From the IMG/VR virus record IMGVR_UViG_3300028920_000022, positions 186,001 to 250,000 of that record: a DNA stretch of 64,000 bases; one strand, written 5' to 3'. The notes beneath the pieces were generated by a model. That model was not told the origin of the DNA and searched no databases. It saw only the letters and a list, made by a program, of their open reading frames with translations. Below, piece by piece: positions 1 through 64,000 of the stretch (position 1 is the stretch's first letter; the number at the start of each line of letters is the position of its first letter). Both the position numbers and the translations under genes were made by a program. Origin of the DNA: a virus.

Positions 1-668
1 GATTTCGCCAAGCGCTCGTGATCTTGTGTGGTGAACCCATGCTGGTACATTTCATTACCTTTAATAAAATAAGGAGGATCTAAATACATAAAAGCTTGAC
101 AATCATTATTTTTAATTAGCTCTTCAAAGTCCAAACTCCAACACTTGTACCCACGCACGTGTGTGTTTGATAATAGTGGGTAAATGTTATCTATATTTTT
201 AAACAGCGTTTTAGGGGACCAGCGACAATCTATTTTGTATTGTGACTTTTGGTTTACACCACCTAAGGGTCCACCAGATTTCGTGCCCAAACCAGAATAA
301 GATATTTGATGTATGGCGAGTTTTTTGAATCCTACATCGGTAATATCGAAAATATTAGGAATAGACGTTAATTCCTTTTTAAATTCCCAAAAATGAGATG
401 TGTTGGGAACAAATGAACTGATTTTTTCTTTTAAACCTTCTGAGTCTATTAGGATAGCCGTCCAGAGGGCAGCCATTCCCTTATCGATATCATTTATCCA
501 CAGTTTTTTGATGTTAATATTTGATAATAGTTTAAAACCAATCGAGCCCCCTCCAAAGAAAGGTTCTCTATATTCTGCGTTGGTATTTTTTTCAAATATA
601 GAGGTGAGTGCTGCGAGTATTGGTTTACTAATTTTGGCTTTTCCGCCTGGATATCGCAATAACATCAT
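1..668 (-). CDS. dam: D12-class DNA adenine-N6 methyltransferase, partial (C-terminus outside window)
   Basis: Reading the minus strand from 668 gives a protein starting MMLLRYPGGKAKI, the typical N-terminus of Dam/D12 methylases (SAM-binding region). It is followed by EPFFGGGSIGF and, near the left edge, by the catalytic motif DPPYF (codons near 75-90) and HGFTTQDHERLAK. It would methylate adenine N6 in duplex DNA, protecting phage DNA from restriction or marking it. This is the only minus-strand gene seen and it diverges from the rest of the window. An in-frame TAG lies upstream, so the start is 668 or 665; no good ribosome-binding site is visible. The frame is still open at base 1. Confidence 0.93.
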   Translation of the reverse strand, partial: MMLLRYPGGKAKISKPILAALTSIFEKNTNAEYREPFFGGGSIGFKLLSNINIKKLWINDIDKGMAALWTAILIDSEGLKEKISSFVPNTSHFWEFKKELTSIPNIFDITDVGFKKLAIHQISYSGLGTKSGGPLGGVNQKSQYKIDCRWSPKTLFKNIDNIYPLLSNTHVRGYKCWSLDFEELIKNNDCQAFMYLDPPYFIKGNEMYQHGFTTQDHERLAK

Positions 669-734
669 CGGGATGTATGGGAAAAACCAGCAGTCTCGAC
701 GCTATTCAGGCTGGTAATAGAGAAACATAAGAGT

Positions 735-1319
735 ATGGTCAAGTTTAAAGTATCCGAATCGGCAAATTGTCAGGTGTGTAGCGAGGAATTCCATGATTTC
801 CAGCTAAAAACCACCAAAGTAGGTTCTAAAGTACTGGACATTTGTCCAGGATGTCTTGAATCCTTTTCTAATTATGTAGATGCGGCTAAAATTTTAAACA
901 AGATTGCTCAACCAGCAGATGTTCAACTGGAGTCTCCTAATGTGGTTGTAGAGCCTATGCAACCGGTCATTCAGCGTGCTACAGAAGTTTTGAAGAGAAT
1001 GGATCCTAATTATTTTATTGGTGTTAGGAAAATCAAGGCGGGCGTTTCTCCTTATTTTGGGCATGTAGAATCTGGTCCAGACAAAGACCCAGCTGTTATT
1101 AATATTAATCTAGGTATGGTTTCCCAGAAGGCACGAGAATATAATGCTAATCCCGTTATAGCTTCTGCTATTGTTATTGCTCACGAAAAGGGACATGTGG
1201 GTAGTTATGAACAGCAACAGGGGTTTGTAGGTGGAGAATCTCCTGCCGAACAAGAAGAGCAAAGAGTGGCTGCTTGGATTGAAAAGAACAAAGATCGTTT
1301 GCAAGATTTGATGCAATAA
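735..1319 (+). CDS. Zincin-like metallopeptidase with N-terminal zinc ribbon
   Basis: The 194-residue protein has two parts. The N-terminus carries two CxxC pairs (CQVC near residue 13, CPGC near 37), a probable zinc ribbon. The C-terminal half contains the HExxH motif HEKGH in a helix-like context (IVIAHEKGHVGSYEQ), followed by an acid-rich stretch that could hold a third zinc ligand. By family knowledge HExxH marks zinc proteases; the substrate is unknown. No signal peptide is visible, so it is probably cytoplasmic. It is the first + strand gene and diverges from the methylase. It could also be a non-catalytic zincin fold. Confidence 0.6.
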   Translation: MVKFKVSESANCQVCSEEFHDFQLKTTKVGSKVLDICPGCLESFSNYVDAAKILNKIAQPADVQLESPNVVVEPMQPVIQRATEVLKRMDPNYFIGVRKIKAGVSPYFGHVESGPDKDPAVININLGMVSQKAREYNANPVIASAIVIAHEKGHVGSYEQQQGFVGGESPAEQEEQRVAAWIEKNKDRLQDLMQ

Positions 1320-1333
1320 TCGATAGGTAATTT

Positions 1334-1663
1334 ATGGATATTATAAAACTAGCAAAACATTTTGAAAATAAAATTTCTAAAACATCTGGAGCTTTCGGTT
1401 CCGGAATAGACCGCTCCGATATTGAAAATATTCAAAATTCTCTTAATCAAGCAATAGATTCTATAGACCAAGGCGAGAGAGTTGCTAAACATCTTCAACA
1501 AAACGCAAAAGAGCCTATGAGAAGATTATTATCCAAAATTGAAGCTCGTTTTAGAGCCGCTAAAAAGGATTTATCTGAAAGCCAGTGGAGTACGTATAAT
1601 GAAAGTTATGATTCTGTTGGTGTTATGATAAAACAATTGATGAAGTCTATGGGAAATTGGTAA
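1334..1663 (+). CDS. Hypothetical helical protein
   Basis: 109 residues with a charged, mostly helical composition; no recognised domain. The ATG follows an AGGTAA ribosome-binding-like site, and the gene lies 14 bases after the zincin gene in the same apparent operon. Function unknown. Confidence 0.7.
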   Translation: MDIIKLAKHFENKISKTSGAFGSGIDRSDIENIQNSLNQAIDSIDQGERVAKHLQQNAKEPMRRLLSKIEARFRAAKKDLSESQWSTYNESYDSVGVMIKQLMKSMGNW

Positions 1664-1672
1664 GTGTGAGTT

Positions 1673-2014
1673 GTGGTCTATGACGATGATGATCGTACCG
1701 ATGATCCAATGTTTAAACGTTGGGCAAAGGCAGTTAAAGTAAGAGACAATTTTACTTGCCAGGTTTGTGGGAAGCGTGGTGTTTATTTGGAAAGTCATCA
1801 TTTGAATGCTTGGCAATCTTTTCCTGACGAAAGGTTTGACCTATCAAACGGTGTGACTTGTTGTGTGTCCTGCCACAAACATTTTCACGAGAGTTTTTCG
1901 TATGGTGATGCTACCAAGTGGCAATTCGAACAATTTAAAAAGATAGCGAATAAATTTCGTTGGATGTTGTCGAGGGAAGAAGGTGTGGACGACAACCATT
2001 TCGATGATGATTGA
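1673..2014 (+). CDS. HNH endonuclease
   Basis: 113 residues with a compact HNH nuclease fold. CQVC supplies two zinc ligands, then comes ESHHLNAW with the first catalytic His, NGVTCCVSCHKHFHE with the asparagine and second CxxC, and the final His. This matches small phage HNH proteins that nick or cut DNA, either as homing enzymes or as packaging helpers. The start is an apparent GTG at 1673; an internal ATG at 1709 (MFKRW) is an alternative. Its 3' end overlaps the dUTPase start. Confidence 0.85.
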   Translation: MVYDDDDRTDDPMFKRWAKAVKVRDNFTCQVCGKRGVYLESHHLNAWQSFPDERFDLSNGVTCCVSCHKHFHESFSYGDATKWQFEQFKKIANKFRWMLSREEGVDDNHFDDD

Positions 2015-2438
2015 GATTCCAGAGTTTAAATTCGCTCTTAGAGAAGATTTAAAAGATAAACCCGAATTCCTTCCAGCAAGAGCAGAAGAGTTGGCAACTG
2101 GTTGGGACGTTCGTTGCGCCGAGCCTGATGGTGTAAAGTTTTTTCCATTTACCCATGTTAAAATGCGACTTGGGTTTCGTATGTTTGCTCCACCAGGCTG
2201 GTGGTTGGAACTTCGTCCTCGCTCTTCAACTCATGCTAAGAAGAATCTTCATGCTCTTTATGGCGTTATAGACAACACTTTCGAAAATGAGTTACTTTTC
2301 TCATCGCAATATATTCCCCCTACTATTTGGAAACCTGTTTATAATTTTAATTATTTTCCGAAACCGCCAGAGGATGCCGTTCCGGATTATTGGTGTTTGG
2401 GCAATGATGGGTTTTTCGTGGATGATCATCATGGTTAG
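2004..2438 (+). CDS. dut: dUTPase, N-terminal part (frame broken before motifs 4 and 5)
   Basis: Recognisable trimeric dUTPase motifs: ATGWDVR (motif 1), PRSSTHAKK (motif 2) and YGVIDNTFENE (motif 3, with the catalytic Asp). dUTPase hydrolyses dUTP to dUMP, which keeps uracil out of DNA and supplies dTMP synthesis. A TAG at 2436-2438 ends this frame before motifs 4 and 5, which lie in another frame just downstream. The start at ATG 2004 (or 2007) is chosen over an upstream in-frame GTG at 1983; an AAGGTG-like site lies upstream. Downstream there is a uracil-DNA glycosylase, which fits uracil control. Confidence 0.8.
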   Translation: MMIEIPEFKFALREDLKDKPEFLPARAEELATGWDVRCAEPDGVKFFPFTHVKMRLGFRMFAPPGWWLELRPRSSTHAKKNLHALYGVIDNTFENELLFSSQYIPPTIWKPVYNFNYFPKPPEDAVPDYWCLGNDGFFVDDHHG

Positions 2439-2626
2439 CTAATTTTAAAGCACATCACGAAGATCCATTACTTGAGGTCAAATTTGGAGAGCGTATTGGT
2501 CAGGTGCGACCTGTTCGTTTAGAAAGCATGAATGTAGTTTCTGTTTCCAACGAAGAATACGACAGATTGTGTAAAGAAAGAAATGCTTCCAGAGGAACTG
2601 GCGGGTTTGGATCTACAGGAGAATAA
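2426..2626 (+). pseudogene. dut: dUTPase C-terminal fragment in shifted frame (motifs 4 and 5)
   Basis: Read two bases off the upstream frame (open from 2426, stop TAA at 2624-2626), this stretch encodes LANFKAHHEDPLLEV, then FGERIGQVRPV (dUTPase motif 4) and RGTGGFGSTGE (glycine-rich motif 5 that closes over the nucleotide). It has no start codon that would give a useful independent protein. It is therefore the missing C-terminus of the 2004-2438 gene, separated by a one-base (-1 or +2) frame change between 2426 and 2438. A real mutation or a sequencing/assembly base loss would look the same here. Confidence 0.8.
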
Positions 2627-2629
2627 GAC

Positions 2630-2938
2630 ATGAGTGCTGTTTTTGATTTAGACCAGTTAATAAAAAGTTTGAACGAATTTGTGGCAACAGACCAGGAAGC
2701 TATCAAGTTGTTGATAGAAAATCGTGTTCCATGCAATGAAGAAATGAAAAACCATCCCACAATACAAGTTCAGTGTGATAAAGAAGGAAATAATCCGGAA
2801 GTTGGTTTGTTGGGTATATTAAATGGATTAATCGGAATTCATCATAGTGGTTGGGGATATTTGTCTGCCGAGATGGAGGAAGGTGGTAGGTTAATTGAGT
2901 TCAAACGCTCACCTGGCACGGAAGAAGATGATGGTTGA
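2630..2938 (+). CDS. Hypothetical protein
   Basis: 102 residues, no recognised domain. Helical N-terminus followed by a short Gly/His/Trp-containing segment and an acidic end (TEEDDG). The ATG follows AGGAGAATAAGAC, a good ribosome-binding site. The last codons overlap the uracil-DNA glycosylase start, suggesting coupled translation. Confidence 0.7.
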   Translation: MSAVFDLDQLIKSLNEFVATDQEAIKLLIENRVPCNEEMKNHPTIQVQCDKEGNNPEVGLLGILNGLIGIHHSGWGYLSAEMEEGGRLIEFKRSPGTEEDDG

Positions 2939-3530
2939 TTTGTTTCCTAAGGACCGTTTATTAAAACTTGTTGCTGATCAAATAAATAATTGCACAGAAT
3001 GTGAGCTGTGTAAAGATTCTGGTAAAAAGGTTCCGGGGGAAGGTAATAGGAACGCTGAGATTGTTTTGTGTGGAGAAGCTCCTGGCGCCAAAGAATCAGA
3101 ACTAGGTATTCCCTTTGTGGGTAGGGCTGGTAAGCTTCTCGATAATATGATTAAAGCTATGGGGTATAAGCGGGAAGATTTGTATATTCTTAATACTGTA
3201 AAATGTCGCCCACCCAATAACCGAAATCCTGAACCGGCGGAAATAGAGTCATGTGCTAAATATTTGGACATGCAGCTACAGATTATTGATCCCTTTCTTA
3301 TTATTGCTTTAGGCGCGGTAGCATCAGATCGTCTATTATCCGAAACAGTTGGACAAAGTCTTTCCAGCCGGCGTGGAAAGATACATTCTTTATGTATAGA
3401 TAAATCACGATATAATGTTATCTGCACATATCATCCGGCGTATTTGTTAAGAAATCCGGCAGCTAAAGCCGAAGCTCATAAAGATTTGACTTTGGTAAAA
3501 AACACTATTGATGAATGGCATGCGCTGTGA
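2928..3530 (+). CDS. Family 4 uracil-DNA glycosylase (iron-sulfur type)
   Basis: About 200 residues, the usual size for this family. The N-terminal CTECELC gives two of the four [4Fe-4S] cysteines; CR in NTVKCRPP and C in IESCAKYL complete the set. Active-site motifs are GEAPGAKE near the N-terminus and TYHPAYLLRNP near the C-terminus. It removes uracil from DNA in base-excision repair. Next to a dUTPase gene this implies the phage guards against uracil in its own DNA, or attacks uracil-containing DNA. The start is one of two adjacent ATGs (2928/2931) behind GGAAGAAG. Confidence 0.92.
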   Translation: MMVDLFPKDRLLKLVADQINNCTECELCKDSGKKVPGEGNRNAEIVLCGEAPGAKESELGIPFVGRAGKLLDNMIKAMGYKREDLYILNTVKCRPPNNRNPEPAEIESCAKYLDMQLQIIDPFLIIALGAVASDRLLSETVGQSLSSRRGKIHSLCIDKSRYNVICTYHPAYLLRNPAAKAEAHKDLTLVKNTIDEWHAL

Positions 3531-3574
3531 AAAGAAGGCATACTGCACGAACTTTGGAGAGGCTTGTTAAAAAC

Positions 3575-4528
3575 ATGAACAAATTTGGTTTGGCATCCCC
3601 TACGCCCGATTATCCTGCTGAAACGCCCATTACTGATATGGAACCAAAAGAATCAATTAAAGAAACCAATGTACAACTTTGGTCTTCTTCAGACAACAAT
3701 ACTTATTATGCCGTTGCTAGAACTGAAAGCTTATTGCCGCCGGATGTGTATGACATAGGTTATAATAATGGTACTATATTATTTAATAGGGTAAATTATT
3801 CTATAGAATCTTTAATTCGGTTTGAAGATTCTGCAATAGATAAGGTTGTGGGAGACATACAAACCTTTTGGAACAGAGAAGATTTATTTAAAGAATATGA
3901 TTTATTGTTTAGGCGCGGAATGTTATTATATGGACCTCCGGGTGGAGGCAAAAGTTGTACCGTTAAACTGATTGTACATGATGTTATTGAAAAGGGCGGA
4001 GTAGCGATAAACTTTACCGATCCACATTTGTTTATTCAAGGAATGCGTGTTTTTAGAACAATTCAACCAGAGACCCCTGTGGTTGTGATAATGGAAGATA
4101 TTGAGGCGCTATTGCGAAATTCGGATTCCTCCTCTATTTTGAATCTTTTGGATGGAATTAATGGGTTCGAGCGTATTGTATATTTAGCCACAACCAATTA
4201 CCCAGAAAAGCTGGAGCCACGTATAAAAAATCGTCCATCCAGGTTTGATCGGCGGTACAAGATAGACAACCCAGGACAAGAAACCAGGAAAACGTATCTT
4301 GATTTTCTCTTATCCAAATCGGATAAGATAAAAGGTTTGGATATAGAGAAGTGGGTTAAGGACACCAATGGAATGAGCTTTTCTCATATTAAGGAATTGT
4401 TTATTTCTGTGAATGTGTTTGGGTATTCTTATGATGAGGCGTTGGAAGATTTGAGAGAAATGTCTAAGAATATTACCTCAGAAGATGGAAAGAAACCTGC
4501 TGGGTTTTATAAGGATGAGGCGTGGTGA
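3575..4528 (+). CDS. AAA+ ATPase (BCS1/CDC48-like core)
   Basis: A single AAA+ module: Walker A LYGPPGGGKSC, Walker B VVVIMEDIEAL, sensor 1 ATTNYPE, and an arginine-finger-like RPSRFDRRY followed by a small helical lid. Such ATPases remodel proteins or protein-DNA complexes; the target is not evident, and clamp-loader or protease-partner roles cannot be assigned. The chosen start is the ATG at 3575 behind GGAGAGG; an in-frame ATG at 3515 overlapping the glycosylase gene would add 20 residues. Confidence 0.85.
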   Translation: MNKFGLASPTPDYPAETPITDMEPKESIKETNVQLWSSSDNNTYYAVARTESLLPPDVYDIGYNNGTILFNRVNYSIESLIRFEDSAIDKVVGDIQTFWNREDLFKEYDLLFRRGMLLYGPPGGGKSCTVKLIVHDVIEKGGVAINFTDPHLFIQGMRVFRTIQPETPVVVIMEDIEALLRNSDSSSILNLLDGINGFERIVYLATTNYPEKLEPRIKNRPSRFDRRYKIDNPGQETRKTYLDFLLSKSDKIKGLDIEKWVKDTNGMSFSHIKELFISVNVFGYSYDEALEDLREMSKNITSEDGKKPAGFYKDEAW

Positions 4529-4530
4529 GC

Positions 4531-4770
4531 ATGACCCAAGAAAACATGGATTTACGCGCTGATTTACGGACTGCTAGCGGAAATTTCAACAAAAACTCTG
4601 CGCTAGTTAGTTTTTTGTATGAGTTGATGAGGGATCACGTTACTCCTGGTGTGGTACAAAAGCTTATGGCTGAAGCTGTAGAAAATACAGACTGCCAGTA
4701 TTCTAATGGTTTTTTGGCACAGTATGCGGATTATTTAGCTAAAAAGTTAACGCAAGAGCAAGGTAGTTAA
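4531..4770 (+). CDS. Hypothetical protein
   Basis: About 80 residues, helical, no known domain. The ATG at 4531 (MTQENMDL) lies just after the ATPase stop; GTG codons at 4522/4525 are weaker alternatives. The stop is directly followed by the next ATG. Confidence 0.65.
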   Translation: MTQENMDLRADLRTASGNFNKNSALVSFLYELMRDHVTPGVVQKLMAEAVENTDCQYSNGFLAQYADYLAKKLTQEQGS

Positions 4771-5070
4771 ATGGACGTCTGTAATGATTGTGGTTCGGAA
4801 TTCGCTGAATATTTTGTTACTGATGAGGTTTGGTTATCTATTGTTGGTTCTGCTGCCGGGTGTATTTGTTTAAATTGCTTGCACAAACGAGCCCTTAAAA
4901 AACAATTAGCCCCAAGTGCGTGGGCTGTGAATCCGTTGGAGTGGCGCGGGAATCTTAGCACTGAACAGGAGGCGTTCAATCAACGTGCGGATATAGAATC
5001 CGATAGAGATCGTTTAGTGGCAAACATAAAACAAATAATGCGAGAATTAGAAAATATTATAAAAACATGA
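4771..5070 (+). CDS. Small zinc-ribbon protein
   Basis: 99 residues with CNDC at residues 4-7 and CICLNC near 31-36, a likely treble-clef or ribbon zinc site, followed by a basic patch and a helical C-terminus. One of several small zinc proteins in this phage. Function unknown. Confidence 0.65.
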   Translation: MDVCNDCGSEFAEYFVTDEVWLSIVGSAAGCICLNCLHKRALKKQLAPSAWAVNPLEWRGNLSTEQEAFNQRADIESDRDRLVANIKQIMRELENIIKT

Positions 5071-5420
5071 TGCTGTATAATTTTAAAAAAATATTTGATG
5101 CCCGTCACGACTTTAATGATTCGGATATAGAAGTATTAAAAGGACGTTATCCACAAATACGTTTTATTAATATTCCTACAGCTTGGATAGTTGTTATTGA
5201 CGAAATGTTATGTTCGATGCGTTATCATAATCCCATTGTGGCTGTAAAACAAGAATTTGGGCAATTGATAATAGATTTTTCTAATGATCCAGAATACCAA
5301 AAATATATTGATCAGTATCAAAAACACATCACCATAGCGGAAAATAAGGTTTTTAATATCGACAAAGATCTGTATGTACTTTTTGGTATAGATTTAGATG
5401 ACAAAATAAGGACCATATGA
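5067..5420 (+). CDS. Hypothetical protein
   Basis: 117 residues with no recognised motif. It overlaps the previous gene by four bases (ATGA-type junction) and the next gene similarly, so it is probably co-translated with the membrane protein that follows. Confidence 0.65.
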   Translation: MMLYNFKKIFDARHDFNDSDIEVLKGRYPQIRFINIPTAWIVVIDEMLCSMRYHNPIVAVKQEFGQLIIDFSNDPEYQKYIDQYQKHITIAENKVFNIDKDLYVLFGIDLDDKIRTI

Positions 5421-6397
5421 ACTGGAAATGGAAAGTGGGGATAGTTGCTGGCGTGCTGGCATTAATATCTGCTTTATTGCTGATTATTAAATATCAACAC
5501 GATACAATTAAGAAGCAGGAAGCAATTGCAAGCTCTTTGGTTGAACAAAAACAACTTGCTGACCAGATTATTAGGGCTCAGAATAAGTACGTAACCAGCG
5601 AAGACCTCGAAAAATATGCGAAAAACCTGGACACCAAATTAGAGCCAATCAAAAAGGATTTGGAAAAGTTCGATGCTGAAGTGAAAGGGGTGGGAGAGGT
5701 TAGAGTTGTGACTGTAGGATATAAAGGTACAGATATGTCTTCGGATGAGTCTGTTCCTCGTCCCTCAGAAGAGCAACCCAAAGAAGGAGACAACTTAGAT
5801 CCGTGGAATTATCAGCGAGCTGAACAAAGACTAAAGTTAAATGAACCGTTTTCTGATAATAAGAAAGTGCCCTGGGGAGAGGTTGGCTTTAAGGCTTGGA
5901 AACAACAGCCGTGGGATCTTTCTGTATACCCTAGAGATTATCAAGTAGTTAATGTGCTGGGGCAGGACGAAGAGGGGCGCCATTATGTTTATAGCAAGTT
6001 TAGCGTTAAAGTAAATGGCGAAAAACATGATATTAAAGTGGACAACTCTGAATTTTTGGAAGAGTACCCACAGTCTAAATTCAGGTTTTCTCCATCGTTA
6101 TACATGGGTGTAGGTGCTGGTGGGTATTTAACAGTTCCTAATTTCGCTGTCACACCAAATTTGCAAGCGTTTCTATTTTCTTATGGCAGAACCAAGTTAG
6201 TTCCTGAATGGGTTTTCCTGGGGTTAGGAATGGGTTATGAAACCATGGAACACCGGGTAGATTTTCTATTATCTCCGGTGGGTTATAATATTGGTACACA
6301 CATTCCACTTATTAAGAATTTGTATGTGGTACCAAGTGTGGGTGTAGATTTGCGTCAAGATTTCACTTTATTACTTGGAGTTAGTGTAGGTATTTAG
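5417..6397 (+). CDS. Membrane-anchored protein with barrel-like C-terminus
   Basis: 326 residues. The N-terminus (MNWKWK then about 18 hydrophobic residues from VGIVAG to LLLII) is one transmembrane helix with a basic cytoplasmic start. Residues about 30-95 look like a charged coiled coil, followed by a Pro/Glu-rich linker. The last 110 residues alternate hydrophobic and polar residues with many glycines (YMGVGAGGYL, LGLGMGYE, LLLGVSVGI), as in outer-membrane beta strands. It may bridge the inner and outer membranes during lysis or infection; this is inference. No lysis gene was recognised next to it. Confidence 0.55.
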   Translation: MNWKWKVGIVAGVLALISALLLIIKYQHDTIKKQEAIASSLVEQKQLADQIIRAQNKYVTSEDLEKYAKNLDTKLEPIKKDLEKFDAEVKGVGEVRVVTVGYKGTDMSSDESVPRPSEEQPKEGDNLDPWNYQRAEQRLKLNEPFSDNKKVPWGEVGFKAWKQQPWDLSVYPRDYQVVNVLGQDEEGRHYVYSKFSVKVNGEKHDIKVDNSEFLEEYPQSKFRFSPSLYMGVGAGGYLTVPNFAVTPNLQAFLFSYGRTKLVPEWVFLGLGMGYETMEHRVDFLLSPVGYNIGTHIPLIKNLYVVPSVGVDLRQDFTLLLGVSVGI

Positions 6398-6428
6398 GCA
6401 TATTTCGGGATATTTTTAGGAGACAAAT

Positions 6429-6584
6429 ATGCTACCATTTCTCTACGAAAAGAAAGAAAAAGAGAATAAGGATTATCTAGAACGTTTATATATTGAGGAC
6501 TATGTCCCGGAACAGATCACCAAAAAAGACGATAAAGACTCCAATAAAAAAGATAAACGCGGAGTAGTAATTATTCAGATGTAG
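6429..6584 (+). CDS. Small charged protein (51 aa)
   Basis: A 51-residue frame starting MLPFLYEKKEK and ending GVVIIQM, rich in Lys/Asp/Glu. The ATG at 6429 has a strong AGGAGA site six bases upstream, which supports translation. No known family. Confidence 0.55.
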   Translation: MLPFLYEKKEKENKDYLERLYIEDYVPEQITKKDDKDSNKKDKRGVVIIQM

Positions 6585-6589
6585 TTTTT

Positions 6590-6712
6590 ATGGTCATAAA
6601 GGTAGCAGTAAAAATGAAAGACGATAAAACGGTTGCTTGTGTTGTATATTACAACTCAGAAACCAAAGGTAACAATGTATGTGAGGTTTGTAATAAGGAG
6701 AACAGATTTTGA
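6590..6712 (+). CDS. Small protein with CxxC (40 aa)
   Basis: A 40-residue frame, MVIKVAVKMKDD... ending CEVCNKENRF. Its stop overlaps the TTG start of IF-3 (6709), and the IF-3 ribosome-binding site AAGGAG lies inside its last codons, so the two may be translationally coupled. No known family. Confidence 0.5.
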   Translation: MVIKVAVKMKDDKTVACVVYYNSETKGNNVCEVCNKENRF

Positions 6713-7260
6713 AGGGAAAACAGAATAAGAATTTTATACCTGTAGGTTACAAGATTAGAGCAAGAGAAGTTCGTTGTATAGATAATAATAACAATAATTT
6801 AGGTGTTATTCCTATACAGGAAGCTGTGGAAATTGCGTCAAAAGCTGGGTTAGATTTAGTGCAAATATCTCCAGCTAAAAACAATGATGCTCCAGTATGT
6901 AAGATTATCGATTATGGAAAATATAAATATGACTTGTCAAAACGGCAAAAGGAAAATGCCAAGAAACAAAGAGAAACGTCGGTTAAAACTAAGGAAATTA
7001 AATTCCGCCCGACTACTGGAATTAATGATTTAAGAGTAAAGGCGTCACATGCGGAGAAATTTATTAATGATGGTTTTAAGGTGAAAGTAACTATTACCTT
7101 CAAGGGTCGTGAAATGGCTCATAAGGAAGTGGGTTATGAGACTTTGCAACGCTTTGTCGAGCTTGTGTCTAACATGGAGTTAATTAGCCAACCAAGTTTG
7201 CAGGGTAGAATGTTATCTGTAATGGGCTCAAAAAAGACCGACGAAGCTAAAGCATCATGA
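6709..7260 (+). CDS. infC: Translation initiation factor IF-3
   Basis: 183 residues, almost exactly bacterial length (about 180). The N-terminal domain carries the family signature (APVCKIIDYGKYKYD, residues about 62-76), then a lysine-rich linker helix and a C-terminal domain with KEIKFRPTTGINDL and the VKVTITFKGREM strand-loop that binds the 30S platform. IF-3 keeps 30S subunits apart and proofreads the start codon and initiator tRNA. The start is TTG, eight bases after AAGGAG; no ATG lies nearby in frame. Bacterial infC also often uses a non-AUG start for autoregulation. Nearby genes encode other ribosome-linked factors. Confidence 0.95.
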   Translation: MKGKQNKNFIPVGYKIRAREVRCIDNNNNNLGVIPIQEAVEIASKAGLDLVQISPAKNNDAPVCKIIDYGKYKYDLSKRQKENAKKQRETSVKTKEIKFRPTTGINDLRVKASHAEKFINDGFKVKVTITFKGREMAHKEVGYETLQRFVELVSNMELISQPSLQGRMLSVMGSKKTDEAKAS

Positions 7261-7427
7261 TCAAAAAGAAAAGGCTCCCATGGGGCAGTAAGCCATGTTG
7301 TAGTCAGCCTACTCCGGAGTATCATTATTCTTGGAAGGACGAAACTGGGTTATGTGCCAAATGTGGCAAAAGACTTAGGTTTGGTAGCCGGTTATATTGG
7401 GAACGTATTCGAAAGCATAAAACATGA
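7257..7427 (+). CDS. Small zinc-binding protein (56 aa)
   Basis: A 56-residue frame starting MIKKKRLPWG, with CC at residues 14-15 and CAKC at 33-36, and a basic C-terminus (RLYWERIRKHKT). It is joined to the IF-3 gene by an ATGA overlap and to the deformylase gene by another, so it is translated between two translation-factor genes. Basic plus zinc suggests RNA or DNA binding; function unknown. Confidence 0.6.
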   Translation: MIKKKRLPWGSKPCCSQPTPEYHYSWKDETGLCAKCGKRLRFGSRLYWERIRKHKT

Positions 7428-7939
7428 TTTTAACTGATGAAGTTGCTCTACGGATAAAATGTGAAGACGTATTACCGGATGAGATTGGTTCTATACGTGA
7501 AGCCTTAGAGTCCGAATTACAACATTCTGCAGAGCTTGGCAGTCCGGGCGTGGGTTTAGCGGCACCACAGATCGGAATTGCTAAAAAGATGGCGATTGTA
7601 CGTCATGGAGATTTTAATATAGATCTAGTTAACTGTAAGGTGTTGAAAGGATTTGATAAAACAATTTTTGATGGCGAAGGGTGTTTATCTTTTCCTGGCA
7701 AATTTGTTAAAACTAATAGATATCAAGAGCTGCATGTTGTTGAAAACCTTATAGAACCTTATAATTTTATTGCGAGAGGTTTTTTAGCAGTAGTAACTGC
7801 TCATGAAATTGATCATTTATTTGGGGTTCTACTTCCAGATGTAGAAATAAAAGAAAAGATTAATAAAAAACGCAAGTTAAGACCTAATGATTTGTGTTTT
7901 TGTGGTTCCGGTAAAAAATATAAAAAATGTTGTATGTAG
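7424..7939 (+). CDS. def: Peptide deformylase with C-terminal SEC-C zinc motif
   Basis: 171 residues. All three deformylase motifs are present: GVGLAAPQ (42-49), EGCLS (85-89) and HEIDH (127-131), giving the metal ligands Cys and two His and the catalytic Glu. The enzyme removes the formyl group from the starting Met of nascent proteins at the ribosome exit. Residues 152-171 add a SEC-C motif (RPNDLCFCGSGKKYKKCC), a zinc knuckle best known from the tail of SecA, which is not part of a normal deformylase. It overlaps the small gene upstream by four bases and lies directly behind infC. Confidence 0.95.
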   Translation: MILTDEVALRIKCEDVLPDEIGSIREALESELQHSAELGSPGVGLAAPQIGIAKKMAIVRHGDFNIDLVNCKVLKGFDKTIFDGEGCLSFPGKFVKTNRYQELHVVENLIEPYNFIARGFLAVVTAHEIDHLFGVLLPDVEIKEKINKKRKLRPNDLCFCGSGKKYKKCCM

Positions 7940-7978
7940 GCGTAGTAGGCATACTTACGCCTATACGTAGGTGTAACC

Positions 7979-8230
7979 ATGGAAGACAAAAAAGTACAGC
8001 AAAAAAGCGAAGAAATAAACCAAAATTATGACCAAGCACTGACTGAATTATTGTTTAGGGTGTCAGCGTTAGAACAGGTTCTTATTGAGCGCGGAATAGT
8101 TAGCCGTGAAGAGTTAGTCTTGGTAGTTAAAGAATCATTAAAGAAGATGGTTTCTCATCTAGCTTCTGATGGTAAGATTAGAAATGCTGATGTTATTTTA
8201 GAAAAAATTGACAAAAAGGTTTCTAACTAA
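7979..8230 (+). CDS. Hypothetical coiled-coil protein
   Basis: 83 residues, highly charged and helical. The core (LLFRVSALEQVLIERGIVSREELV) resembles short coiled-coil proteins common in phages. Function unknown. Confidence 0.65.
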   Translation: MEDKKVQQKSEEINQNYDQALTELLFRVSALEQVLIERGIVSREELVLVVKESLKKMVSHLASDGKIRNADVILEKIDKKVSN

Positions 8231-8278
8231 AACTGTACTAATAAACCAATTTTAAATTAGACAGTATGGGTGTTAATT

Positions 8279-8593
8279 ATGCAGGCAATTACGAATGAAT
8301 CTGATTTTAATATTGACTCTGGTTTAGTAGCAGTAAAGTTTTGGGCGGCGTGGTGTGCCCCATGTAAAAGGATGGAGCCAGTTATTAGAAAAATGGAATC
8401 AGAATTCGAGAAAGTTAAGTTTATATCTATAGATATAGATCAGGTGCCAGTAATTGCGCAAAAATACCGAATAAGAGGGCTTCCTTCCTTATTATTATTC
8501 AAAAATGGGCATGAAGTTAACAGAATTAATGGATTAGTTTTGACGAGTCCGCTACGAAAGGCATTTAAAGATTTAGCAAAAGAAGAAGACTAG
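8279..8593 (+). CDS. trxA: Thioredoxin
   Basis: About 104 residues, the standard thioredoxin length. The redox motif WCAPCK is at residues 25-30 of the ATG-8279 form, with the cis-Pro loop GLPSLLLF and the KNGHEV turn. It reduces protein disulfides; phages use host or own thioredoxin for ribonucleotide reductase recycling or as a polymerase partner. A GTG at 8270 would add three residues. It may act with the other protein-quality genes here. Confidence 0.93.
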   Translation: MQAITNESDFNIDSGLVAVKFWAAWCAPCKRMEPVIRKMESEFEKVKFISIDIDQVPVIAQKYRIRGLPSLLLFKNGHEVNRINGLVLTSPLRKAFKDLAKEED

Positions 8594-8622
8594 TGTTATA
8601 TAGCAAGACTAGGAGCTAAAAT

Positions 8623-8919
8623 ATGCCAAAACAACAGACAGAAGCAGACAAAATCTGGGATGAAATAAAGGATTTACCTATTTCTATGTTCACTTTACCT
8701 GGACAAAAGGTCAGTGATCATTTGGAAAAGCTTGAGGTTCCGGGAAATGAGCTGTATGTGCGACTTGTCTCTAGCGCTGTAATGGGTTCATTAGAGGAAG
8801 CTATTGGAGATAAATACGCAGTAGAACAGGCAGAGAAGTATACTATCATCAAGCGAGCCAATAAGGTAGTTATAGATGAGCCGGGTCCTCAACAGTATGT
8901 GCGACGGCGTGCACGCTAA
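8623..8919 (+). CDS. Hypothetical protein
   Basis: 98 residues, no domain recognised. Amphipathic helical N-terminus and a basic end (QQYVRRRAR) that could bind nucleic acid. The ATG follows a good TAGGAGCTAAA site. Confidence 0.65.
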   Translation: MPKQQTEADKIWDEIKDLPISMFTLPGQKVSDHLEKLEVPGNELYVRLVSSAVMGSLEEAIGDKYAVEQAEKYTIIKRANKVVIDEPGPQQYVRRRAR

Positions 8920-8934
8920 TCGTATTTCTACACT

Positions 8935-9393
8935 GTGTCGAATGATAATAACGAAGATCTGTACGTTATTTTAGGATGCTTTGGAAGAGTAGACGATGGT
9001 TTTGTAAGTTGTCCAGGGATTGAAAATAAGATATTAAAGGTTGGTGATCATATAGAGAATCATAATGAAATGATGGATTATTTCGATAGTTGTCGCCTGT
9101 TTGATAGGGCAATGTTCGAATATTCTGCAATCCGGCATTTCATTCATAATTTACAAGATAGATTCGATCAAATAGCTGCCGGAAAACGGCTTTGGTCAGA
9201 AAAGCAATATACGCTCTATCAAAAATTTATTATAGATCATAGACTTTGTGGTCTATATTTAAGATTAGATTTAGATATACCAGTCAGTGAACCAGTTGTT
9301 GAAGAAAAGGCGGTAAGGATTAAGGCACAAAGCAAGTGTTTGATTAGTCCTCCGCAGATTAATCTTCGGTTAATACGGGGTCACAAAAGGTAG
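8935..9393 (+). CDS. Hypothetical protein
   Basis: 152 residues with a GTG start (MSNDNNED). The middle part (HNLQDRFDQIAAGKRLWSEK) is a helical segment of a type often seen in phage accessory proteins. No catalytic motif seen. Confidence 0.6.
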   Translation: MSNDNNEDLYVILGCFGRVDDGFVSCPGIENKILKVGDHIENHNEMMDYFDSCRLFDRAMFEYSAIRHFIHNLQDRFDQIAAGKRLWSEKQYTLYQKFIIDHRLCGLYLRLDLDIPVSEPVVEEKAVRIKAQSKCLISPPQINLRLIRGHKR

Positions 9394-9401
9394 AGCGCAT
9401 A

Positions 9402-9641
9402 ATGTCTGATCATCCGTACATAACAGAAGAAGAAGAATATTTGATTCAAGCAACTTTACAGTTACTTGAGTCTAGACGGCGTGTCTATTCTTCCTGTTTA
9501 TCTTGTGGATCGCCCATGCGATGCGGTCCTGTTTTGGTTTGTGCGGAATGCCTTGGACATCAATGCGAAGTTTATGAACAAGTAGCTGAACTTCCTGAGG
9601 CGGAAGATAAAAACAAGGAGAATGATGAGCCCCGAGAATAA
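9402..9641 (+). CDS. Small zinc-finger protein
   Basis: 79 residues with CLSCGSPMRCG and CAEC forming a likely zinc ribbon (residues about 34-52), followed by an acidic tail. Probably a nucleic-acid or protein adaptor; function unknown. Confidence 0.6.
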   Translation: MSDHPYITEEEEYLIQATLQLLESRRRVYSSCLSCGSPMRCGPVLVCAECLGHQCEVYEQVAELPEAEDKNKENDEPRE

Positions 9642-9855
9642 AAATATTATGTATCATGCAGTGTTAGATATTTTGAAAATTAAGTACCCCGAAGACGAAC
9701 CTCAAACGAATAATAAAGAAGCGGCTAAATCTATTATTTTAGCGTTCGAGGCTTTGGAAGACATAGAGAGTCAGCAAAAAGTTATAGATGATGGCAATTC
9801 TGCAGGAGAAACTACAGAAACTATCTTGAGTTCTGTGTTCAAACGAGTCAACTAG
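9622..9855 (+). CDS. Hypothetical protein
   Basis: 77 residues, acidic and helical. Two neighbouring ATGs (9622, 9625) follow AAGGAG and overlap the previous gene's end. No family recognised. Confidence 0.6.
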   Translation: MMSPENKNIMYHAVLDILKIKYPEDEPQTNNKEAAKSIILAFEALEDIESQQKVIDDGNSAGETTETILSSVFKRVN

Positions 9856-9875
9856 GGATAAAATCCCATTCTTGT

Positions 9876-10109
9876 GTGCAAAAGGGTGAAAAACATAGGC
9901 GTCGTCAAAGAAGGAAGCGTTTACTTTTGAGACTACTTAAGGACATTTTAAAGGGAGATTTCGATAATACACCGGAGTTATTGGATAAATTATATAATAA
10001 TAACCCACCTAGACGGCAATATATGAGTCCCAGGGAACGAGATTCTTATAATTATGGATATAAAGAGATAGATGAAATGGGCGCCAGCACACCCAACGTA
10101 TGGAGATAA
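9876..10109 (+). CDS. Small basic protein
   Basis: 77 residues with a very basic N-terminus (KHRRRQRRKRLLLRLLKD) and a Tyr/Asn-rich C-terminus. The apparent start is GTG. The basic stretch could bind nucleic acid. No family recognised. Confidence 0.5.
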   Translation: MQKGEKHRRRQRRKRLLLRLLKDILKGDFDNTPELLDKLYNNNPPRRQYMSPRERDSYNYGYKEIDEMGASTPNVWR

Positions 10110-10110
10110 T

Positions 10111-10506
10111 ATGCGAACGATTACTGAAAACCTTAGAAATAGAATGGTAGCAGAAGCTGAAGAAGCTGAAACTCAAGGCTTGGTTAAAATTGCTGAAAAC
10201 CTTACGCAGCAAATTGAACGCAATGATGTGCGCCCTACCGATTCACATTATATTTATTCCAGCGAAGACTTTATGAGCGATGTGGAAACAAAATTATGGG
10301 ATGTAATCGTAAGAACTGCAGATTTTCATGGAAAACATATTGATGCAGCTCAGGCTCAAGCAATTGTGGAAAGCGTGGCTACAGAAATGGTACACGAAAT
10401 TCGCAACGCTATTGGCGTTGAGCATGGCGTAGGTGCTTTTGAACCGCCTGTGCCAGGTGAAAATAAGAAAGAAGTTCTGGTAAGTGTGGATGATGATGAT
10501 GAATAA
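10111..10506 (+). CDS. Hypothetical protein with acidic tail
   Basis: About 131 residues, no domain recognised; ends in VSVDDDDE. The ATG at 10111 follows GGAGATAAT and is preferred over an upstream in-frame ATG at 10072 that would overlap the previous gene. Confidence 0.6.
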   Translation: MRTITENLRNRMVAEAEEAETQGLVKIAENLTQQIERNDVRPTDSHYIYSSEDFMSDVETKLWDVIVRTADFHGKHIDAAQAQAIVESVATEMVHEIRNAIGVEHGVGAFEPPVPGENKKEVLVSVDDDDE

Positions 10507-10951
10507 TGGTGTTAAGTTAGATCCAAACAAATCACGTTTCAAGCCCAAAGAAAAGAAAAAGACTCAGGAAGATTTCGAAAAAGAAATTGCTGATGTTCAA
10601 CAGAAAGATGAGTATCTGAAAAATAAAGCTATACAGCTTTCTAATAGATACCATGACGCTGTAGATGACAAGACTTTACCCGAAAACAGGGGTGTTTTAG
10701 GTAAGGATGTAGAAAATGAAATGATCAACGATCTTAGCCAACTAGCTTTGCATTTGAATAATGACGAACATCAGCCTGAAGGAATAGGATCTGTTGGTGT
10801 ATTAACTGTGCTTTTACACGCCGTTTTGAGTTTAAGGGATCGTGTAAATCTTGTTGCCTATAATACGGAACAGCATTTTAAGAAGTTAGCAGAGAGAGTG
10901 GATACGTTAGAAAAGAAGCTTGAGAAAGAAACGTCGAGCGAGGACAAGTAA
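10490..10951 (+). CDS. Hypothetical coiled-coil protein
   Basis: About 150 residues, charged and helical. The C-terminal heptad-like segment (FKKLAERVDTLEKKLEKE) suggests a coiled coil. The start lies in a run of four in-frame ATGs overlapping the previous gene's acidic codons, so the exact start is uncertain. Confidence 0.6.
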   Translation: MMMMNNGVKLDPNKSRFKPKEKKKTQEDFEKEIADVQQKDEYLKNKAIQLSNRYHDAVDDKTLPENRGVLGKDVENEMINDLSQLALHLNNDEHQPEGIGSVGVLTVLLHAVLSLRDRVNLVAYNTEQHFKKLAERVDTLEKKLEKETSSEDK

Positions 10952-11161
10952 TTGTCAAAAGAGTTATATTCCTCTGAAGATATCTTGGAGCTTCTTTCTG
11001 AAGAGAAAGAATCGTATGGGGAGTATGTACGTTTATGCGAGAGATACCGGATACAACCGAACCCGATAGCGACGGCAGTCTCTCTGGCGAAGGTGGAGAT
11101 GTTGAAGAAGATTCTGGCTGGGAAACCGATGTATCGTCGAATTTTAGGAAACCAAAAGTAA
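10952..11161 (+). CDS. Hypothetical protein
   Basis: 69 residues from a TTG start directly after the previous stop. Composition is that of a real helical protein (SSEDILELLSEEKESYGEY). Its second half overlaps by 127 bases the apparent N-terminus of the primase zinc-domain gene, so one of the two starts may be wrong. Confidence 0.5.
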   Translation: MSKELYSSEDILELLSEEKESYGEYVRLCERYRIQPNPIATAVSLAKVEMLKKILAGKPMYRRILGNQK

Positions 11162-11709
11162 AACAACTCATAGACCTCGCAAATGAAAAACAGCCACTTA
11201 TAGACTTGCTTAATCTTTATCGTATTCATTTTCCAATTATAACATATAGCCCTAGCGGCTGGACACATAAAACGCAATGTCCGTTTCCTGACCACCGTGA
11301 TAGTAACCCATCGTTTAATTACAACTCAATAGAAGATAGGTTTAATTGTTTTGGGTGTGGTAGATCTGGTAGAGCAGTTCAGTTTAAAGCGGCAATGCAT
11401 AATCTTTCCGTGATGCAGGTTGCCGAAGATATAATTGAAAAGTTTGGATCGCTAGAAGATGCGTATTTAGAGATTAAAGAGCGAAAAGAAGACCTGTCAG
11501 ATGAGCTTTTGTTAGATTTTTCTTTGTACTTTAAAGCGTTTGTGGACAAATTTTATGGCAATGATAAAGCTTTATCGTTTGCCGAGTCCCTAGCTTGGAG
11601 TTTGGATTTGTATCTTCTGCAACACGCTTCCGATCCGTTTTTTAATTATACTAACTTGGAAGCTAGAGTGTCTCTTTTAAAAGAAAAACTGGACGAATAT
11701 TGTGAATAG
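11035..11709 (+). CDS. DnaG-type primase zinc-binding domain protein
   Basis: 224 residues. CPFPDH (C82, H87) and CFGC (C105, C108) form the CHC2 zinc ribbon of DnaG primases, in the usual context (PSFNYNS, FGCGRSG), followed by a helical region. There is no TOPRIM catalytic core here. The core is encoded about 20 kb away at 31726-32532, so the primase is split into two proteins. The first ~40 residues are acidic and low-complexity and overlap another frame, so the true start may be further in (no ATG available; TTG near 11203). Confidence 0.85.
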   Translation: MREIPDTTEPDSDGSLSGEGGDVEEDSGWETDVSSNFRKPKVKQLIDLANEKQPLIDLLNLYRIHFPIITYSPSGWTHKTQCPFPDHRDSNPSFNYNSIEDRFNCFGCGRSGRAVQFKAAMHNLSVMQVAEDIIEKFGSLEDAYLEIKERKEDLSDELLLDFSLYFKAFVDKFYGNDKALSFAESLAWSLDLYLLQHASDPFFNYTNLEARVSLLKEKLDEYCE

Positions 11710-12883
11710 AACGATAATTGTAGGAGACATTCACTTAGGTAAGGGTGTTTCTGTTGGTAAGCCAGGTATTGGTAACGCCATTAATAGTCGTGTTGCTGAT
11801 CAGTTGCGTTTGTTGAATTGGATATTTGATCAAGGGGTAGAGTATCAGATTGATAGGTTCATTATTACCGGAGATATATTTGAAGATGTAAAACCGGACC
11901 CACAACTTATTGTAATATTTGTAGATTGGTTGAAACGATGTGAGGACAGCGGAATAGAGTGCCACATTATTGCGGGAAATCATGATATTCGTCGTACTGG
12001 CGATATCTATATTTCAGTTTTGGATGTGGTTACTGCTGCTGGTTTAAGTAATACCACTATTTATAAAAACATTCACACTATTCACACAGATGGGGTATCG
12101 TTTACGTTATTACCTTTTAGGGATCGTTTATCGTTAGGGTGTGAAACAGTAAATGATGCCTTACAAAAGATTGGGGAAAAGTTGCCGTATGAATTGTTGG
12201 ACATTCCGTACAACAATATTCCTGTGTTAGTGGGGCATTTGGCGTTGGTAGATTCGTTTTATACTACCGAGTTGGGTGATGCCGCAAATGAGTTGATGTG
12301 TCCGTATAGTATGTTCGAAGGTTATGAATATGTGTGGATGGGACACGTACATAGTCCACAGATTATGCAGAAAAAACCTCATGTTGCGCATATTGGTAGT
12401 ATGGATTTATCAGATTTTGGTGAATGTAAACAAACCAAAATCCTTATTTTATTCGATCCTACACAGCCGCATAAGGAAATACCTGTTCCTAGCCGACCTT
12501 TGGTGAGAATAAAGAAGGATATTGGTTCTGGAACAGATCCTACACAGTTTTTATTGGATCTAATCAATAAATTAGATGTTAAAGATGCAATTATTAGTTT
12601 GGAGGTTAAACATTTAGACCCAGAAGGGGCAGAGATAGACCGAGATAAAGTGTTATCTGCTTTATTTGATGGTGGGGCTTATCATGTTTCTAGGTTTTCT
12701 GAGTCTAGAAATGTGGCGGTAGTTCCGGAAGACAAAAAAGAATTGCTTGAATACACCGTAGATCCAAAATCTGCCATCAAATTGTATGCTGACATGCTCG
12801 AATATGAAGACGAGCAGGAGAGATTATCATTTTTACAGTTTTGTGAAGAGTGTGTAGAGGAATACTACGCCAAGGAAAAGTAA
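11702..12883 (+). CDS. sbcD: SbcD/Mre11-like nuclease subunit (T4 gp47-like)
   Basis: 393 residues from GTG 11702. Calcineurin-like phosphoesterase motifs appear in order: GDIHLG (8-13), TGDIFED, AGNHD and WMGHVHSPQ. These are the metal ligands of Mre11/SbcD nucleases. With the SbcC-like gene that follows (overlap of one base), it forms the complex that resects DNA ends for recombination-dependent replication, as T4 gp46/gp47 do. Confidence 0.93.
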   Translation: MNRTIIVGDIHLGKGVSVGKPGIGNAINSRVADQLRLLNWIFDQGVEYQIDRFIITGDIFEDVKPDPQLIVIFVDWLKRCEDSGIECHIIAGNHDIRRTGDIYISVLDVVTAAGLSNTTIYKNIHTIHTDGVSFTLLPFRDRLSLGCETVNDALQKIGEKLPYELLDIPYNNIPVLVGHLALVDSFYTTELGDAANELMCPYSMFEGYEYVWMGHVHSPQIMQKKPHVAHIGSMDLSDFGECKQTKILILFDPTQPHKEIPVPSRPLVRIKKDIGSGTDPTQFLLDLINKLDVKDAIISLEVKHLDPEGAEIDRDKVLSALFDGGAYHVSRFSESRNVAVVPEDKKELLEYTVDPKSAIKLYADMLEYEDEQERLSFLQFCEECVEEYYAKEK

Positions 12884-15027
12884 TGCAGCCCCTTAGATTA
12901 TATATAGAAAACTTTATGGGCAATAAAAAGAGTGATTTGGATTTCACTTCTTTTAAATCTTGCCTTGTTGTGGGGAAAAATAAACACGATCCTCGTGAAT
13001 CTAATGGCGTTGGTAAAAGTACCATCTTTAAAGCAATAGATTTTGTGCTCTTTGGTAAATATCCCTCTGACCATATTGAGGAAATTATATTTGAGGGAGC
13101 GGAGAAGTGTACAGTCTCATTGGAATTTGAAGCTGGTGGCAGTATTTATCGGGCAATTCGCATTCGTCATAGCAGAAGCGAACTAAAACTGGAGGAAAAG
13201 GCTGGGGACAAATGGATACCTAAGGGTCAGAGAACCAGTAAGCAAGCTACCATTGAGTTAAAAAAGCTCGTTCCTATTAGTTATGGGGCTTTTAATAGCT
13301 CTGTTTTATTTGCCCAGGGTGATTTGAGTGGTTTAGCAGAAGCCACGCCAGATAAAAGGAAGGCAATGTTAAAAGAGCCTCTCCAACTGGCTGTGTATAG
13401 TAAGTTCGAGGAGATTGCTAAAAAGAAAACCAAGAAGGTTGATGAGGAATTGCTCCTGGTAGAGAATCAGATCAAAGCCCTTGGTAATCCCCAAGAAACT
13501 ATTGACGAATATTCTAAACGAATAGAAAAAATAGTTCAAGAAGTTAAACAATGTAAAAATATTGTAGACATTATTCGTGAGAAAAACAATAAATATATTA
13601 AAGAACGTGATAAAATAAGTAAAAAACTTGAATCTGCTTCGGGCAGTTTGGGCAAATTAGAGGTTTTAAATACTAAAATCGCTAATCAACAAGCTCAAAT
13701 AAATAAATTAAACAGTAAAATAGAGAAAATAAACAGAGATATTGTAGAAAAGAAAGCAGATTTGAGGGGTTTGGAGTTATCAATTAAGTTATTGAATGAC
13801 GATTTGGAGAAAATCAACGTACCTTTGAAACCTGAAGAGGAAATAGAGCAGAATATAAAAGAGCTGAGGGAATCTGAAGAAAAAGGAATTGCATATCTAG
13901 CACAGACACAGGCACAAATAGACGCATGTGCACATACGTTGCCGGGCGAAGAGGTTTGTCCTCAGTGTCAACAGGGGATCACAGACGATTATCGCGAGAC
14001 TTTTATTAAAGAAAATAGCTCTAAAAAAGATGATTTAACCGCTTCTTATAAAAAATATTACCAAAAACTTACCAAAATACAAACGGATATATCTAATTTA
14101 AAAATAGAACTCAAAAATATTACCAAAACAAAAGCTAAAATAACTTCTTTGAAATCCGAAATACAATTAAAAGAATCTAAAATAGAAAATGTTAAAGAAA
14201 TAATTGAACAGTTTAATGCTTCTATAAAAGACGGCACGGAAGCTCTTGAATTAAGCATGAAGGAGTTGGCAGAAATACAAGAAGAACACAAATTATTATC
14301 TAAGGAACTAGAAAAAACTAACGTTACCCAGCTACAAAACAAAGAAAACGAATTAAATTCTACTATTTCTGAAACAGAAAAGGAATTAAATGAAGCATTA
14401 AACAATTCTTCTATGAAAAATAGGGAACTTGGTAATGCAGAGTCAACCATTGATAGGGCTAGAGAAGATTTACGTAAAATTGAAAATTATAGTAAACAAA
14501 AAATACAACTTGCTAAACAAATAAAAACACAGAAACGTGGAATATTTGCTTTTAGTCCCAAAGGAATTCCAACTTTAATTATAAATACTATACTTGACGA
14601 TTTACAATTTGAGGTGAATTCTTTATTGCAAGAGCTAAGACCAGAATTGGGAATGAAATTTATTATCTCTAAAGACGAAAAAGATACATTAGATATTATA
14701 TTTACTGTTGATGGAAAAAAACGAAGCTATAGTTTATTATCTGGTGGGCAAAAAATGTACATTGCTCTCAGTTTAAAAATGGGACTGTCACTTTTAATTC
14801 AAAAGAAACTAAATGTTAACATCAATTTCTTGGAATTAGACGAAGTAGATCAGTCTTTGGATAAAGCGGGAGTAGAAGCATTTGCGGACGTAATACGTAA
14901 ATGGCAGGACAAATTCAAGATTTTTGTTGTTACTCACAATGATAGTTTGAAAAATAAGTTTTCGCATGCCATTCTTGTCGAGAAGGGCAAGGATGGAGCC
15001 CATGCTAAAGTGGTTACTCAATGGTAA
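12883..15027 (+). CDS. sbcC: SbcC/Rad50-like ATPase subunit (T4 gp46-like)
   Basis: 714 residues. Walker A NGVGKST (about 41-47), long coiled coil with zinc hook CPQC (C359, C362), ABC signature LLSGGQKM (about 619) and Walker B NFLELDEVDQSLD. It partners the SbcD-like nuclease for end processing. The start ATG overlaps the upstream TAA (TAATG), the usual mark of coupled subunits. An in-frame upstream codon at 12850 is less likely. Confidence 0.95.
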   Translation: MQPLRLYIENFMGNKKSDLDFTSFKSCLVVGKNKHDPRESNGVGKSTIFKAIDFVLFGKYPSDHIEEIIFEGAEKCTVSLEFEAGGSIYRAIRIRHSRSELKLEEKAGDKWIPKGQRTSKQATIELKKLVPISYGAFNSSVLFAQGDLSGLAEATPDKRKAMLKEPLQLAVYSKFEEIAKKKTKKVDEELLLVENQIKALGNPQETIDEYSKRIEKIVQEVKQCKNIVDIIREKNNKYIKERDKISKKLESASGSLGKLEVLNTKIANQQAQINKLNSKIEKINRDIVEKKADLRGLELSIKLLNDDLEKINVPLKPEEEIEQNIKELRESEEKGIAYLAQTQAQIDACAHTLPGEEVCPQCQQGITDDYRETFIKENSSKKDDLTASYKKYYQKLTKIQTDISNLKIELKNITKTKAKITSLKSEIQLKESKIENVKEIIEQFNASIKDGTEALELSMKELAEIQEEHKLLSKELEKTNVTQLQNKENELNSTISETEKELNEALNNSSMKNRELGNAESTIDRAREDLRKIENYSKQKIQLAKQIKTQKRGIFAFSPKGIPTLIINTILDDLQFEVNSLLQELRPELGMKFIISKDEKDTLDIIFTVDGKKRSYSLLSGGQKMYIALSLKMGLSLLIQKKLNVNINFLELDEVDQSLDKAGVEAFADVIRKWQDKFKIFVVTHNDSLKNKFSHAILVEKGKDGAHAKVVTQW

Positions 15028-15218
15028 ACGCTAAACTAACTACCGCCTTTTGTGTTCGAAGTATGGTCTTCGATTCTAAAAATGGTGCAGACTTAGCCAA
15101 TGATTTGTTTTACAAGGGCACAGAAACAATTAGAAAAATAATTGCTGTAGAATATAACAATAGAATCTTTTGTACAAATCCCTTGATTTTAGTGGGAGAC
15201 GAAGATGGAACGCAGTAA
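15021..15218 (+). CDS. Hypothetical protein
   Basis: 65 residues, no family recognised. It starts inside the last codons of the SbcC-like gene and its end overlaps the bL12 start, so it is embedded in a translationally coupled string. Confidence 0.55.
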   Translation: MVNAKLTTAFCVRSMVFDSKNGADLANDLFYKGTETIRKIIAVEYNNRIFCTNPLILVGDEDGTQ

Positions 15219-15567
15219 AGTAGTAGAATATTTGAGCAATCTAACTGTTACCGAGATTTTGTCTCTAACCAAAGAGTTAGAAGAAAAATGGCAAGTTTCT
15301 AGCGCTCCTGTTTTTGATACTGGACCCAAAATAACTGAAGAAGTTGTAGAAGAGAAAACTGAGTTTGATGTTGTTCTTACCAGCTTCAATGATAAGAAAA
15401 TAACTGTGGTAAAAGAAGTACGTGCCATTACTGGTTTAGGGTTAAAAGAAGCCAAGGAACTAACCGAAAGTGCTCCTTGTAATATTCGTGAAGCCGTCAG
15501 TAAAGAAGACGCGGATGAGTTGGTGAAACGATTGGTTGATGCAGGTGCATCGATGGAGTTGAAATGA
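15205..15567 (+). CDS. rplL: Ribosomal protein bL12 (L7/L12)
   Basis: 120 residues, close to bacterial bL12 (about 120-125). N-terminal dimerisation helices (SNLTVTEILSLTKELEEKW) are followed by a hinge (SSAPVFDTGPKITEE) that is less Ala-rich than in bacteria. The C-terminal domain is typical: FDVVL, KKITVVKEVRAITGLGLKEAKELTES and ADELVKRLVDAGASMELK. The C-terminal domain of bL12 recruits IF2, EF-Tu, EF-G and release factors to the ribosome. Phage-encoded copies of bL12 are known; they could exchange onto the host stalk. Confidence 0.95.
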   Translation: MERSKVVEYLSNLTVTEILSLTKELEEKWQVSSAPVFDTGPKITEEVVEEKTEFDVVLTSFNDKKITVVKEVRAITGLGLKEAKELTESAPCNIREAVSKEDADELVKRLVDAGASMELK

Positions 15568-15785
15568 TTCGTAATATCCAATTATGTATTTTTCTGGGCT
15601 GTCTTTTTGTTATTTTGGATTGTGTTTGGGCAATAGGCGCCATCCAAAACAATGATTTGGTATTAGCGGCTTGGTACATAGTTCTAGAAACTGTTGTTGC
15701 TATTGTGTGGATGTTAAGCGTTTATTTCCATTTTAAAGAAAAAGAAGAGCTAGAATATTCGAAATCTGAAGAGGAAGAAGAATGA
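15564..15785 (+). CDS. Small two-helix membrane protein
   Basis: 73 residues: two hydrophobic segments (about 5-28 and 33-56) and a Glu-rich cytoplasmic-type tail. The topology resembles small phage membrane proteins including some holins, but nothing diagnostic is present and no endolysin was found next to it. Joined to bL12 by an ATGA-type overlap. Confidence 0.6.
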   Translation: MIRNIQLCIFLGCLFVILDCVWAIGAIQNNDLVLAAWYIVLETVVAIVWMLSVYFHFKEKEELEYSKSEEEEE

Positions 15786-16402
15786 TTATTGGTATTTCGG
15801 GACAAGCTTGTAGCGGGAAAGATACTGCTGCAGATATTCTAGTAAAACAATATGGTTTTGTTAAAATTTCTTTAGCAGATTTAATGAAGCGTATTTGTAA
15901 AGAAGTGTTCGATTTTAGTGAAGAACAGTTGTGGGGACCCAGCGAGAAAAGAAATGAACCTGATAAGCGTTATTTAAGCCCAGATGGTGAATATCTTTCC
16001 GCGCGAAAAAGTCTTCAGCTGATTGGAACCGAGTGGGGGCGCAAGTGTTATGAAGATGTGTGGGTTGATTATACAATGCGCATATCTAAACAACTTTTAT
16101 CTAATTACTATTTAAGATATACATCTGTAGATGGAGTAGTTCCAACTAGACACGCTATTGCCCCTTATAAGGGGGTGGTAATTGCTGATTGTAGATTTTC
16201 CAACGAAATTTCTGCAATTAAAAAAGCTGGCGGCAAAGTATTAAGAATAAAACGACCAGGATCTGGGTTAGTCGGAGAAGCTGCAGCTCACGCCAGCGAG
16301 ATGGAACAAAAATCCATTCCAGATAGCGTTTTTGATTATGTTATTGATAATGATGGCACTATTGAGGACTTAGCTGTTAAGTTGGCTGAAATTATGCATT
16401 AA
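15782..16402 (+). CDS. Deoxynucleoside monophosphate kinase
   Basis: 206 residues. P-loop GQACSGKDT (6-14) near the N-terminus, VADCRFSNE with the Asp-Arg pair after GVVI, and a lid-like basic region resemble the phage dNMP kinase (T4 gp1) group. It would phosphorylate dNMPs to dNDPs for phage DNA synthesis and fits with the dUTPase and deoxyribosyltransferase. Confidence 0.85.
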   Translation: MIIGISGQACSGKDTAADILVKQYGFVKISLADLMKRICKEVFDFSEEQLWGPSEKRNEPDKRYLSPDGEYLSARKSLQLIGTEWGRKCYEDVWVDYTMRISKQLLSNYYLRYTSVDGVVPTRHAIAPYKGVVIADCRFSNEISAIKKAGGKVLRIKRPGSGLVGEAAAHASEMEQKSIPDSVFDYVIDNDGTIEDLAVKLAEIMH

Positions 16403-16417
16403 TTAGCATATTGGCGT

Positions 16418-16726
16418 ATGCTGATTAAGAAAATTGTTGCAGATAAATATTTGAAACTTCTTCGCTCAAAAGGGGAAGAAGGGCTGTATAAGTCTGCTGT
16501 AGGCAATGGTATTATTCTTTCGGTTAGACTGAAGAATCCCGATGTAGAACTGCTTAATATGGCAGATGGTTTCTTTGCCCTGTATAGAAGGGGAGGAAAA
16601 AACTCCGAGGATTATTTTCTTATTGGTAAAGCCTTGCGTCGTGCTGCTCACGCATTATATAGGCAATTTCTACGCATGGACAAGAATAAGGCGGTAAATA
16701 GACGTTTCCTCAATATGGTGCAATAA
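16418..16726 (+). CDS. Hypothetical protein
   Basis: 102 residues, basic C-terminus, no family recognised. Stop directly precedes the next ATG. Confidence 0.6.
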   Translation: MLIKKIVADKYLKLLRSKGEEGLYKSAVGNGIILSVRLKNPDVELLNMADGFFALYRRGGKNSEDYFLIGKALRRAAHALYRQFLRMDKNKAVNRRFLNMVQ

Positions 16727-17710
16727 ATGGCGGTTATAAGTATAACAGTTACCGAATCCCCAATTCAAAAAGTGGAAGGCATACCCGCTACTATTGAATT
16801 ATCTACCAACATACCCGCTACCATATTTTACACTTTGGATGGAACAGATCCCACCACATCTTCAGATATCTACGTTTCTGCTATAACAATGCCCGCTTGG
16901 GGAGCTGTTACGTTGAAAGTGTTTGCTACAGACGGTGTAAGTAGTTCATCTATTCTAACAGAAGAATATGGGGCAAACATGACCACTAACCGGGTACCCC
17001 ATGCTAAGGTTACTTTAACAAATACAGGATATGCTGGAGAAGATTTGTTTCCGTTTGGAGATGTTGCTCCCACGCAGCCGGTGCAATATGGCGCTTTGGG
17101 TGGGGTAGACGTTGATGATCCTAATACTACAGGATATTCAGCGGGATATGATGGAACTGCTACGGGAACATCTGCAGCAGAAACGGATGAAGAATATAAT
17201 CTCACTAATTATGAAATTAAATATTCTGATAGAGATCGGCTAGGACAATACGAAGCTATTGGTACGTTGCCGGCTACCGTTTCTATTGTGGTACCCCCAG
17301 CACCACCAGAGCAAAGTGATGCTAACAGCAAAATGTTTGACCCTAGGGCATTGGTTATTGTTCAAGATGGCAGAGAACCACCAGAAGATCCAAACATTTC
17401 CCATATAAATAAACAATTTTTTTCGCTAACCAACAATGAAAGATCAAAAGATGGAGCTTATTATAGAACTACAGCTTTTGAAGGAGCTGTTCCTACCGGT
17501 TCTCTTGTAAAGTATTATTATAATCCAAGAGAAGATATTTATACATTTTATTATCGCGATGCCGATTCTAATAGATGGATTATTTCTAAGGAACCAAGAA
17601 CTGCATCTACAAGTCGTTCCATATCACAAATTGCTTTTCCATCGTCGAGTGGCAGAGCGGGTCCTAAAGTATTTCAGTGGATACCATTTAAACGGTCCAG
17701 ACTGATTTAA
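16727..17710 (+). CDS. Probable virion or surface protein with chitobiase-like C-terminal-type domain
   Basis: 327 residues. The first ~85 residues match the beta-sandwich found at the C-terminus of chitobiases (IPATIFYTLDGTDPTTSSD, then VTLKVFATDG), a carbohydrate- or wall-associated module. The rest is Thr/Gly/Pro-rich with beta-type sequence. No catalytic site is visible. It probably belongs to the particle or to surface binding, although it lies among nucleotide and DNA genes rather than in the morphogenesis block. Confidence 0.6.
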   Translation: MAVISITVTESPIQKVEGIPATIELSTNIPATIFYTLDGTDPTTSSDIYVSAITMPAWGAVTLKVFATDGVSSSSILTEEYGANMTTNRVPHAKVTLTNTGYAGEDLFPFGDVAPTQPVQYGALGGVDVDDPNTTGYSAGYDGTATGTSAAETDEEYNLTNYEIKYSDRDRLGQYEAIGTLPATVSIVVPPAPPEQSDANSKMFDPRALVIVQDGREPPEDPNISHINKQFFSLTNNERSKDGAYYRTTAFEGAVPTGSLVKYYYNPREDIYTFYYRDADSNRWIISKEPRTASTSRSISQIAFPSSSGRAGPKVFQWIPFKRSRLI

Positions 17711-17712
17711 AC

Positions 17713-18513
17713 ATGCCCCATAAAAAAGAATCTGACTTATTTCATTTATCGGTCAGCAAAGTTAAGACGTTTTTAACGTGTAAAGCTAAGTATCGATACC
17801 AATACATCGAACATTTGCCAAAGATAGAACGAGATTTCCAGGTTTTTGGCAGTTTTTTACATGAAGCACTTGAAGAATTTCAATCTTCTATTATAGGTGG
17901 GGTCGAAGCACCAGACCATATAAGAATGAAACTTGCTTTTTCCAAAGCTATGAAAGGTGATTGGGGACCAAAACTTACTCCAGAACAAAAACAAGAATGT
18001 ATCGATGTATTAAAAGAATATTTGGTTTTTAGATATAATAATCGAAATGCTCCTTCAGAAGTTTTGGAAGTAGAAAAACCGTTTTCTTTTGATTTAGACG
18101 GTAAGGTTCTTTTAAATGGGTTTATAGATGTAGTACAAAGAGATGCTGACGGAATAATACATGTTGCTGATTATAAGAGTAGTAAAGAAAAGAAGTACTT
18201 GAAAAAGGACTTATTACAATTAAAAACCTATGCCTTGGCGTTGATGTATAATGATTCTGATATAGATAAGATTCGTTGTTCTTATGTGATGTTGCGTCAT
18301 AAGTTTGATCCTATTCAAAAAGAGTTTGAGCGTTCTGAAATAATGCCGGTAGCTGATGAGTTTCTTGAATATGCTGAAAATATAAACGCCGAGAAGCTTT
18401 ATCGACCATCTACAGGACCTTTGTGTAAGTTTTGTGACTATTTGGGTAAATGTTCCGAGGGCAAAAAATATATCCTCAAAGGTGATGATTCGTTTGGAAT
18501 AACAGATTGGTAA
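17713..18513 (+). CDS. Cas4/RecB-like PD-(D/E)XK nuclease with Fe-S cysteines
   Basis: 266 residues. LSVSKVKTFLTCKAKYRY at the N-terminus carries the first cluster Cys, GSFLHEALE gives the His, then GFIDVVQ (Asp), VADYKSS (DxK) and the QLKTYALAL helix. C-terminal CKFCDYLGKC supplies three more cysteines. This is the pattern of iron-sulfur RecB-family nucleases (Cas4, AddB C-terminus). It would process single-stranded ends in recombination; no cas genes are nearby. Confidence 0.88.
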   Translation: MPHKKESDLFHLSVSKVKTFLTCKAKYRYQYIEHLPKIERDFQVFGSFLHEALEEFQSSIIGGVEAPDHIRMKLAFSKAMKGDWGPKLTPEQKQECIDVLKEYLVFRYNNRNAPSEVLEVEKPFSFDLDGKVLLNGFIDVVQRDADGIIHVADYKSSKEKKYLKKDLLQLKTYALALMYNDSDIDKIRCSYVMLRHKFDPIQKEFERSEIMPVADEFLEYAENINAEKLYRPSTGPLCKFCDYLGKCSEGKKYILKGDDSFGITDW

Positions 18514-18519
18514 GAAAAA

Positions 18520-19746
18520 ATGTCTGAAATGCAAATTGAAACTGAAGAACTTGAGTTTTGTAAAATTAAAGTTAACTATACCGCAGACACGGATGTGGTT
18601 ATTGGTAAACAGCAGGAGGCAGTAAAGCAGCTGCGAAAATTGCCGGTTCCTGGTTTTAGACCGGGAAAGGCTACCGATACTGCGATTAAAATTCGTTATA
18701 AGGATAAGATTAAGGACTGGGTTTCTAAGGAAATGTTGCAGCAGGCAAATGATGATATCTTATTCGAAACTAAAATGCGCCCAATAGGCGATCATCAAGT
18801 TCAAGATCTAAAATTGAAAGATAATGAGTTTAGTTGTGAGCTGGTTTATTTAAAGAAACCTGATTTTGAACTAGGTAAATATCAAGAGCTTGAGATTCCT
18901 GAGCCGCATTTAGAAACCACCGTTGACGATTTACGCGAACAAATGTTGCAAAAACTTCGTGAACAACACGGTTCGTTGCGCCCGTATGAGGAAAATGATT
19001 TTGTTCAGGCGGGAGATGCTATAACTTTAGATTATGCAATATATGAAAATGATGCGAGCGGTAAAGTTTTGAAAGAAGAAACTGGGGCTGTGTATAATGT
19101 TGGCAGCAATGCTTTGCCAGGTGGTTTCGATGATAATCTCGTAGGAATGACCGCAGGTGAGAAAAGGGAATTTCCGTTGATGGGAAATGCGTTTGCTGTA
19201 GTAACCATGCATGCCGGATCTAAAAAGGAACCGTGCCCGCTAGATGATGAATTAGCTAAGAAACTTGGGGTGGAAAGTTTTGAAAAGGTTCGTTCAGAGG
19301 TTAATGCATCTGCCGAAAGACAGTTAAAAGGTCAGCGAGACCAGATGATTAGTGTGCAAATAAAGAATCAGCTAGTTAACAGTCATGATTTTGAAGTCCC
19401 ACCATGGTTATTAAGCATGGAAGCCCAGCAAATAGCTATGCAGGAAGGTGTAAAGTGGGAAGGTTTGGAAGAAGAAGCAAAAGAAAAGTTTCTTAAAAGG
19501 GCAAAAGATCAGATTAAATTTACACTAATAATGGATTCTATTACGTTGGCAGAACCTGAAATTCAGTTATCCGATGAGGAAGCTATACAATTGGTAGATA
19601 AGCGGCTTCAGATGATGGGCGTTCCTAATACACGCCAATTCATTGTCGAGTCGTCTCAGAATGGACGACTAGCTTCTTTAGTGGCTAATTTACGTAATGA
19701 TTATGCTATGCAGTGGCTAGTAGATCATGCAAAAATTGTGGAATAA
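18520..19746 (+). CDS. tig: Trigger factor (ribosome-associated chaperone)
   Basis: 408 residues, slightly shorter than the bacterial protein (about 430). The N-terminal domain contains the ribosome-binding signature PGFRPGKA (residues 44-51, corresponding to GFRxGK, which contacts uL23 at the tunnel exit). Residues about 160-240 form the FKBP-like prolyl-isomerase domain (GDAITLDYAIY, ALPGGFDDNLVGM, GEKREFPL). The rest is the helical chaperone body (VRSEVNASAERQLKGQRDQM). Trigger factor cradles nascent chains. Its presence in a phage, with deformylase, bL12 and IF-3, implies control of protein maturation on the host ribosome. Confidence 0.95.
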   Translation: MSEMQIETEELEFCKIKVNYTADTDVVIGKQQEAVKQLRKLPVPGFRPGKATDTAIKIRYKDKIKDWVSKEMLQQANDDILFETKMRPIGDHQVQDLKLKDNEFSCELVYLKKPDFELGKYQELEIPEPHLETTVDDLREQMLQKLREQHGSLRPYEENDFVQAGDAITLDYAIYENDASGKVLKEETGAVYNVGSNALPGGFDDNLVGMTAGEKREFPLMGNAFAVVTMHAGSKKEPCPLDDELAKKLGVESFEKVRSEVNASAERQLKGQRDQMISVQIKNQLVNSHDFEVPPWLLSMEAQQIAMQEGVKWEGLEEEAKEKFLKRAKDQIKFTLIMDSITLAEPEIQLSDEEAIQLVDKRLQMMGVPNTRQFIVESSQNGRLASLVANLRNDYAMQWLVDHAKIVE

Positions 19747-19749
19747 GAT

Positions 19750-20250
19750 ATGAAAAGAGTTTATCTTTCAGGTCCGATAACAGGGTGCAGCTATAACGGC
19801 TGTACCGACTGGAGAAAACGGTTTGCTCAATTGATAGAAAAAGATATAGTGCCGCTTTCTCCTATGCGTGGAAAAGAGTATTTGGTTACTGAAAACAACA
19901 TTAAAGATGCGTATAAATCTGAGCAATGTGTAACCAATTCTCCTACCGCCTTGGCTCTATCTTGTCCAGCAGGAATTACCGCCAAAGATCGTAATGACGT
20001 ATTCACTTGCGATGCGATGGTGGTGTATCTACTGGGAGCGCCAAAAGTTTCTATTGGTACAGTGGTGGAGTTTGGCTGGGCGGATGCCTACAGGAAGCCT
20101 ATCATTTCCATTATTGAGTCGGACGGCTCCAATGTACATGAACATTCTATAGTGAATACTGTGACAGGATTTCGTGTGCCTACGCTAGAGGACGCCGCTC
20201 ATATTGTTAATGTATTGCTGTCTAACCAATACGCATTAAAACAACAATGA
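19750..20250 (+). CDS. Nucleoside 2-deoxyribosyltransferase-like protein
   Basis: 166 residues. KRVYLSGPITG at the N-terminus, an Asp-containing centre (FTCDAMVVYLLGAP) and GTVVEFGWADAYRKPII are the hallmarks of the deoxyribosyltransferase fold. These enzymes swap or hydrolyse bases on deoxyribonucleosides or their monophosphates; a salvage or modified-base role is likely. Confidence 0.85.
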   Translation: MKRVYLSGPITGCSYNGCTDWRKRFAQLIEKDIVPLSPMRGKEYLVTENNIKDAYKSEQCVTNSPTALALSCPAGITAKDRNDVFTCDAMVVYLLGAPKVSIGTVVEFGWADAYRKPIISIIESDGSNVHEHSIVNTVTGFRVPTLEDAAHIVNVLLSNQYALKQQ

Positions 20251-20393
20251 TTGTATATGATAGCTTCGATAATCAATGGTTTTGGTGGTCGTGGCGTTTG
20301 GGATTTTTTGGACCATACGAAACTAAAAACCAGGCTTCTACAAGTGGTTTTACTTTTTGGTTTCCAAAAAAGAGTGTAATAATTTGTGCCTAA
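20247..20393 (+). CDS. Trp-rich micro-protein, copy 1 (48 aa)
   Basis: A 48-residue frame beginning MIVYDSFDNQWFWW and ending VIICA. It overlaps the preceding stop (ATGA). It shares a pattern with the next small frame: aromatic run, then FGPYETKNQA against FGPFQTRRVA, and the same ICA ending. Function unknown. Confidence 0.55.
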   Translation: MIVYDSFDNQWFWWSWRLGFFGPYETKNQASTSGFTFWFPKKSVIICA

Positions 20394-20394
20394 A

Positions 20395-20526
20395 ATGAAT
20401 GTAGTACATTTGCATGACGGTTGGTATTGGTGTGATCCGTATTGGGGCACATTTGGACCGTTTCAAACTAGGAGAGTTGCTGAGTCATTGCCTGTTATTT
20501 TGAATAGAGTTTTGATTTGTGCCTAA
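20395..20526 (+). CDS. Trp-rich micro-protein, copy 2 (43 aa)
   Basis: A 43-residue frame starting MNVVHLHDGWYWCD and ending VLICA; a GTG at 20386 would add three residues. It appears to be a diverged tandem copy of the previous micro-protein. Confidence 0.55.
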   Translation: MNVVHLHDGWYWCDPYWGTFGPFQTRRVAESLPVILNRVLICA

Positions 20527-20541
20527 AAAGGAAGTAAGAAA

Positions 20542-20862
20542 ATGTCAGATTACGGAAATTTCCCAAAGAAGTGGGTTAAAATATTAGAAACATATGTTGA
20601 TGATTCTTTCAAATCTCAAGCAGAGTCCTCTTCTACAGAGGAGTTGAGCAAGATTATTGTGGATTGTGCGAAAACAATCACCAACACAGAAAAAGATATG
20701 GCAGCAGATGAGCACCTTAAGAATCTTAAAGAAGAACTTAAAGATGCCTCCTCTGTATATACAGGTATTATAAAAGGAAACGAAGCAAAGAAACGTTATT
20801 GCGTATATTTGTTAGAAAGTCACGGCTCTGAGGTGAGTGACGACGACGAAGAAGGAGAATAA
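20542..20862 (+). CDS. Hypothetical acidic protein
   Basis: 106 residues, charged, with a DDDEEGE tail; no family recognised. The ATG follows AAGGAAGTAAGAA. Confidence 0.6.
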   Translation: MSDYGNFPKKWVKILETYVDDSFKSQAESSSTEELSKIIVDCAKTITNTEKDMAADEHLKNLKEELKDASSVYTGIIKGNEAKKRYCVYLLESHGSEVSDDDEEGE

Positions 20863-21144
20863 TTGCCAGAATTTCGTGTAGTAAAGTCGTGTTGTAATTC
20901 AACTTCTTGGCTTTTTATTATTGATAAACCGATTAGCCGCTCTCATATTTCTATATTTGAGAAGTCTGGCTATACTTTTCCAGCCCAGTTTATCAAATCT
21001 GGGCTTTTTTATGCCAAAAAGGATTCGTTTATTGCCACAACTTCCTTCGGTTTGGCTAAAATTAATGCTAGATGTGGTGGAGCCAATTGTGAACAAATTC
21101 GAGATGAGTTTATGCAGCTGTTAACTGCTGTCGAGGCTCAGTAA
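20863..21144 (+). CDS. Hypothetical protein
   Basis: 93 residues from a TTG start (GGAGAATAATTG) directly after the previous stop. Contains several cysteines (SCCNST, RCGGANC) that may bind metal. No family recognised. Confidence 0.55.
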   Translation: MPEFRVVKSCCNSTSWLFIIDKPISRSHISIFEKSGYTFPAQFIKSGLFYAKKDSFIATTSFGLAKINARCGGANCEQIRDEFMQLLTAVEAQ

Positions 21145-21163
21145 TTTTAGCAATTAATCACAC

Positions 21164-23830
21164 ATGGACTATGTAAGCCTTCATAATCATACCACATTTT
21201 CGATTATGGATAGCTTGATTAAGCCTTCAGAGCTTTTCAAGCGTGCGAAAGAGTTAGGACAACCCGCAATTGCCGTAACCGATCATGGTACGTGTGCAGG
21301 TTTGTGGGATTGTCTAAAGCTATCTCGCAGTACCGGTGTAAAACTGATCGCCGGGTGTGAGATGTATTTTGTAGATGATGTAAAAGATACTGATGCCAGA
21401 TTACGACATATTGTACTTTTAGCCAAGAACGCAGAGGGTTATAAGAATTTATTAACCTTGGTTAAAGCAGGTTTCGATAATAACATCATAGCAATGCAAA
21501 AAGTTTTTCCCCGCGTTGATTGGGAAATATTGGAAAAATATAGCTCAGGTTTAATTTGTACTACTGCGTGTGGAAATGGGATTATTTCACAGCTTTTAAA
21601 TGACAAAAAGTTTGATGAAGCCAAGGCACAAGCCAAACGATTGGTAGATATTTTTGGAGACGATTTAGCTATTGAGCTTCAGCCACACGCAATGCGTCGC
21701 AAGGCTAACTTATATGGCAACGAAATAGATCAGACATTTACAAATCGTCAATTAAAGAAATTAGCAGACGAGTTAGGGATCAAATGTATTGTTGCCACAG
21801 ATGCGCATTATGTCAGACCAGAGCAACACAAGGCTCACGATGTAATGTTGGCGATTGGGTCTAGGCAGCCTATTTCTTCTGGTGCCAGGCTTAAGTATAA
21901 CGTTCCAGATTTCTATATAAAGTCTGACGAAGAGATTCTGAGTAAGCTAAAGCGAGCTTTTGGTGAGGAGTTTGCCAAGGAGTGTATAGAAAATACCATT
22001 TATTTTTCTGATAAGTGTGAGTTTCCTGATTGGATTGATCCAAAATATTCCAACCCCAGCGGTAAGGAGTTGCCCGAATTCCCTGTAAAGGATCAAAAAG
22101 ATTATGGCGAATTTAAAGAGTGGTTGGAAAAGAATCCATTGGACGGTTTGGAAGAAGATAAGGCGTATTTGCGTTATAGGTGTGACAAAGCTGTAAATGA
22201 AAGGGTGCCTGCAGAGAAACAAGCGATTTATCGTGAAAGGTTAGAAACAGAATTTGAAGTAATAGAGTACCAGGGCTTTTCTTCATACATGCTCATTGTT
22301 TCTGATTATTTAGAGTTTTGTAGAAATAATAATATTAGGCTCGGTCCCGGTCGCGGTTCTTGTGGTGGCTGCATGATTGCGTATTTAATAGATATACACG
22401 TAGCTGATCCTTTAAAATATGGACTTATTTTTGAGAGGTTTCATAATAAAGAGAAGTCGGCGCCTGATATAGACTCAGACGTATGTCCGTCACAAAGACC
22501 AATGTTGCATGAGTACATTCGTAATAAATACGGAGAGGATCATGTAGCGCACGTCTCTAATGTAAACACATTAACGCCTAAACCGTATGTTAAAGCTATA
22601 GCGCGCACTTTTGAATATGGCGGAGATCGCAAAACAGCTGTTGCTATTGGTGCCGCCATAGCTGACGCTATACCTGCCGATATAAAAACTATAAAGTCTG
22701 CTTTGGAAAAAGCCCCATTGTTTGCCGAATATGCGAAACGATATCCTGAATTGGTAGAATTTGGTGATGATATTTGTGGCAAAGCTGTAGCTTGGTCTAC
22801 CCACGCTGGTGGTTTAGTTATTTGTGCCCGATCTTTGGTGGGACTTATTCCACTACGACGAGACAAGGAAGGGTCTGTTTCTATTGAGTATGAAAAAGAG
22901 CGTGCTGAGGAAAATGGTTTGTTAAAGATGGACACTTTGGCAATTGAAACATTGCACGATATTGATAACACATATGCTCTAATTAAAAAGGCGGGCAAAG
23001 AGTTGCCACCAGATCCACCAAATTATGATGAATGTGATGTTGCCACATATGATATGATTAGTAATGGTGACACTTTTGGTGTATTTCAGCTAGGAACCAG
23101 TGGTGGTACTATAGATTTGTGTAGAAAAGTTAAGCCTAAGAATCTTGATGATCTGGCGGTAATTAATAGTTTAGCTAGACCTTCCGCTAGGGACATTCGA
23201 AAAGATTATATACAAACCAAGAATGGCGATAAGCCGGTCGAAATAATCCACCCATCTTTGGAGCGCGCATTTAGACCAACATTGGGTTTTGGTTTATATG
23301 AGGAATGTTTAATGTTCTTGGCTCAAGACGTTGCCGGTTGGTCAATGTTGGAAGCGGATCGTTTGCGTAAGTTAACCAAAGCTAAAGGTAAATATCCAGA
23401 GAAGGTAAAGAAGTGGGAAGAAGATTTTATTCAGGGATCTATAGATAGCGGAGTTGGTAAAAAATTTGGCAAAAAGATTTGGAGTGAGGTGATAGAAAAG
23501 TTCGGTGGCTATGGGTTCAATCGGAGTTTGTACTTTTTGGAAACTGTTGATATATTCTCTAGTGCTGGGAAGTATCTTTATAAAAAACCAATACAGGATA
23601 TTCAACCTGGAGAATTCGTCCGATCAAGGGATGAAGAAACTGGTGAGGACATTTACATCGAAGTAATTGGAAATTATGATCACGGTAAATTAGAAGTTGT
23701 AGAAGTAGAATTAAACACCGGAGAAAAGGTTAAATGTACGCTGGATCATAAGTTTAGGGTACAGGAAACTGGCGAGATGCTTCCATTATGGAAAATTTTA
23801 GAAGATGGATTATCAATAGTGGTAGGATAA
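21164..23830 (+). CDS. dnaE: DNA polymerase III alpha, N-terminal part fused to N-intein
   Basis: 888 residues. Residues 1-787 are DnaE: PHP domain (SLHNHTTFS, VTDHGTC), the GPGRGSCGG palm region, the catalytic PDIDSD (434-439) and up to GGYGFNR. Residues 788-888 are an intein N-half: Ser1-LYFLETVDI, IQDIQPGEFV, and block B CTLDHKF with EMLPLWKIL. The gene then stops. The C-half is encoded at 25000-26322, and protein splicing in trans should rebuild a polymerase of about 1180 residues. It is the replicative polymerase candidate of this phage. Confidence 0.95.
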   Translation: MDYVSLHNHTTFSIMDSLIKPSELFKRAKELGQPAIAVTDHGTCAGLWDCLKLSRSTGVKLIAGCEMYFVDDVKDTDARLRHIVLLAKNAEGYKNLLTLVKAGFDNNIIAMQKVFPRVDWEILEKYSSGLICTTACGNGIISQLLNDKKFDEAKAQAKRLVDIFGDDLAIELQPHAMRRKANLYGNEIDQTFTNRQLKKLADELGIKCIVATDAHYVRPEQHKAHDVMLAIGSRQPISSGARLKYNVPDFYIKSDEEILSKLKRAFGEEFAKECIENTIYFSDKCEFPDWIDPKYSNPSGKELPEFPVKDQKDYGEFKEWLEKNPLDGLEEDKAYLRYRCDKAVNERVPAEKQAIYRERLETEFEVIEYQGFSSYMLIVSDYLEFCRNNNIRLGPGRGSCGGCMIAYLIDIHVADPLKYGLIFERFHNKEKSAPDIDSDVCPSQRPMLHEYIRNKYGEDHVAHVSNVNTLTPKPYVKAIARTFEYGGDRKTAVAIGAAIADAIPADIKTIKSALEKAPLFAEYAKRYPELVEFGDDICGKAVAWSTHAGGLVICARSLVGLIPLRRDKEGSVSIEYEKERAEENGLLKMDTLAIETLHDIDNTYALIKKAGKELPPDPPNYDECDVATYDMISNGDTFGVFQLGTSGGTIDLCRKVKPKNLDDLAVINSLARPSARDIRKDYIQTKNGDKPVEIIHPSLERAFRPTLGFGLYEECLMFLAQDVAGWSMLEADRLRKLTKAKGKYPEKVKKWEEDFIQGSIDSGVGKKFGKKIWSEVIEKFGGYGFNRSLYFLETVDIFSSAGKYLYKKPIQDIQPGEFVRSRDEETGEDIYIEVIGNYDHGKLEVVEVELNTGEKVKCTLDHKFRVQETGEMLPLWKILEDGLSIVVG
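23525..23827 (+). other. Split-intein N-half coding segment (IntN)
   Basis: 101 codons beginning with AGT (Ser1) right after the GYGFNR codons. The segment carries intein block A, a TxxH block B (CTLDHKF) and the end of the N-splicing domain. Ser1 instead of the more common Cys1 implies an ester rather than thioester first step. The insertion point is inside the conserved DnaE motif GYGFN-K/R-SHA. Confidence 0.85.
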
Positions 23831-23831
23831 T

Positions 23832-25031
23832 ATGGCAGGATATACTCTAGAACAATATTTAGAAAGAATACCTGAAAAATACAGGAACAAAGTTAAATTA
23901 ATAAATAAATTTCAAGGTAAGAGAACAAAAGTATTATTTACAAATGAAGTATGTGGGTGTGAAAGAGAGTATTTTTTGGGCGTGTTGGTGTTGCGTAAGA
24001 CGTTTGATGTATGTAAACATTGCAGATCACAATATGTAAGTAAAAAATATTTTTGTAAAAGGTGTGGCAAAGGGTTTATTACTGAGGAGTGGTTTCTACA
24101 ACATGATAAGAAATGTCTTGCTAAATTTAAAAATTTAATTGAGGGCGAAGATTATGTTACCTGTTACATTTGTGGTTTTCAGGCTTTAAGTCTAGGTTTG
24201 CATCTTCGTGTAAAACATGGGATTGATCCCGAGGAATATAAAAAAGATCATCAGATAATTTGTAGGAAATCTTCCGATATCTATGCTAAACAGAACTTAG
24301 AGAACTCAGAAGTTTTTCGTAGTTGGATAAAAGAAAGAGGACCTGAAGCCCAAGAATATTTAAATAAAAGGGGAAAAGAACTTAGTAAATCGATCATGTC
24401 TAACCCCGAGGAGCGAAAACGTCGTTCCAAAGCCATGGCTATACTGGATCGAACTGAGTATATGAGAAAAAAGGCATCAGAAACTGCTATTAAAACTTCG
24501 GCACGTAAGGACATACAGGAGAAGCGGGCTGCACAATTGAAACGATGGAGAGATAATAATCCTGAGATTTTTTATGAAAAATGTGTTAGTAAAATGCTAA
24601 ATACTTGGCATAGTAAGCCTGAAACTATACTATTTGAAGCGGTTTTAAATTACAATGATTATGTATTTAAGCGTAATCAAATAGTTAAATCTGAAATATT
24701 TCCAACTAAATCTAAACGAAAACAAATAGACATTGGAGACAAATCAAAAAGAGTATATATTGAATTTGATGGACAATTACATTTTAAAGAAACACAATTA
24801 AAACAGCTTGAACGTGTTCAATTAAAAGATGGCTTACTGGATAAACATATTATTAAACATGGTTGGACATTAATACGTGTTTCTTATGATCAATTTTCGT
24901 ATCGTAAACGAGATTTTGGGTTTAAAAAAGAATGTTTGGAAAAAGTATTCGAGATTTTAGATAATCCAACCCCGGGAGTACACACTATCGGGGAGGCGTA
25001 TGACGCTAAAAAAGAGACAAACAATGACTAA
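23832..25031 (+). CDS. Free-standing homing endonuclease, zinc fingers plus Vsr-like domain
   Basis: 399 residues, placed exactly between the two halves of dnaE. Several zinc-type cysteine pairs occur in the first half (CKHC, CKRC...C, CYIC with HLRVKH). A basic middle follows with repeated NUMOD-like helices (SNPEERKRRSKAMA, KASETAIKTS). The C-terminal nuclease-like domain resembles Vsr/EDxHD enzymes: KQIDIGD, VYIEFDGQLHFKE, HGWTLIRVSYDQF. By analogy with described fractured genes it would cut intein-free dnaE alleles and spread the locus. It overlaps the downstream C-intein gene by 32 bases. Confidence 0.85.
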   Translation: MAGYTLEQYLERIPEKYRNKVKLINKFQGKRTKVLFTNEVCGCEREYFLGVLVLRKTFDVCKHCRSQYVSKKYFCKRCGKGFITEEWFLQHDKKCLAKFKNLIEGEDYVTCYICGFQALSLGLHLRVKHGIDPEEYKKDHQIICRKSSDIYAKQNLENSEVFRSWIKERGPEAQEYLNKRGKELSKSIMSNPEERKRRSKAMAILDRTEYMRKKASETAIKTSARKDIQEKRAAQLKRWRDNNPEIFYEKCVSKMLNTWHSKPETILFEAVLNYNDYVFKRNQIVKSEIFPTKSKRKQIDIGDKSKRVYIEFDGQLHFKETQLKQLERVQLKDGLLDKHIIKHGWTLIRVSYDQFSYRKRDFGFKKECLEKVFEILDNPTPGVHTIGEAYDAKKETNND

Positions 25032-26322
25032 CATTAAATCTGTTCGTTCCATTGGTAAGGTTCAAACATATGATTTGGAGGTTGATCATCCGGATCATCA
25101 ATACTATTTGTCTAGTGGCATGCTCACCAGCAACAGTCACGCCACTTTCTACTCTATGGTTGGATATCATACCGCTTATCTCAAAGCCCATTATCCGTTG
25201 GAATTTTTGGTTGCTATTTTAATGAATAAAGTCAATTCTAACTCACCATCCGCAAAAGATAGCATAGCCAAAATTAAAGAAGAAATAAGAGCACTAAATG
25301 TTAATATTCTACCGCCAAACATAAACACATCAGAATTAACCTATTCAATTATTGATGATAAAACTTTGCTTACAGGCTTTGATGCTCTTAAAGATATGGG
25401 TAAGAACGCTATCCCCGAGATCTTAGCTAAACGTCCGTTTGATAGCTTTGAAGATTTCTTGCTCAAAACTGATGGTCAGAAAGTTACCGCCCCTGCCATC
25501 AAAGCCCTCGCCGCTAGTGGTAGCCTGGATTCATTCGGTTTAACTAGAAAACAAATGTATTTGTATGCTTCTGATATAAAAAAGAAAATACAAGTTCATT
25601 TAAAGAATAAAAGAGAAGGTGAGTTTAAATATCCTTGGCCGGCAGATATAGAGGAATGGACAATTCCTGAATTATACGCCATGGAACGTGAATATTTGGG
25701 AGAAGGTATCAGCGGAGATAGATTCCAAGTATATGGCGGATTTTTTACCAAGAAAGCTCCCAGTTTCAAAAAACTTCCTAAACTGCACCCTCCTCCACCA
25801 GATGATATGACGGAAAAAGAACAACGTAAATATACCAAACATATTACAATGTTGCAGGCGGAAGTAAAGAGTTTCTTTGAATTTAAGGTAAAAAAAGAAG
25901 ATAGTAAGATATTTGGCGAAGTAATGGCTAAAGTTGCCCTTTGTGATCCTTGGGGCAACCAAATGACTATGACTTGTTTCCCCGAGGGTTGGTTACATTT
26001 ACAAAACCGTGTTTCGGAACTATTGAATAATAAACACAAATTCGATACAGGGCTTGGTTTGTATATAAATGGCGAACTAAATTGGTACGATGGTGATATA
26101 TCATTAATATTTGGGGACGTAGCTCGTTGTTGTCCTGCTCCTCAGATGCCATCCGATAGAGATAATAAGAAGGTTACTATTCGTAGGTCCAAGAAGAAAA
26201 ACCCCAAACAAGAAGAGCCAGAGAGAGACATTCTATTGGAAGAAATAGAAGATGATTTGGTAGATCGTGGTTATTCCGATTTGGATGATGAAGATGACGA
26301 TGTACAGGACGGTTTTGTTTAA
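25000..26322 (+). CDS. dnaE: C-intein fused to DNA polymerase III alpha, C-terminal part
   Basis: 440 residues. Residues 1-45 are the intein C-half: VQTYDLEVDHPDHQYYLSSG (block F) and MLTSN (block G, final Asn). Residue 46 is Ser+1 of the extein, SHATFYSMVGYHTAYLKAHYP, which continues the DnaE motif broken upstream. The rest covers the C-terminal DnaE region (helix-hairpin-helix and beyond) with an acidic end. The start may be ATG 25000 or ATG 25024 (MTNIKSV, similar in length to known DnaE IntC pieces). Confidence 0.95.
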   Translation: MTLKKRQTMTNIKSVRSIGKVQTYDLEVDHPDHQYYLSSGMLTSNSHATFYSMVGYHTAYLKAHYPLEFLVAILMNKVNSNSPSAKDSIAKIKEEIRALNVNILPPNINTSELTYSIIDDKTLLTGFDALKDMGKNAIPEILAKRPFDSFEDFLLKTDGQKVTAPAIKALAASGSLDSFGLTRKQMYLYASDIKKKIQVHLKNKREGEFKYPWPADIEEWTIPELYAMEREYLGEGISGDRFQVYGGFFTKKAPSFKKLPKLHPPPPDDMTEKEQRKYTKHITMLQAEVKSFFEFKVKKEDSKIFGEVMAKVALCDPWGNQMTMTCFPEGWLHLQNRVSELLNNKHKFDTGLGLYINGELNWYDGDISLIFGDVARCCPAPQMPSDRDNKKVTIRRSKKKNPKQEEPERDILLEEIEDDLVDRGYSDLDDEDDDVQDGFV

Positions 26323-26334
26323 AAAGGTTTTATA

Positions 26335-26991
26335 ATGCGATGTGTTAAATGTCAAACAGAAATACCTCCCGAATGGAAAGCGGCAATTAAAAGCAATATT
26401 TGCCCGGCTTGCGGTGGGGAATTAATGAACGATTCCATGCAGGAACTTTTGCGGGAATTAAGTAAAGCACTTGAAGCTATGCCAAACGATCCCGAAGGAA
26501 TTGCCGGATGGTTATTATCTAATTATGAGCTTAGAAAAATAGGTACCGGAGAACCAGTTAATGAGTTTTATGGATCTCAGCGAAAAGTACCACAAGGTAA
26601 AGATTTAGTAGTTAATGAGAATAGAATTCAGCAGTTTCTTAAACAAGCAGGAGTAAAACCCAAGAAAACGCAGGCAGATTATGCAAGTTTAGCTCAACAA
26701 ATTCGAGACGGTGGCACTGATTATGGTGAGGCTTTTTCAGATCCGTCGCCTGAACAGCCAGAAGAGTTTGTAGAGGAAGCTCGCGATCCCGAATATACAC
26801 AACAAGTATTGTCTGCTATGACCACAGGCGCGCCCACAAAAACCAGCATGGGAGCAGCACAGCCATCTTCTGATTTAGATAATGATATGTCAGGTTTGCA
26901 TCCTGCTTTGCGACAAGACCGTATACACCGTCTTCGCCAACAATTAGAAGTCGGTTCCGGCGGCAAAGCGGGTGTTATTCGTAGAAAGTAA
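26335..26991 (+). CDS. Zinc-ribbon protein of unknown function
   Basis: 218 residues. CVKC and CPACGG at residues about 3-31 form a zinc ribbon; the rest is helical, then Gln/Pro/acidic and apparently disordered, ending basic (GKAGVIRRK). Lying behind the polymerase and before recA, it may be a replication accessory, but nothing proves it. Confidence 0.6.
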   Translation: MRCVKCQTEIPPEWKAAIKSNICPACGGELMNDSMQELLRELSKALEAMPNDPEGIAGWLLSNYELRKIGTGEPVNEFYGSQRKVPQGKDLVVNENRIQQFLKQAGVKPKKTQADYASLAQQIRDGGTDYGEAFSDPSPEQPEEFVEEARDPEYTQQVLSAMTTGAPTKTSMGAAQPSSDLDNDMSGLHPALRQDRIHRLRQQLEVGSGGKAGVIRRK

Positions 26992-26995
26992 GAAT

Positions 26996-27331
26996 ATGGC
27001 ATTGCGTATTATTGCCAACCGGCGAATAGAATTAACCGACGATGAGTGGAAATATTATCAGGAAATTTGTAAGCATTATACTGGAGGAAAAGAATTATTT
27101 AATGATTTATTTGAAAGCGACGAAAGTGGTTTAATAAGATTTTTGCGACCTCCTGTGGGTAAATTTACCTGGGAGATAGTTTTATTTCTACAGAATATTA
27201 TGGTGCACCAATATGTTAGGAAGATGTATCGTGAGCACCAAGAGGTATTAAAAGAGCTTAAGGAAGAATTAGATAAAATTCGTTCTAAGGTCGAGCCTAA
27301 GCAGAAAAAGCAGTCAAAAAAGAATGACTGA
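26996..27331 (+). CDS. Hypothetical protein
   Basis: About 111 residues from ATG 26996 (MALRIIANRRIELTDDEW). Acidic/helical with a Lys-rich end (PKQKKQSKKND). In-frame codons upstream overlap the previous gene and are less likely. No family recognised. Confidence 0.6.
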   Translation: MALRIIANRRIELTDDEWKYYQEICKHYTGGKELFNDLFESDESGLIRFLRPPVGKFTWEIVLFLQNIMVHQYVRKMYREHQEVLKELKEELDKIRSKVEPKQKKQSKKND

Positions 27332-27782
27332 AGTAGAGTGGACTGAAGAGGCAGCTCCTGAAGAAACCCGTGAGGAACGGGTGGTTATTCTTATTTCTTC
27401 TATTGCTGAGGAAATTACCATTGCTCACAAAAAGAAGTATGATCAGGAAACTGCAGAACAAACCGCAGCGTTATGTTTGGATGCCCAACGTGAGTTGGCT
27501 GAATTTTTATCAGAAGCTGAGTTTTTATCAAAAGAAAGCAAAGCTGACGTCGAGAGATTAGAATCTGAGCAATACTTTTATTACAAAGGAAAAGCTGTAG
27601 GAAAGACTTCTGATGCAGCGTTAAAACAGGAAGTAGCCCGAGATAAAGAAGTTGTAAAGGCGAAGAAGAAACAGTTCCGGGCGGAAGCCGATTATAATAA
27701 ATGGCGAAATTTGTTCGGATTTTTGAAAGATGCCCATTATTACTTCAGAGGTGTGGCTAAAGGTAAAGATGAATGGAGCTGA
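27324..27782 (+). CDS. Hypothetical helical protein upstream of recA
   Basis: 152 residues, strongly helical and charged, ending in an aromatic segment (KWRNLFGFLKDAHYYFRG). It overlaps the previous gene by eight bases and sits directly before the recombinase, a position held by loader or accessory genes in many phages; that role is only a guess. Confidence 0.6.
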   Translation: MTEVEWTEEAAPEETREERVVILISSIAEEITIAHKKKYDQETAEQTAALCLDAQRELAEFLSEAEFLSKESKADVERLESEQYFYYKGKAVGKTSDAALKQEVARDKEVVKAKKKQFRAEADYNKWRNLFGFLKDAHYYFRGVAKGKDEWS

Positions 27783-27784
27783 TT

Positions 27785-28822
27785 ATGGGAAGACCTCCTA
27801 AACCAAAAAATAAAATAGATATAAATGCGTTATTAGAAAAAGTACAAGCATCATACGGAAAAGATAAAGGTAGAGCAGCCGAGGTTTCCACCGGTAGCTC
27901 GCTGGTTAGACCAAACAGAGACGACCAGTTTGTATGTTGGAAAGATTCTCCGTGGGAATCACTTACTCAAATTAGAGGATTGCCGTTTGGTCGTATCTGC
28001 CAAATCGCAGGCAGACCAGATAGCGGTAAAAGCACCCACGCTATGCAGTTTATGAAGAATGCCCAGGATCAGGGCTGCGTAGTGATATTGTGGGATGCCG
28101 AAAACAAATTTAGCGCCACCAGATTTGATAAGTATTTTGGTGGACGCTCTGATGATCTCCTTTTAGTGAGATCAAAATTAATATTGGAAGGTGGTGATAG
28201 AGTAGAACGTTTCATACATGAAATAAAAAATATGGATCCTGACGCCAAGATTTTGGTTGTTTGGGATTCAGTTGGCGGCACACTTGCGAAAAATGAAGCG
28301 GTGGATGTTTCAGAAGATAAAAAAGGTAAAAAGAACAAGTATGAAGGCAGCATGGCTGATAATAAGCAGCTAGCTGCCGCCGCCAAAGAAAATGGTACGG
28401 TGATGCGTGGATTGATTCGTTTAATGGAGAAATATAAAGATCAGGATAATGAATCAATTTCAGTATTACTAATTAACCAAACATATTCCAACATTGGTTC
28501 GCATGGTCAAAAAGAATCCGGCGGACAAAAGGTGGAATTCTTTTCTTCCATAATAGTTCAATTAACTCGCAAGGGTGATTTGAACTTTACTCGTGATGGT
28601 GTAAAACGAAGAAAAGGCATTGTGACAAGGGCAAAAGTTTCTAAGAATCATTTATTTGATGGCGAAGATACGATTGCGGAACTGGAATTGGCTATCACGG
28701 CTGGCGGAATCAATCTTCTTAGCGATTATAAAGTTTTGGAAAAGAAAACCAAGACTGGTTGGGAAGATAATGATGAGGCTGATGTAGAAGTCGAGGAGCC
28801 CATTTCGGATGAGGTTAATTAG
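27785..28822 (+). CDS. recA: RecA/UvsX-family recombinase
   Basis: 345 residues. Walker A GRPDSGKST (about 76-84), Walker B ILVVWDSVGG, a gap with the mobile-loop region, SVLLINQTYSN and the QKVEFFSS segment, then an acidic C-terminus. It forms filaments on single-stranded DNA and catalyses strand exchange. The start ATG 27785 lies behind GGAGCTGATT. With the gp46/47-like nuclease and gp32-like protein it suggests T4-style recombination-dependent replication. Confidence 0.93.
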   Translation: MGRPPKPKNKIDINALLEKVQASYGKDKGRAAEVSTGSSLVRPNRDDQFVCWKDSPWESLTQIRGLPFGRICQIAGRPDSGKSTHAMQFMKNAQDQGCVVILWDAENKFSATRFDKYFGGRSDDLLLVRSKLILEGGDRVERFIHEIKNMDPDAKILVVWDSVGGTLAKNEAVDVSEDKKGKKNKYEGSMADNKQLAAAAKENGTVMRGLIRLMEKYKDQDNESISVLLINQTYSNIGSHGQKESGGQKVEFFSSIIVQLTRKGDLNFTRDGVKRRKGIVTRAKVSKNHLFDGEDTIAELELAITAGGINLLSDYKVLEKKTKTGWEDNDEADVEVEEPISDEVN

Positions 28823-28824
28823 TC

Positions 28825-29172
28825 ATGTCAGGAACACATAAAGTAGGTGAGGTTGCTATACAAAAAGCTAACGCTTCTGCTTTAGCGGAAAATAGGCTAG
28901 CAAATAAATCTACTAATAAATTCCTATATATAGCGAGGATCAAACACCTCTCAGATGAGTCCAAAATACAAATATATGTGCTGCTAAAACAGACAGAATG
29001 GGTATATGGACTTGATTTTGTGGGGTATGAGATCACAGTACAGAAGCTAACAAAGTTAACGAGTTATTTAGAAGCTTTAGAATATGCCAAGAATAGTACA
29101 GTTAAAGTAGTTAACAAGCGAATACCTTGGGCACGAATTCTCGAAGTAGAAAATATGTCGTATAACAAATAA
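28825..29172 (+). CDS. Hypothetical protein
   Basis: 115 residues starting MSGTHKVGEVAIQKAN, two codons after recA. Mixed alpha/beta composition; no family recognised. Position between recA and the single-strand binding protein suggests a recombination link only by context. Confidence 0.6.
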   Translation: MSGTHKVGEVAIQKANASALAENRLANKSTNKFLYIARIKHLSDESKIQIYVLLKQTEWVYGLDFVGYEITVQKLTKLTSYLEALEYAKNSTVKVVNKRIPWARILEVENMSYNK

Positions 29173-29188
29173 GCAATGAGGTAACACA

Positions 29189-29866
29189 ATGAGTAATAAT
29201 AAATATGGAATGGTAAGTTGGGACGAGGTTGAAACACAGACAACTTCTCCAAATGCATCACGTAGGGATCTGTTCCTGCGTTTGTCTGATGGCTCTAATA
29301 TTGTTAGAGTTCTCACGAAACCACATGAGTATCTCATGTATCGCTATAAGTCCGATCCTAGCGATCCGGGTTATGGAGAGAGGGTTTTGTCCAGTATCTA
29401 TCACGGGTCTGATCCTTTGATGGAAAAGGGGCTAAAGCCGAAGAAGCGTTGGCTCGTTGGAGTTATTGATCGATCAACCCAGAGTTATAAAATCCTAGAT
29501 ATAGGTCCTGCTATCTTTAAAGGGATTCAGACTTTGGTCCGGGATGAGGATTGGGGAGATCCAACTCAATTCGATATTAACATCAAGGTTGATAAGAATG
29601 GTGGACCAACCGGGTATTACACTGTAACCCCCAAGAAACAGAAGCCATTGACGCCAGAGGATCTTGAGATTAAACAAATGGTAGATCTCGAAGAGCTGAA
29701 GCGTAAGTGTACTCCTCCTACTCCCGAACAGGTTGCTGAACGTGTGGCTGCTATCGATGCTAAGAGCAAAGCTCGTAAAAACGGCGGCTCCAATCCAGTA
29801 ACGGTAGAGGATGAGGATGACGATGACGATACTGATTTTCCGGCAGTGGAAGGGTCGGAATCTTAA
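29189..29866 (+). CDS. ssb: Single-stranded DNA-binding protein (T4 gp32-like)
   Basis: 225 residues. The core resembles gp32-like OB folds (SNIVRVLTKPHEYLMYRYK, KKRWLVGVIDRSTQSYKILD, PTGYYTVTPKK), and the C-terminus is the expected acidic partner-binding tail (VEDEDDDDDTDFPAVEG). It covers single strands in replication and recombination and recruits partners through the tail. The ATG follows GAGGTAACACA. A strong terminator follows the gene. Confidence 0.85.
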   Translation: MSNNKYGMVSWDEVETQTTSPNASRRDLFLRLSDGSNIVRVLTKPHEYLMYRYKSDPSDPGYGERVLSSIYHGSDPLMEKGLKPKKRWLVGVIDRSTQSYKILDIGPAIFKGIQTLVRDEDWGDPTQFDINIKVDKNGGPTGYYTVTPKKQKPLTPEDLEIKQMVDLEELKRKCTPPTPEQVAERVAAIDAKSKARKNGGSNPVTVEDEDDDDDTDFPAVEGSES

Positions 29867-29891
29867 ACAATAATCGCTAATACAATTAATT

Positions 29892-29930
29892 GAAAGGGTG
29901 GCTCTGTAAAGAGTCACCCTTTCTTTTTTT
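29892..29930 (+). terminator. Rho-independent terminator after ssb
   Basis: A 13-base stem (GAAAGGGTGGCTC pairing with GAGTCACCCTTTC, one G-T pair) with a 6-base loop, followed by seven T. It ends the recA-ssb transcription unit. Confidence 0.92.
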
Positions 29931-29949
29931 GTTCGTTATATCTTATGGT

Positions 29950-30471
29950 ATGAGTTTAATTATGGGTCTGGACGTTAGTTCCACTACTGTTGGTCTTTCT
30001 ATCATCAAAGATGAGCCTCTCACTTTAGTTCATACAGAATTCTTTAAACCACCAAAAAAGGTTCATATATTTAAGCAATTGGAACAAACTAAATTATATG
30101 TTCTCAAAAAACTAAAACAATATAAACCAGACCAAATTGTTATTGAAGATATTATTGAATATATACAAGGTGGAAGCGGATCTAAAACTACTATTAAGTT
30201 GGCGATATTTAATAGAACAATTGGTTTGGCAATTTTTGAGGAGTTGGGAGAGCCACCAATTTTATTAAATGTAAATACTGCCAGGAAGCTAATAAAACCT
30301 GAAGGATATTCTGGTCGATTGACCAAGGAAGATGTGCCTCAAGCCTTAGAGGTTTTGTTTGATCAGCCTTTCCCTTTCTTATACAATAAAAAGGGGAACA
30401 TTAAAAAAGAATCTTACGATATGGCTGATTCTGTCGCTATTGCCGTTGCCCACGTGTTAAATCATGAATAG
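29950..30471 (+). CDS. ruvC: RuvC-like Holliday junction resolvase
   Basis: 173 residues. RNase H-fold acidic residues appear in order: MGLDVSSTTVGLS (first Asp), IVIEDIIEY (Glu), and YDMADSVAIAVAH (Asp pair near the C-terminus), with the basic RLTKEDV segment. It would resolve four-way junctions made by recombination before packaging. The ATG at 29950 is chosen because upstream codons fall in the terminator stem. Confidence 0.85.
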   Translation: MSLIMGLDVSSTTVGLSIIKDEPLTLVHTEFFKPPKKVHIFKQLEQTKLYVLKKLKQYKPDQIVIEDIIEYIQGGSGSKTTIKLAIFNRTIGLAIFEELGEPPILLNVNTARKLIKPEGYSGRLTKEDVPQALEVLFDQPFPFLYNKKGNIKKESYDMADSVAIAVAHVLNHE

Positions 30472-31408
30472 AAATGAAGCTTACAATATTTTGGGTCTGG
30501 ATTCGTCTGCTACCGAAGAGGATGTTAATAAAGCCTTTCGGAAGTTAGCTGCACAATATCATCCCGACCGTAACAAAGATGAAAATGCCGAGGCGGAATT
30601 TAAGAAAATAAATGAAGCCGCTCAAATATTAAAAAAACCAGAGGAAGAATTTAATCCGTTTTTTAATGTACCCAGCTGGGCAAATTCAGTTAATTTTCAT
30701 GTTAATAGAAGACGGAGAAACTCTCCCCCACCAACCGTGTATGTGAACTTCTCTTTTGAGGAATCAGTGCTGGGATGTAAAAAGGAAATTGAATTTACTC
30801 GCGATGCCAGATGTAATGCTTGCCAAGGAAGAGGAGATATTCTAACCAATGATAAATGTCCAGCTTGTAATGGTAAAGGCAATACTTCCCAACACCAAAA
30901 TACCAATTCGGGACATTTTAAGTTCATTATGACCTGCCCACAATGCTCTGGCTCTGGTAAAAAAGCTGATCCCTGTTCCACCTGTTCAGGTACCGGTGCT
31001 ACACCAGAAACCGTTAAACATAAAATTAATATCCCAGGTGGTATACATAATCAGGAAACTATTCGTTTGCCACAAGCTGGTCATTATAATTCTGGATTTG
31101 TTTCTGATGCTTTTATTATCGCTAACGTGGAACCAGATAAAGATATGTCGCTTTCTCCCAATGGTAGAGATGTCTTATCTAATATTGAACTTTCCCTCTT
31201 GGAAGCCCTCAAAGGTACTAAGAAAAAAGTGCGTACCGTTAAAGGCGAATTAACCCTTAATATTCGTCCGGGCACCAAAAATGAAAACATCATCAAAGCT
31301 TCAGGCTATGGCTCTAGAGGTCTTGGTGATCATCTATTTACTATTAAAGTAAATTATCCAGAAGATATAGATAAACTTGTAGACTTTTTAGAAAATGAGG
31401 AAAAATAA
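30464..31408 (+). CDS. dnaJ: DnaJ (Hsp40) co-chaperone, full type I
   Basis: 314 residues. J domain with HPD at 33-35 (YHPDRNKDE), a very short linker instead of a clear Gly/Phe region, then four zinc repeats CNACQGRG, CPACNGKG, CPQCSGSG, CSTCSGTG, and two C-terminal substrate domains (INIPGGIHNQETIRLP, LEALKGTKKKVRT). DnaJ hands substrates to host DnaK and stimulates its ATPase. A complete type I DnaJ, not just a J domain, is rare in phages. It overlaps the ruvC end. Confidence 0.95.
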   Translation: MNRNEAYNILGLDSSATEEDVNKAFRKLAAQYHPDRNKDENAEAEFKKINEAAQILKKPEEEFNPFFNVPSWANSVNFHVNRRRRNSPPPTVYVNFSFEESVLGCKKEIEFTRDARCNACQGRGDILTNDKCPACNGKGNTSQHQNTNSGHFKFIMTCPQCSGSGKKADPCSTCSGTGATPETVKHKINIPGGIHNQETIRLPQAGHYNSGFVSDAFIIANVEPDKDMSLSPNGRDVLSNIELSLLEALKGTKKKVRTVKGELTLNIRPGTKNENIIKASGYGSRGLGDHLFTIKVNYPEDIDKLVDFLENEEK

Positions 31409-31729
31409 ATGGGATTTGTTATTTGTTGTGATAATAAAGGCTGTTACCAAAGTATGGAACCATTATTGGATACTAATACAAATGAGGTTATTTGTACTGA
31501 ATGTGGTCAGCCTATTAAAAGCGTAACTCAGTTTACTAGAATTCAAATGAAAAGTTTGGGTCAAATCAAAAAATCAGCACCTGCCTCAAAAGCTTTTTCA
31601 GTAGAATGTCGATTCTGTGGTTCAGTCTCCCCTCCAACTAAAAAGGACAAAAAACTGTATTGCTCCTCTTGTAATCGCCACCTCGATTACTTGACCCCAG
31701 CCTTTGTGCAAAGCTTTCTTGTGAAATGA
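31409..31729 (+). CDS. Protein with multiple zinc ribbons
   Basis: 106 residues with CC, CTEC, CRFC and CSSC pairs, forming about two zinc ribbons. It starts at the base after the dnaJ stop and overlaps the primase core gene by four bases. Likely nucleic-acid binding, possibly assisting the primase core that lacks its own zinc domain. Confidence 0.6.
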   Translation: MGFVICCDNKGCYQSMEPLLDTNTNEVICTECGQPIKSVTQFTRIQMKSLGQIKKSAPASKAFSVECRFCGSVSPPTKKDKKLYCSSCNRHLDYLTPAFVQSFLVK

Positions 31730-32532
31730 ATATTCATACCCTCTCTAAACGTATTCTTCATAAATCTGAAGCGTTTGCAGAGGTTATGTCCTCTTGTACC
31801 ACCTTATTAAAACATAATCCAAATGCTGAGTTTGTTAAAAATTATCTTTACCAAAGAGTTCCGTCTTATAATTGTGGCGGTACCACTTTTGGTTTCTTCC
31901 CATCAAATTCTCAAATTCATTTATTAACCGAATACGTTGGCGAAGACATTCTCTGTGATCTGGGTCTTCTCTATAAACGATTTGTAAATGATGGCGGAGT
32001 TCCCCAGATCACTACCTTTGGTGTGCTTAATGATCACAATTTGGTTATGCCTTATAGGAATTTGAACGGCGACATTATAGCTCTTGTAGGCAGATCCCTT
32101 CTCCCAGAACAAAAACGCGAACAGGAAAATATATCAAAATATAAAAATACCAAATTTCATAAGTCTATGAACCTGTTTGGTCTCTATAAAGCTAAACAAG
32201 CTATTATAGAAAAAGGCTTCGCTATCGTTACTGAAGGTCAGTTCGATTGTATTAATTGCCACCATTTTGGTTTTAATAATGTTGTTGCTTTGGGCGGCAT
32301 TTCATTAACTAAATTTCAATTTTACTTACTAATGCGATATACTGATACTATTTATTTGTTGCTGGACAATGATGTTCCCGGAATAAAAGCTACAGATACT
32401 ATTATTAATAGATATAAGAAAATAGCAAACATAAAAAGATTTGATTGGAAAAATAGAACGGAAAAAGATCCGGATGAGTTGGTTAAAAATGGATATGATT
32501 TAAACCATATAGAGCGTGATATATTAGATTAA
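31726..32532 (+). CDS. dnaG: DnaG-type primase catalytic core (TOPRIM), zinc domain separate
   Basis: 268 residues. The N-terminal part matches the RNA-polymerase-like subdomain of DnaG (TFGVLNDHNLVMPYRNLNGD, VGRSL, KFHKS), and the TOPRIM shows VTEGQFDCI (catalytic Glu170) and LLLDNDVPG (Asp214, Asp216). It would make RNA primers. The zinc-binding domain is in a different gene (11035-11709). No helicase-binding C-terminus is visible. Confidence 0.88.
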   Translation: MNIHTLSKRILHKSEAFAEVMSSCTTLLKHNPNAEFVKNYLYQRVPSYNCGGTTFGFFPSNSQIHLLTEYVGEDILCDLGLLYKRFVNDGGVPQITTFGVLNDHNLVMPYRNLNGDIIALVGRSLLPEQKREQENISKYKNTKFHKSMNLFGLYKAKQAIIEKGFAIVTEGQFDCINCHHFGFNNVVALGGISLTKFQFYLLMRYTDTIYLLLDNDVPGIKATDTIINRYKKIANIKRFDWKNRTEKDPDELVKNGYDLNHIERDILD

Positions 32533-32538
32533 TAGCTT

Positions 32539-32721
32539 ATGACAGATCAACCCAAAAATGCCGAATTGTTGATTCTTAAAGATCAGCTTGTAGATCGTCT
32601 TAAACATATTATCGATACCCAGCTAACTCCTAGACAGAAGGAGGCGCTAAAGTTGTATGTTCAAGGATTAACTACAGAAGAAATAGTAGAAAAATTGGTT
32701 AAACCCCCAGGAGAGGAATGA
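32539..32721 (+). CDS. Short sigma-region-4-like HTH protein (truncated copy)
   Basis: 60 residues. LKDQLVDRLKHIIDTQLTPR followed by QKEALKLYVQGLTTEEIVEK parallels the first half of the HTH in the next gene, but the recognition helix is missing. It seems to be a truncated tandem copy. The stop overlaps the next ATG. Confidence 0.6.
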   Translation: MTDQPKNAELLILKDQLVDRLKHIIDTQLTPRQKEALKLYVQGLTTEEIVEKLVKPPGEE

Positions 32722-33164
32722 CAGATCGATCAAAAAATCGTAGTGATAAATATCAGTGGGTGCTGGTTGAATCCCCTTGTTCCCCGGAAATGTTGACTGA
32801 AGTGGCTGATTCTGAAGGTATCTCAGCTCAACTTAATCCCTGGGGCTATAATGAAGAATTACTGAACCTTAAAGATCAGCTGAAAGCTGCCTTCTGGAGA
32901 ATCGTTAATACCCAATTAACCCCCAGACAAAGAGATGTTTTGCAGCTGTATTCTAAGGGTAGAACTCAAACCGAAATTGCTAAGAAATTGGGCGTCAATC
33001 AGAGTAGTATCACTAAGAGTATTAACGGAAATTGCGATTATAGAAATGGTAAGAAGATTTATGGCGGCTCTAAGAAGAGAATACAGCGGCTAGCTGAACA
33101 AGATCCAGAAATACAAGCTATCTTTCGTAGGATCCAAGAAATACAAAATGACGACGATTTATGA
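32718..33164 (+). CDS. Sigma-70 region 4-like HTH protein
   Basis: 148 residues. The segment TQLTPRQRDVLQLYSKGRT then EIAKKLGVNQSSITKSING is a classic region-4/LuxR-type helix-turn-helix, followed by a basic stretch (GKKIYGGSKKRIQRL). It may redirect host RNA polymerase or repress phage genes. No region 2 is present, so it is not a complete sigma factor. Confidence 0.75.
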   Translation: MTDRSKNRSDKYQWVLVESPCSPEMLTEVADSEGISAQLNPWGYNEELLNLKDQLKAAFWRIVNTQLTPRQRDVLQLYSKGRTQTEIAKKLGVNQSSITKSINGNCDYRNGKKIYGGSKKRIQRLAEQDPEIQAIFRRIQEIQNDDDL

Positions 33165-34156
33165 AATTATGTACTAAATGTAAGCAAGAAAAACCAGAAT
33201 CCGCTTTTTCAAAAAACAAAAATAAACCAGACGGCTTGCAAGGTATTTGTAAAGGTTGTTGTATGGCAATTCTTGCTTCTGGAAAGCAGCATTGTCCTAT
33301 ATGTGATCAAGACAAAGATTTATCTTGTTTTAATAAGGCATCTAAAAGCCCGAGTGGGTATTTTTACTATTGTCGCGAGTGTGTTAATATCGTATACAGG
33401 CAGAGACGCGAGGAATTCAAAGCAAAACATGGGATTAGCGTTTACACCCAAAGGAATCGTGAGCGAGTAGCTTGGATTCGCTCAATAAAAGCCAACCAGC
33501 CCTGTGCTGATTGTGGCAAAATATACGATCCTAAATGTATGGATTATGACCATTTATATGGCAAAGTTAAATCTATATCTAGAATGGTATTAGCGAATTG
33601 TCCAAAAGAAACCATATTAAAAGAAATAGAGAAATGCGATTTAGTTTGTATTCTTTGTCACAATCGTAGGACCTGGAATCGTCAAAAACACCCTGACCCA
33701 TCCAAGTTTTATGCTACCAAACGAAGAAATATAGAGATTATTAAAGAAGCCAAGAAAGCTCCTTGTGTATATTGTGGAAAGATTCGTGAAGAATACAATA
33801 TGCAATTTGATCATATTGATCCCAAAGATAAGATTAAACAAATATCCGGATTGAAAAATTATAAAACCCAAACGCTGCTTGACGAATTAAAGAAGTGTCA
33901 AGTAGTATGTGCATTATGTCACAGGATAAAGTCTTTAGATGAGCAGTTGGAAGGCAAGTATGATTTTGAGAGGGAGGAAGGCACAAAGAAGAAATATGTA
34001 GGGGATGGGGAACAAGAGTGTGTAAGGTGCCATCAAATAAAGGAGTTTAAAGAATTCCATAAGCATATGAAAACGGCAAGCGGGTATAATTCCTGGTGCC
34101 GGGACTGTGTAAATGAGTACAGGAGGGAGGCTCGGAGGGCAAGTTTTGTTGTATAA
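33161..34156 (+). CDS. Multi-module HNH/zinc-finger protein
   Basis: 331 residues built from repeats. Three CxxC-x(n)-CxxC modules of the same kind (CTKCKQEKPESAF at the start, CPICDQDKDLSCF, CVRCHQIKEFKEF at the end) flank two HNH-like modules (CADCGK...DYDHLYG...CILCHNRR and CVYCGK...QFDHIDP...CALCHRIK). HNH modules cut or nick DNA. Two copies in one chain suggests duplication. Probably a free-standing homing nuclease; it closes the replication region. Confidence 0.8.
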   Translation: MKLCTKCKQEKPESAFSKNKNKPDGLQGICKGCCMAILASGKQHCPICDQDKDLSCFNKASKSPSGYFYYCRECVNIVYRQRREEFKAKHGISVYTQRNRERVAWIRSIKANQPCADCGKIYDPKCMDYDHLYGKVKSISRMVLANCPKETILKEIEKCDLVCILCHNRRTWNRQKHPDPSKFYATKRRNIEIIKEAKKAPCVYCGKIREEYNMQFDHIDPKDKIKQISGLKNYKTQTLLDELKKCQVVCALCHRIKSLDEQLEGKYDFEREEGTKKKYVGDGEQECVRCHQIKEFKEFHKHMKTASGYNSWCRDCVNEYRREARRASFVV

Positions 34157-34162
34157 TTACTG

Positions 34163-34182
34163 AATAGATCTACTATTTTTTT
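34163..34182 (+). terminator. Possible weak terminator at the module boundary
   Basis: A 5-base AT-rich hairpin (AATAG/CTATT) followed by T residues lies just after the HNH gene and before the morphogenesis genes. The stem is weak; this may be chance in AT-rich DNA. Confidence 0.25.
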
Positions 34183-34222
34183 CATATCCAAAGTGAGCTT
34201 TCGTGTATTTTTGGAGACAGGC

Positions 34223-34690
34223 ATGGACAAATATTCACTCGATTATACGACACTGGACAGTACATTATCGCGCCCGAAGTATTATCGATACGAGGAAGTA
34301 AAGGACAAATTAGTCAAGGTAGCGTTTGATGTTGTACGATTCATGGACAGTGATGAGATAGATGGATTATGGCAAGTACAGAAGACCGATGATGGCGATG
34401 TAATCGTAGCGATGTACGAGCAGACGCCACAGAAGGAATCGAAAGCTAACTGGTCAGCGCACACTGACAAGACTGGTTCTTATGTAAACATATTTTACAA
34501 AGGGGCGGCGGTAACAGCGATTGATTTAGAGGCGATTGGTGTACCGAGAGAAGATTCTTATATAATTTGCGAGAATTTACCGCGCAAGTTAGCGTCGGAT
34601 TCTAATTTTCGCAATAGCATGTTAGATGAATTAGCGGAGCAAGATAGGTCTGAATTGTTACGGGAATATCCCGAGCTGAGAGAGAAATAA
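34223..34690 (+). CDS. Hypothetical protein, first gene of the morphogenesis block
   Basis: 155 residues from ATG 34223 behind TTTGGAGACAGGC. The central part (DGLWQVQKTDDGDVIVAMYEQ) is beta-rich. It ends in a one-base overlap with the next ATG. No family recognised. Confidence 0.65.
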   Translation: MDKYSLDYTTLDSTLSRPKYYRYEEVKDKLVKVAFDVVRFMDSDEIDGLWQVQKTDDGDVIVAMYEQTPQKESKANWSAHTDKTGSYVNIFYKGAAVTAIDLEAIGVPREDSYIICENLPRKLASDSNFRNSMLDELAEQDRSELLREYPELREK

Positions 34691-36261
34691 TGACGCACAA
34701 CGTTACTAATTTAAAAAACTTGGTATCAGATTTACGAACCAAACTGGCGGAAGGTGATAAATTTTTCACAGCTCAATTAGCTACACGGTTAAGGAAAGCG
34801 GCGGAAGAGCACCCGAACGATCCTACGGTAACTGGGATGGCGAATTTTCTTCGTGGTCGAGAGCAAAAGGGCGGGTTATTCATAACCCGAGCTGAGTTGC
34901 GAGATATTTATAATCGATTATACACCACCAACACAGCGTGTGGATCATATCTTGAGTCTGAATTGGGGAAAAAGGCGGAGGTTTCTGAGCGAAAGCCCTT
35001 AAATCCTGAGCCCAAGGAAGATTTATATCAGGGAGCCGATAAAACGTTAGTTAGTGCCTTGGCGAGTGTATTTGATAAGGAAACGAAGTATAGTCCTTAT
35101 TCTCCAGAGATTGCGAAGATAGCCGAATCCAATTGCAAGCGAGTATTACCTGGGAATCCGAAGGTGTCTACGGTAGCCGGCAATGAGGATGCAATTATTT
35201 GTGAGGCGGTATATGAGACACCCAAGGGGCGTAGCCATGTACTTATACCGGTAGAGGTTCAAGCAAGCAAGGCTCTTTTACCTAATTCGTTTGTTACCAG
35301 TGCTGGTTTTACGAAATTAAACGAAAAAACTTTAGCTGATTATGTTGTTAGTACTGCTGGTCAGAAGTTGCGGGCAGACGTCAAGCAGATTATGGAAGTA
35401 ATTCGTACCGCAAAACATGACATACCGGAGCCAATTTCTGAGGTAGAAAAGATTGTATTAATGGCTAATTTGCGTTCTGGTACGCCAGCATCACATGATC
35501 CTAATGCAATTTTGCAACAGGTTGACGAAGCGTCGCCAGGAGTTCAAATCAACGAGAGCCCAGAAGCCAAATCATTTTCCCAATATTTAAATACTCCCAC
35601 CGGAACGGCTGAATTTGTATTTGGTGAAAAAGCAGCTAATAATGGGCGTAGGATGATCAGCCAGGCATTGAACAAGTTTGGATATTCTGATTTTCAGATT
35701 CGGGTTGCTGATGTCTCTGATGAGCACATAGTTTATGCTGTAGCTCTGAAGAATACTGGGTTTAAGGTTCCAATTAAAATTGAGAAGTCTTTACCTACAT
35801 ATCCTACACTGATTATAGCTGGTGGAAAACCGGTTGAGTTTAGCAAAGAGGGTATTGATAATTTAAGTTCCATTGATCATGGGGCACGAGCAGCAGGATT
35901 GGGGCTTGATTTGAATCGTCCTGGGTTATTGATAGCCAATGTTAAGGAAGCATGTGCACGGGGAGATTTTGATCGTGCTGATGATTTATTGGGAGCAATA
36001 GAAGAAACTGGTGACAAGACAGCATATCACCACGCATTTTCGATATATCATGAGGCATTAGCTGGAAAGAAAGCCGAAAGTCGGGAAGTAAAGACAATCA
36101 AGTTGGCTGATGGAAACGAAGTTTGCGAACAGACTTTCTTACCTCCTGATAAGGTTTACATAGATGAGCACGGGGTAGCTCGTGCCAAGTATCGTCAAAA
36201 CGAAGAAAAAACTGAGCCCGCGGGTGGCTTTATGAACGCTAAAATTCTATTAGGACTGTAA
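34690..36261 (+). CDS. Hypothetical large protein, probable virion component
   Basis: 523 residues. Helical N-terminus, then mixed domains; no enzymatic motif. Short Ala/Lys/Glu-rich helices with KKAE or SAE-like turns recur here and in other block members. The location upstream of terminase and portal points to a structural or assembly role. Confidence 0.6.
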   Translation: MTHNVTNLKNLVSDLRTKLAEGDKFFTAQLATRLRKAAEEHPNDPTVTGMANFLRGREQKGGLFITRAELRDIYNRLYTTNTACGSYLESELGKKAEVSERKPLNPEPKEDLYQGADKTLVSALASVFDKETKYSPYSPEIAKIAESNCKRVLPGNPKVSTVAGNEDAIICEAVYETPKGRSHVLIPVEVQASKALLPNSFVTSAGFTKLNEKTLADYVVSTAGQKLRADVKQIMEVIRTAKHDIPEPISEVEKIVLMANLRSGTPASHDPNAILQQVDEASPGVQINESPEAKSFSQYLNTPTGTAEFVFGEKAANNGRRMISQALNKFGYSDFQIRVADVSDEHIVYAVALKNTGFKVPIKIEKSLPTYPTLIIAGGKPVEFSKEGIDNLSSIDHGARAAGLGLDLNRPGLLIANVKEACARGDFDRADDLLGAIEETGDKTAYHHAFSIYHEALAGKKAESREVKTIKLADGNEVCEQTFLPPDKVYIDEHGVARAKYRQNEEKTEPAGGFMNAKILLGL

Positions 36262-36272
36262 CGGGTGAATTG

Positions 36273-37004
36273 ATGAGAGTTACTACATTACTTACGGAAT
36301 TATCAAAAGAACTTACCAATCCAGAGAGTGAGTTAATGGTTGCAGCGGAGCAAGGTGGTGAGGAAGTATTGTCCCGGGTAGCTGACGCGCTGGCAAGCTG
36401 TGCAGTTATTTTGAAGATGGCAGCGGATGATACCGACGGCATAGAGCCAGATTTTACTCCAGAGCAATTGATGGAAATGGCGGAAGTAGCCACAGCATTT
36501 GATGCTAGCGGGGATGAATTATTGCGGAAGCAGGCGAGTGTTATTGACGAGATTCTGCTCACTATTGGATCAAAAAAAAACTCAATAGCGAAATTTAAGG
36601 CGGCACAGGACGCAGAGATTGAGCGGTTACGGCAGCAATATCGCGATCAAGCTTTAGAAGATTCTTATACTAAAGCCAAGGAACAGCAAGACAAGGACAA
36701 TGGCGCTGAGGAAGCTGTGAAGGCTATAGACAAGAAGGTTAAGCAATATAGACCTCTAGAGACTTCATTAAGTACTCGTTATTCTCCGGATATGCCAGGG
36801 GTACAGTTGATGCGCATTGGAGACAATATATACCAATGTCCTATTTCCAAGAAGATATTTAATTATAATGCTGGATTTACTACAGCAAATGGTAACAAAG
36901 TACCTGGCAGTTCGGTAGAAAACCAGACACAGCAGTTAGGTTTTCGCACTCCAGAGCACATGAATTTCAGCACTAGGGAAGAGGTCTTGAATGGCAGGAG
37001 TTAA
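36273..37004 (+). CDS. Hypothetical protein
   Basis: 243 residues. Helical first half, coiled-coil middle (FKAAQDAEIERLRQQYRDQA) and a C-terminal part with YQCPISKKIFNYNAGF that may be a small zinc-less knuckle. Probable virion or assembly protein by position. Confidence 0.6.
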   Translation: MRVTTLLTELSKELTNPESELMVAAEQGGEEVLSRVADALASCAVILKMAADDTDGIEPDFTPEQLMEMAEVATAFDASGDELLRKQASVIDEILLTIGSKKNSIAKFKAAQDAEIERLRQQYRDQALEDSYTKAKEQQDKDNGAEEAVKAIDKKVKQYRPLETSLSTRYSPDMPGVQLMRIGDNIYQCPISKKIFNYNAGFTTANGNKVPGSSVENQTQQLGFRTPEHMNFSTREEVLNGRS

Positions 37005-37009
37005 TCCAT

Positions 37010-37771
37010 ATGACTGCCGATTTTTCCAAGATTCTAGAACACCCAGATTGCGATGAAATTATCAGCAAGCTTACTCATGGAGTACAGCCAAAAGATATAG
37101 GTGATTGGTTAAAAATAAAATATTCTGAAAAGAATCAAAATCATCTTCGATTATCAGTTAAATTATTAAAAGATTTTTTAGAAAGCAATCTTGATTTGTA
37201 TAAGGATATCAAGCAGGATATTCTTGCGGCAAAACACGGGCAAAAAATTCAAACGAAAGTAGCTGCTTCATTAAAGAACAATAAAACTTATCAAGAGCGG
37301 GTACAAGAGGTTGCGGAAGAAATCAATAACAAAGAGCTAGATATCTATAAGTTCCTAGGGGAAATGGTAGTTATTGGGAAGGCGCGTATTGAGCAGTACT
37401 TCGACAAGATGCAGAGTAACCCAGAGAACACCAAACCGGATTATGGGCTAATTAAATGGATTGAGGCATTTGGTGGTTTATGTGAACGTTATGATAAGAT
37501 TGTAAATGAGCGCCCGGATCAGATTATCCAACACAATGTAACGATTCAAGTAATGGATCAATATGTGGCATTGTTGCAAGATGCCGTTAGAGAAACGTTG
37601 GCAGAGATTGATCCAGATTCTGCGTTTAAATTCATGGAAAGATTTGGCAAGAAGATGGAGAATATTGAACTTCCCGAAGAATTGAAACCAATTTCTCAGG
37701 AAAAAAGATTGGCAGAGGCTAAGATTATAAAAACTAAAGTAGAGAAATTAAGCATTACTGAGGAAGACTGA
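37010..37771 (+). CDS. Helical protein, possible small-terminase-like role
   Basis: 253 residues. The N-terminal segment (CDEIISKLTHGVQPKDIGDW then LKIKYSEKN) looks like a helix-turn-helix, followed by long helices. This layout is seen in phage small terminases and DNA-binding assembly proteins, but no diagnostic motif is present and the large terminase is six genes away. Confidence 0.45.
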   Translation: MTADFSKILEHPDCDEIISKLTHGVQPKDIGDWLKIKYSEKNQNHLRLSVKLLKDFLESNLDLYKDIKQDILAAKHGQKIQTKVAASLKNNKTYQERVQEVAEEINNKELDIYKFLGEMVVIGKARIEQYFDKMQSNPENTKPDYGLIKWIEAFGGLCERYDKIVNERPDQIIQHNVTIQVMDQYVALLQDAVRETLAEIDPDSAFKFMERFGKKMENIELPEELKPISQEKRLAEAKIIKTKVEKLSITEED

Positions 37772-39525
37772 TGTCTCAATATTTAAAAAACAAAATAGAT
37801 GAGCATAAAGATTTGCCAGAAGAGATGTTGCAATTATTGCACAATGATGCCTCATTAATGGCGGCGCTGGGTGTAGGTAACGATAGAGATTTTAATGATT
37901 TTTTTATTATTTCTGCGCACATATTGCCTATATCTAAAGAGCTAGCGGACAAACCTATAGATGAGAAGGAATTAGCCCAACTTTCCCACATTGTATATAC
38001 TAATCGGAACGAGAAGCCGATTAATAATATATTTAGATTTTATGAGGCTGTAGCGGAAGCGATGCGGCAGGCAAACATACCTATTAAGAAAACCGCATAT
38101 CCTCAAGGGTATGGAAATATTTATATCCAAGCCCCGCATAATATGACGCAATGGCTTCAAACCATGCGCGAAATATATGCTTTAGCTAATCGCGAACATA
38201 TGGATTTAGGCAAGGCTTTTAATAAAATAACAAAAAACTGGAAAACAATGGATAGACTTGATTTTGAACATTGGTTATCTTTTTATCAAGGTAATAATCA
38301 TCTTAAATATAAAATAGCTCAATATCATGAGGTTGGTGATGGGGCGGTTTTGCCCACAAGTAATTGGCGGGCACGTTTGCCCGGGGTTCCCCCTCGTATA
38401 CCGGAAACTATTGATGAAAAAACCTTGGAAGAAAAGAAAAACGTTGAAAAAACCCAAGAAGAACAACGCAAACATGATTTTCGGGCAGCCCAAGATGAAG
38501 TAAAGAAAAAGTTAATTGCTCGTTTAACTGCTGCGGAGAAGATTTTTACCAACAATATTGAGGCTTTTAAACGCATGTTGGGTCCGGAGTATTCTAGGTG
38601 GTTATCGGTATTACATGAGATAAAAGGTAGGGTTCAGGTAGCAACACCGGTAAATGCCAAATCTAAACTATTAGAGGATATTTTATATAAGGAGGCGAAC
38701 AAGCTGGAGGCAAATGGGTTGGTAAAGTCAGCAGAAATGGTTAGGAAAATTGCTCAGCAAACTCCACCACCCCCTGTGGGAGCCGATCCGATGGCTACTC
38801 CGGGAGCCGATCCAATGGGAGCCGATCCAATGGGAGATTTAGGACTGGGAGATGCACAACCTGGGGAACAGCCCGGGGCAGCACAAGAGCCAGCCCAACC
38901 AGGAGACGAGCACAAAGCAATGGAAGAGTTTGTTCGCAATATGAATGGAGAACCCGATCCTGATCAGGAAAAACCATTGAAAACTTCTAGTTTAAAGGCT
39001 GAAGCTCAGTTTGCTCCCGAAACGGTTCCCGAAACGGCTCCAGAAACAAAATCTGAGAAAACTCCGGCACAAAAAGCAATGAAAGCTGATGTAGCTGAGA
39101 AAGACATAGAAAACGCATTAAAAAATGTTACTATAACAGATCTTATTGAGAAATTGGATGGGTTAGCTCAGGCATATAGAATTAGGGAAAAGACCCGACA
39201 ATTGACAGTGGTGGATTTAATGATGCAACAGTTGGGTATTTCCTCTTATTTCCCCAATTTATCTGAAGCAATTAATAAAGCCTTTGATTCTAATCAGTAT
39301 ATTTTAACTAGGGTTGAGGACATTTTAGCACGATTGCGAGGAGCTGCTACTAACGAAGGCGGATTGCAAGCCAAATTGCAGGAACAGCAAAACCGAGAAG
39401 CCGAAAGAGCAGCCCGTAAGGCTGGACCATTACCTGAGGAAGAAAAACCCGTAGAGGGACCTGGAAATGAAATGGCAGCGCCTGCAACAGTAGAACCGCC
39501 AGCAACCCCGCCCGGAATAAGATAA
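37771..39525 (+). CDS. Probable structural protein with ADPMG repeats
   Basis: 584 residues. Helical N-terminal ~340 residues, then a Pro/Gly/Asp/Met linker with near-repeats of GADPM, an acidic/Pro linker, and a helical C-terminus. The repeated DNA lies at about 38779-38835. It overlaps both neighbours by one base. Disordered linkers between helical parts are common in this phage's virion-type proteins. Confidence 0.6.
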   Translation: MSQYLKNKIDEHKDLPEEMLQLLHNDASLMAALGVGNDRDFNDFFIISAHILPISKELADKPIDEKELAQLSHIVYTNRNEKPINNIFRFYEAVAEAMRQANIPIKKTAYPQGYGNIYIQAPHNMTQWLQTMREIYALANREHMDLGKAFNKITKNWKTMDRLDFEHWLSFYQGNNHLKYKIAQYHEVGDGAVLPTSNWRARLPGVPPRIPETIDEKTLEEKKNVEKTQEEQRKHDFRAAQDEVKKKLIARLTAAEKIFTNNIEAFKRMLGPEYSRWLSVLHEIKGRVQVATPVNAKSKLLEDILYKEANKLEANGLVKSAEMVRKIAQQTPPPPVGADPMATPGADPMGADPMGDLGLGDAQPGEQPGAAQEPAQPGDEHKAMEEFVRNMNGEPDPDQEKPLKTSSLKAEAQFAPETVPETAPETKSEKTPAQKAMKADVAEKDIENALKNVTITDLIEKLDGLAQAYRIREKTRQLTVVDLMMQQLGISSYFPNLSEAINKAFDSNQYILTRVEDILARLRGAATNEGGLQAKLQEQQNREAERAARKAGPLPEEEKPVEGPGNEMAAPATVEPPATPPGIR

Positions 39526-40277
39526 TGAAGGTTAGCGATCTATTATCTTTAGTTGATCATACCGCAAAAAGTGCCAAAATTTCACAGCCTTTTATTGTGG
39601 GTGGCGCAGTACGTGATAAGGTAATGGGTCGTTTAGAAAACGTTTCAGATTTAGACATAACTACTGGCGATGAATCTATCCACAAATTAGCTCGGGCAGT
39701 TAAGGAACGTTTGGGAACCATGGGTAATTTTATGGTTTTTCCTGACGGGCACGCCTCTATTGTGATTGATGGTATAAAGCTGGATTTTTCTTCGAATTTT
39801 CATTCTATTGATATAGATAAGAGATTAAAACGTGCAGGGTTAGATAATCCATCGCAAATGTTGCAGGAGTTGTATAGCAGGGATTTTACCGTAAATGCAT
39901 TATTGATGACATTGGATTTGAAGCATATCAAAGATCCTACCGGAATGGGTTTACGAGATATAAGGCGTAAATTGGTACGTACATGTTTACCTGCTTCCAT
40001 TACCTTGCGTGATGATCCCAAACGTATTATTCGTTCAATCTATATGGCAGCTAAACTTGGTTTTAATGTAGATGATGAAATTGTACGATTTGTTATAAAG
40101 CATCCCGACAATATAAATAAAGCAAAAGAAAAATATGTTACAAAAACTTTAATTGAAGCTTATAAACATAATAAACAAATTACGGTTTCTTTATTGGATA
40201 AAATGAAATTATGGAGAAAGATTCATATTAGTCAAAAGATGATGGGTGAGATTCGTGGCAATTTGGGGAGGATATAA
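39525..40277 (+). CDS. cca: CCA-adding enzyme / poly(A) polymerase-like nucleotidyltransferase
   Basis: 250 residues. Class II nucleotidyltransferase head: VGGAVRDKVMG (GG at 26-27), DLDI with catalytic Asps (42, 44), SRDFTVNALLM, DPTGMGLRDI and DPKRIIRSIYMAAKLGF. The family adds CCA to tRNA 3' ends or poly(A) to RNA. It is much shorter than bacterial CCA enzymes (about 400), lacking most of the C-terminal body. No tRNA gene was seen in the window. It lies beside a receiver-like protein discussed next. Confidence 0.88.
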   Translation: MKVSDLLSLVDHTAKSAKISQPFIVGGAVRDKVMGRLENVSDLDITTGDESIHKLARAVKERLGTMGNFMVFPDGHASIVIDGIKLDFSSNFHSIDIDKRLKRAGLDNPSQMLQELYSRDFTVNALLMTLDLKHIKDPTGMGLRDIRRKLVRTCLPASITLRDDPKRIIRSIYMAAKLGFNVDDEIVRFVIKHPDNINKAKEKYVTKTLIEAYKHNKQITVSLLDKMKLWRKIHISQKMMGEIRGNLGRI

Positions 40278-40876
40278 TGGCAAAAAAGCGTAAAAAGATT
40301 CGTAAAAAGCCATCAGACCCCACCAAACTGATGCCCAGGCAACCTCCGGAGTTAGCTCCTTTGGGAGTATTTAGGAAGAATTTAGATTACACCAGCGAGT
40401 CTCCTTATCATGGTGAGCCAAAGAGTGTATCGGAGTATCGCAAACGACGGGAGCGTAGGCTAAGAAGAAGAAAAATGGCTATGACCATATTGGCAGATGC
40501 TCGTTCCAATGTGTTGGTCATCGACGATGATCAGGAAAGACATAATGGTTTTAACCGCATATTACGCGGCGCAAATGTAAAACATGTATACAATTACGAT
40601 CAGGCAATTGATGCATTAAATAAACAAACGTTTGAGGTAATATATTTTGATCATGATTTAGCGGATTATGGGGATAGCCCTACCGGTTATGGGGAACGAG
40701 AAAGAACTGGAGCTGATATTGCTTTATATTTGGTTAGGATGTTACCAAGAGACAGATATCCTAAACTAGCAGTAATACATTCTTTGAACCCTGTAGGGGC
40801 GCAGAACATAGAGTCAGCATTAAAACCTGCAGGAATTCGTTGTATTCGTCAACCTTATGGTGAACCAAGTGACTAA
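40277..40876 (+). CDS. Receiver-like protein, possible cyclic-phosphate processing (cREC) type
   Basis: 199 residues. A very basic N-terminal tail (MAKKRKKIRKK, later RRERRLRRRKM) precedes a receiver-like alpha/beta fold: NVLVIDDDQERHNGF, IYFDHDLAD and LAVIHSLNPVG. The DHDL motif with an early DDD and a HS-containing strand fits the receiver variant predicted to act on cyclic phosphate ends of RNA rather than a two-component receiver. The basic tail could bind RNA. It overlaps the nucleotidyltransferase gene by one base, so the two are probably used together. Confidence 0.65.
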   Translation: MAKKRKKIRKKPSDPTKLMPRQPPELAPLGVFRKNLDYTSESPYHGEPKSVSEYRKRRERRLRRRKMAMTILADARSNVLVIDDDQERHNGFNRILRGANVKHVYNYDQAIDALNKQTFEVIYFDHDLADYGDSPTGYGERERTGADIALYLVRMLPRDRYPKLAVIHSLNPVGAQNIESALKPAGIRCIRQPYGEPSD

Positions 40877-41534
40877 AAAGAAAGTAGTAAAACTGGCAGT
40901 ATTGCGAGACAATAAACAGGACAAATGTCCCTTTGGGCTAAAAATTCCCTGGAGTTGTAGTAATGCCGGGACTGTGATTACAAAGATGGCTCCGTTAAAA
41001 GTGTTGGATGATGAGGCTACTGAGAAAGAGAGATACAGTATAGCTTTGGCGAACGCTCGTTTATTGGCATGGAGTAACCCTGGAGTTCGTTGTGCATATG
41101 CAGGAAAGATATTCAAGGATAAGAATATGGTAGAGTGTAACTGGGGCAGCAATGCTCCGGGAGTTTCTCAAGATCATGCATTACAGAGCAGTCCATATTA
41201 TTCCAGAGTTTATAACACAACCACAATAGATGGATTATATTCTTATCCTCTGGGCTGGTATGGAGATAACAACATTAGTCGCAATCTTTATTATGGAATT
41301 TATTCATTACAAGGGGGATCTAAACCTAGGGATCTGGAAAAGTTTGCCAAATATTTGGGAGATTTAGATAAGGAATTTGAATCTCTGCCGGAGGAAGTAC
41401 AGGTTTTGTTGGTAGATTTTGCTTCGACTTATGCTAATAATGCATCATTAATAAAGAAAGCCACTAGTTTACCATTGGTGAATGATATTTCATTAATTTT
41501 GGAGCGCTGGAAGGAAAAAAATGACTTTAGATAA
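40857..41534 (+). CDS. Hypothetical protein with conserved-looking cysteines
   Basis: 225 residues. The first half has four cysteines (KCPFGL, WSCSNAG, RCAYAG, ECNWG) that could bind metal, followed by a Tyr-rich part and a helical C-terminus. It overlaps the receiver-like gene by 20 bases. Function unknown; may belong with the RNA-end genes or be structural. Confidence 0.6.
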   Translation: MVNQVTKKKVVKLAVLRDNKQDKCPFGLKIPWSCSNAGTVITKMAPLKVLDDEATEKERYSIALANARLLAWSNPGVRCAYAGKIFKDKNMVECNWGSNAPGVSQDHALQSSPYYSRVYNTTTIDGLYSYPLGWYGDNNISRNLYYGIYSLQGGSKPRDLEKFAKYLGDLDKEFESLPEEVQVLLVDFASTYANNASLIKKATSLPLVNDISLILERWKEKNDFR

Positions 41535-42495
41535 AGCAGCTCAATTAGATATGTCCCAGCCCTGGGAAGGTTTCAGCGTTGATGAGGATGAAGAAATTCA
41601 GGACGTTCTTTTTTCTGATGAATTGTTGGTTGAGGAAGATGGAGAGGGCGATGAGTTTCCTGAGGAAGACGAAGAAACTGAAGAGGATGAAGAGGAAACC
41701 GAGGAAGAAGATGAGGACGAATCCGCCGACAGTTTAACCGGAAAGGTTTTAATACAGGTGGACGACGAAGAGCCAAAAGAACTGGTATTTTCGTTACCTC
41801 AAGTTCCCGGATCAGATAATGATGCTGAAATCGAAGATGTTACGGTAGATGACGAAGAAGAGGTAGAGGTTCCTGCCGAGAGAGATATGTGGGACTGGGG
41901 CGGAGTTGGCAATTTCATGCCTTGGCTCGCGAAGATGTTTCAATCTATTCCTCGTCATAATGGGGTAGAAACTTCTGGATTAGAAAGAGCAATTTCCTTT
42001 TTACAGGCGTTAGATAAATCAATCTCTCGTGCGGTTCGTTCTGATCTTAAAGATGAATTAGATATTGCTCAGATTGAGAAGGCTCGGGATGAGATTCAGA
42101 ACGGAATTGATCGTTTGGAGGAACGATTAGAGCGCATTCATATGAACAAGCGTCCCAAGAGAAAGAAGAAGGCGGAAGTAGACGAAGAGGGATTTGTAAA
42201 AGAGGCTCAGAAGATTACGGGTGTGCGCGGTATTGTGATAACTGTACCTATTTTTATTTCTCGCATTGCTCGCACTTGTATTAATGGTATGGTTTCTGGT
42301 GGACATGATATTGAGGATATGTTTGCTCGCCAAGTAAAGGCTTGGAATCTCACAACTCGTGAACAAGCAGAAACATTGCAGTTATTGGAAGATTCGGGTT
42401 ATCCCATAAGGCGGGATCGTGGTTTCTTGCCCGATGAAGAAATTGACACTACTAAATCGGATAATTTTGATTGGGCAGCGAATTACCCAGCATAA
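41521..42495 (+). CDS. Probable structural protein with acidic N-terminal region
   Basis: 324 residues. Residues about 20-65 are almost only Glu/Asp, then a Trp-rich turn (MWDWGGVGNFMPW), a coiled coil and a C-terminal helical domain. Acidic regions of this sort occur in scaffold-like proteins. No enzyme motif. Confidence 0.6.
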   Translation: MTLDKAAQLDMSQPWEGFSVDEDEEIQDVLFSDELLVEEDGEGDEFPEEDEETEEDEEETEEEDEDESADSLTGKVLIQVDDEEPKELVFSLPQVPGSDNDAEIEDVTVDDEEEVEVPAERDMWDWGGVGNFMPWLAKMFQSIPRHNGVETSGLERAISFLQALDKSISRAVRSDLKDELDIAQIEKARDEIQNGIDRLEERLERIHMNKRPKRKKKAEVDEEGFVKEAQKITGVRGIVITVPIFISRIARTCINGMVSGGHDIEDMFARQVKAWNLTTREQAETLQLLEDSGYPIRRDRGFLPDEEIDTTKSDNFDWAANYPA

Positions 42496-42531
42496 TTTGT
42501 TATAAAACATAGGACTAATTACGGAGAAACA

Positions 42532-43110
42532 ATGTCAAAGAAATTCACAATGGAACAATTATCACAGTTTACGGGACTGGAAGAAGCTAAACTGGCAAAA
42601 CTTTTGCTTAAGCTTCACAAGAATGCGGTTGCTAATGGTAAGGTTTTAACCAAGAAGGCTCAGGGAATAGGTGCTTTGGATAACGATCCTCGTAATTTAG
42701 GCATGCTTCCTATAGATGTTCGTACTAAGGCACGAAACCGTAGACCACCGGAGCTTTTTAGTGAGCGTGGTCCCCGTGATAAACCGCGTCCCGAAGCAGC
42801 TCGTATGTTTGCTTTTACTTCACGCGGTATTCCACCCATTATTAATAAAATTAAATCATCTTCAATAACACCACCTAACGCAAAGGATGTAATTGGTCTT
42901 TTGACTCGCGCAATGAGTCCAGACGTACAACAGACACCCGGAATGGCAGGTACATATATATCTCAGGCGTTGTATTTTATGTTTCAGAATGAAAAAGTTT
43001 GGAGAACTGTTATGGATGCCCCAAATAGTGCCGAATGGACGCGCATTATGTGGTTGGCTAAACACCTTCCTGGTGTTGCAGAGAACATTCCTGGCGTTAA
43101 GGGGATGTAA
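42532..43110 (+). CDS. Hypothetical protein
   Basis: 192 residues. The ATG has a strong GGAGAAACA site. A helical N-terminus is followed by Pro/Arg-rich sequence and a helical C-terminus. Unknown, probably assembly-related by context. Confidence 0.6.
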   Translation: MSKKFTMEQLSQFTGLEEAKLAKLLLKLHKNAVANGKVLTKKAQGIGALDNDPRNLGMLPIDVRTKARNRRPPELFSERGPRDKPRPEAARMFAFTSRGIPPIINKIKSSSITPPNAKDVIGLLTRAMSPDVQQTPGMAGTYISQALYFMFQNEKVWRTVMDAPNSAEWTRIMWLAKHLPGVAENIPGVKGM

Positions 43111-43823
43111 TGCGAGGATTAAAGATTACTCCCGTCAGTAGTGAAACCGGGGGTTACGAAGCAGAACAAGAAGGAACCGTAGCCCCCTGGCTGAAGCAGT
43201 TTGCCAAAGCACAAAATGATACCATTGTGCAGCAGGCTCGCCGAAGAAATCAAGCTGCTGGGTATCTAGATCATGTAAAAAACATTCTAGTTAATCGACC
43301 TCGTTATGCAACTGTTGAAGATGCAGTAAATGACTTTCGTAAGCGTACTGGTTTGGATTCTTATTTGGAAGAAATAAAACAATCAGAAGCTAAAAGTAAA
43401 CCAATACAAAAGAAATCTGTTGCATCTAGAATGAATACCCTCGCCAAGATGGGATTAAAAAAAAAAGTAAAGCAAGCCGCTGAACCTTCCGCTTTACCAA
43501 AATCTTTAGCCAAATATACAGAGGCAGCTCCAGATATTGAGAGATTTGTTCGTAATAGGGTTGATACTCTGCATGGTTTAGGTTTATCTGTGCCTCAGTT
43601 ACAGCAAGGCATTTTGGACATGTTTGGTATACGCAATGGGGTTCAGGATGGTGATGTATACAATGATGAAGTTGGAAAGTGGTTAAGCGATCAAATTGAG
43701 GGAGCACAAAATTTGGCTAACAAACCTACCACATCTCCCGAATTAGGATCTGCCACAAACAAGGAGGATTTCCAAGAAGACAGCGATGCATTCGCTGGAT
43801 TGATGCCAGCAAGTCAGTATTAA
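43110..43823 (+). CDS. Hypothetical protein upstream of terminase
   Basis: 237 residues, mostly helical, with a basic centre (MGLKKKVKQAAE). Starts on the last base of the previous stop. It immediately precedes the large terminase, a position where small terminases may sit, but no HTH is convincing. Confidence 0.55.
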   Translation: MRGLKITPVSSETGGYEAEQEGTVAPWLKQFAKAQNDTIVQQARRRNQAAGYLDHVKNILVNRPRYATVEDAVNDFRKRTGLDSYLEEIKQSEAKSKPIQKKSVASRMNTLAKMGLKKKVKQAAEPSALPKSLAKYTEAAPDIERFVRNRVDTLHGLGLSVPQLQQGILDMFGIRNGVQDGDVYNDEVGKWLSDQIEGAQNLANKPTTSPELGSATNKEDFQEDSDAFAGLMPASQY

Positions 43824-43838
43824 TTGCTTGGATAGGTT

Positions 43839-45656
43839 ATGACACAACAAATTTTTGAGAAGTTTAAACTGGGTCTAAAGAATTTGGATCCAGTTTATTT
43901 TTGTGAGTCTAATCTTATTTTAGACGGAAAGCCCTTTCGAATAAATGGAAACGGGTATAAGCCTTATGCGGATATTTATCGTTATATAGGAATTAAAGCG
44001 TTAGAAGAAGATTCTAAACCCGTGGTTTTGGTGAAGGGACGTCAGGTAGGAGCCACTACCATGGCAGCCAACCTGGAGATGTATTTTATGACGTCCGGGT
44101 TGTTTGGCAATAATGGGCGCCCACCAATACGTGTATTGCATTGTTTTCCCACTTTAGTACACGTATATGAATATGCAAAAACTAAATTAAGAGCCACCAT
44201 TTCACAATCTAAACTAATAGACGATCCTAAAAAGCCGAACAAGAAAATACCTTTTGTTGAGTCATGCATAGATAAATCTTCAGATGCCAGCAACTCTTTG
44301 CAGTTTAAACAATTTATTGATGGTAATTTTTTAAGAGTAGAATCAACCGGTTTGGATGCTGACCGTTTGCGCGGTGGTACGGCTGATGTAATTTTATACG
44401 ATGAGGTTCAGGATATTTTCAAAGAAGCTATTTCAAACGCCAACAAACTGTTATCTCAGGCAAAATATGGAAATGGCGGAGTAAAAGTTTATTTTGGAAC
44501 TCCTAAACAAAGGGGAGGACATTACTGGGACATGTGGCAGATGTCCAACCAACAGTATTATCATCTGGGTTGTGAAGAATGTAAGAAACTATTTCCTCTT
44601 TATACTCCAGGCAGTGATGAGTGGAAAAAGATTTGGTTATACGGTTTTACAGTGAAATGTCCACATTGTGGGTGTGAACAAGACAAACGCGATGCCGCAG
44701 AACGCGGCATGTGGGTTCCAATGCGCCCAGAGAACGATAAGTATGTTGGGTACCATATTAATCAAATGTACATGCCTAACTACACCAAAGAGAAAATTCT
44801 CGATGAGCGTCCAGAAGTCAACCCATCGATGACGGAAAGAGGTTATCAGAATGAAGTTTTGGGGGAGTTTTTTCGTGGTGAAGCGTCACCAATCACACCC
44901 GAGGAAATCAAGGAAAAGTGTGCCGATCCGGACAGGGGCATGTCTGAGGGAATTTCTATTAACGAAAATAAAAAAGTATATGTTGGCTTTGACTGGGGCG
45001 GTAAAGATTTTGTGGATGGCGAAAGAAAGACTCAGGGACAATCATACAGTTCTGCGGTGGTTTTAACTGAAGAAGGACCAAACCGGTTGTCTATAAAGTT
45101 TGCCAACCTTTTGAAACGCAACGATATAGAGACGAAAAAAGATATTGTTAATGAGATTTATAGGCGTTATAGTGTCACTTTAGGAATTGGCGATATTGGT
45201 TTTGCTAATGATTTGTCCGAGATACTATATCGGGAACATGGTCATCGATTTTTAGCTAGCAGATCGTCTCCAAACGTTTCTGGTAGAATAAAATTTGATG
45301 AATCTTATATGCCGCCCACTATTGTGTTTGAAAAAGATTATTATATTGGTGAGCTATTTAATATGATGAAGCGAGGAATGATCAGGTTTCCATTTAAAAG
45401 TTATGAAAAAATAATTTGGTTAGTTAATCATTGTTCTAGCATGGAAATTAAAACAACTTCCAATGTTTATGGTGAAGCGATATATAGATTTGTTAAGGGA
45501 ACTACACCTAACGATGGACTGATGGCATTATTAAACGCATATTTAGCTTATAAATTTGATGTTAGCGGTGGTTTTAGTAATAAAATGGCAGGTCTTATGG
45601 ATAAACCTGGACCTAAGAAAATTTCTGCGGTCCTTGGTTATATTCCTAGAATGTAG
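43839..45656 (+). CDS. terL: Terminase large subunit
   Basis: 605 residues. ATPase part: Walker A KGRQVGATT (66-74) and Walker B VILYDEVQD (Asp188-Glu189). A zinc-ribbon-like insertion follows (CEECKKLF, CPHCGCEQ), then the RNase H-like nuclease with VGFDWGGKD, GIGDIGFAND and NDGLMALLNAYLA. It powers DNA packaging through the portal and cuts the concatemer. The zinc insertion recalls GpA-type terminases. Followed after 15 bases by the portal gene. Confidence 0.93.
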   Translation: MTQQIFEKFKLGLKNLDPVYFCESNLILDGKPFRINGNGYKPYADIYRYIGIKALEEDSKPVVLVKGRQVGATTMAANLEMYFMTSGLFGNNGRPPIRVLHCFPTLVHVYEYAKTKLRATISQSKLIDDPKKPNKKIPFVESCIDKSSDASNSLQFKQFIDGNFLRVESTGLDADRLRGGTADVILYDEVQDIFKEAISNANKLLSQAKYGNGGVKVYFGTPKQRGGHYWDMWQMSNQQYYHLGCEECKKLFPLYTPGSDEWKKIWLYGFTVKCPHCGCEQDKRDAAERGMWVPMRPENDKYVGYHINQMYMPNYTKEKILDERPEVNPSMTERGYQNEVLGEFFRGEASPITPEEIKEKCADPDRGMSEGISINENKKVYVGFDWGGKDFVDGERKTQGQSYSSAVVLTEEGPNRLSIKFANLLKRNDIETKKDIVNEIYRRYSVTLGIGDIGFANDLSEILYREHGHRFLASRSSPNVSGRIKFDESYMPPTIVFEKDYYIGELFNMMKRGMIRFPFKSYEKIIWLVNHCSSMEIKTTSNVYGEAIYRFVKGTTPNDGLMALLNAYLAYKFDVSGGFSNKMAGLMDKPGPKKISAVLGYIPRM

Positions 45657-45671
45657 CCCAAAAGGAAATGA

Positions 45672-47522
45672 ATGAACGTTCAGCAGCCACAATTCCAGGA
45701 AACTGCCCCTCCAGTTATTACCAATTATATGATAAAATCTGTGTCTCAGCATAGACGTTCTGAGCTAGAAGAAGAGACATATGCTGGAAAATATAGGCAA
45801 CCTGGCGGCGCGCATTTTGCTGTTAACACTACTCATTTGGGTAACGTTACTTTCACTTCTGCTAATAAAATGCGCAAATACGGAGCTACTGCTTTTAGCA
45901 CCGGTACTAGTTCTGGCTCATCTGTTGGTTCTGGTTGGCGTGGCGGTGGTGGAACGGTTCGACAAGTTCCTGAGGTTTATTCTCCTTTATGGTTAAACTC
46001 TAACCTTAATCTTCCGCGAGATCGAGCTACCATCAACGCTTGGTGTCGCTCATTTTATGCTCTTAATCCAATTGTTCAAAATGCTATTTTCTTACATTCT
46101 ACGTATCCTATTTCTAAATTAAACATTAAATGTAAGAACCCAGAAGTTCATCAGTTCTTCCAGAACATGATTGAAGAAATTAGTCTTACAGATGTTTGTG
46201 TCCAAATAGCTCAAGAATATTGGACACTTGGAGAAGCATTTGTATATGCTGAGTTAGATGAAAGCACAGCTAAGTGGAGTCGGATACAGATACAGAATCC
46301 CGACTATATTTCTGTGAAGCGTTCGGTAATTGCTGGAGAGCCAATAATCAGTTTGCGACCTGATGAAAACCTTAGGCGCATTTGTACATCTAATCTTCGT
46401 TCCGATATAGAGCAAAGACAACAAATAGATCCTAGTATTATTGAATATGTGCGCCGAGGCGAAAACATACCAATGGATAATTTTTATGTTTCTCATATTG
46501 CGCGTAAGATTAGTCCTTATGAGATTCGTGGAACCGGGCTTCCAGTTAGTTGTTTTCGCCAGCTGATGTTATTTGACAAGTTACGTGAAAGCAAGTTTGC
46601 CCAAGCGGATAATATGATTAATCCGTTAGCTCTTATTACCATTGGTGGTGGCGGAGACAACTATAAGCCTACTCCTGAAGATTTGAATCAGTGGCGCGAA
46701 CTATTTGAAGAAGCCCAATATGATAAAGATTTCAAGGTTTTTGCGCATGACGGCGTTAAGATTGAATATATTAGTAAGGGCGGTGGCATTTATGATATTT
46801 CCGGAGATATTACACAATTACTGAAGGAAATTTATATTGGATTATTGGTACCACAGGTAATCATGGATGGTGGTGCGGATGTGACTTATGCCAATGGTGG
46901 GGTGGCGTTGGATGTATTGCGTCAGCGTTACATGCAGTTTAGGAATATGTTAACCCAGTGGTTGCGTCGAAAGATTTTTGCTCCTATTTCTCGTTTGAAT
47001 GGGTTTTATGAATATGAGAACAATAAAAAAGTTCTTATAGTTCCAGACGTGGAATGGAATCACATGTCGTTGTTTGACATGGGAGATTATATTGCCAATT
47101 TAACACAACTGTTGTCATCGCAACCAAAGAATGTTTCGTTACAAACTGTATATCGATCATTAGGTCTGGAATTTGAAGAGGAAATGCGTCAGATTCGTCG
47201 TGAAAACGTTGAGCAGATTATTCAAATGAAGGAAATGGAAGCATTACAGCGCATGTCTTTGAATGATTTGCGTTCTATTGGCGATGATGATGAGATTCAA
47301 GAAGTTCAAGAAAGTCCATTACCAGGAGAAAGTGCTTATGATGCAGCCCAGCAGAATATGGCTCCTGGCGGTTTAGGCGGTATGGAAATGGGAATGGGCG
47401 GCGGACTTGGCGGAATGGGAGGCGGTTTAGGCGGAATGGGTATGCCTCCGATGGGCGGAGCCCCTCAGATGGGCGGAGCCCCCGCAGGTGGTCCTCCGAT
47501 GGGCGGAGCACCTCCGATCTAA
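45672..47522 (+). CDS. Portal protein
   Basis: 616 residues. A central region typical of phage portals: INAWCRSFYALNPIVQNAI, then a wing with NPDYISV, the GLPVSCFRQLMLFDKLRESK segment, and the long helix VALDVLRQRYMQFRNML. The last ~60 residues are Gly/Met/Pro-rich imperfect repeats (GGLGGM, MGGAP), unusual for a portal and probably flexible. Its place right after the terminase supports the call. Confidence 0.85.
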   Translation: MNVQQPQFQETAPPVITNYMIKSVSQHRRSELEEETYAGKYRQPGGAHFAVNTTHLGNVTFTSANKMRKYGATAFSTGTSSGSSVGSGWRGGGGTVRQVPEVYSPLWLNSNLNLPRDRATINAWCRSFYALNPIVQNAIFLHSTYPISKLNIKCKNPEVHQFFQNMIEEISLTDVCVQIAQEYWTLGEAFVYAELDESTAKWSRIQIQNPDYISVKRSVIAGEPIISLRPDENLRRICTSNLRSDIEQRQQIDPSIIEYVRRGENIPMDNFYVSHIARKISPYEIRGTGLPVSCFRQLMLFDKLRESKFAQADNMINPLALITIGGGGDNYKPTPEDLNQWRELFEEAQYDKDFKVFAHDGVKIEYISKGGGIYDISGDITQLLKEIYIGLLVPQVIMDGGADVTYANGGVALDVLRQRYMQFRNMLTQWLRRKIFAPISRLNGFYEYENNKKVLIVPDVEWNHMSLFDMGDYIANLTQLLSSQPKNVSLQTVYRSLGLEFEEEMRQIRRENVEQIIQMKEMEALQRMSLNDLRSIGDDDEIQEVQESPLPGESAYDAAQQNMAPGGLGGMEMGMGGGLGGMGGGLGGMGMPPMGGAPQMGGAPAGGPPMGGAPPI

Positions 47523-47564
47523 AAAACTATTATTATTTCTGCCTTTTAGGTAGGAGGCAGTTTT

Positions 47565-50062
<2,498 letters not shown>

Positions 50063-50063
<1 letters not shown>

Positions 50064-50920
50064 TGCAATCCCTGATTGTTTCCGCTATCGAACTAAATAG
50101 AACCAATAACCAACAGGTTGTTAAGGTTGCAGGAATTGTGCGCCGTCTAAACAATTGGTATAAAAAACTCACCGATCCTGAATATAGAAACAAAGTAATT
50201 CAATTACAACTAGATTCCGTTGGTATTAAAAATGATATTGATGAGCTAGAAAAACATATTTCTAATGTTAATAAATCTATAAAAGATTCTGATGTGGAGT
50301 CATATAATTTTTCTGTAGATAGGGTTAGGGAAATATCCGGTCGTTTGGTTAAAGAGCTAGATAGATACGAACAATCTGCTAGTGCCGCAGATCCCGACGT
50401 AAAGAACCAGTTTGTTGACAAAACACCCAAAGCAATACCTGTTAGTTTAGATAGAGTTAAAAATGTTCATATTTCTAATGCTGTCAGGGAGGCGGTTTGG
50501 AATTTGAAGACGATAAAGGAAACTTTATTGCGCCACAACATGCCTCCGGCAGAAGTTGAAGAGTTGGTTAATGATACTTCTAAAATCAATGAATTTTATA
50601 ACGCCTTAGCACAAGCAGTAAAAGAGGGAGAAATAGTTAAATCTTGGGAGTCTCCAAAATCTAAACTGGACATTAACCGAAATGGAGAGATGCAATATCG
50701 CATCATTACTAAACCCTTTTCTATTCCAGGTACATCGTTTATAGCACAGGTTACTGTAGAAGGTACGGATTTATCTGCCCGAACCGTATCTCCACGACCG
50801 GTATTTTCAGTACATCGTTTTAATTTCTTTGATGCGCGTCAAAAGGCAGCATCCCACTTAGAAACCGCAATAAACCAATCCATGGCAAAACTATTGCATA
50901 AAATTGAGATAGGTGACTAA
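50063..50920 (+). CDS. Hypothetical helical protein
   Basis: 285 residues, long helices (LEKHISNVNKSIKDSDVESY) then a small beta-rich C-terminal domain. One-base overlaps with both neighbours. Structural or assembly role by position only. Confidence 0.6.
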
Positions 50921-51213
50921 TGGGATATACTGACGGATTAAAACCTTTATTGGGGAAAAAGGTGGAGATATACCAGGGGGATAGTCATGAAACCTTGTTG
51001 AAAGCAGATAAGGATATAGCACGCAAGAGTGTTATTCGTGGTACTTTAGCAGAGATTAATGGTGATTGTGTAGTGGTAGAGTGTCCGGTGGGAAACCAAA
51101 CAACAAGGGTGTATATAAACGGATGGTCCATTTCTACTGTGGTAGAACCATCTCCGGGAATTGGAATTTTTACTTTGTATCAAGAAGCAGAGTTTAGGAA
51201 ATCTAAAAAATGA
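50920..51213 (+). CDS. Hypothetical beta-rich protein
   Basis: 97 residues, beta-type composition (VVVECPVGNQTTRVYINGWS). The fold may be a small barrel. Unknown. Confidence 0.6.
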   Translation: MGYTDGLKPLLGKKVEIYQGDSHETLLKADKDIARKSVIRGTLAEINGDCVVVECPVGNQTTRVYINGWSISTVVEPSPGIGIFTLYQEAEFRKSKK

Positions 51214-51503
51214 AAGCAGGATTTTTGCGTAGATTGGCTAAAGATTGTCGACTAGAGGGAAATGATCGTTTAGCAACCCGTGCCCTAATAGCACTAGCTA
51301 AGGAAACCGGATCTCCAACCCCACGTTCAGATTTGAGTTATTCTTATATTATGCGCGAATTGAGAAAGGAAGATCCAGACAAACTGCATAAGTTCATGGT
51401 AGTGTTTAAGAAAGCGTTTGATAAAGCATATGTAGAAGAGCTTGAAGATCCTGATAATATAGCCTTAATGGAGGCGCTCCAGGCGGTTGATTATGAAGAT
51501 TAA
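51210..51503 (+). CDS. Hypothetical protein
   Basis: 97 residues, helical, four-base overlap with the previous gene. Unknown. Confidence 0.6.
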   Translation: MKAGFLRRLAKDCRLEGNDRLATRALIALAKETGSPTPRSDLSYSYIMRELRKEDPDKLHKFMVVFKKAFDKAYVEELEDPDNIALMEALQAVDYED

Positions 51504-51816
51504 TAGCACTCCACAGGAACGTATGTTCAAGGTTGCAGAATCTATAGCAACCGCAGATGATCCAGTCCTGGCAGCGCGTGGAATTGCGGCTATTATTCAC
51601 TTTCTTACCCGCCGTATAGAACCAAACAAAAGACTTTATTCCCTGTTGGGTTTAAAAAGAAAAATTTATGAGTTGGATGAGTACCAGATTGCTTCCAAGA
51701 AAACTCCTACCACAGCTTCATTGGGACAATCTATTTCTTTCCTTAAAACTATGTTAAACGGAAGACCTCCGTATTATGTGCGACGAGTAATTAATGAGGT
51801 GGTAAAGCAAATATGA
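51493..51816 (+). CDS. Hypothetical protein
   Basis: About 107 residues from ATG 51493 (MKINSTPQERM), overlapping the previous gene; a TTG at 51487 is also possible. Basic and helical. Unknown. Confidence 0.6.
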   Translation: MKINSTPQERMFKVAESIATADDPVLAARGIAAIIHFLTRRIEPNKRLYSLLGLKRKIYELDEYQIASKKTPTTASLGQSISFLKTMLNGRPPYYVRRVINEVVKQI

Positions 51817-53036
51817 TGCCTCCGAATTTTCGCCAAGTAACTCCTAAACTATATAGGAGTGGAGCACCGAGATTACAAACTCAGGTGGACTGGCTCGTTA
51901 ACAACTATCCCCAAATAAGAAAAATAATTTCTTTGGATCAAGAAGCAGGAATGACTTTGGGGCGGTTGTTGCCTAATAATGTAGAACATGTTATGTTGCC
52001 TATAAACCCCGAGGATCCTTCTAGTATACAGGTAGCTGGCGCTAAATTAAAGGAAATGGGCGGAAAGATTTTTGAAAGCCCTAATGGTTCTGTTTTGGTG
52101 CATTGTCGGTTAGGACAGGACAGAACCGGTTTTGCCATTGCAATTTATGATGTAATTAAGCGTGGGATGAGTCCACAGGTAGCTATACGCAATGCAGAAT
52201 CGTTGGGATATGGGAAGGGAATTTCTGCTGCTGCAAAGAAAGTCATGGACAAGGTTATTGGAGCCCAAGAGGAAGAGGTGGCGGAAGCTGATGATATTGT
52301 TTCCAAGGTAAGAGAAGAAGGTCATACTCAAGGACCATCTACGTTAGTGGCTGATACTTCAAATCCAGTTATGGATCAAACTAAAGTATGGTATTCGGCG
52401 TTAAGGGCGCCGGAAGGAGATTCATATCCTCCGGCTAATATTCGTTCTAGGATTAATTTTCTGCATAAAGTAATCAAACAGTCTAATATTCATTCTCGCA
52501 TGCAGATATTGAAAGCCATTGCGAAAAATGATGCGGATAAAAGTGCCGTTATCATACGCGATGTTGCTCAACCCGGGGATGACAAGTTTTACGCACAGTT
52601 TCAGAAGTTTTTGAAGTCATTAGGGTACTCAGTAGATATTACCGGGTATGGTGAGCTACCGCCTGTAGCTGATTTATGGATAGGTTATGGTAAAGGATCA
52701 GAAGCTTTGAAAGCTGCACCTTCCACCGTTAAACAGTTGGCTTTGAAGCCTACTTTTGTATTAACTTCAGATGTAGTGAATGTTATTAAAACGTTAGATC
52801 GTAGTGATGTTAATGATGCGTTTTTAGGTGGTGGACCAGTTGGTTCTCCTACCGCTGAAGATTTGGGTGCGGGGCAAGGTGTACCCTCTGCTCCTCATAT
52901 TCCAGATTCTGGGATGAGGAGTAATTATCAAGGGTCTATTCCTGGCACAAATTTCGGAGCTTCCGGTGGAACTCCGGGGACTGGAGGACCAGGAGGGTTA
53001 GTTGATATAGATCCATATGGGTTAGTACAACTCTGA
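51813..53036 (+). CDS. Protein with tyrosine/dual-specificity phosphatase domain
   Basis: 407 residues. The first ~150 residues match a small phosphatase: KLYRSGAPR at the start, ISLDQEAG, and the active-site loop HCRLGQDRTG (His97, Cys98, Arg104), the HCx5R signature. It would dephosphorylate Tyr/Ser/Thr or a phosphorylated small molecule or RNA 5' end. The C-terminal half has a second alpha/beta unit (KSAVIIRDVAQPGD) and ends in a Gly/Pro-rich tail. It lies within the virion gene string, so it may travel in the particle. Confidence 0.8.
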   Translation: MMPPNFRQVTPKLYRSGAPRLQTQVDWLVNNYPQIRKIISLDQEAGMTLGRLLPNNVEHVMLPINPEDPSSIQVAGAKLKEMGGKIFESPNGSVLVHCRLGQDRTGFAIAIYDVIKRGMSPQVAIRNAESLGYGKGISAAAKKVMDKVIGAQEEEVAEADDIVSKVREEGHTQGPSTLVADTSNPVMDQTKVWYSALRAPEGDSYPPANIRSRINFLHKVIKQSNIHSRMQILKAIAKNDADKSAVIIRDVAQPGDDKFYAQFQKFLKSLGYSVDITGYGELPPVADLWIGYGKGSEALKAAPSTVKQLALKPTFVLTSDVVNVIKTLDRSDVNDAFLGGGPVGSPTAEDLGAGQGVPSAPHIPDSGMRSNYQGSIPGTNFGASGGTPGTGGPGGLVDIDPYGLVQL

Positions 53037-53061
53037 TATAGCATTTTTCTAGTATTTCAAT

Positions 53062-53739
53062 ATGTTTAAGTCTTCCGATACCGTAGAATTGTCTTTGGAC
53101 ATAACTGATGCAGAGAAGAAAACTGCCAATGAACTGGTGGGATTACTAAAACTGCTCATGGATAAGTTATTAAAATTCAATAATTACTTAAATATTTTAT
53201 ATAATCCATTTAAAGAATACCAAACTGTATCTCAAGAATCTGCTTATAAGTATCGTGCATCATTATGGAGATTTACTGAAGAGGTAGAAAAATTATATTT
53301 TGGAGAAAAAGAATCTAAAGAATCTAAAGAATCCAATCAACCCAAAGATTGGCCAATAAAAAAGATTGCTTTTGTTGCGGCAGCAAAGCTCAAGGAATTT
53401 TCTACAGACACACACATTGCAAAGTTATTGGAATCGTTTTCTGATGATGCTACTGACGTAGAAGATAATGTCACCAGTTTAATTGCTATAATTCGCAATT
53501 ATGAGAGTTCTACATTCCGGAATAACGTTGTTTCTTCGATGGAAAATGTTAAAAAAGAAATATCAGAACTTAAAAAAATAATAGAAGATCGAATAATTGA
53601 TCATGTAAATACCAATATTCTGGCAAAGAATTGGATAGAAGATTCCAGCCAAGAGCTTAATATTCCTGTACAAGAGCGCGAACCTTATGTGGTGAGGTTG
53701 TATAAGGAAAGAGAGCAACGAAGACAGCAGAAAGGTTAA
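53062..53739 (+). CDS. Hypothetical helical protein
   Basis: 225 residues, long helices and a small Lys/Glu repeat (ESKESKESN). No family recognised; assembly role by position. Confidence 0.6.
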   Translation: MFKSSDTVELSLDITDAEKKTANELVGLLKLLMDKLLKFNNYLNILYNPFKEYQTVSQESAYKYRASLWRFTEEVEKLYFGEKESKESKESNQPKDWPIKKIAFVAAAKLKEFSTDTHIAKLLESFSDDATDVEDNVTSLIAIIRNYESSTFRNNVVSSMENVKKEISELKKIIEDRIIDHVNTNILAKNWIEDSSQELNIPVQEREPYVVRLYKEREQRRQQKG

Positions 53740-53740
53740 T

Positions 53741-53872
53741 ATGTTTATTAAACAAGGCGATCCTGAAAAGATTTTAAAGATTTATAAAGAAGGTGAACTG
53801 AAACAGGACGAAGAGGAATCTCGCAAGCAACAAGAACTAAAGGCGTCTTCAAACTCTAATTTGGAGAAATAA
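53741..53872 (+). CDS. Small charged protein (43 aa)
   Basis: A 43-residue frame starting MFIKQGDPEKI, one base after the previous stop and ending directly before the protease-like gene's ATG. Charged and helical. The tight fit between genes supports it. Confidence 0.5.
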   Translation: MFIKQGDPEKILKIYKEGELKQDEEESRKQQELKASSNSNLEK

Positions 53873-56800
53873 ATGCTTATTAAATTAGGAGAAGCACGAT
53901 CTGTTACTAGACAGGACATAAAGTCTAATATTCTTGATATTGATGATCCTGAAATGAATGAAATGTTTCAGGAAACTGTTAGTGAGTTAAAAGCTCGTGC
54001 TGCCGCAGAGGCTAAAGAACAATCTATTAAAACCGGAAAAGCTATTGCCCCTAGAGCTAAAGACTTTTTATATTTTACAGCGGTGATGATGCACGCAGCC
54101 GAAGCCGCTCTTTTGGATGAAGATGGGAACATTAAAAAGTCGGCAGATGGTTCTGAGATAACTGCTGAATGGGAAAAACGTGATGACACTTGGATTTGGA
54201 AATGTTCCGATCCTACTGTTATGCCTTATAAGAATAGTAATAATGATATATTCCCATCAGAAGAGCTTAAAAAAGCTTATAAAAAATGGGTAGCTAAACC
54301 ATTATGTTTGGACCATCAATCTCAGTCTGTGGACATGATGCGCGGTATTGTGGTTGACACTTATTGGGATGATAAAAAACAAAGGGTGGTTGCCCTGTGT
54401 GCTTTGGATAAGGTTAATTATCCAGAACTAGCTCATAAAGTTGCTTCCGGCGTAGCTGCCTGTGTTTCCATGGGTACAGCAGTGGGTCGCGCTATTTGTA
54501 CTGAAAAGGGATGTCACCGGGTTGCTAAGACAGAAGCAGATTTCTGTGAGCACATGAAAGCAAAAACTTGTTATGGCGAAATCAATGTGGATTTGTCACC
54601 AATTGAATTATCTATTGTGGTTAATGGTGCAGACCCGAAAGCAAAGATTCGTCGTGTAATTGCTGCCGCGGATAGTATTGCCAAATATGTTGAAATGAAA
54701 GAAAAGATGGTCAAAAGCAAAGAGGCAATGAGTCTTGAAGAGGTTAAGCAGCTTAAAGAAGATTTAAAGAATATTGAAGGAAAGATTGCGTCATTGGGAG
54801 AAGAAGAGGAAATAATGCCCCCATATGGGCAAGAAGGTCGCGGTTCTCCAGAAATGACCGAAACTGAGGTCGATAATGTGGCAGGTAATACCCCTCAAGG
54901 GTTTCCTGATCGTTATGCTTCCGAACTACTTTTAGACTTAACTAGGGTATTAAGTGAAAAAGTGGAACAATTAGATAAATTTATCAATAAAATGGCTTCT
55001 GTAAAAGAGGGTCATTTAATTAATACAGAGGATACAACAATGACTAAAGAGAAAACAGCTTACTTCCAGGGTGGCGGAGGAGTTAATGAGCCCGCCCCTA
55101 AGCAGGTTAAGTACCCCAAAGAAGATTCAGATTCTATTAGAGATAATGAAGATAAGCAGATGGTAGGACAACCACCGTTCCCCGATGTGGGTCCAGTGGA
55201 TGGAATGCACCCAAGTCCAGCGTCTGTTTCCGAGACCGAAGAGGCTCGTAAAAAGAGACTGCAGCGGCTAGCTGCGGAGAATGAGCAGCGTAAGCTGCGT
55301 CGAGAGGCTGCTCTTGAGCAGGCTAAGAACGCCATTGATACTAAGGCTTATTTTAATGGCGGTGGTGGAGTAAATGAACCAACTCCAGGCAAGCCAAAGT
55401 ATGAGAAGGAAGATTCCGATGGTATTCGGGATAAAGAAGACAAGCAAATGGTTGGCGCACCTCCGTTCCCCAATGTTGGGAAACCAGATGGTCTGTATGG
55501 TAACGATTTGGCAGAAAAGAAAAAGCTGCTTCGTGCCAAGCTGAATGCTCATTTCGTCAAGGGCGCCAATAAGGGCGACGATCGTTGGGAGGTTTATCAT
55601 GGTGACAACCTGATTCTTACTGCGACCGTTAATGACCTAGTTGGACCAGATAAGGTTGCGGCATTTTATGATAGTATTGCCACTAAGGTTTATGGTAAGA
55701 AGATTATCGATACCATTCGTTCTCAGGGTTTTGAGACCGCTATGTCAATCTTTAAGGGCGCTCAGGCAGTGGCTGGTCCAGGTTCTGAGCCAGCAGCCCC
55801 TCCTGATGCCGGCGGAGCCGGTCCTGCCCCTGCAATAGAAGCTCCTCCAGAGATGCCAGCTGAAGCCCCAGTAGATGAGGGCGGCGGCGGTTCTCCTGTT
55901 GAGCAGTTGCAGTCCAGCCTGGACGAGGTTGATGGGCTTATTGCTGACATGAAGAGCCAGATTCAGGCTTTGCAGGAAGAAAACGTTGAGCCAATGGCTG
56001 CTCCGGAAGGCGCACCCGTGACCGCTTCGGTTTCTCTACCAGCCATGCGTCAGACTCTAAACAAAGCACTTATTAAGGGTGCTCAGCAGGCACTTAGTGA
56101 CCTAAGTGATCATAAAGAAGAGTTGCAGTTACTGCAGCATGTATACAACACCGATGGTGCTGTTCATGCCGAAAATCAGGAAGTAGTCAGCGATCTGGCT
56201 ACTGATGCACTGAAAGATGTTCAGAGCACTGTTGCGGATGTACACATGCTTATGTCTGCGTTTGTAAAGTATGCCAAAGGCACCGAGGCTCTTGTCAAGA
56301 GAGCAGAAGAGGAGATTGGGATGACTACTGAAATCGATGCCAATGAGGCAGTTGATATAGGGTTCGAAGATGATGGTTTGCCAGATGATCCTGACGCATT
56401 AGAGAGTTATCTTGCTGAACTCTCGGAAGAAACCCCCGAGGGTGAGGAAGAGATTTCTGTGGAAGAGGACATTGATGAACTTAAAGCCATGCAGGGACCA
56501 GAAGGAACCGAACTTGATGGGACCCCAGAAGAGATCGGTAAGGCTTTGAGCGAGGCTGCTTCCGAGGATTTGGCTACTCTTCGTACCAAGATTGCACAGA
56601 AGGGTGTTGCATTTAGTGACATGCTTCAGAAGGCTCATCCAGGTGGCGGAACCACTACGGCACTGGATGTTAAGCCTACTGGTGATTTGGGCAAGGTTGA
56701 GGATCTTCCTGAAGCACACGCTAAGTTTATGGATGTTGCCAATGCTCCTCCTAAGGTTCGTCAGGCAGCTGAGGATATTCAGCGCTTAGTAGTAGCCGGC

Positions 56801-57280
56801 AAAATCGATCCAAATAGCGATTTCCCAGCACTAATTGCTCAGGGTATTGATCCAGCGGCTGTGGCTTATTGGAAGAAAATGTGGGGCGAGGCTGGAGACA
56901 GCGAATCGTCTCAGTATGTCAATGAGCTGGTAAAAGAATACAATACCAAGAAGGCTGAGGAAGAGATGGGCAAGTATCGTGTTAAGGTAGCCCGCGCATA
57001 CGAGCTAGCTCACGAGATGGCACGTCGTGGTTACATTGGCAGCAATCGTGAAGCGATTTCTGAGCAGGTTGATGAACTGATGGATTTCTCGGACAAGAAC
57101 TTTGATCATCTCAAAGCAACTGTTACGCGGAAGCCAATCAAGAAGAGCGCATCTATTCCTGATGTTGGACATCCAGAATCTGTTATGAATCTTGTTGATT
57201 CAGCAGTACCTGCTGTAGAAACTTCGGTAGGATCGTTACAGAACGATTTGGATGCAGCTTTCCGTAACCGCAAATACTAA
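53873..57280 (+). CDS. Prohead-protease-like N-terminus fused to a long scaffold-like region
   Basis: 1135 residues. Residues about 60-240 resemble phage prohead core proteases: LCLDHQSQS (candidate His148), VSMGTAVG (candidate Ser199), and a zinc-like CTEKGCHRVAKTEADFCEH. The rest is helical and disordered: a coiled coil, two copies of a ~50-residue Gly/Pro-rich unit (AYFxGGGGVNEP to PPFPxVG), a Pro/Ala linker and acidic helical segments. A fused protease-scaffold fits the position after portal. A terminator follows directly, so it ends a unit. Confidence 0.65.
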   Translation: MLIKLGEARSVTRQDIKSNILDIDDPEMNEMFQETVSELKARAAAEAKEQSIKTGKAIAPRAKDFLYFTAVMMHAAEAALLDEDGNIKKSADGSEITAEWEKRDDTWIWKCSDPTVMPYKNSNNDIFPSEELKKAYKKWVAKPLCLDHQSQSVDMMRGIVVDTYWDDKKQRVVALCALDKVNYPELAHKVASGVAACVSMGTAVGRAICTEKGCHRVAKTEADFCEHMKAKTCYGEINVDLSPIELSIVVNGADPKAKIRRVIAAADSIAKYVEMKEKMVKSKEAMSLEEVKQLKEDLKNIEGKIASLGEEEEIMPPYGQEGRGSPEMTETEVDNVAGNTPQGFPDRYASELLLDLTRVLSEKVEQLDKFINKMASVKEGHLINTEDTTMTKEKTAYFQGGGGVNEPAPKQVKYPKEDSDSIRDNEDKQMVGQPPFPDVGPVDGMHPSPASVSETEEARKKRLQRLAAENEQRKLRREAALEQAKNAIDTKAYFNGGGGVNEPTPGKPKYEKEDSDGIRDKEDKQMVGAPPFPNVGKPDGLYGNDLAEKKKLLRAKLNAHFVKGANKGDDRWEVYHGDNLILTATVNDLVGPDKVAAFYDSIATKVYGKKIIDTIRSQGFETAMSIFKGAQAVAGPGSEPAAPPDAGGAGPAPAIEAPPEMPAEAPVDEGGGGSPVEQLQSSLDEVDGLIADMKSQIQALQEENVEPMAAPEGAPVTASVSLPAMRQTLNKALIKGAQQALSDLSDHKEELQLLQHVYNTDGAVHAENQEVVSDLATDALKDVQSTVADVHMLMSAFVKYAKGTEALVKRAEEEIGMTTEIDANEAVDIGFEDDGLPDDPDALESYLAELSEETPEGEEEISVEEDIDELKAMQGPEGTELDGTPEEIGKALSEAASEDLATLRTKIAQKGVAFSDMLQKAHPGGGTTTALDVKPTGDLGKVEDLPEAHAKFMDVANAPPKVRQAAEDIQRLVVAGKIDPNSDFPALIAQGIDPAAVAYWKKMWGEAGDSESSQYVNELVKEYNTKKAEEEMGKYRVKVARAYELAHEMARRGYIGSNREAISEQVDELMDFSDKNFDHLKATVTRKPIKKSASIPDVGHPESVMNLVDSAVPAVETSVGSLQNDLDAAFRNRKY
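55050..55500 (+). repeat. Internal duplicated segment (two copies of ~50 codons)
   Basis: Copies at about 55050-55205 and 55335-55499 encode closely similar units (GGGGVNEPAPKQVKYPKEDS and GGGGVNEPTPGKPKYEKEDS, then RDxEDKQMVGxPPFPxVG). They are separated by a basic helix. Confidence 0.85.
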
Positions 57281-57288
57281 TTAGACTG

Positions 57289-57327
57289 AGGGTGGGGCGA
57301 ATAGCCCCGCCCTTCTATCTATTTTTG
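57289..57327 (+). terminator. Rho-independent terminator after protease-scaffold gene
   Basis: A GC-rich 9-base stem (GGGTGGGGC pairing with GCCCCGCCC, one G-T) with loop GAATA, followed by a T-rich tract. It sits between the 53873-57280 gene and the next ribosome-binding site. Confidence 0.88.
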
Positions 57328-57342
57328 TTAGGAATTGAAAAA

Positions 57343-58263
57343 ATGATAAAAAACTCAAATATTGGTGATATAGTTGCGGCTGAAATGGATAAAACTCTCG
57401 AAACTGATGAGTTTAAAAAGATTTTTGCCAGCCCGGTGGTGGAAACTGCTAAACCTGATTATTCTGAAGCTTTGAGTGAAGATTCAAACTATCGTGCATT
57501 TGTTCGTTTTGCCTCCAAGAAAGAAAATGAAGATGAAGAGGACGAAGACAAGAAAGATGAAAAAGATGACGATGAAAAAGAGGATAAGAAACCAAAGAAG
57601 GGCAAGCAACCTCCGTGGTTAAAAGGTAAGGGTAAAGGTAAAGATGATGACGAAGATGAATGTGGTGCTTTTGCTGGTGCCATGAATCATCTCGTTGAAA
57701 CTTTTGTACGTACTTCTGAAGCTCTTGAAGGAATGGGTCTTAAGGCAAGCGCTCGTAAATCCATTATGTTATTGGATGATATAATCAAGGAAGCTGCGGC
57801 TATTAAAAAAGCCCAGTTTGCGGAAGAGTTTGGGACCGAAGAGCCCGAAGATGTCGAAGAAGAGTCTTTGGAAGAAGAAATTGGTGAGCCTCCACCGGTT
57901 GGAGAAGAAGATGAGGAACTGTCTTCTCGTTTGGATGAATTGACCGAACCCGAAGAGACCTTAGAAGTATCAGATGCTGATGATTTTGTGATGGATGACC
58001 CAGAAGTAATAGCGGCATTTAAAGAACTGAATGAGTGGGTTAAGACGGCTGAGTCGGATGATGATGAGGAAAAAGACGAGGACAAAGAAAAAGACGAGAA
58101 GGATGAGGACGAAAAGGACGAAGAGGAAGAGGACGAAAACGACGCCAAAGATAAAAAAGAAGATAAAGAAGAGGATAAGAAAGAGAAGGACGAAGACGAG
58201 GAAAAAGAGGACAAATCAGACGAAGAGGAAGATGAGAACGATCTTTCCTGGCTAATGGAATAA
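57343..58263 (+). CDS. Highly acidic scaffold-like protein
   Basis: 306 residues from ATG 57343 (MIKNSNIGD) behind TAGGAATTG; upstream in-frame codons overlap the terminator stem and are rejected. Glu/Asp/Lys make up most of two long tracts (about 65-110 and 240-300), with a helical middle (NHLVETFVRTSEALEGMG). Charged disordered proteins of this kind occur as internal scaffolds. It ends DLSWLME. Confidence 0.6.
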   Translation: MIKNSNIGDIVAAEMDKTLETDEFKKIFASPVVETAKPDYSEALSEDSNYRAFVRFASKKENEDEEDEDKKDEKDDDEKEDKKPKKGKQPPWLKGKGKGKDDDEDECGAFAGAMNHLVETFVRTSEALEGMGLKASARKSIMLLDDIIKEAAAIKKAQFAEEFGTEEPEDVEEESLEEEIGEPPPVGEEDEELSSRLDELTEPEETLEVSDADDFVMDDPEVIAAFKELNEWVKTAESDDDEEKDEDKEKDEKDEDEKDEEEEDENDAKDKKEDKEEDKKEKDEDEEKEDKSDEEEDENDLSWLME

Positions 58264-58276
58264 TTTGGTGATTTAA

Positions 58277-58705
58277 ATGCTTAAAAGTCGACTGTTTAAA
58301 AATGAGCGCATAGATGAAACTATTTTGGAGGATATGGAAAAGAACTTTTATCGTAATGCCTCCGAAAAAGCAAAAACAAATCAAGACCATATTAAAATAA
58401 TGGAACATTTGAATTGTGCCGCGGAATTATTGGAAAACAAAGAATTATATAAAGAAGCTGAAGAAGTTACCAAATTAATTGAAGTCGTTGCGAAGAAAAA
58501 GAAGGAAAAGGACAAGGAAGATAAGAAAAAAGGGAAAAAAAAGAAGGAAGGCGAAAACCCGAAATCTAGCGAAGAAGCGGTAGAAAATTTGAAAACTAAA
58601 GGTTGGATGTTTAGCGCAAATGATGGGAAAAATGCTAGTCTTACCGTCACTGAAGCGGGCGATAGTGATGGTGATTATGACGAATTAAAGAAATTGTGGG
58701 ATTAG
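58277..58705 (+). CDS. Hypothetical protein with Lys/Glu tract
   Basis: 142 residues. Helical N-terminus, a Lys-rich tract (KKKKEKDKEDKKKGKKKKEG) and a small C-terminal domain. Followed by a strong terminator. Unknown. Confidence 0.6.
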   Translation: MLKSRLFKNERIDETILEDMEKNFYRNASEKAKTNQDHIKIMEHLNCAAELLENKELYKEAEEVTKLIEVVAKKKKEKDKEDKKKGKKKKEGENPKSSEEAVENLKTKGWMFSANDGKNASLTVTEAGDSDGDYDELKKLWD

Positions 58706-58732
58706 TTCTTAACTTATTTGTTTAATTTCCTT

Positions 58733-58770
58733 ATGCCCCCTGCCTTAATTGGCAGGGGGCATTCCTTTTT
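58733..58770 (+). terminator. Rho-independent terminator before LAGLIDADG gene
   Basis: A perfect 12-base stem (ATGCCCCCTGCC with GGCAGGGGGCAT), loop TTAATT, then a T tract. It separates the acidic-protein pair from the homing endonuclease gene. Confidence 0.93.
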
Positions 58771-58785
58771 GTTATAGGTTTATGT

Positions 58786-59547
58786 ATGCGCGGTATGAAG
58801 GAAATATGGGCTCTACGTACCACAATAGCTAAAAGCTATATGCAAGGCGATTCTTCTTATGTTTTAGCTAATAAATATAATACACACAGAATTAATATAA
58901 CCCGCCTTTTGAAGAAAATGGATATTAATATTCGCTCCAATAAAAGAAATATTAATATTCCCACAAAGTTAATACAAAAATTAAATGGATGGATGTTGGG
59001 AGACGGTGGTTTGTTTAGTACCGGAATTCAAGGAAATTTTGTGTTCTCGTCTAAACATAAAGAATATATAGATTATGTTTCAAGTTGTTTTGAAGAATCG
59101 GGAATGACATCTAAACAATATCAAAACGAACAGTTCGGTAAAACTTATTATCGCTTGAGAACTGTTAGCACTGTTGAATTAGGTAAGTTGTATAATGATT
59201 GGTATAAAAACAGAGTCAAAATAGTGCCAGAAGATCTGGAGCTATCTGATTCTTGCATTAGACATTGGATTATGGACGATGGAACTTTGAGCAAACAATA
59301 TGGGCATTTAAGATTGTGTACAAATAGTTTTACCGAAAATGAATGTGAAATTTTGGCTGAAAAAATGAATAGATTCGTGGGATCCACAGAAATTCAACTG
59401 TGTGACCGCGGAAAAAATACTACTAGGATATATATACCTAAGAAAGATGTGTTAAAATTGTATAATAAAATAGGAACTTGTGATGTGGCATGCTTCAAAT
59501 ATAAATGGGAAGTTGCGTCGTCAAATATCTCAGTTAAAGGTGATTAA
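58786..59547 (+). CDS. LAGLIDADG homing endonuclease with N-terminal HTH
   Basis: 253 residues. An HTH-like N-terminus (QGDSSYVLANKYNTHRINIT) precedes two LAGLIDADG helices, LNGWMLGDGGL (66-76) and IRHWIMDDGTL, each with its catalytic Asp, in the intron-homing subgroup. Such enzymes cut a long specific site and spread themselves. It is free-standing here, just after a terminator and one base over the next gene. Confidence 0.92.
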   Translation: MRGMKEIWALRTTIAKSYMQGDSSYVLANKYNTHRINITRLLKKMDINIRSNKRNINIPTKLIQKLNGWMLGDGGLFSTGIQGNFVFSSKHKEYIDYVSSCFEESGMTSKQYQNEQFGKTYYRLRTVSTVELGKLYNDWYKNRVKIVPEDLELSDSCIRHWIMDDGTLSKQYGHLRLCTNSFTENECEILAEKMNRFVGSTEIQLCDRGKNTTRIYIPKKDVLKLYNKIGTCDVACFKYKWEVASSNISVKGD

Positions 59548-60239
59548 TGTTACGTATTGTACAGACAGGTAATAGTCTTCCGTTTAGTTTTCCAGTAGAT
59601 CCTAGTGCTGAATTCCAGCCCGGTCAGATCGCTCAATTATCAGTTTTTGGTAACAATATGGTTTGCGGCGTTTCTGATGGTATTTGTCCTATTGGTATTA
59701 TCGACGATGTAAAAACGAACGCTTTTACCACCAACGCCGTAGATGAGGTCATTATTGCCGGACCTATTGCTGGAGTTCAATCTGGAGGATCAATCGTTAC
59801 CCCAAATGATGTCAAAGCAGAATTGGTAAATCCGAACGTGGTAATGAGTAGTTTTATATCTGATCCGGTTGATGTAGAGTTGATTCCTAGAAATGGTGTG
59901 GTAGTGTTTCTAGCCGGTACCGAACTTAATTATGACGCAGATGGTGATGGAGTACCAGATTCTATTTACACAGTGGTTAATTATACTTATCAGGTACCGA
60001 ATGTGCCGGGTGATGATTCTACCTATGCTAGCGGCAGGGTTACGGTATGGTTCCAAAGAATGATTGCACAGACTGATCAGTACGAAACTTCCCAGCGTTA
60101 TCCCATTAATGCCAACTTATTTGTCAATGATGAAGGCAAGCTTACCAGCCGTAAACCATCCGATGATCACCCAGGAGTAGCGATTGTTTCGGGACCTCCT
60201 ACCAGTGCCCAGAAGCTTTTAGAGTTTATTTGGCTATAG
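59547..60239 (+). CDS. Probable capsid-associated structural protein
   Basis: 230 residues, beta-rich and Gly/Pro/Val-rich (AEFQPGQIAQLSVFGNNMV, GVSDGICPIGIIDDVKTN), resembling small phage head or decoration proteins. NYDADGDGVPDSI is a calcium-binding-type loop. No catalytic motif. Its start overlaps the LAGLIDADG stop by one base. Confidence 0.6.
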   Translation: MLRIVQTGNSLPFSFPVDPSAEFQPGQIAQLSVFGNNMVCGVSDGICPIGIIDDVKTNAFTTNAVDEVIIAGPIAGVQSGGSIVTPNDVKAELVNPNVVMSSFISDPVDVELIPRNGVVVFLAGTELNYDADGDGVPDSIYTVVNYTYQVPNVPGDDSTYASGRVTVWFQRMIAQTDQYETSQRYPINANLFVNDEGKLTSRKPSDDHPGVAIVSGPPTSAQKLLEFIWL

Positions 60240-60264
60240 AAACCGCCTTCAATGCATAACCGCG

Positions 60265-60272
60265 TATAAATA
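60265..60272 (+). promoter_or_regulatory. T4-late-promoter-like TATAAATA
   Basis: The intergenic stretch 60240-60297 contains TATAAATA, the exact T4 late -10 consensus, about 28 bases before the ATG at 60298. No -35 element is evident, as expected for T4-type late promoters. AT-rich DNA can give this by chance. Confidence 0.35.
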
Positions 60273-60297
60273 GTAGGTTAATAATATAGGTGCATTC

Positions 60298-60582
60298 ATG
60301 GCAGATAAAATGGACTGGGCGGCAGCAATGTCTTCCGAGATTTTTAGGAATTATGCCCAAAATGAATTATTAAAAGAAACTCGAATAATCAAGGAAGCCG
60401 TTTCTGAGAATGACGTTTTGGACAACTTTGAAGGTTTACAGAAGCGAGTCAATGCATCTCCTAAACTTCGGGGTGCATTTAAACAGCTCCAGCAATTATT
60501 CACCAGCAACCCTGATTATACCGCAAAGGTTGATCCTAACTTTGTGGAAGGTGTTCTGTTGCTGAATGTAGAGGACGAATAA
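60298..60582 (+). CDS. Hypothetical protein
   Basis: 94 residues, helical (FEGLQKRVNASPKLRGAFK). One-base overlap with the next gene. Unknown, probably virion-related. Confidence 0.6.
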   Translation: MADKMDWAAAMSSEIFRNYAQNELLKETRIIKEAVSENDVLDNFEGLQKRVNASPKLRGAFKQLQQLFTSNPDYTAKVDPNFVEGVLLLNVEDE

Positions 60583-63500
60583 TGATTTCTAAGCACATTG
60601 GTTTTAGAGATAGCGAAGTAATGCGTGAGCTTGAAAGACAAGAGCTTAAAAAAGCCGCAATGCCCGAGAAGGGTGAGAAAATCGCATTTTTAGGTTTTAA
60701 ACAAATCCCTTCAAACCTGCGTTCTATTTTGGAAACCTTCGAAAGAATGTTGGGAATTAAAGCCGTTCCAATTTCTTTAGGACCAGAAGGTAAGGAAAAG
60801 GTAGAGCAGTATGTCCAAGAAGGATATAACATCGACAAGCAACACAGCAAGGTTTATGATGATGTTGAGGAACTGCTGCAGGAATATCCTTTATTGGCGT
60901 TCGGTCTTCCTGATGAAGAAGATGAGGAAGAAGATGATTATGGACCTACCGAAAACGTTGCTGATGATGTTATGACTTTAGCCAGGGGGTTGAGAAACAA
61001 GGGGTTTACCAAAGAAGCTACGGATTTGGAAGATAAATTCCTTCTTTATAAGACTGCGGAAACTCATCTTTATAGAGTATTTGATGAGGACGGGGAAGAC
61101 TTAATTGATTTTTCTCATCAGGATGGTGATATAGAGGTGGCTCCTGCCAAGGAAGGGTATGGTAAGGTAGAGACGATTGTTAGTCAGCACAAGAAGATCG
61201 AAGATGTTGTTAACAAGAAGCCAACCGGCAAATTAGGAGGACACCCAGCCGGGGCTAAGAAAAGTGGCGAAGTAAAAAAAACTGCTAGAGAGTATACAGG
61301 TCCTCAACCTGATGTTCCTAAACCTACGGTTAAGTTACCATCTTCTTCTGAAATTAATTCTCAAGAACAATTAAAACAGGAATGGAACTTTTTATATAAT
61401 ACTCAAAAACGTCTGTTAAATCTTATTATTGGTGACGAGGATGCGGGTGGTCGTGGGGATTGGGGTATAAAATTTGGGTCTGGTAAGCGCACCCGGGCGC
61501 GAGGATCTGTTAATGAATTTTGGGTTGAAGCTGAGGCTCCAGGTCTTTTTACTCCAAATAATGTTGTTACTTTATTTACAGAAACTTATGATCGCGCGTA
61601 TATTCCCGAAAGAATAAAAAACACCCCATATGAAGGTTTGTTAAAATTTTATTTGAAAAAATCTGGACAAGAAGTTTCATTTAATAAATTGTACGATGGA
61701 GTTTTTGAGAAATTGCAAGTTAAAGCGTCTCCTGGCAGTTTTTATGTAATATTTAATGAATCGCAAATAGCTGCTATTAATAAAGGACTTATAACGCATG
61801 TTAACAATGTAGTTAAAGATATCAAATCTATAGATTATGGTTCTGTTCCGAATTTGGGGAACCGAGAAGAAATGCAGGCATCTGTGTCTACATTAGAAAC
61901 AGCACTTGCTACATTACAGAATATTATGCAATCTGGAATGGATCGACAAGTACAAACTCTTATTTTATCTAAATTAGATGATAATACAGGGAACCGTATT
62001 GATCAATACAAATATGAACAAGATAATCCTAATACGGCCAACCGTATTGTTCATGCATATAATGATTTACAAACAAATGTTCGTAGATTGTCTGATCATA
62101 TTGAGAACTTGTTGAAAAAACCAACGGTGCAAGTAGCAGTAGGACCAGCTGAAGTTGACATGCCAATGGCTAAAACTGTTGGTAATGTCTGGACTACACC
62201 ATCCACCAAATTAGCGTTGGTTGGTAGCTCTATGCCGAACAATCGTGGTCAGTGGTTGGCAAAACAGTTTGAACAATTGGCGGTTTTAGCCAGCAATAGT
62301 AAGAAATGGAAACAAGGGGCTCCTATATTCAAACAAGCTGCAGTTTTTTGTCGCCAGTATGTTAATCAAAACCCAAAACATACATTATGGAACTTGTTAG
62401 TTAATTTATCGAAAAACCCAAGTTTTAAATCATATTTTAGTGGTTGGGAAGTAAAAATTAAAAACCTTGAACAGTTGCGTAATATATTCACCAATGTTTT
62501 GCCAGCTAAAATTAAATCAGCTAGCGTCAAATCAGTAGTAAAAACAGCCGGAATAGAAGATCCTGACTTCGTTCCCCCAGGAGCTACTCCAACTCCTAAA
62601 AAACCAACAGCAAAACCAGGAAACCGACTGGTTCCCAAGAATAGACAAAAAGCTCAGTATGCTCGATATCAGGCGGCTATTGATAAATATCACGATGCAC
62701 ACCCTGAGGCAGCTGATGCTGTTATTATAATGCAAAACCAATTGAATATGATTGCTAGTAAGCTTGGTGAAATCGCTAAGCAAACTAACAAGATTACGCA
62801 AGAGGAGGTGGCATCGGCGGTAATTAAGTTATTAAGTACAGGTTTGAAGGGCGGAAGATCTGCTCAAGATTCGCTCGATGGATTATGGGCTACTTCTACT
62901 AACACAGCTTTAGAAGCTTTACAAAACATAATTGATAAACTTTATCCAGACGATAATATTAAATTAAATAATAATATTAACTATAAATCTGCTAAGGATG
63001 CTGATATTGTGCAGGCAGCTCAGTCCAACAGTAGTATCATTGAAGACATTATTAAGAAAAAGTTTAAAGAAGATTTTGATGTAACGGTTCCAAATACACC
63101 CGACGAGCTAAAAGAAGAATCAACAACCAACCAACCAACCAACCAAATAAGACAAGGCGTTTGGGATCAATTAAACTATGCACGTATGCGTGCTGGCGGA
63201 GCTTGGACTGATATCTCAGAAAACCCTGATGTTTTTGTTCGTGATGATACATTTAATACATTAGATAAATTTGCAAACTTCTTAGAAAGCTATAGGTTGG
63301 CTTCTAGAAAAATGACCGGAGAACTTTGGGATAAATGGTTGGGCTGGTTTGCTATGCGAGCAAATTGGCTTAGAGATCATAACCAAGACACATCCAAAGG
63401 AAAGTACTTAACAGCGGTGCAGACTTTAAGATCTAAATTGCGTAAAGCTATTAGTAAATTAGGTGATAAAGCTGCTAATAATGCATTTTCTCCAGAAGAT

Positions 63501-63974
63501 TTAAAACACGCACTAGAAGCTGCAACTAAACCTCCAGGAATTACCCCACCAGCCCAGAGAAGCGACATGGCTTTACCTCTACAGGAAGGTACCGAGTTTG
63601 TTAATAATGTGCCAGATTTTCCTATCAGTAGCGGATCTATATCTTTGCGTAGACCATTTAACTTTCCAAGAACAAATGGAACCCAGTTGGGACGACAACT
63701 GTTGCAATATAACGGAGTTAACAAAAGCACTCTATACTTGAATGATGTGAATGAGTTTGTGATAAGTCAATTGGGTGGTCATAACACAAACCAACCACAT
63801 TTAGTTATTCAGGTTCTGCAGAATTTGAAACAGGACATTAATAACATTAAAAACAATTGGTCTGATCTGGCAGAACAACAAATGACTAGACCCCAAAGGG
63901 AAGCTAGAGTTGCTCCAGCTAGTACTTGGATTTATAATCTTAACGCTTTGATTCAAACAATAACCCATATGTAA
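60582..63974 (+). CDS. Large structural protein with LGFKQIPSN domain
   Basis: 1130 residues. Residues about 31-115 (GEKIAFLGFKQIPSNLRSIL to YPLLAFGLP) nearly repeat a unit of the 47565-50063 protein. The rest alternates predicted helices with Pro/Lys linkers; several short helices recur with KxAE-type turns. No enzyme motif. The size suggests a virion internal or tail-associated protein. It ends at an ATGA overlap with a further gene. Confidence 0.65.
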   Translation: MISKHIGFRDSEVMRELERQELKKAAMPEKGEKIAFLGFKQIPSNLRSILETFERMLGIKAVPISLGPEGKEKVEQYVQEGYNIDKQHSKVYDDVEELLQEYPLLAFGLPDEEDEEEDDYGPTENVADDVMTLARGLRNKGFTKEATDLEDKFLLYKTAETHLYRVFDEDGEDLIDFSHQDGDIEVAPAKEGYGKVETIVSQHKKIEDVVNKKPTGKLGGHPAGAKKSGEVKKTAREYTGPQPDVPKPTVKLPSSSEINSQEQLKQEWNFLYNTQKRLLNLIIGDEDAGGRGDWGIKFGSGKRTRARGSVNEFWVEAEAPGLFTPNNVVTLFTETYDRAYIPERIKNTPYEGLLKFYLKKSGQEVSFNKLYDGVFEKLQVKASPGSFYVIFNESQIAAINKGLITHVNNVVKDIKSIDYGSVPNLGNREEMQASVSTLETALATLQNIMQSGMDRQVQTLILSKLDDNTGNRIDQYKYEQDNPNTANRIVHAYNDLQTNVRRLSDHIENLLKKPTVQVAVGPAEVDMPMAKTVGNVWTTPSTKLALVGSSMPNNRGQWLAKQFEQLAVLASNSKKWKQGAPIFKQAAVFCRQYVNQNPKHTLWNLLVNLSKNPSFKSYFSGWEVKIKNLEQLRNIFTNVLPAKIKSASVKSVVKTAGIEDPDFVPPGATPTPKKPTAKPGNRLVPKNRQKAQYARYQAAIDKYHDAHPEAADAVIIMQNQLNMIASKLGEIAKQTNKITQEEVASAVIKLLSTGLKGGRSAQDSLDGLWATSTNTALEALQNIIDKLYPDDNIKLNNNINYKSAKDADIVQAAQSNSSIIEDIIKKKFKEDFDVTVPNTPDELKEESTTNQPTNQIRQGVWDQLNYARMRAGGAWTDISENPDVFVRDDTFNTLDKFANFLESYRLASRKMTGELWDKWLGWFAMRANWLRDHNQDTSKGKYLTAVQTLRSKLRKAISKLGDKAANNAFSPEDLKHALEAATKPPGITPPAQRSDMALPLQEGTEFVNNVPDFPISSGSISLRRPFNFPRTNGTQLGRQLLQYNGVNKSTLYLNDVNEFVISQLGGHNTNQPHLVIQVLQNLKQDINNIKNNWSDLAEQQMTRPQREARVAPASTWIYNLNALIQTITHM

Positions 63975-64000
63975 TGACTAAAACTATCTATAACGATGAT
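63974..64000 (+). CDS. Start of a further gene, cut by the right edge
   Basis: An ATG overlapping the previous TAA opens a frame (MTKTIYNDD) that runs to the window end. Only nine codons are visible, so nothing can be said of function. Confidence 0.4.

Follow-up and report, generated by a model that had tools for sequence, protein, structure and literature searches.

A diverged trigger factor with a fixed place in the replication genes of a jumbo-phage lineage that also encodes other nascent-chain processing factors

The presence of what looks like a complete trigger factor (TF) gene in viral DNA raises the question of whether the gene is truly a trigger factor, whether it belongs to the virus, and what it may do there. 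We addressed this in a stretch of 64,000 nucleotides (hereafter, the window), which corresponds to positions 186001-250000 of a virus record of 458,729 bases. The gene lies at 18520..19746 on the plus strand, starts with ATG, is a single gene in frame, and encodes 408 amino acids. The genes of the terminase large subunit (43839-45656) and of the portal protein (45672-47522) are on the same strand in the same window. Elsewhere, the record carries 15 tRNA genes, and a search of its 458,729 bases for GroEL found none.

The assignment to the TF family is consistent across methods. The NCBIfam equivalog TIGR00115 ('tig') matches the protein with 187.2 bits (cut-off 180.2), from position 2 to 410 of the 410 in the profile. 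An orthologue with 75% identity to it scores slightly under the same cut-off (172.8 bits), and all 30 of the 30 phage orthologues that we aligned match the profile at E <= 0.001. The Pfam profiles Trigger_N (74.8 bits), FKBP_C (23.4 bits, for a cut-off of 21.1), and Trigger_C (50.4 bits) each exceed their curated cut-offs, and every one of the nearest solved proteins found by sequence comparison is a trigger factor. An AlphaFold model, built with only the window protein and its viral orthologues as input, has a mean pLDDT of 89.2. The predicted structure aligns end to end with the TF of Escherichia coli (1w26; Z 20.8, 387 residues) and similarly well with that of Thermotoga (3gty; Z 20.4). The whole-chain rmsd to the solved proteins is high (8-9 Å), as would be expected because the domains are hinged. 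Profiles and predicted model together confirm the open reading frame as a full-length trigger factor.

The N-terminal, ribosome-binding domain covers residues 4-118 (18529..18873, plus strand, as are the other domains), as matched by VIA-align to the N domain of the E. coli TF (1oms_B), on which the predicted model superposes with Z 13.3 and an rmsd of 2.2 Å over 114 residues. It includes the ribosome-contact signature GFRPGK at residues 45-50 (18652..18669), which is near-invariant in 62 phage orthologues: the first glycine is conserved in 100% of them, the phenylalanine in 93%, the arginine in 100%, the second glycine in 98%, and the lysine in 95%. In the alignment, these columns correspond to G43, F44, R45, G47, and K48 of the E. 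coli protein, whose loop touches uL23 at the tunnel exit and loses normal binding when F44-R45-K46 is mutated. The C-terminal chaperone domain (residues 238-408; 19231..19743) is recognised by Trigger_C and by structural matches to 2nsa, 1zxj, and 7zgi; one stretch of it is shorter in the window protein than in bacterial TFs.

The middle domain, of the FKBP-type peptidyl-prolyl isomerase (PPIase) fold, is the most altered. It spans residues 157-237 (18988..19230), which FKBP folds match in the model with Z ~10. Mapping of residues in an alignment of distant sequences indicates that the flap is short in the window protein and its close relatives. The equivalent of Tyr221 is missing from the window protein and from nearly all members of the clade, in 61% of which the position is a glycine. 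The equivalent of Phe198 is retained, and the column of Phe185 is mostly glutamate, in a region where the alignment is uncertain. The most divergent phage TFs, described below, still have the flap and the tyrosine, and the aligned bacterial TFs are also variable at the pocket positions. The window protein lacks an intact PPIase catalytic pocket, a feature that we did not treat as defining a trigger factor. We infer from these residues that the isomerase activity of the phage protein is weak or nil. In E. coli the chaperone function of TF does not need the isomerase activity, so the loss of the pocket need not impair the function of the phage TF. The preliminary description, which had proposed a full-length TF with the GFRxGK signature, is borne out by these data, whereas its claim of three TF domains needs a nuance: all three are present above the Pfam cut-offs, but the PPIase domain is degraded by the short flap and the lost Tyr221 equivalent.

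Does the gene belong to the phage? It is tightly embedded in a replication block that reads SbcD, SbcC, in some cases a dNMP kinase, a CHB-domain protein, a PDDEXK nuclease, TF, two small genes, DnaE, and a RecA-like protein. The PDDEXK (RecB/Cas4-like) exonuclease lies immediately 5' of TF (17713..18513, plus strand; PF12705, 105.5 bits) and its stop is followed by 6 nt, the TF gene, 3 nt, and the start of a gene resembling nucleoside deoxyribosyltransferases. The DNA polymerase III alpha subunit DnaE lies 3' (21164..26322, plus strand; PF07733 and PF17657) and appears split in this genome. Its N-terminal part ends in what resembles the N half of an intein, an endonuclease-like gene follows at 23832-25031, and the open reading frame at 25000-26322 begins like the C half of an intein and continues with the remainder of DnaE. 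From its sequence, this arrangement resembles a split intein accompanied by a homing endonuclease encoded as a gene of its own. A protein with a CHB_HEX_C_1/Fn3-associated domain (16727-17710) also has a fixed slot among the replication genes in nearly all relatives, which is an odd location for such a domain.

Two profile scans of IMG/VR revealed TF orthologues in 64 other loci, some of them near-duplicates; their identity with the protein of the window is 28-75%. They are full length almost throughout. Wherever flanking sequence is available, the gene has the PDDEXK nuclease on one side and DnaE on the other: the nuclease is upstream in all loci that extend that far, and DnaE is downstream in 64/64 loci. 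The same order is kept in four much more divergent viral loci (L070, L071, L075, and L084; 20-24% identity). Comparison with the 75% orthologue gave a dN of 0.18 with saturated dS, which indicates purifying selection. Among the matches listed in a scan of GTDB genomes, bacterial TFs have at most 28% identity to the window protein. The phage protein shares with bacterial Tig (1w26, 3gty) the order of N, PPIase, and C domains, the GFRxGK loop, and the full-length fold match, whereas it differs by its low identity (20-28%) and separate clade, by its shortened flap and lost Tyr221 equivalent, and by its location inside a phage replication block without clpP or clpX as neighbours.

We inferred phylogenies of TF with bacterial sampling that did not include Bacteroidota. 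A tree of 70 sequences unites the 23 main phage TFs (SH-aLRT 100), and the four deep TFs join this group (95). In a tree of 47 sequences, support is 100/100 for the main phage clade, 99/97 for the deep clade, and 56/93 for their union. No bacterial group nests with the phage TF clade in either of these trees sampled without Bacteroidota. The main clade is thus firmly established as a viral lineage, and the synteny favours a single acquisition as the likely origin of the main and deep clades. The gene is best read as part of the core of one lineage of jumbo phages, long present there and passed on vertically.

Matches in other collections have a different character. A tblastn search of 50,697 GenBank phage records resulted in 24 matches (21-29% identity), of which we inspected eleven. 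Nine of these have clpP and/or clpX beside tig, which is the bacterial arrangement, another is annotated as a tig-clpP-clpX run, and the last (L012) has neither gene within 5 kb. None of the eleven GenBank/INPHARED matches was counted as a phage TF. The ten records (L004-L011, L013, and L014; MT835xxx-MT839xxx, OR844993, and CAKLQH020000005), labelled as phages in GenBank, carry tig-clpP-clpX regions of the bacterial kind and probably represent contigs of hosts. We also set aside as bacterial a number of IMG/VR matches (L072-L074, L076-L079, L081-L083, and L085): clpP/clpX adjoin TF in L073, L076, and L083, and the others lack the phage synteny. The view that a complete TF is rare in phages therefore needs to be divided: no convincing case was found among the eleven GenBank matches inspected, but in IMG/VR the gene is conserved in one jumbo-phage lineage. 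The profile search and tree that had been suggested for finding the donor produced 64 loci and a phage-only clade, but did not point to a donor phylum.

The best clue to the function of TF comes from the genes that accompany it: those of peptide deformylase (PDF), methionine aminopeptidase, bS21, and bL12, none of which figured in the preliminary description. The PDF gene (7424..7939, plus strand) encodes a deformylase domain (PF01327, 81.6 bits for a cut-off of 22.8) with the three catalytic motifs intact (GVGLAAPQ, EGCLS, and HEIDH), followed by a C-terminal SEC-C zinc motif (PF02810, 35 bits); it scores 76 bits with the NCBIfam profile TIGR00079, under the cut-off of 103.95. The ribosomal protein bL12 (L7/L12) is encoded at 15205..15567 on the plus strand (TIGR00855, 132.1 bits for a cut-off of 84.4) and is clearly present in only a few TF-bearing relatives. 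Two further genes lie outside the window: bS21 (positions 180474-180827 of the record; L024:474-827) and a type I methionine aminopeptidase (356708-357553 of the record; TIGR00500, 180.8 bits for a cut-off of 171.35), the latter ~150 kb away from TF. The phage bS21 has a long basic extension past its S21 domain.

We counted these partners in TF-bearing records only. PDF is present in 41 and bS21 in 39 of 48 such virus records, and the absences are mainly in short fragments. When only TF-bearing records with a length of 300 kb or more are considered, PDF is found in 16/16, bS21 in 16/16, and the aminopeptidase in 15/16, a set that includes the record of the window and in which two records (G034 and G045) look like one phage. 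It may simply be that many very large phages have these three genes. In all 37 records where this could be measured, PDF is encoded upstream of TF and in the same orientation (median distance 9.7 kb), and bS21 lies upstream in all 36 (median 13.5 kb); the order bS21-PDF-TF is found in all measurable records. A cysteine-rich, SEC-C-like tail of PDF is visible by eye in 16 of 20 relatives, 8 of which match the strict motif. The same motif ends SecA, as its C-terminal metal-binding domain, and there it binds 70S ribosomes (PMC6620043), whereas in the phage it forms one chain with a peptide deformylase and ribosome binding by the tail is putative. By analogy with SecA, the tail may serve PDF as a ribosome anchor. 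No PDF-SEC-C fusion was found described in the literature searched. An intein seems to interrupt the PDF gene of one relative (L204; G003:4000-6500), an open reading frame of ~490-540 amino acids ending in ...HNFFANNTLVHNC.

Discussions of how phages take over translation usually centre on initiation (bS21, S1) and tRNAs. The main texts of three studies of huge phages report genes of bS21, L7/L12, PDF, IF1/IF3, and EF-Tu/G (Al-Shayeb 2020, PMC7162821; Mizuno 2019, PMC6375957; Chen 2022, PMC9723584). Of these, bS21, bL12, and PDF are also found here, and the idea of redirecting the ribosome is the same, whereas the present lineage has TF as a conserved core gene, alongside PDF and methionine aminopeptidase; searches of the three main texts gave no mention of trigger factor. 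A survey of Southern Ocean viral proteins reported no TF analogue (PMC8407431), and our literature searches turned up no report of a gene named as a phage trigger factor. The TF of the window matches phrog_26774, which is of unknown function in PHROGs, with 81.9 bits. We rejected this as a phage TF family because bacterial TFs score higher with it (257-455 bits) than phage TFs (only 82-207), which makes it in effect a bacterial-type profile. The viral structures of BFVD include no match to the TF model at E <= 0.001. The gene would extend the known phage takeover of translation, and the only TF profile in PHROGs is of the bacterial type.

In bacteria, TF, PDF, and methionine aminopeptidase all act near the ribosome exit. 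We consider it probable that the phage TF is an ancient core chaperone and works as part of a phage set of factors that process nascent chains at this site. The protein would dock on the host ribosome beside the tunnel exit by its N domain and GFRPGK loop, and its C-terminal cradle would hold the emerging chains. Its action as a holdase/foldase would be independent of ATP, and its prolyl-isomerase activity weak or absent. Phage PDF and methionine aminopeptidase would process the N termini of the chains while TF shields or folds them, so that the phage would supply the three factors acting in turn at the exit (deformylate, cut the methionine, and fold), next to bS21 and, in this genome, bL12. 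The output of phage proteins would presumably benefit from this set. A more far-reaching version is possible, although we put it forward tentatively: the lineage would carry a complete exit-site line, made of the SEC-C-tailed PDF, the type I methionine aminopeptidase, and the non-isomerase TF, which together with bS21 would specialise host ribosomes, with the SEC-C tail as the ribosome anchor of PDF.

Other roles were weighed against this one. The phage TF might mainly block the exit site at uL23 against host TF and SRP, rather than fold phage proteins, such that exclusion from the exit would stop host protein handling or secretion. The ribosome-contact loop is indeed the best conserved part of the protein, while the PPIase pocket and a stretch of the C domain of the window protein are shortened relative to bacterial TFs, and a gene among replication genes is probably expressed early. 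Yet, the protein retains a C-terminal chaperone domain that matches the fold well and that a pure blocker would not need, and the orthologues are nearly all full length, so we regard this role as unlikely. It is more doubtful still that TF is a dedicated chaperone working off the ribosome, for instance on large virion proteins or on a DnaE/SbcCD replication complex. The fixed slot between the PDDEXK nuclease and DnaE could mean that TF has clients other than nascent chains in general, and there are open reading frames of 1130-1135 amino acids near the portal gene of the window; but such a role does not lead one to expect the strong retention of the ribosome loop, and the PDF and aminopeptidase genes found alongside TF speak for a role at the ribosome. 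A purely virion-folding role is slightly disfavoured because the gene lies among replication, not virion, genes. Finally, recent capture from a host or contamination of the contig, which the near-universality of TF in bacteria and the bacterial look of the GenBank matches might suggest and which the preliminary description had named as what would undo it, is already refuted at this locus by synteny and tree (no clpP/clpX beside this TF or its orthologues, terminase and portal within the window, 64 syntenic viral loci, bacterial identity of at most 28% among the matches listed, and a phage-only clade).

If the role as exit-site chaperone is true, a phage TF whose position has been fixed over large divergence, together with PDF and aminopeptidase, would extend the takeover of translation to the nascent chain. 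These proteins are also a natural set of strongly diverged TFs, in which the loop and the cradle are kept and the isomerase pocket is lost, and they ask which parts of a trigger factor are essential. The phage TF would then be a testable case of a virus that specialises ribosomes.

What the first reader, a model, noticed from the sequence alone, without database searches (positions are those of the whole stretch)
21164..26322. Fractured dnaE: split intein with a free-standing homing endonuclease between the halves
The polymerase is encoded as DnaE(1-787)-IntN, then a separate endonuclease gene, then IntC-DnaE(C). The extein junction falls in the conserved GYGFNR-SHATFYS motif. This is the 'fractured gene' arrangement described from metagenomic phage sequences, here in a replicative polymerase. 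Trans-splicing would be needed to make the polymerase, and the endonuclease could spread the break.
Basis: partly seen in the sequence, partly recalled or inferred. Interest (0 to 1): 0.88.

Follow-up and report, generated by a model that had tools for sequence, protein, structure and literature searches.

The report
Phage DNA polymerase split by intein
A giant phage makes its replicative DNA polymerase as two proteins carrying the halves of a self-splicing intein, with a DNA-cutting "homing" gene between them; relatives show this unit jumping between phages, decaying and fusing, and its intein is kin to the split intein that cyanobacteria carry in the same polymerase.

Summary
Observation confirmed. 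Window 21164-26322 holds DnaE(1-787)-IntN (101 aa), a 399-aa endonuclease gene, and IntC-DnaE (395 aa). G000 (458.7 kb virus record) has no other DnaE and no PolA. The intein has Ser1, Ser+1, terminal Asn, the block-B His and the NX His typical of oxyester (Ser1) inteins. The endonuclease has Ros/MucR-type zinc fingers and a Vsr/EDxHD nuclease. This is a "fractured gene", in a family-C replicative polymerase.

About 35 other viral contigs have an intein at the same codon; 64 related polymerases have an empty site. Presence changes at least 10 times on the polymerase tree. In one pair, silent sites of IntN-HEN-IntC are far less diverged than the flanking polymerase (0.25 vs 0.59, p=1e-10), so the cassette moved laterally. 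Other members have a frameshifted or deleted endonuclease (relics remain), a different endonuclease, a fused cis-intein, or halves 3.5-4.6 kb apart.

In the panel tested, the closest intein relatives are the cyanobacterial split DnaE inteins, inserted 4 residues away. Two viral contigs carry a cyanobacterial-type split dnaE at the cyanobacterial site. Shared ancestry is plausible; direction unknown. Trans-splicing and cleavage are inferred, not shown.

The parts
21164..23524 (+). DnaE N-extein, 787 aa (PHP, pol3_alpha, finger domains), ends GGYGFNR
   Evidence: Pfam PF02811, PF07733, PF17657; TIGR00594 over 3-788; junction
23525..23827 (+). IntN, 101 aa, Ser1, NX His (DHG), block B TLDH; stop 23828-23830
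   Evidence: family alignments; PDB profile hits to Npu DnaE; NX/N3 spacing 22
23832..25031 (+). free-standing putative homing endonuclease, 399 aa, stop included; G+C 0.33 against 0.38-0.40 in the dnaE halves
   Evidence: homologous ORF in the same place in many related loci
24120..24254 (+). Ros/MucR-like zinc finger of the endonuclease (aa 97-141)
   Evidence: Pfam ROS_MUCR E=2e-5 here, 12 of 17 family members; PDB 2jsp E=1e-4 with the family profile
24615..25001 (+). Vsr/EDxHD-like nuclease domain (aa about 262-390); invariant D300, E311, D313, H317, D333
   Evidence: 17-sequence alignment; AlphaFold model, best Foldseek hit 1VSR, prob 0.96, E=0.014; DUF559 in 4 members
24990..24996 (+). 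GGGGAGG, Shine-Dalgarno-like site for the IntC-DnaE C half, inside the 3' end of the endonuclease gene
   Evidence: a purine-rich G-run in the same 3' end just before the IntC start in several relatives
25000..25134 (+). IntC, 45 aa from ATG 25000 (37 aa if ATG 25024), ends LTSN; overlaps the endonuclease gene by 32 nt
25135..26322 (+). DnaE C-extein, 395 aa, begins SHATFYS (Ser+1), stop included
   Evidence: Pfam HHH_6 E=5e-19; NCBIfam DnaE models

Best explanation
This is a fractured dnaE: a homing element made of a naturally split, Ser1/Ser+1 class-1 intein and a free-standing Vsr-like endonuclease gene, inserted at the GYGFN(K/R)|SH codon of a jumbo-phage DnaE. The two polymerase halves are translated separately; the C half probably starts from a Shine-Dalgarno site inside the end of the endonuclease gene. 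IntN and IntC associate, excise themselves and ligate R787 to the serine of SHAT to give a 1182-residue DnaE (inferred). The endonuclease cuts uninterrupted dnaE alleles of co-infecting relatives near that site, and repair copies IntN-HEN-IntC as a unit (inferred; lateral movement as a unit is shown for one pair of relatives). When the endonuclease is later lost, a split intein remains whose halves may fuse to a cis intein or be driven apart by other genes.
For: Anatomy. Intein active-site residues conserved: Ser1, NX His, N3 His, terminal Asn, Ser+1 (NX motif in PMC10189870). AlphaFold model of the natural cis relative L004 (pLDDT 87.8) matches Npu DnaE intein 4KL5, TM 0.81/0.85. Endonuclease: EDxHD residues invariant in 17 relatives, Vsr fold, zinc fingers. 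Only polymerase of its kind found in G000. Mobility: at least 10 changes of state on supported branches of the polymerase tree; interrupted and empty sister alleles L014/L101 align without a gap through the site; L008/L020 contigs: 4-fold sites 144/246 different in polymerase but 34/138 in IntN+HEN+IntC, p=1.1e-10. Purifying selection on IntN, HEN and IntC (dN below dS). Loss of HEN: frameshifted in L007, relics in L028, L006, L129 above all shuffles.
Against: No splicing or cleavage assay exists for this family. The penultimate residue is Ser, not the usual His (cyanobacterial DnaE inteins also have Ser there). Endonuclease target and cut site are unknown. Trees of intein and HEN alone do not significantly reject vertical descent of window with L012 (AU p=0.078 and 0.10). 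G000 may be incomplete, so a second polymerase elsewhere cannot be excluded.
Confidence: 0.88

Rival explanations
1. The halves do not splice; they work as a two-subunit, non-covalent polymerase, and the intein pieces are only docking tails (as reported for the genes-in-pieces ribonucleotide reductase split by a homing endonuclease).
For: A ribonucleotide reductase split by a homing endonuclease functions as two peptides (Friedrich et al. 2007, cited in PMC10448857).
Against: All splicing residues are kept and IntC is among the most conserved parts; a cis intein relative with the same residues exists; dN is below dS in IntN and IntC.
Confidence: 0.06
2. The split intein works but the endonuclease is dead or domesticated here, so the arrangement is inherited vertically.
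For: Window and L012 are sisters in the polymerase tree and both carry the element; intein and HEN trees do not significantly contradict this. HEN is degraded or lost in several relatives.
Against: The window HEN is open, keeps every invariant catalytic and zinc-finger residue, and lies in a family with one clear lateral transfer and patchy presence.
Confidence: 0.1
3. Assembly or frameshift artefact breaking a normal dnaE.
For: None found.
Against: Same arrangement in many independent contigs, precise junctions, open ORFs.
Confidence: 0.01

Closest known systems
Fractured genes (Dassa et al. 2009, NAR 37:2560; full text not held, known here from memory and from papers that cite it)
   Same: Conserved enzyme broken by a split intein with a free-standing endonuclease gene between the halves; Vsr/EDxHD endonuclease; phage setting.
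   Different: Host gene here is the family-C replicative polymerase DnaE. I could not check whether DnaE is among the eight enzyme types of the original survey. Relatives here document relic, fused and dispersed states.
Cyanobacterial split DnaE inteins (Npu, Ssp)
   Same: Split intein in DnaE, same split position in the intein fold; Npu also ends in SN; reciprocal best similarity in the panel tested; model matches Npu DnaE.
   Different: Ser1/Ser+1 instead of Cys1/Cys+1; inserted after YGFN(K/R), 4 residues downstream of the cyanobacterial Y|CFN site; endonuclease gene still present.
Aes123 PolB1 and MIJ3 PolB split inteins of phages (PMC11923092, PMC6892783)
   Same: Phage replicative polymerase split by an intein; MIJ3 has an HNH endonuclease ORF between the halves; Aes123 is a Ser1-type split intein.
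   Different: Family-B polymerase, different site; Aes123 matches the fold but ranks well behind the DnaE inteins; HNH instead of Vsr-like endonuclease in MIJ3.
CapR + EDxHD/Vsr homing endonucleases of phage group II introns (PMC12350094)
   Same: Vsr-like C-terminal nuclease with N-terminal zinc or CapR-like DNA-binding repeats; the 661-aa ORF in the same place in L002 looks like this type (weak CapR hit; phrog_559).
   Different: The window enzyme has Ros/MucR-like fingers and sits in a split intein.

Membership tests
Fractured gene | One conserved enzyme encoded as two ORFs ending or starting in IntN and IntC | tested here: met
Fractured gene | Free-standing endonuclease gene between the halves | tested here: met
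   399-aa ORF 23832-25031; catalytic residues invariant in 17 relatives
Fractured gene | Halves are ligated by protein trans-splicing | not testable with these tools
   needs expression
EDxHD/Vsr homing endonuclease | E-x-D-xxx-H...D catalytic signature on a Vsr fold | tested here: met
   E311, D313, H317, D333 invariant; 1VSR best structural hit, prob 0.96 but E only 0.014
EDxHD/Vsr homing endonuclease | Site-specific cleavage of the empty allele | not testable with these tools
   needs enzyme assay
Ser1/Ser+1 (cysteine-independent) class-1 intein | Ser1, Ser+1, N3 His, terminal Asn and NX His | tested here: met
   all present in window; NX His in every Ser1/Thr1 member, replaced by Asn in Cys1 members L012, L046, L047
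Ser1/Ser+1 (cysteine-independent) class-1 intein | No cysteine at all (cysteine-less) | tested here: not met
   one cysteine in IntN, in the VKCTLDH stretch
Cyanobacterial split DnaE intein | Insertion at Y|CFN with Cys1 and Cys+1 | tested here: not met
   site is YGFNR|SH, Ser1/Ser+1
Cyanobacterial split DnaE intein | Sequence closer to Npu/Ssp DnaE inteins than to other inteins | tested here: met
   profile: Npu 1e-17, next non-DnaE 4e-9; reverse search agrees; joint clade 91/89, not starred.
Mobile intein (homing) | Precise presence/absence polymorphism and lateral transfer | tested here: met
   (in the family; not shown for the window's own copy)

The most novel reading that the evidence does not exclude
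The cyanobacterial split DnaE intein, whose origin is unexplained, is a relic of a phage fractured dnaE: a homing element in a phage polymerase lost its endonuclease, its halves were driven apart, and the split form was acquired by (or exchanged with) cyanobacteria. Supporting facts: reciprocal best intein similarity, insertion sites 4 residues apart, phage members with relic-bearing gaps and dispersed halves, and viral contigs L167 and L168 with cyanobacterial-type split dnaE at the cyanobacterial site and the halves only 1.3 and 3.4 kb apart. The opposite direction (cyanobacteria to phage, for the L167/L168 type) is equally open.
Probability: 0.3. Interest if true: 0.88.

Novelty: new member of a known kind. 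Interest (0 to 1): 0.66.

Why it matters
It is a fractured replicative family-C polymerase with a family around it in which the whole life history can be read: empty site, HEN-bearing split, swapped HEN, frameshifted HEN, relic-only split, fused cis intein, dispersed halves. That makes two old questions testable: how naturally split inteins arise once the endonuclease is gone, and whether the cyanobacterial split DnaE intein came through this route. It also offers naturally split Ser1 inteins, a class of which few are characterised, with natural Ser-to-Cys switches (L012, L024, L025) for studying oxyester versus thioester splicing.

Tried and rejected
Residue -1 of the junction: K/R in 19 of 24 intein-bearing but in 11 of 64 empty polymerases; a possible target-site escape, but after correction for the tree (independent pairs, median p 0.25) not supported.

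Incongruence of window and L012 between polymerase, intein and HEN: suggestive identities, but AU tests p=0.078 and 0.10; not claimed.

Co-conversion tracts beside the insertion: no gradient in five interrupted/empty pairs.

N-terminal matches of the HEN profile in HEN-less loci: discounted where they fall in the stretch that overlaps IntN in another frame. The L024 C-terminal match (4.1 bits) is below the best shuffle (6.2) and is not counted.

The HEN gave no match in the phages collection and none with single-sequence patterns in viral contigs; the profile was needed.

The original fractured-genes paper could not be read, so whether DnaE was in its list is unresolved.

Full report
What is there. 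The window is bases 186001-250000 of a 458,729-base virus record, G000; terminase, portal and a UvsX-like gene confirm a phage. ORF 21164-23830 encodes DnaE residues 1-787 followed by a 101-aa IntN; ORF 23832-25031 encodes a 399-aa endonuclease; ORF 25000-26322 encodes IntC and the last 395 residues of DnaE. DnaE models stop at residue 788 of the first protein and resume at residue 45-46 of the third. No second DnaE and no DNA_pol_A were found in G000, and only this one intein of the family.

The intein. Pfam and NCBIfam intein models touch it only weakly, but the family alignment shows the splicing residues: Ser1, TxxH, terminal Asn and Ser+1. A histidine lies exactly 22 residues before the block-B histidine in every Ser1 or Thr1 member; in Cys1 members L012, L046 and L047 it is Asn, while L024 and L025 (Cys1) keep it. 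That spacing matches NX His68/N3 His90 of the Ser1 intein Aes123 PolB1 (PMC13014065), and the NX histidine was described as specific to Ser1 inteins (PMC10189870). The natural cis relative L004, folded with family sequences, gives a confident intein model whose best match is Npu DnaE.

The endonuclease. Seventeen relatives share invariant D300, E311, D313, H317 and D333 (the EDxHD pattern) and zinc-binding Cys/His, and 12 of 17 match a Ros/MucR-like finger. The model's best structural neighbour is E. coli Vsr, with modest statistics (prob 0.96, E=0.014). Its 3' end carries a ribosome-binding-like site for the C half, and in many relatives its end overlaps the IntC start, which would explain why the 3' tail persists when the rest is lost.

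Relatives. About 35 viral contigs have an intein at the same codon (classified). States seen: HEN intact (window, L012, L014, L003, L008, L016, L023, L025, L026, L029, L042, L127, L128, L175 and others); another, longer nuclease ORF in the same place (L002, 661 aa, with a weak CapR hit and strong phrog_559 hit); HEN frameshifted (L007); HEN deleted with relics (L028, L006, L129; 55, 30.5+16 and 11 bits against a best of 6.2 in 1200 shuffles); no recognisable HEN (L009, L005); fused contiguous intein (L004, in a phage 79% identical in DNA to HEN-bearing L003); halves 3.5-4.6 kb apart with TadG-like, TnpB-like and methyltransferase genes between them (L032, L036). Bacterial chromosomal dnaE genes of Chloroflexota, Planctomycetota and others carry ordinary contiguous Cys1...HN inteins at exactly this codon, but these are distant in sequence (17-25 bits).

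Mobility. Sixty-four related viral polymerases have an empty site. On the polymerase tree the state changes at least 10 times on supported branches (13 on the best tree). L014 (interrupted) and L101 (empty) are sisters whose DNA aligns without a gap through the joined flanks. Between the L008 and L020 contigs the polymerase is near saturation at 4-fold sites (144/246) whereas IntN, HEN and IntC together differ at 34/138 (p=1.1e-10, the strongest of six pairs compared), so the cassette passed between lineages as one unit. In remote polymerases (L016, L021, L022, L042, L044; about 24-39% identical where they align) IntN is still 48-60% and IntC, where present, 67-78% identical to members of the family.

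Kinship with cyanobacteria. A profile of the phage inteins against all solved structures ranks cyanobacterial-type DnaE inteins first (7qil, Npu; about 1e-17), far ahead of Spl DnaX (4e-9) and gp41-1 (1e-7). In reverse, Npu DnaE finds the phage family at 6.5e-16 to 5e-8, and the best non-DnaE solved intein at 3e-6. A tree groups both, support 91/89, not conclusive. A further scan found viral contigs L167 and L168 whose dnaE is split at the cyanobacterial site Y|CFN with Cys1 inteins of the cyanobacterial type (L167 IntN 59% identical to Npu), the halves 1.3 and 3.4 kb apart; the L167 polymerase is followed by a phage-type polymerase exonuclease subunit gene. So split dnaE of both types exists in viruses. 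I did not determine the direction of transfer.

Shown versus inferred. Shown: anatomy, conservation, precise polymorphic insertion, one lateral transfer, HEN decay and relics, structural class. Inferred: trans-splicing, DNA cleavage, homing in co-infection, use of the Shine-Dalgarno site at 24990, the evolutionary link to cyanobacteria.

Known or new. The arrangement is the fractured-gene type of Dassa et al. 2009, which I could not read. Phage PolB examples are known (MIJ3, PMC6892783; Aes123, PMC11923092). Searches of the open literature found no phage fractured dnaE, but that library is partial. I file it as a new member of a known kind, with a family that is unusually informative.

Noticed in passing
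L167:2-5776 and L168:1638-9846: Viral contigs with dnaE split at the cyanobacterial site by cyanobacterial-type split inteins (L167 IntN 59% identical to Npu DnaE). In L168 the PHP-containing part is a further separate ORF.
   Followed up: partly
L032:2311-6983, L036:3472-6793: The two dnaE halves are separated by several genes, including a TadG-like protein in both and a TnpB-like protein and an adenine methyltransferase in L032.
   Followed up: partly
L005:69-2150, L007:57-2174, L020 (insertion upstream of 4433): A second intein or insertion in the same polymerase, at the VGPARG|SAAGS region of the N half.
   Followed up: no
L002:4016-6001: In a polymerase 57% identical to the window's, the slot between IntN and IntC is filled by a different 661-aa zinc-ribbon endonuclease whose N-terminal repeat resembles aa 7-67 of the window enzyme: modular swapping.
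   Followed up: partly
L012, L024, L025 (Cys1); L129, L044, L175 (Thr1): The first intein residue varies Ser/Cys/Thr within one homing family; Thr1 would be unusual.
   Followed up: partly
junction -1 residue, 64 empty polymerases: Empty polymerases often have M/V/L/A/I instead of the conserved K/R just before the site; not significant after correction for the tree.
   Followed up: yes
window 18520-19746: Phage-encoded trigger factor homologue (Trigger_N, Trigger_C), just upstream of dnaE.
   Followed up: partly
L146-L163: Bacterial chromosomal dnaE (Chloroflexota, Planctomycetota and others) with contiguous 188-461 aa inteins at the same codon.
   Followed up: partly
phage KKP_3916 (OQ846916.1) 59313-64433: DnaE of this Alicyclobacillus phage matches in three pieces spread over five annotated ORFs; possibly also interrupted.
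   Followed up: no
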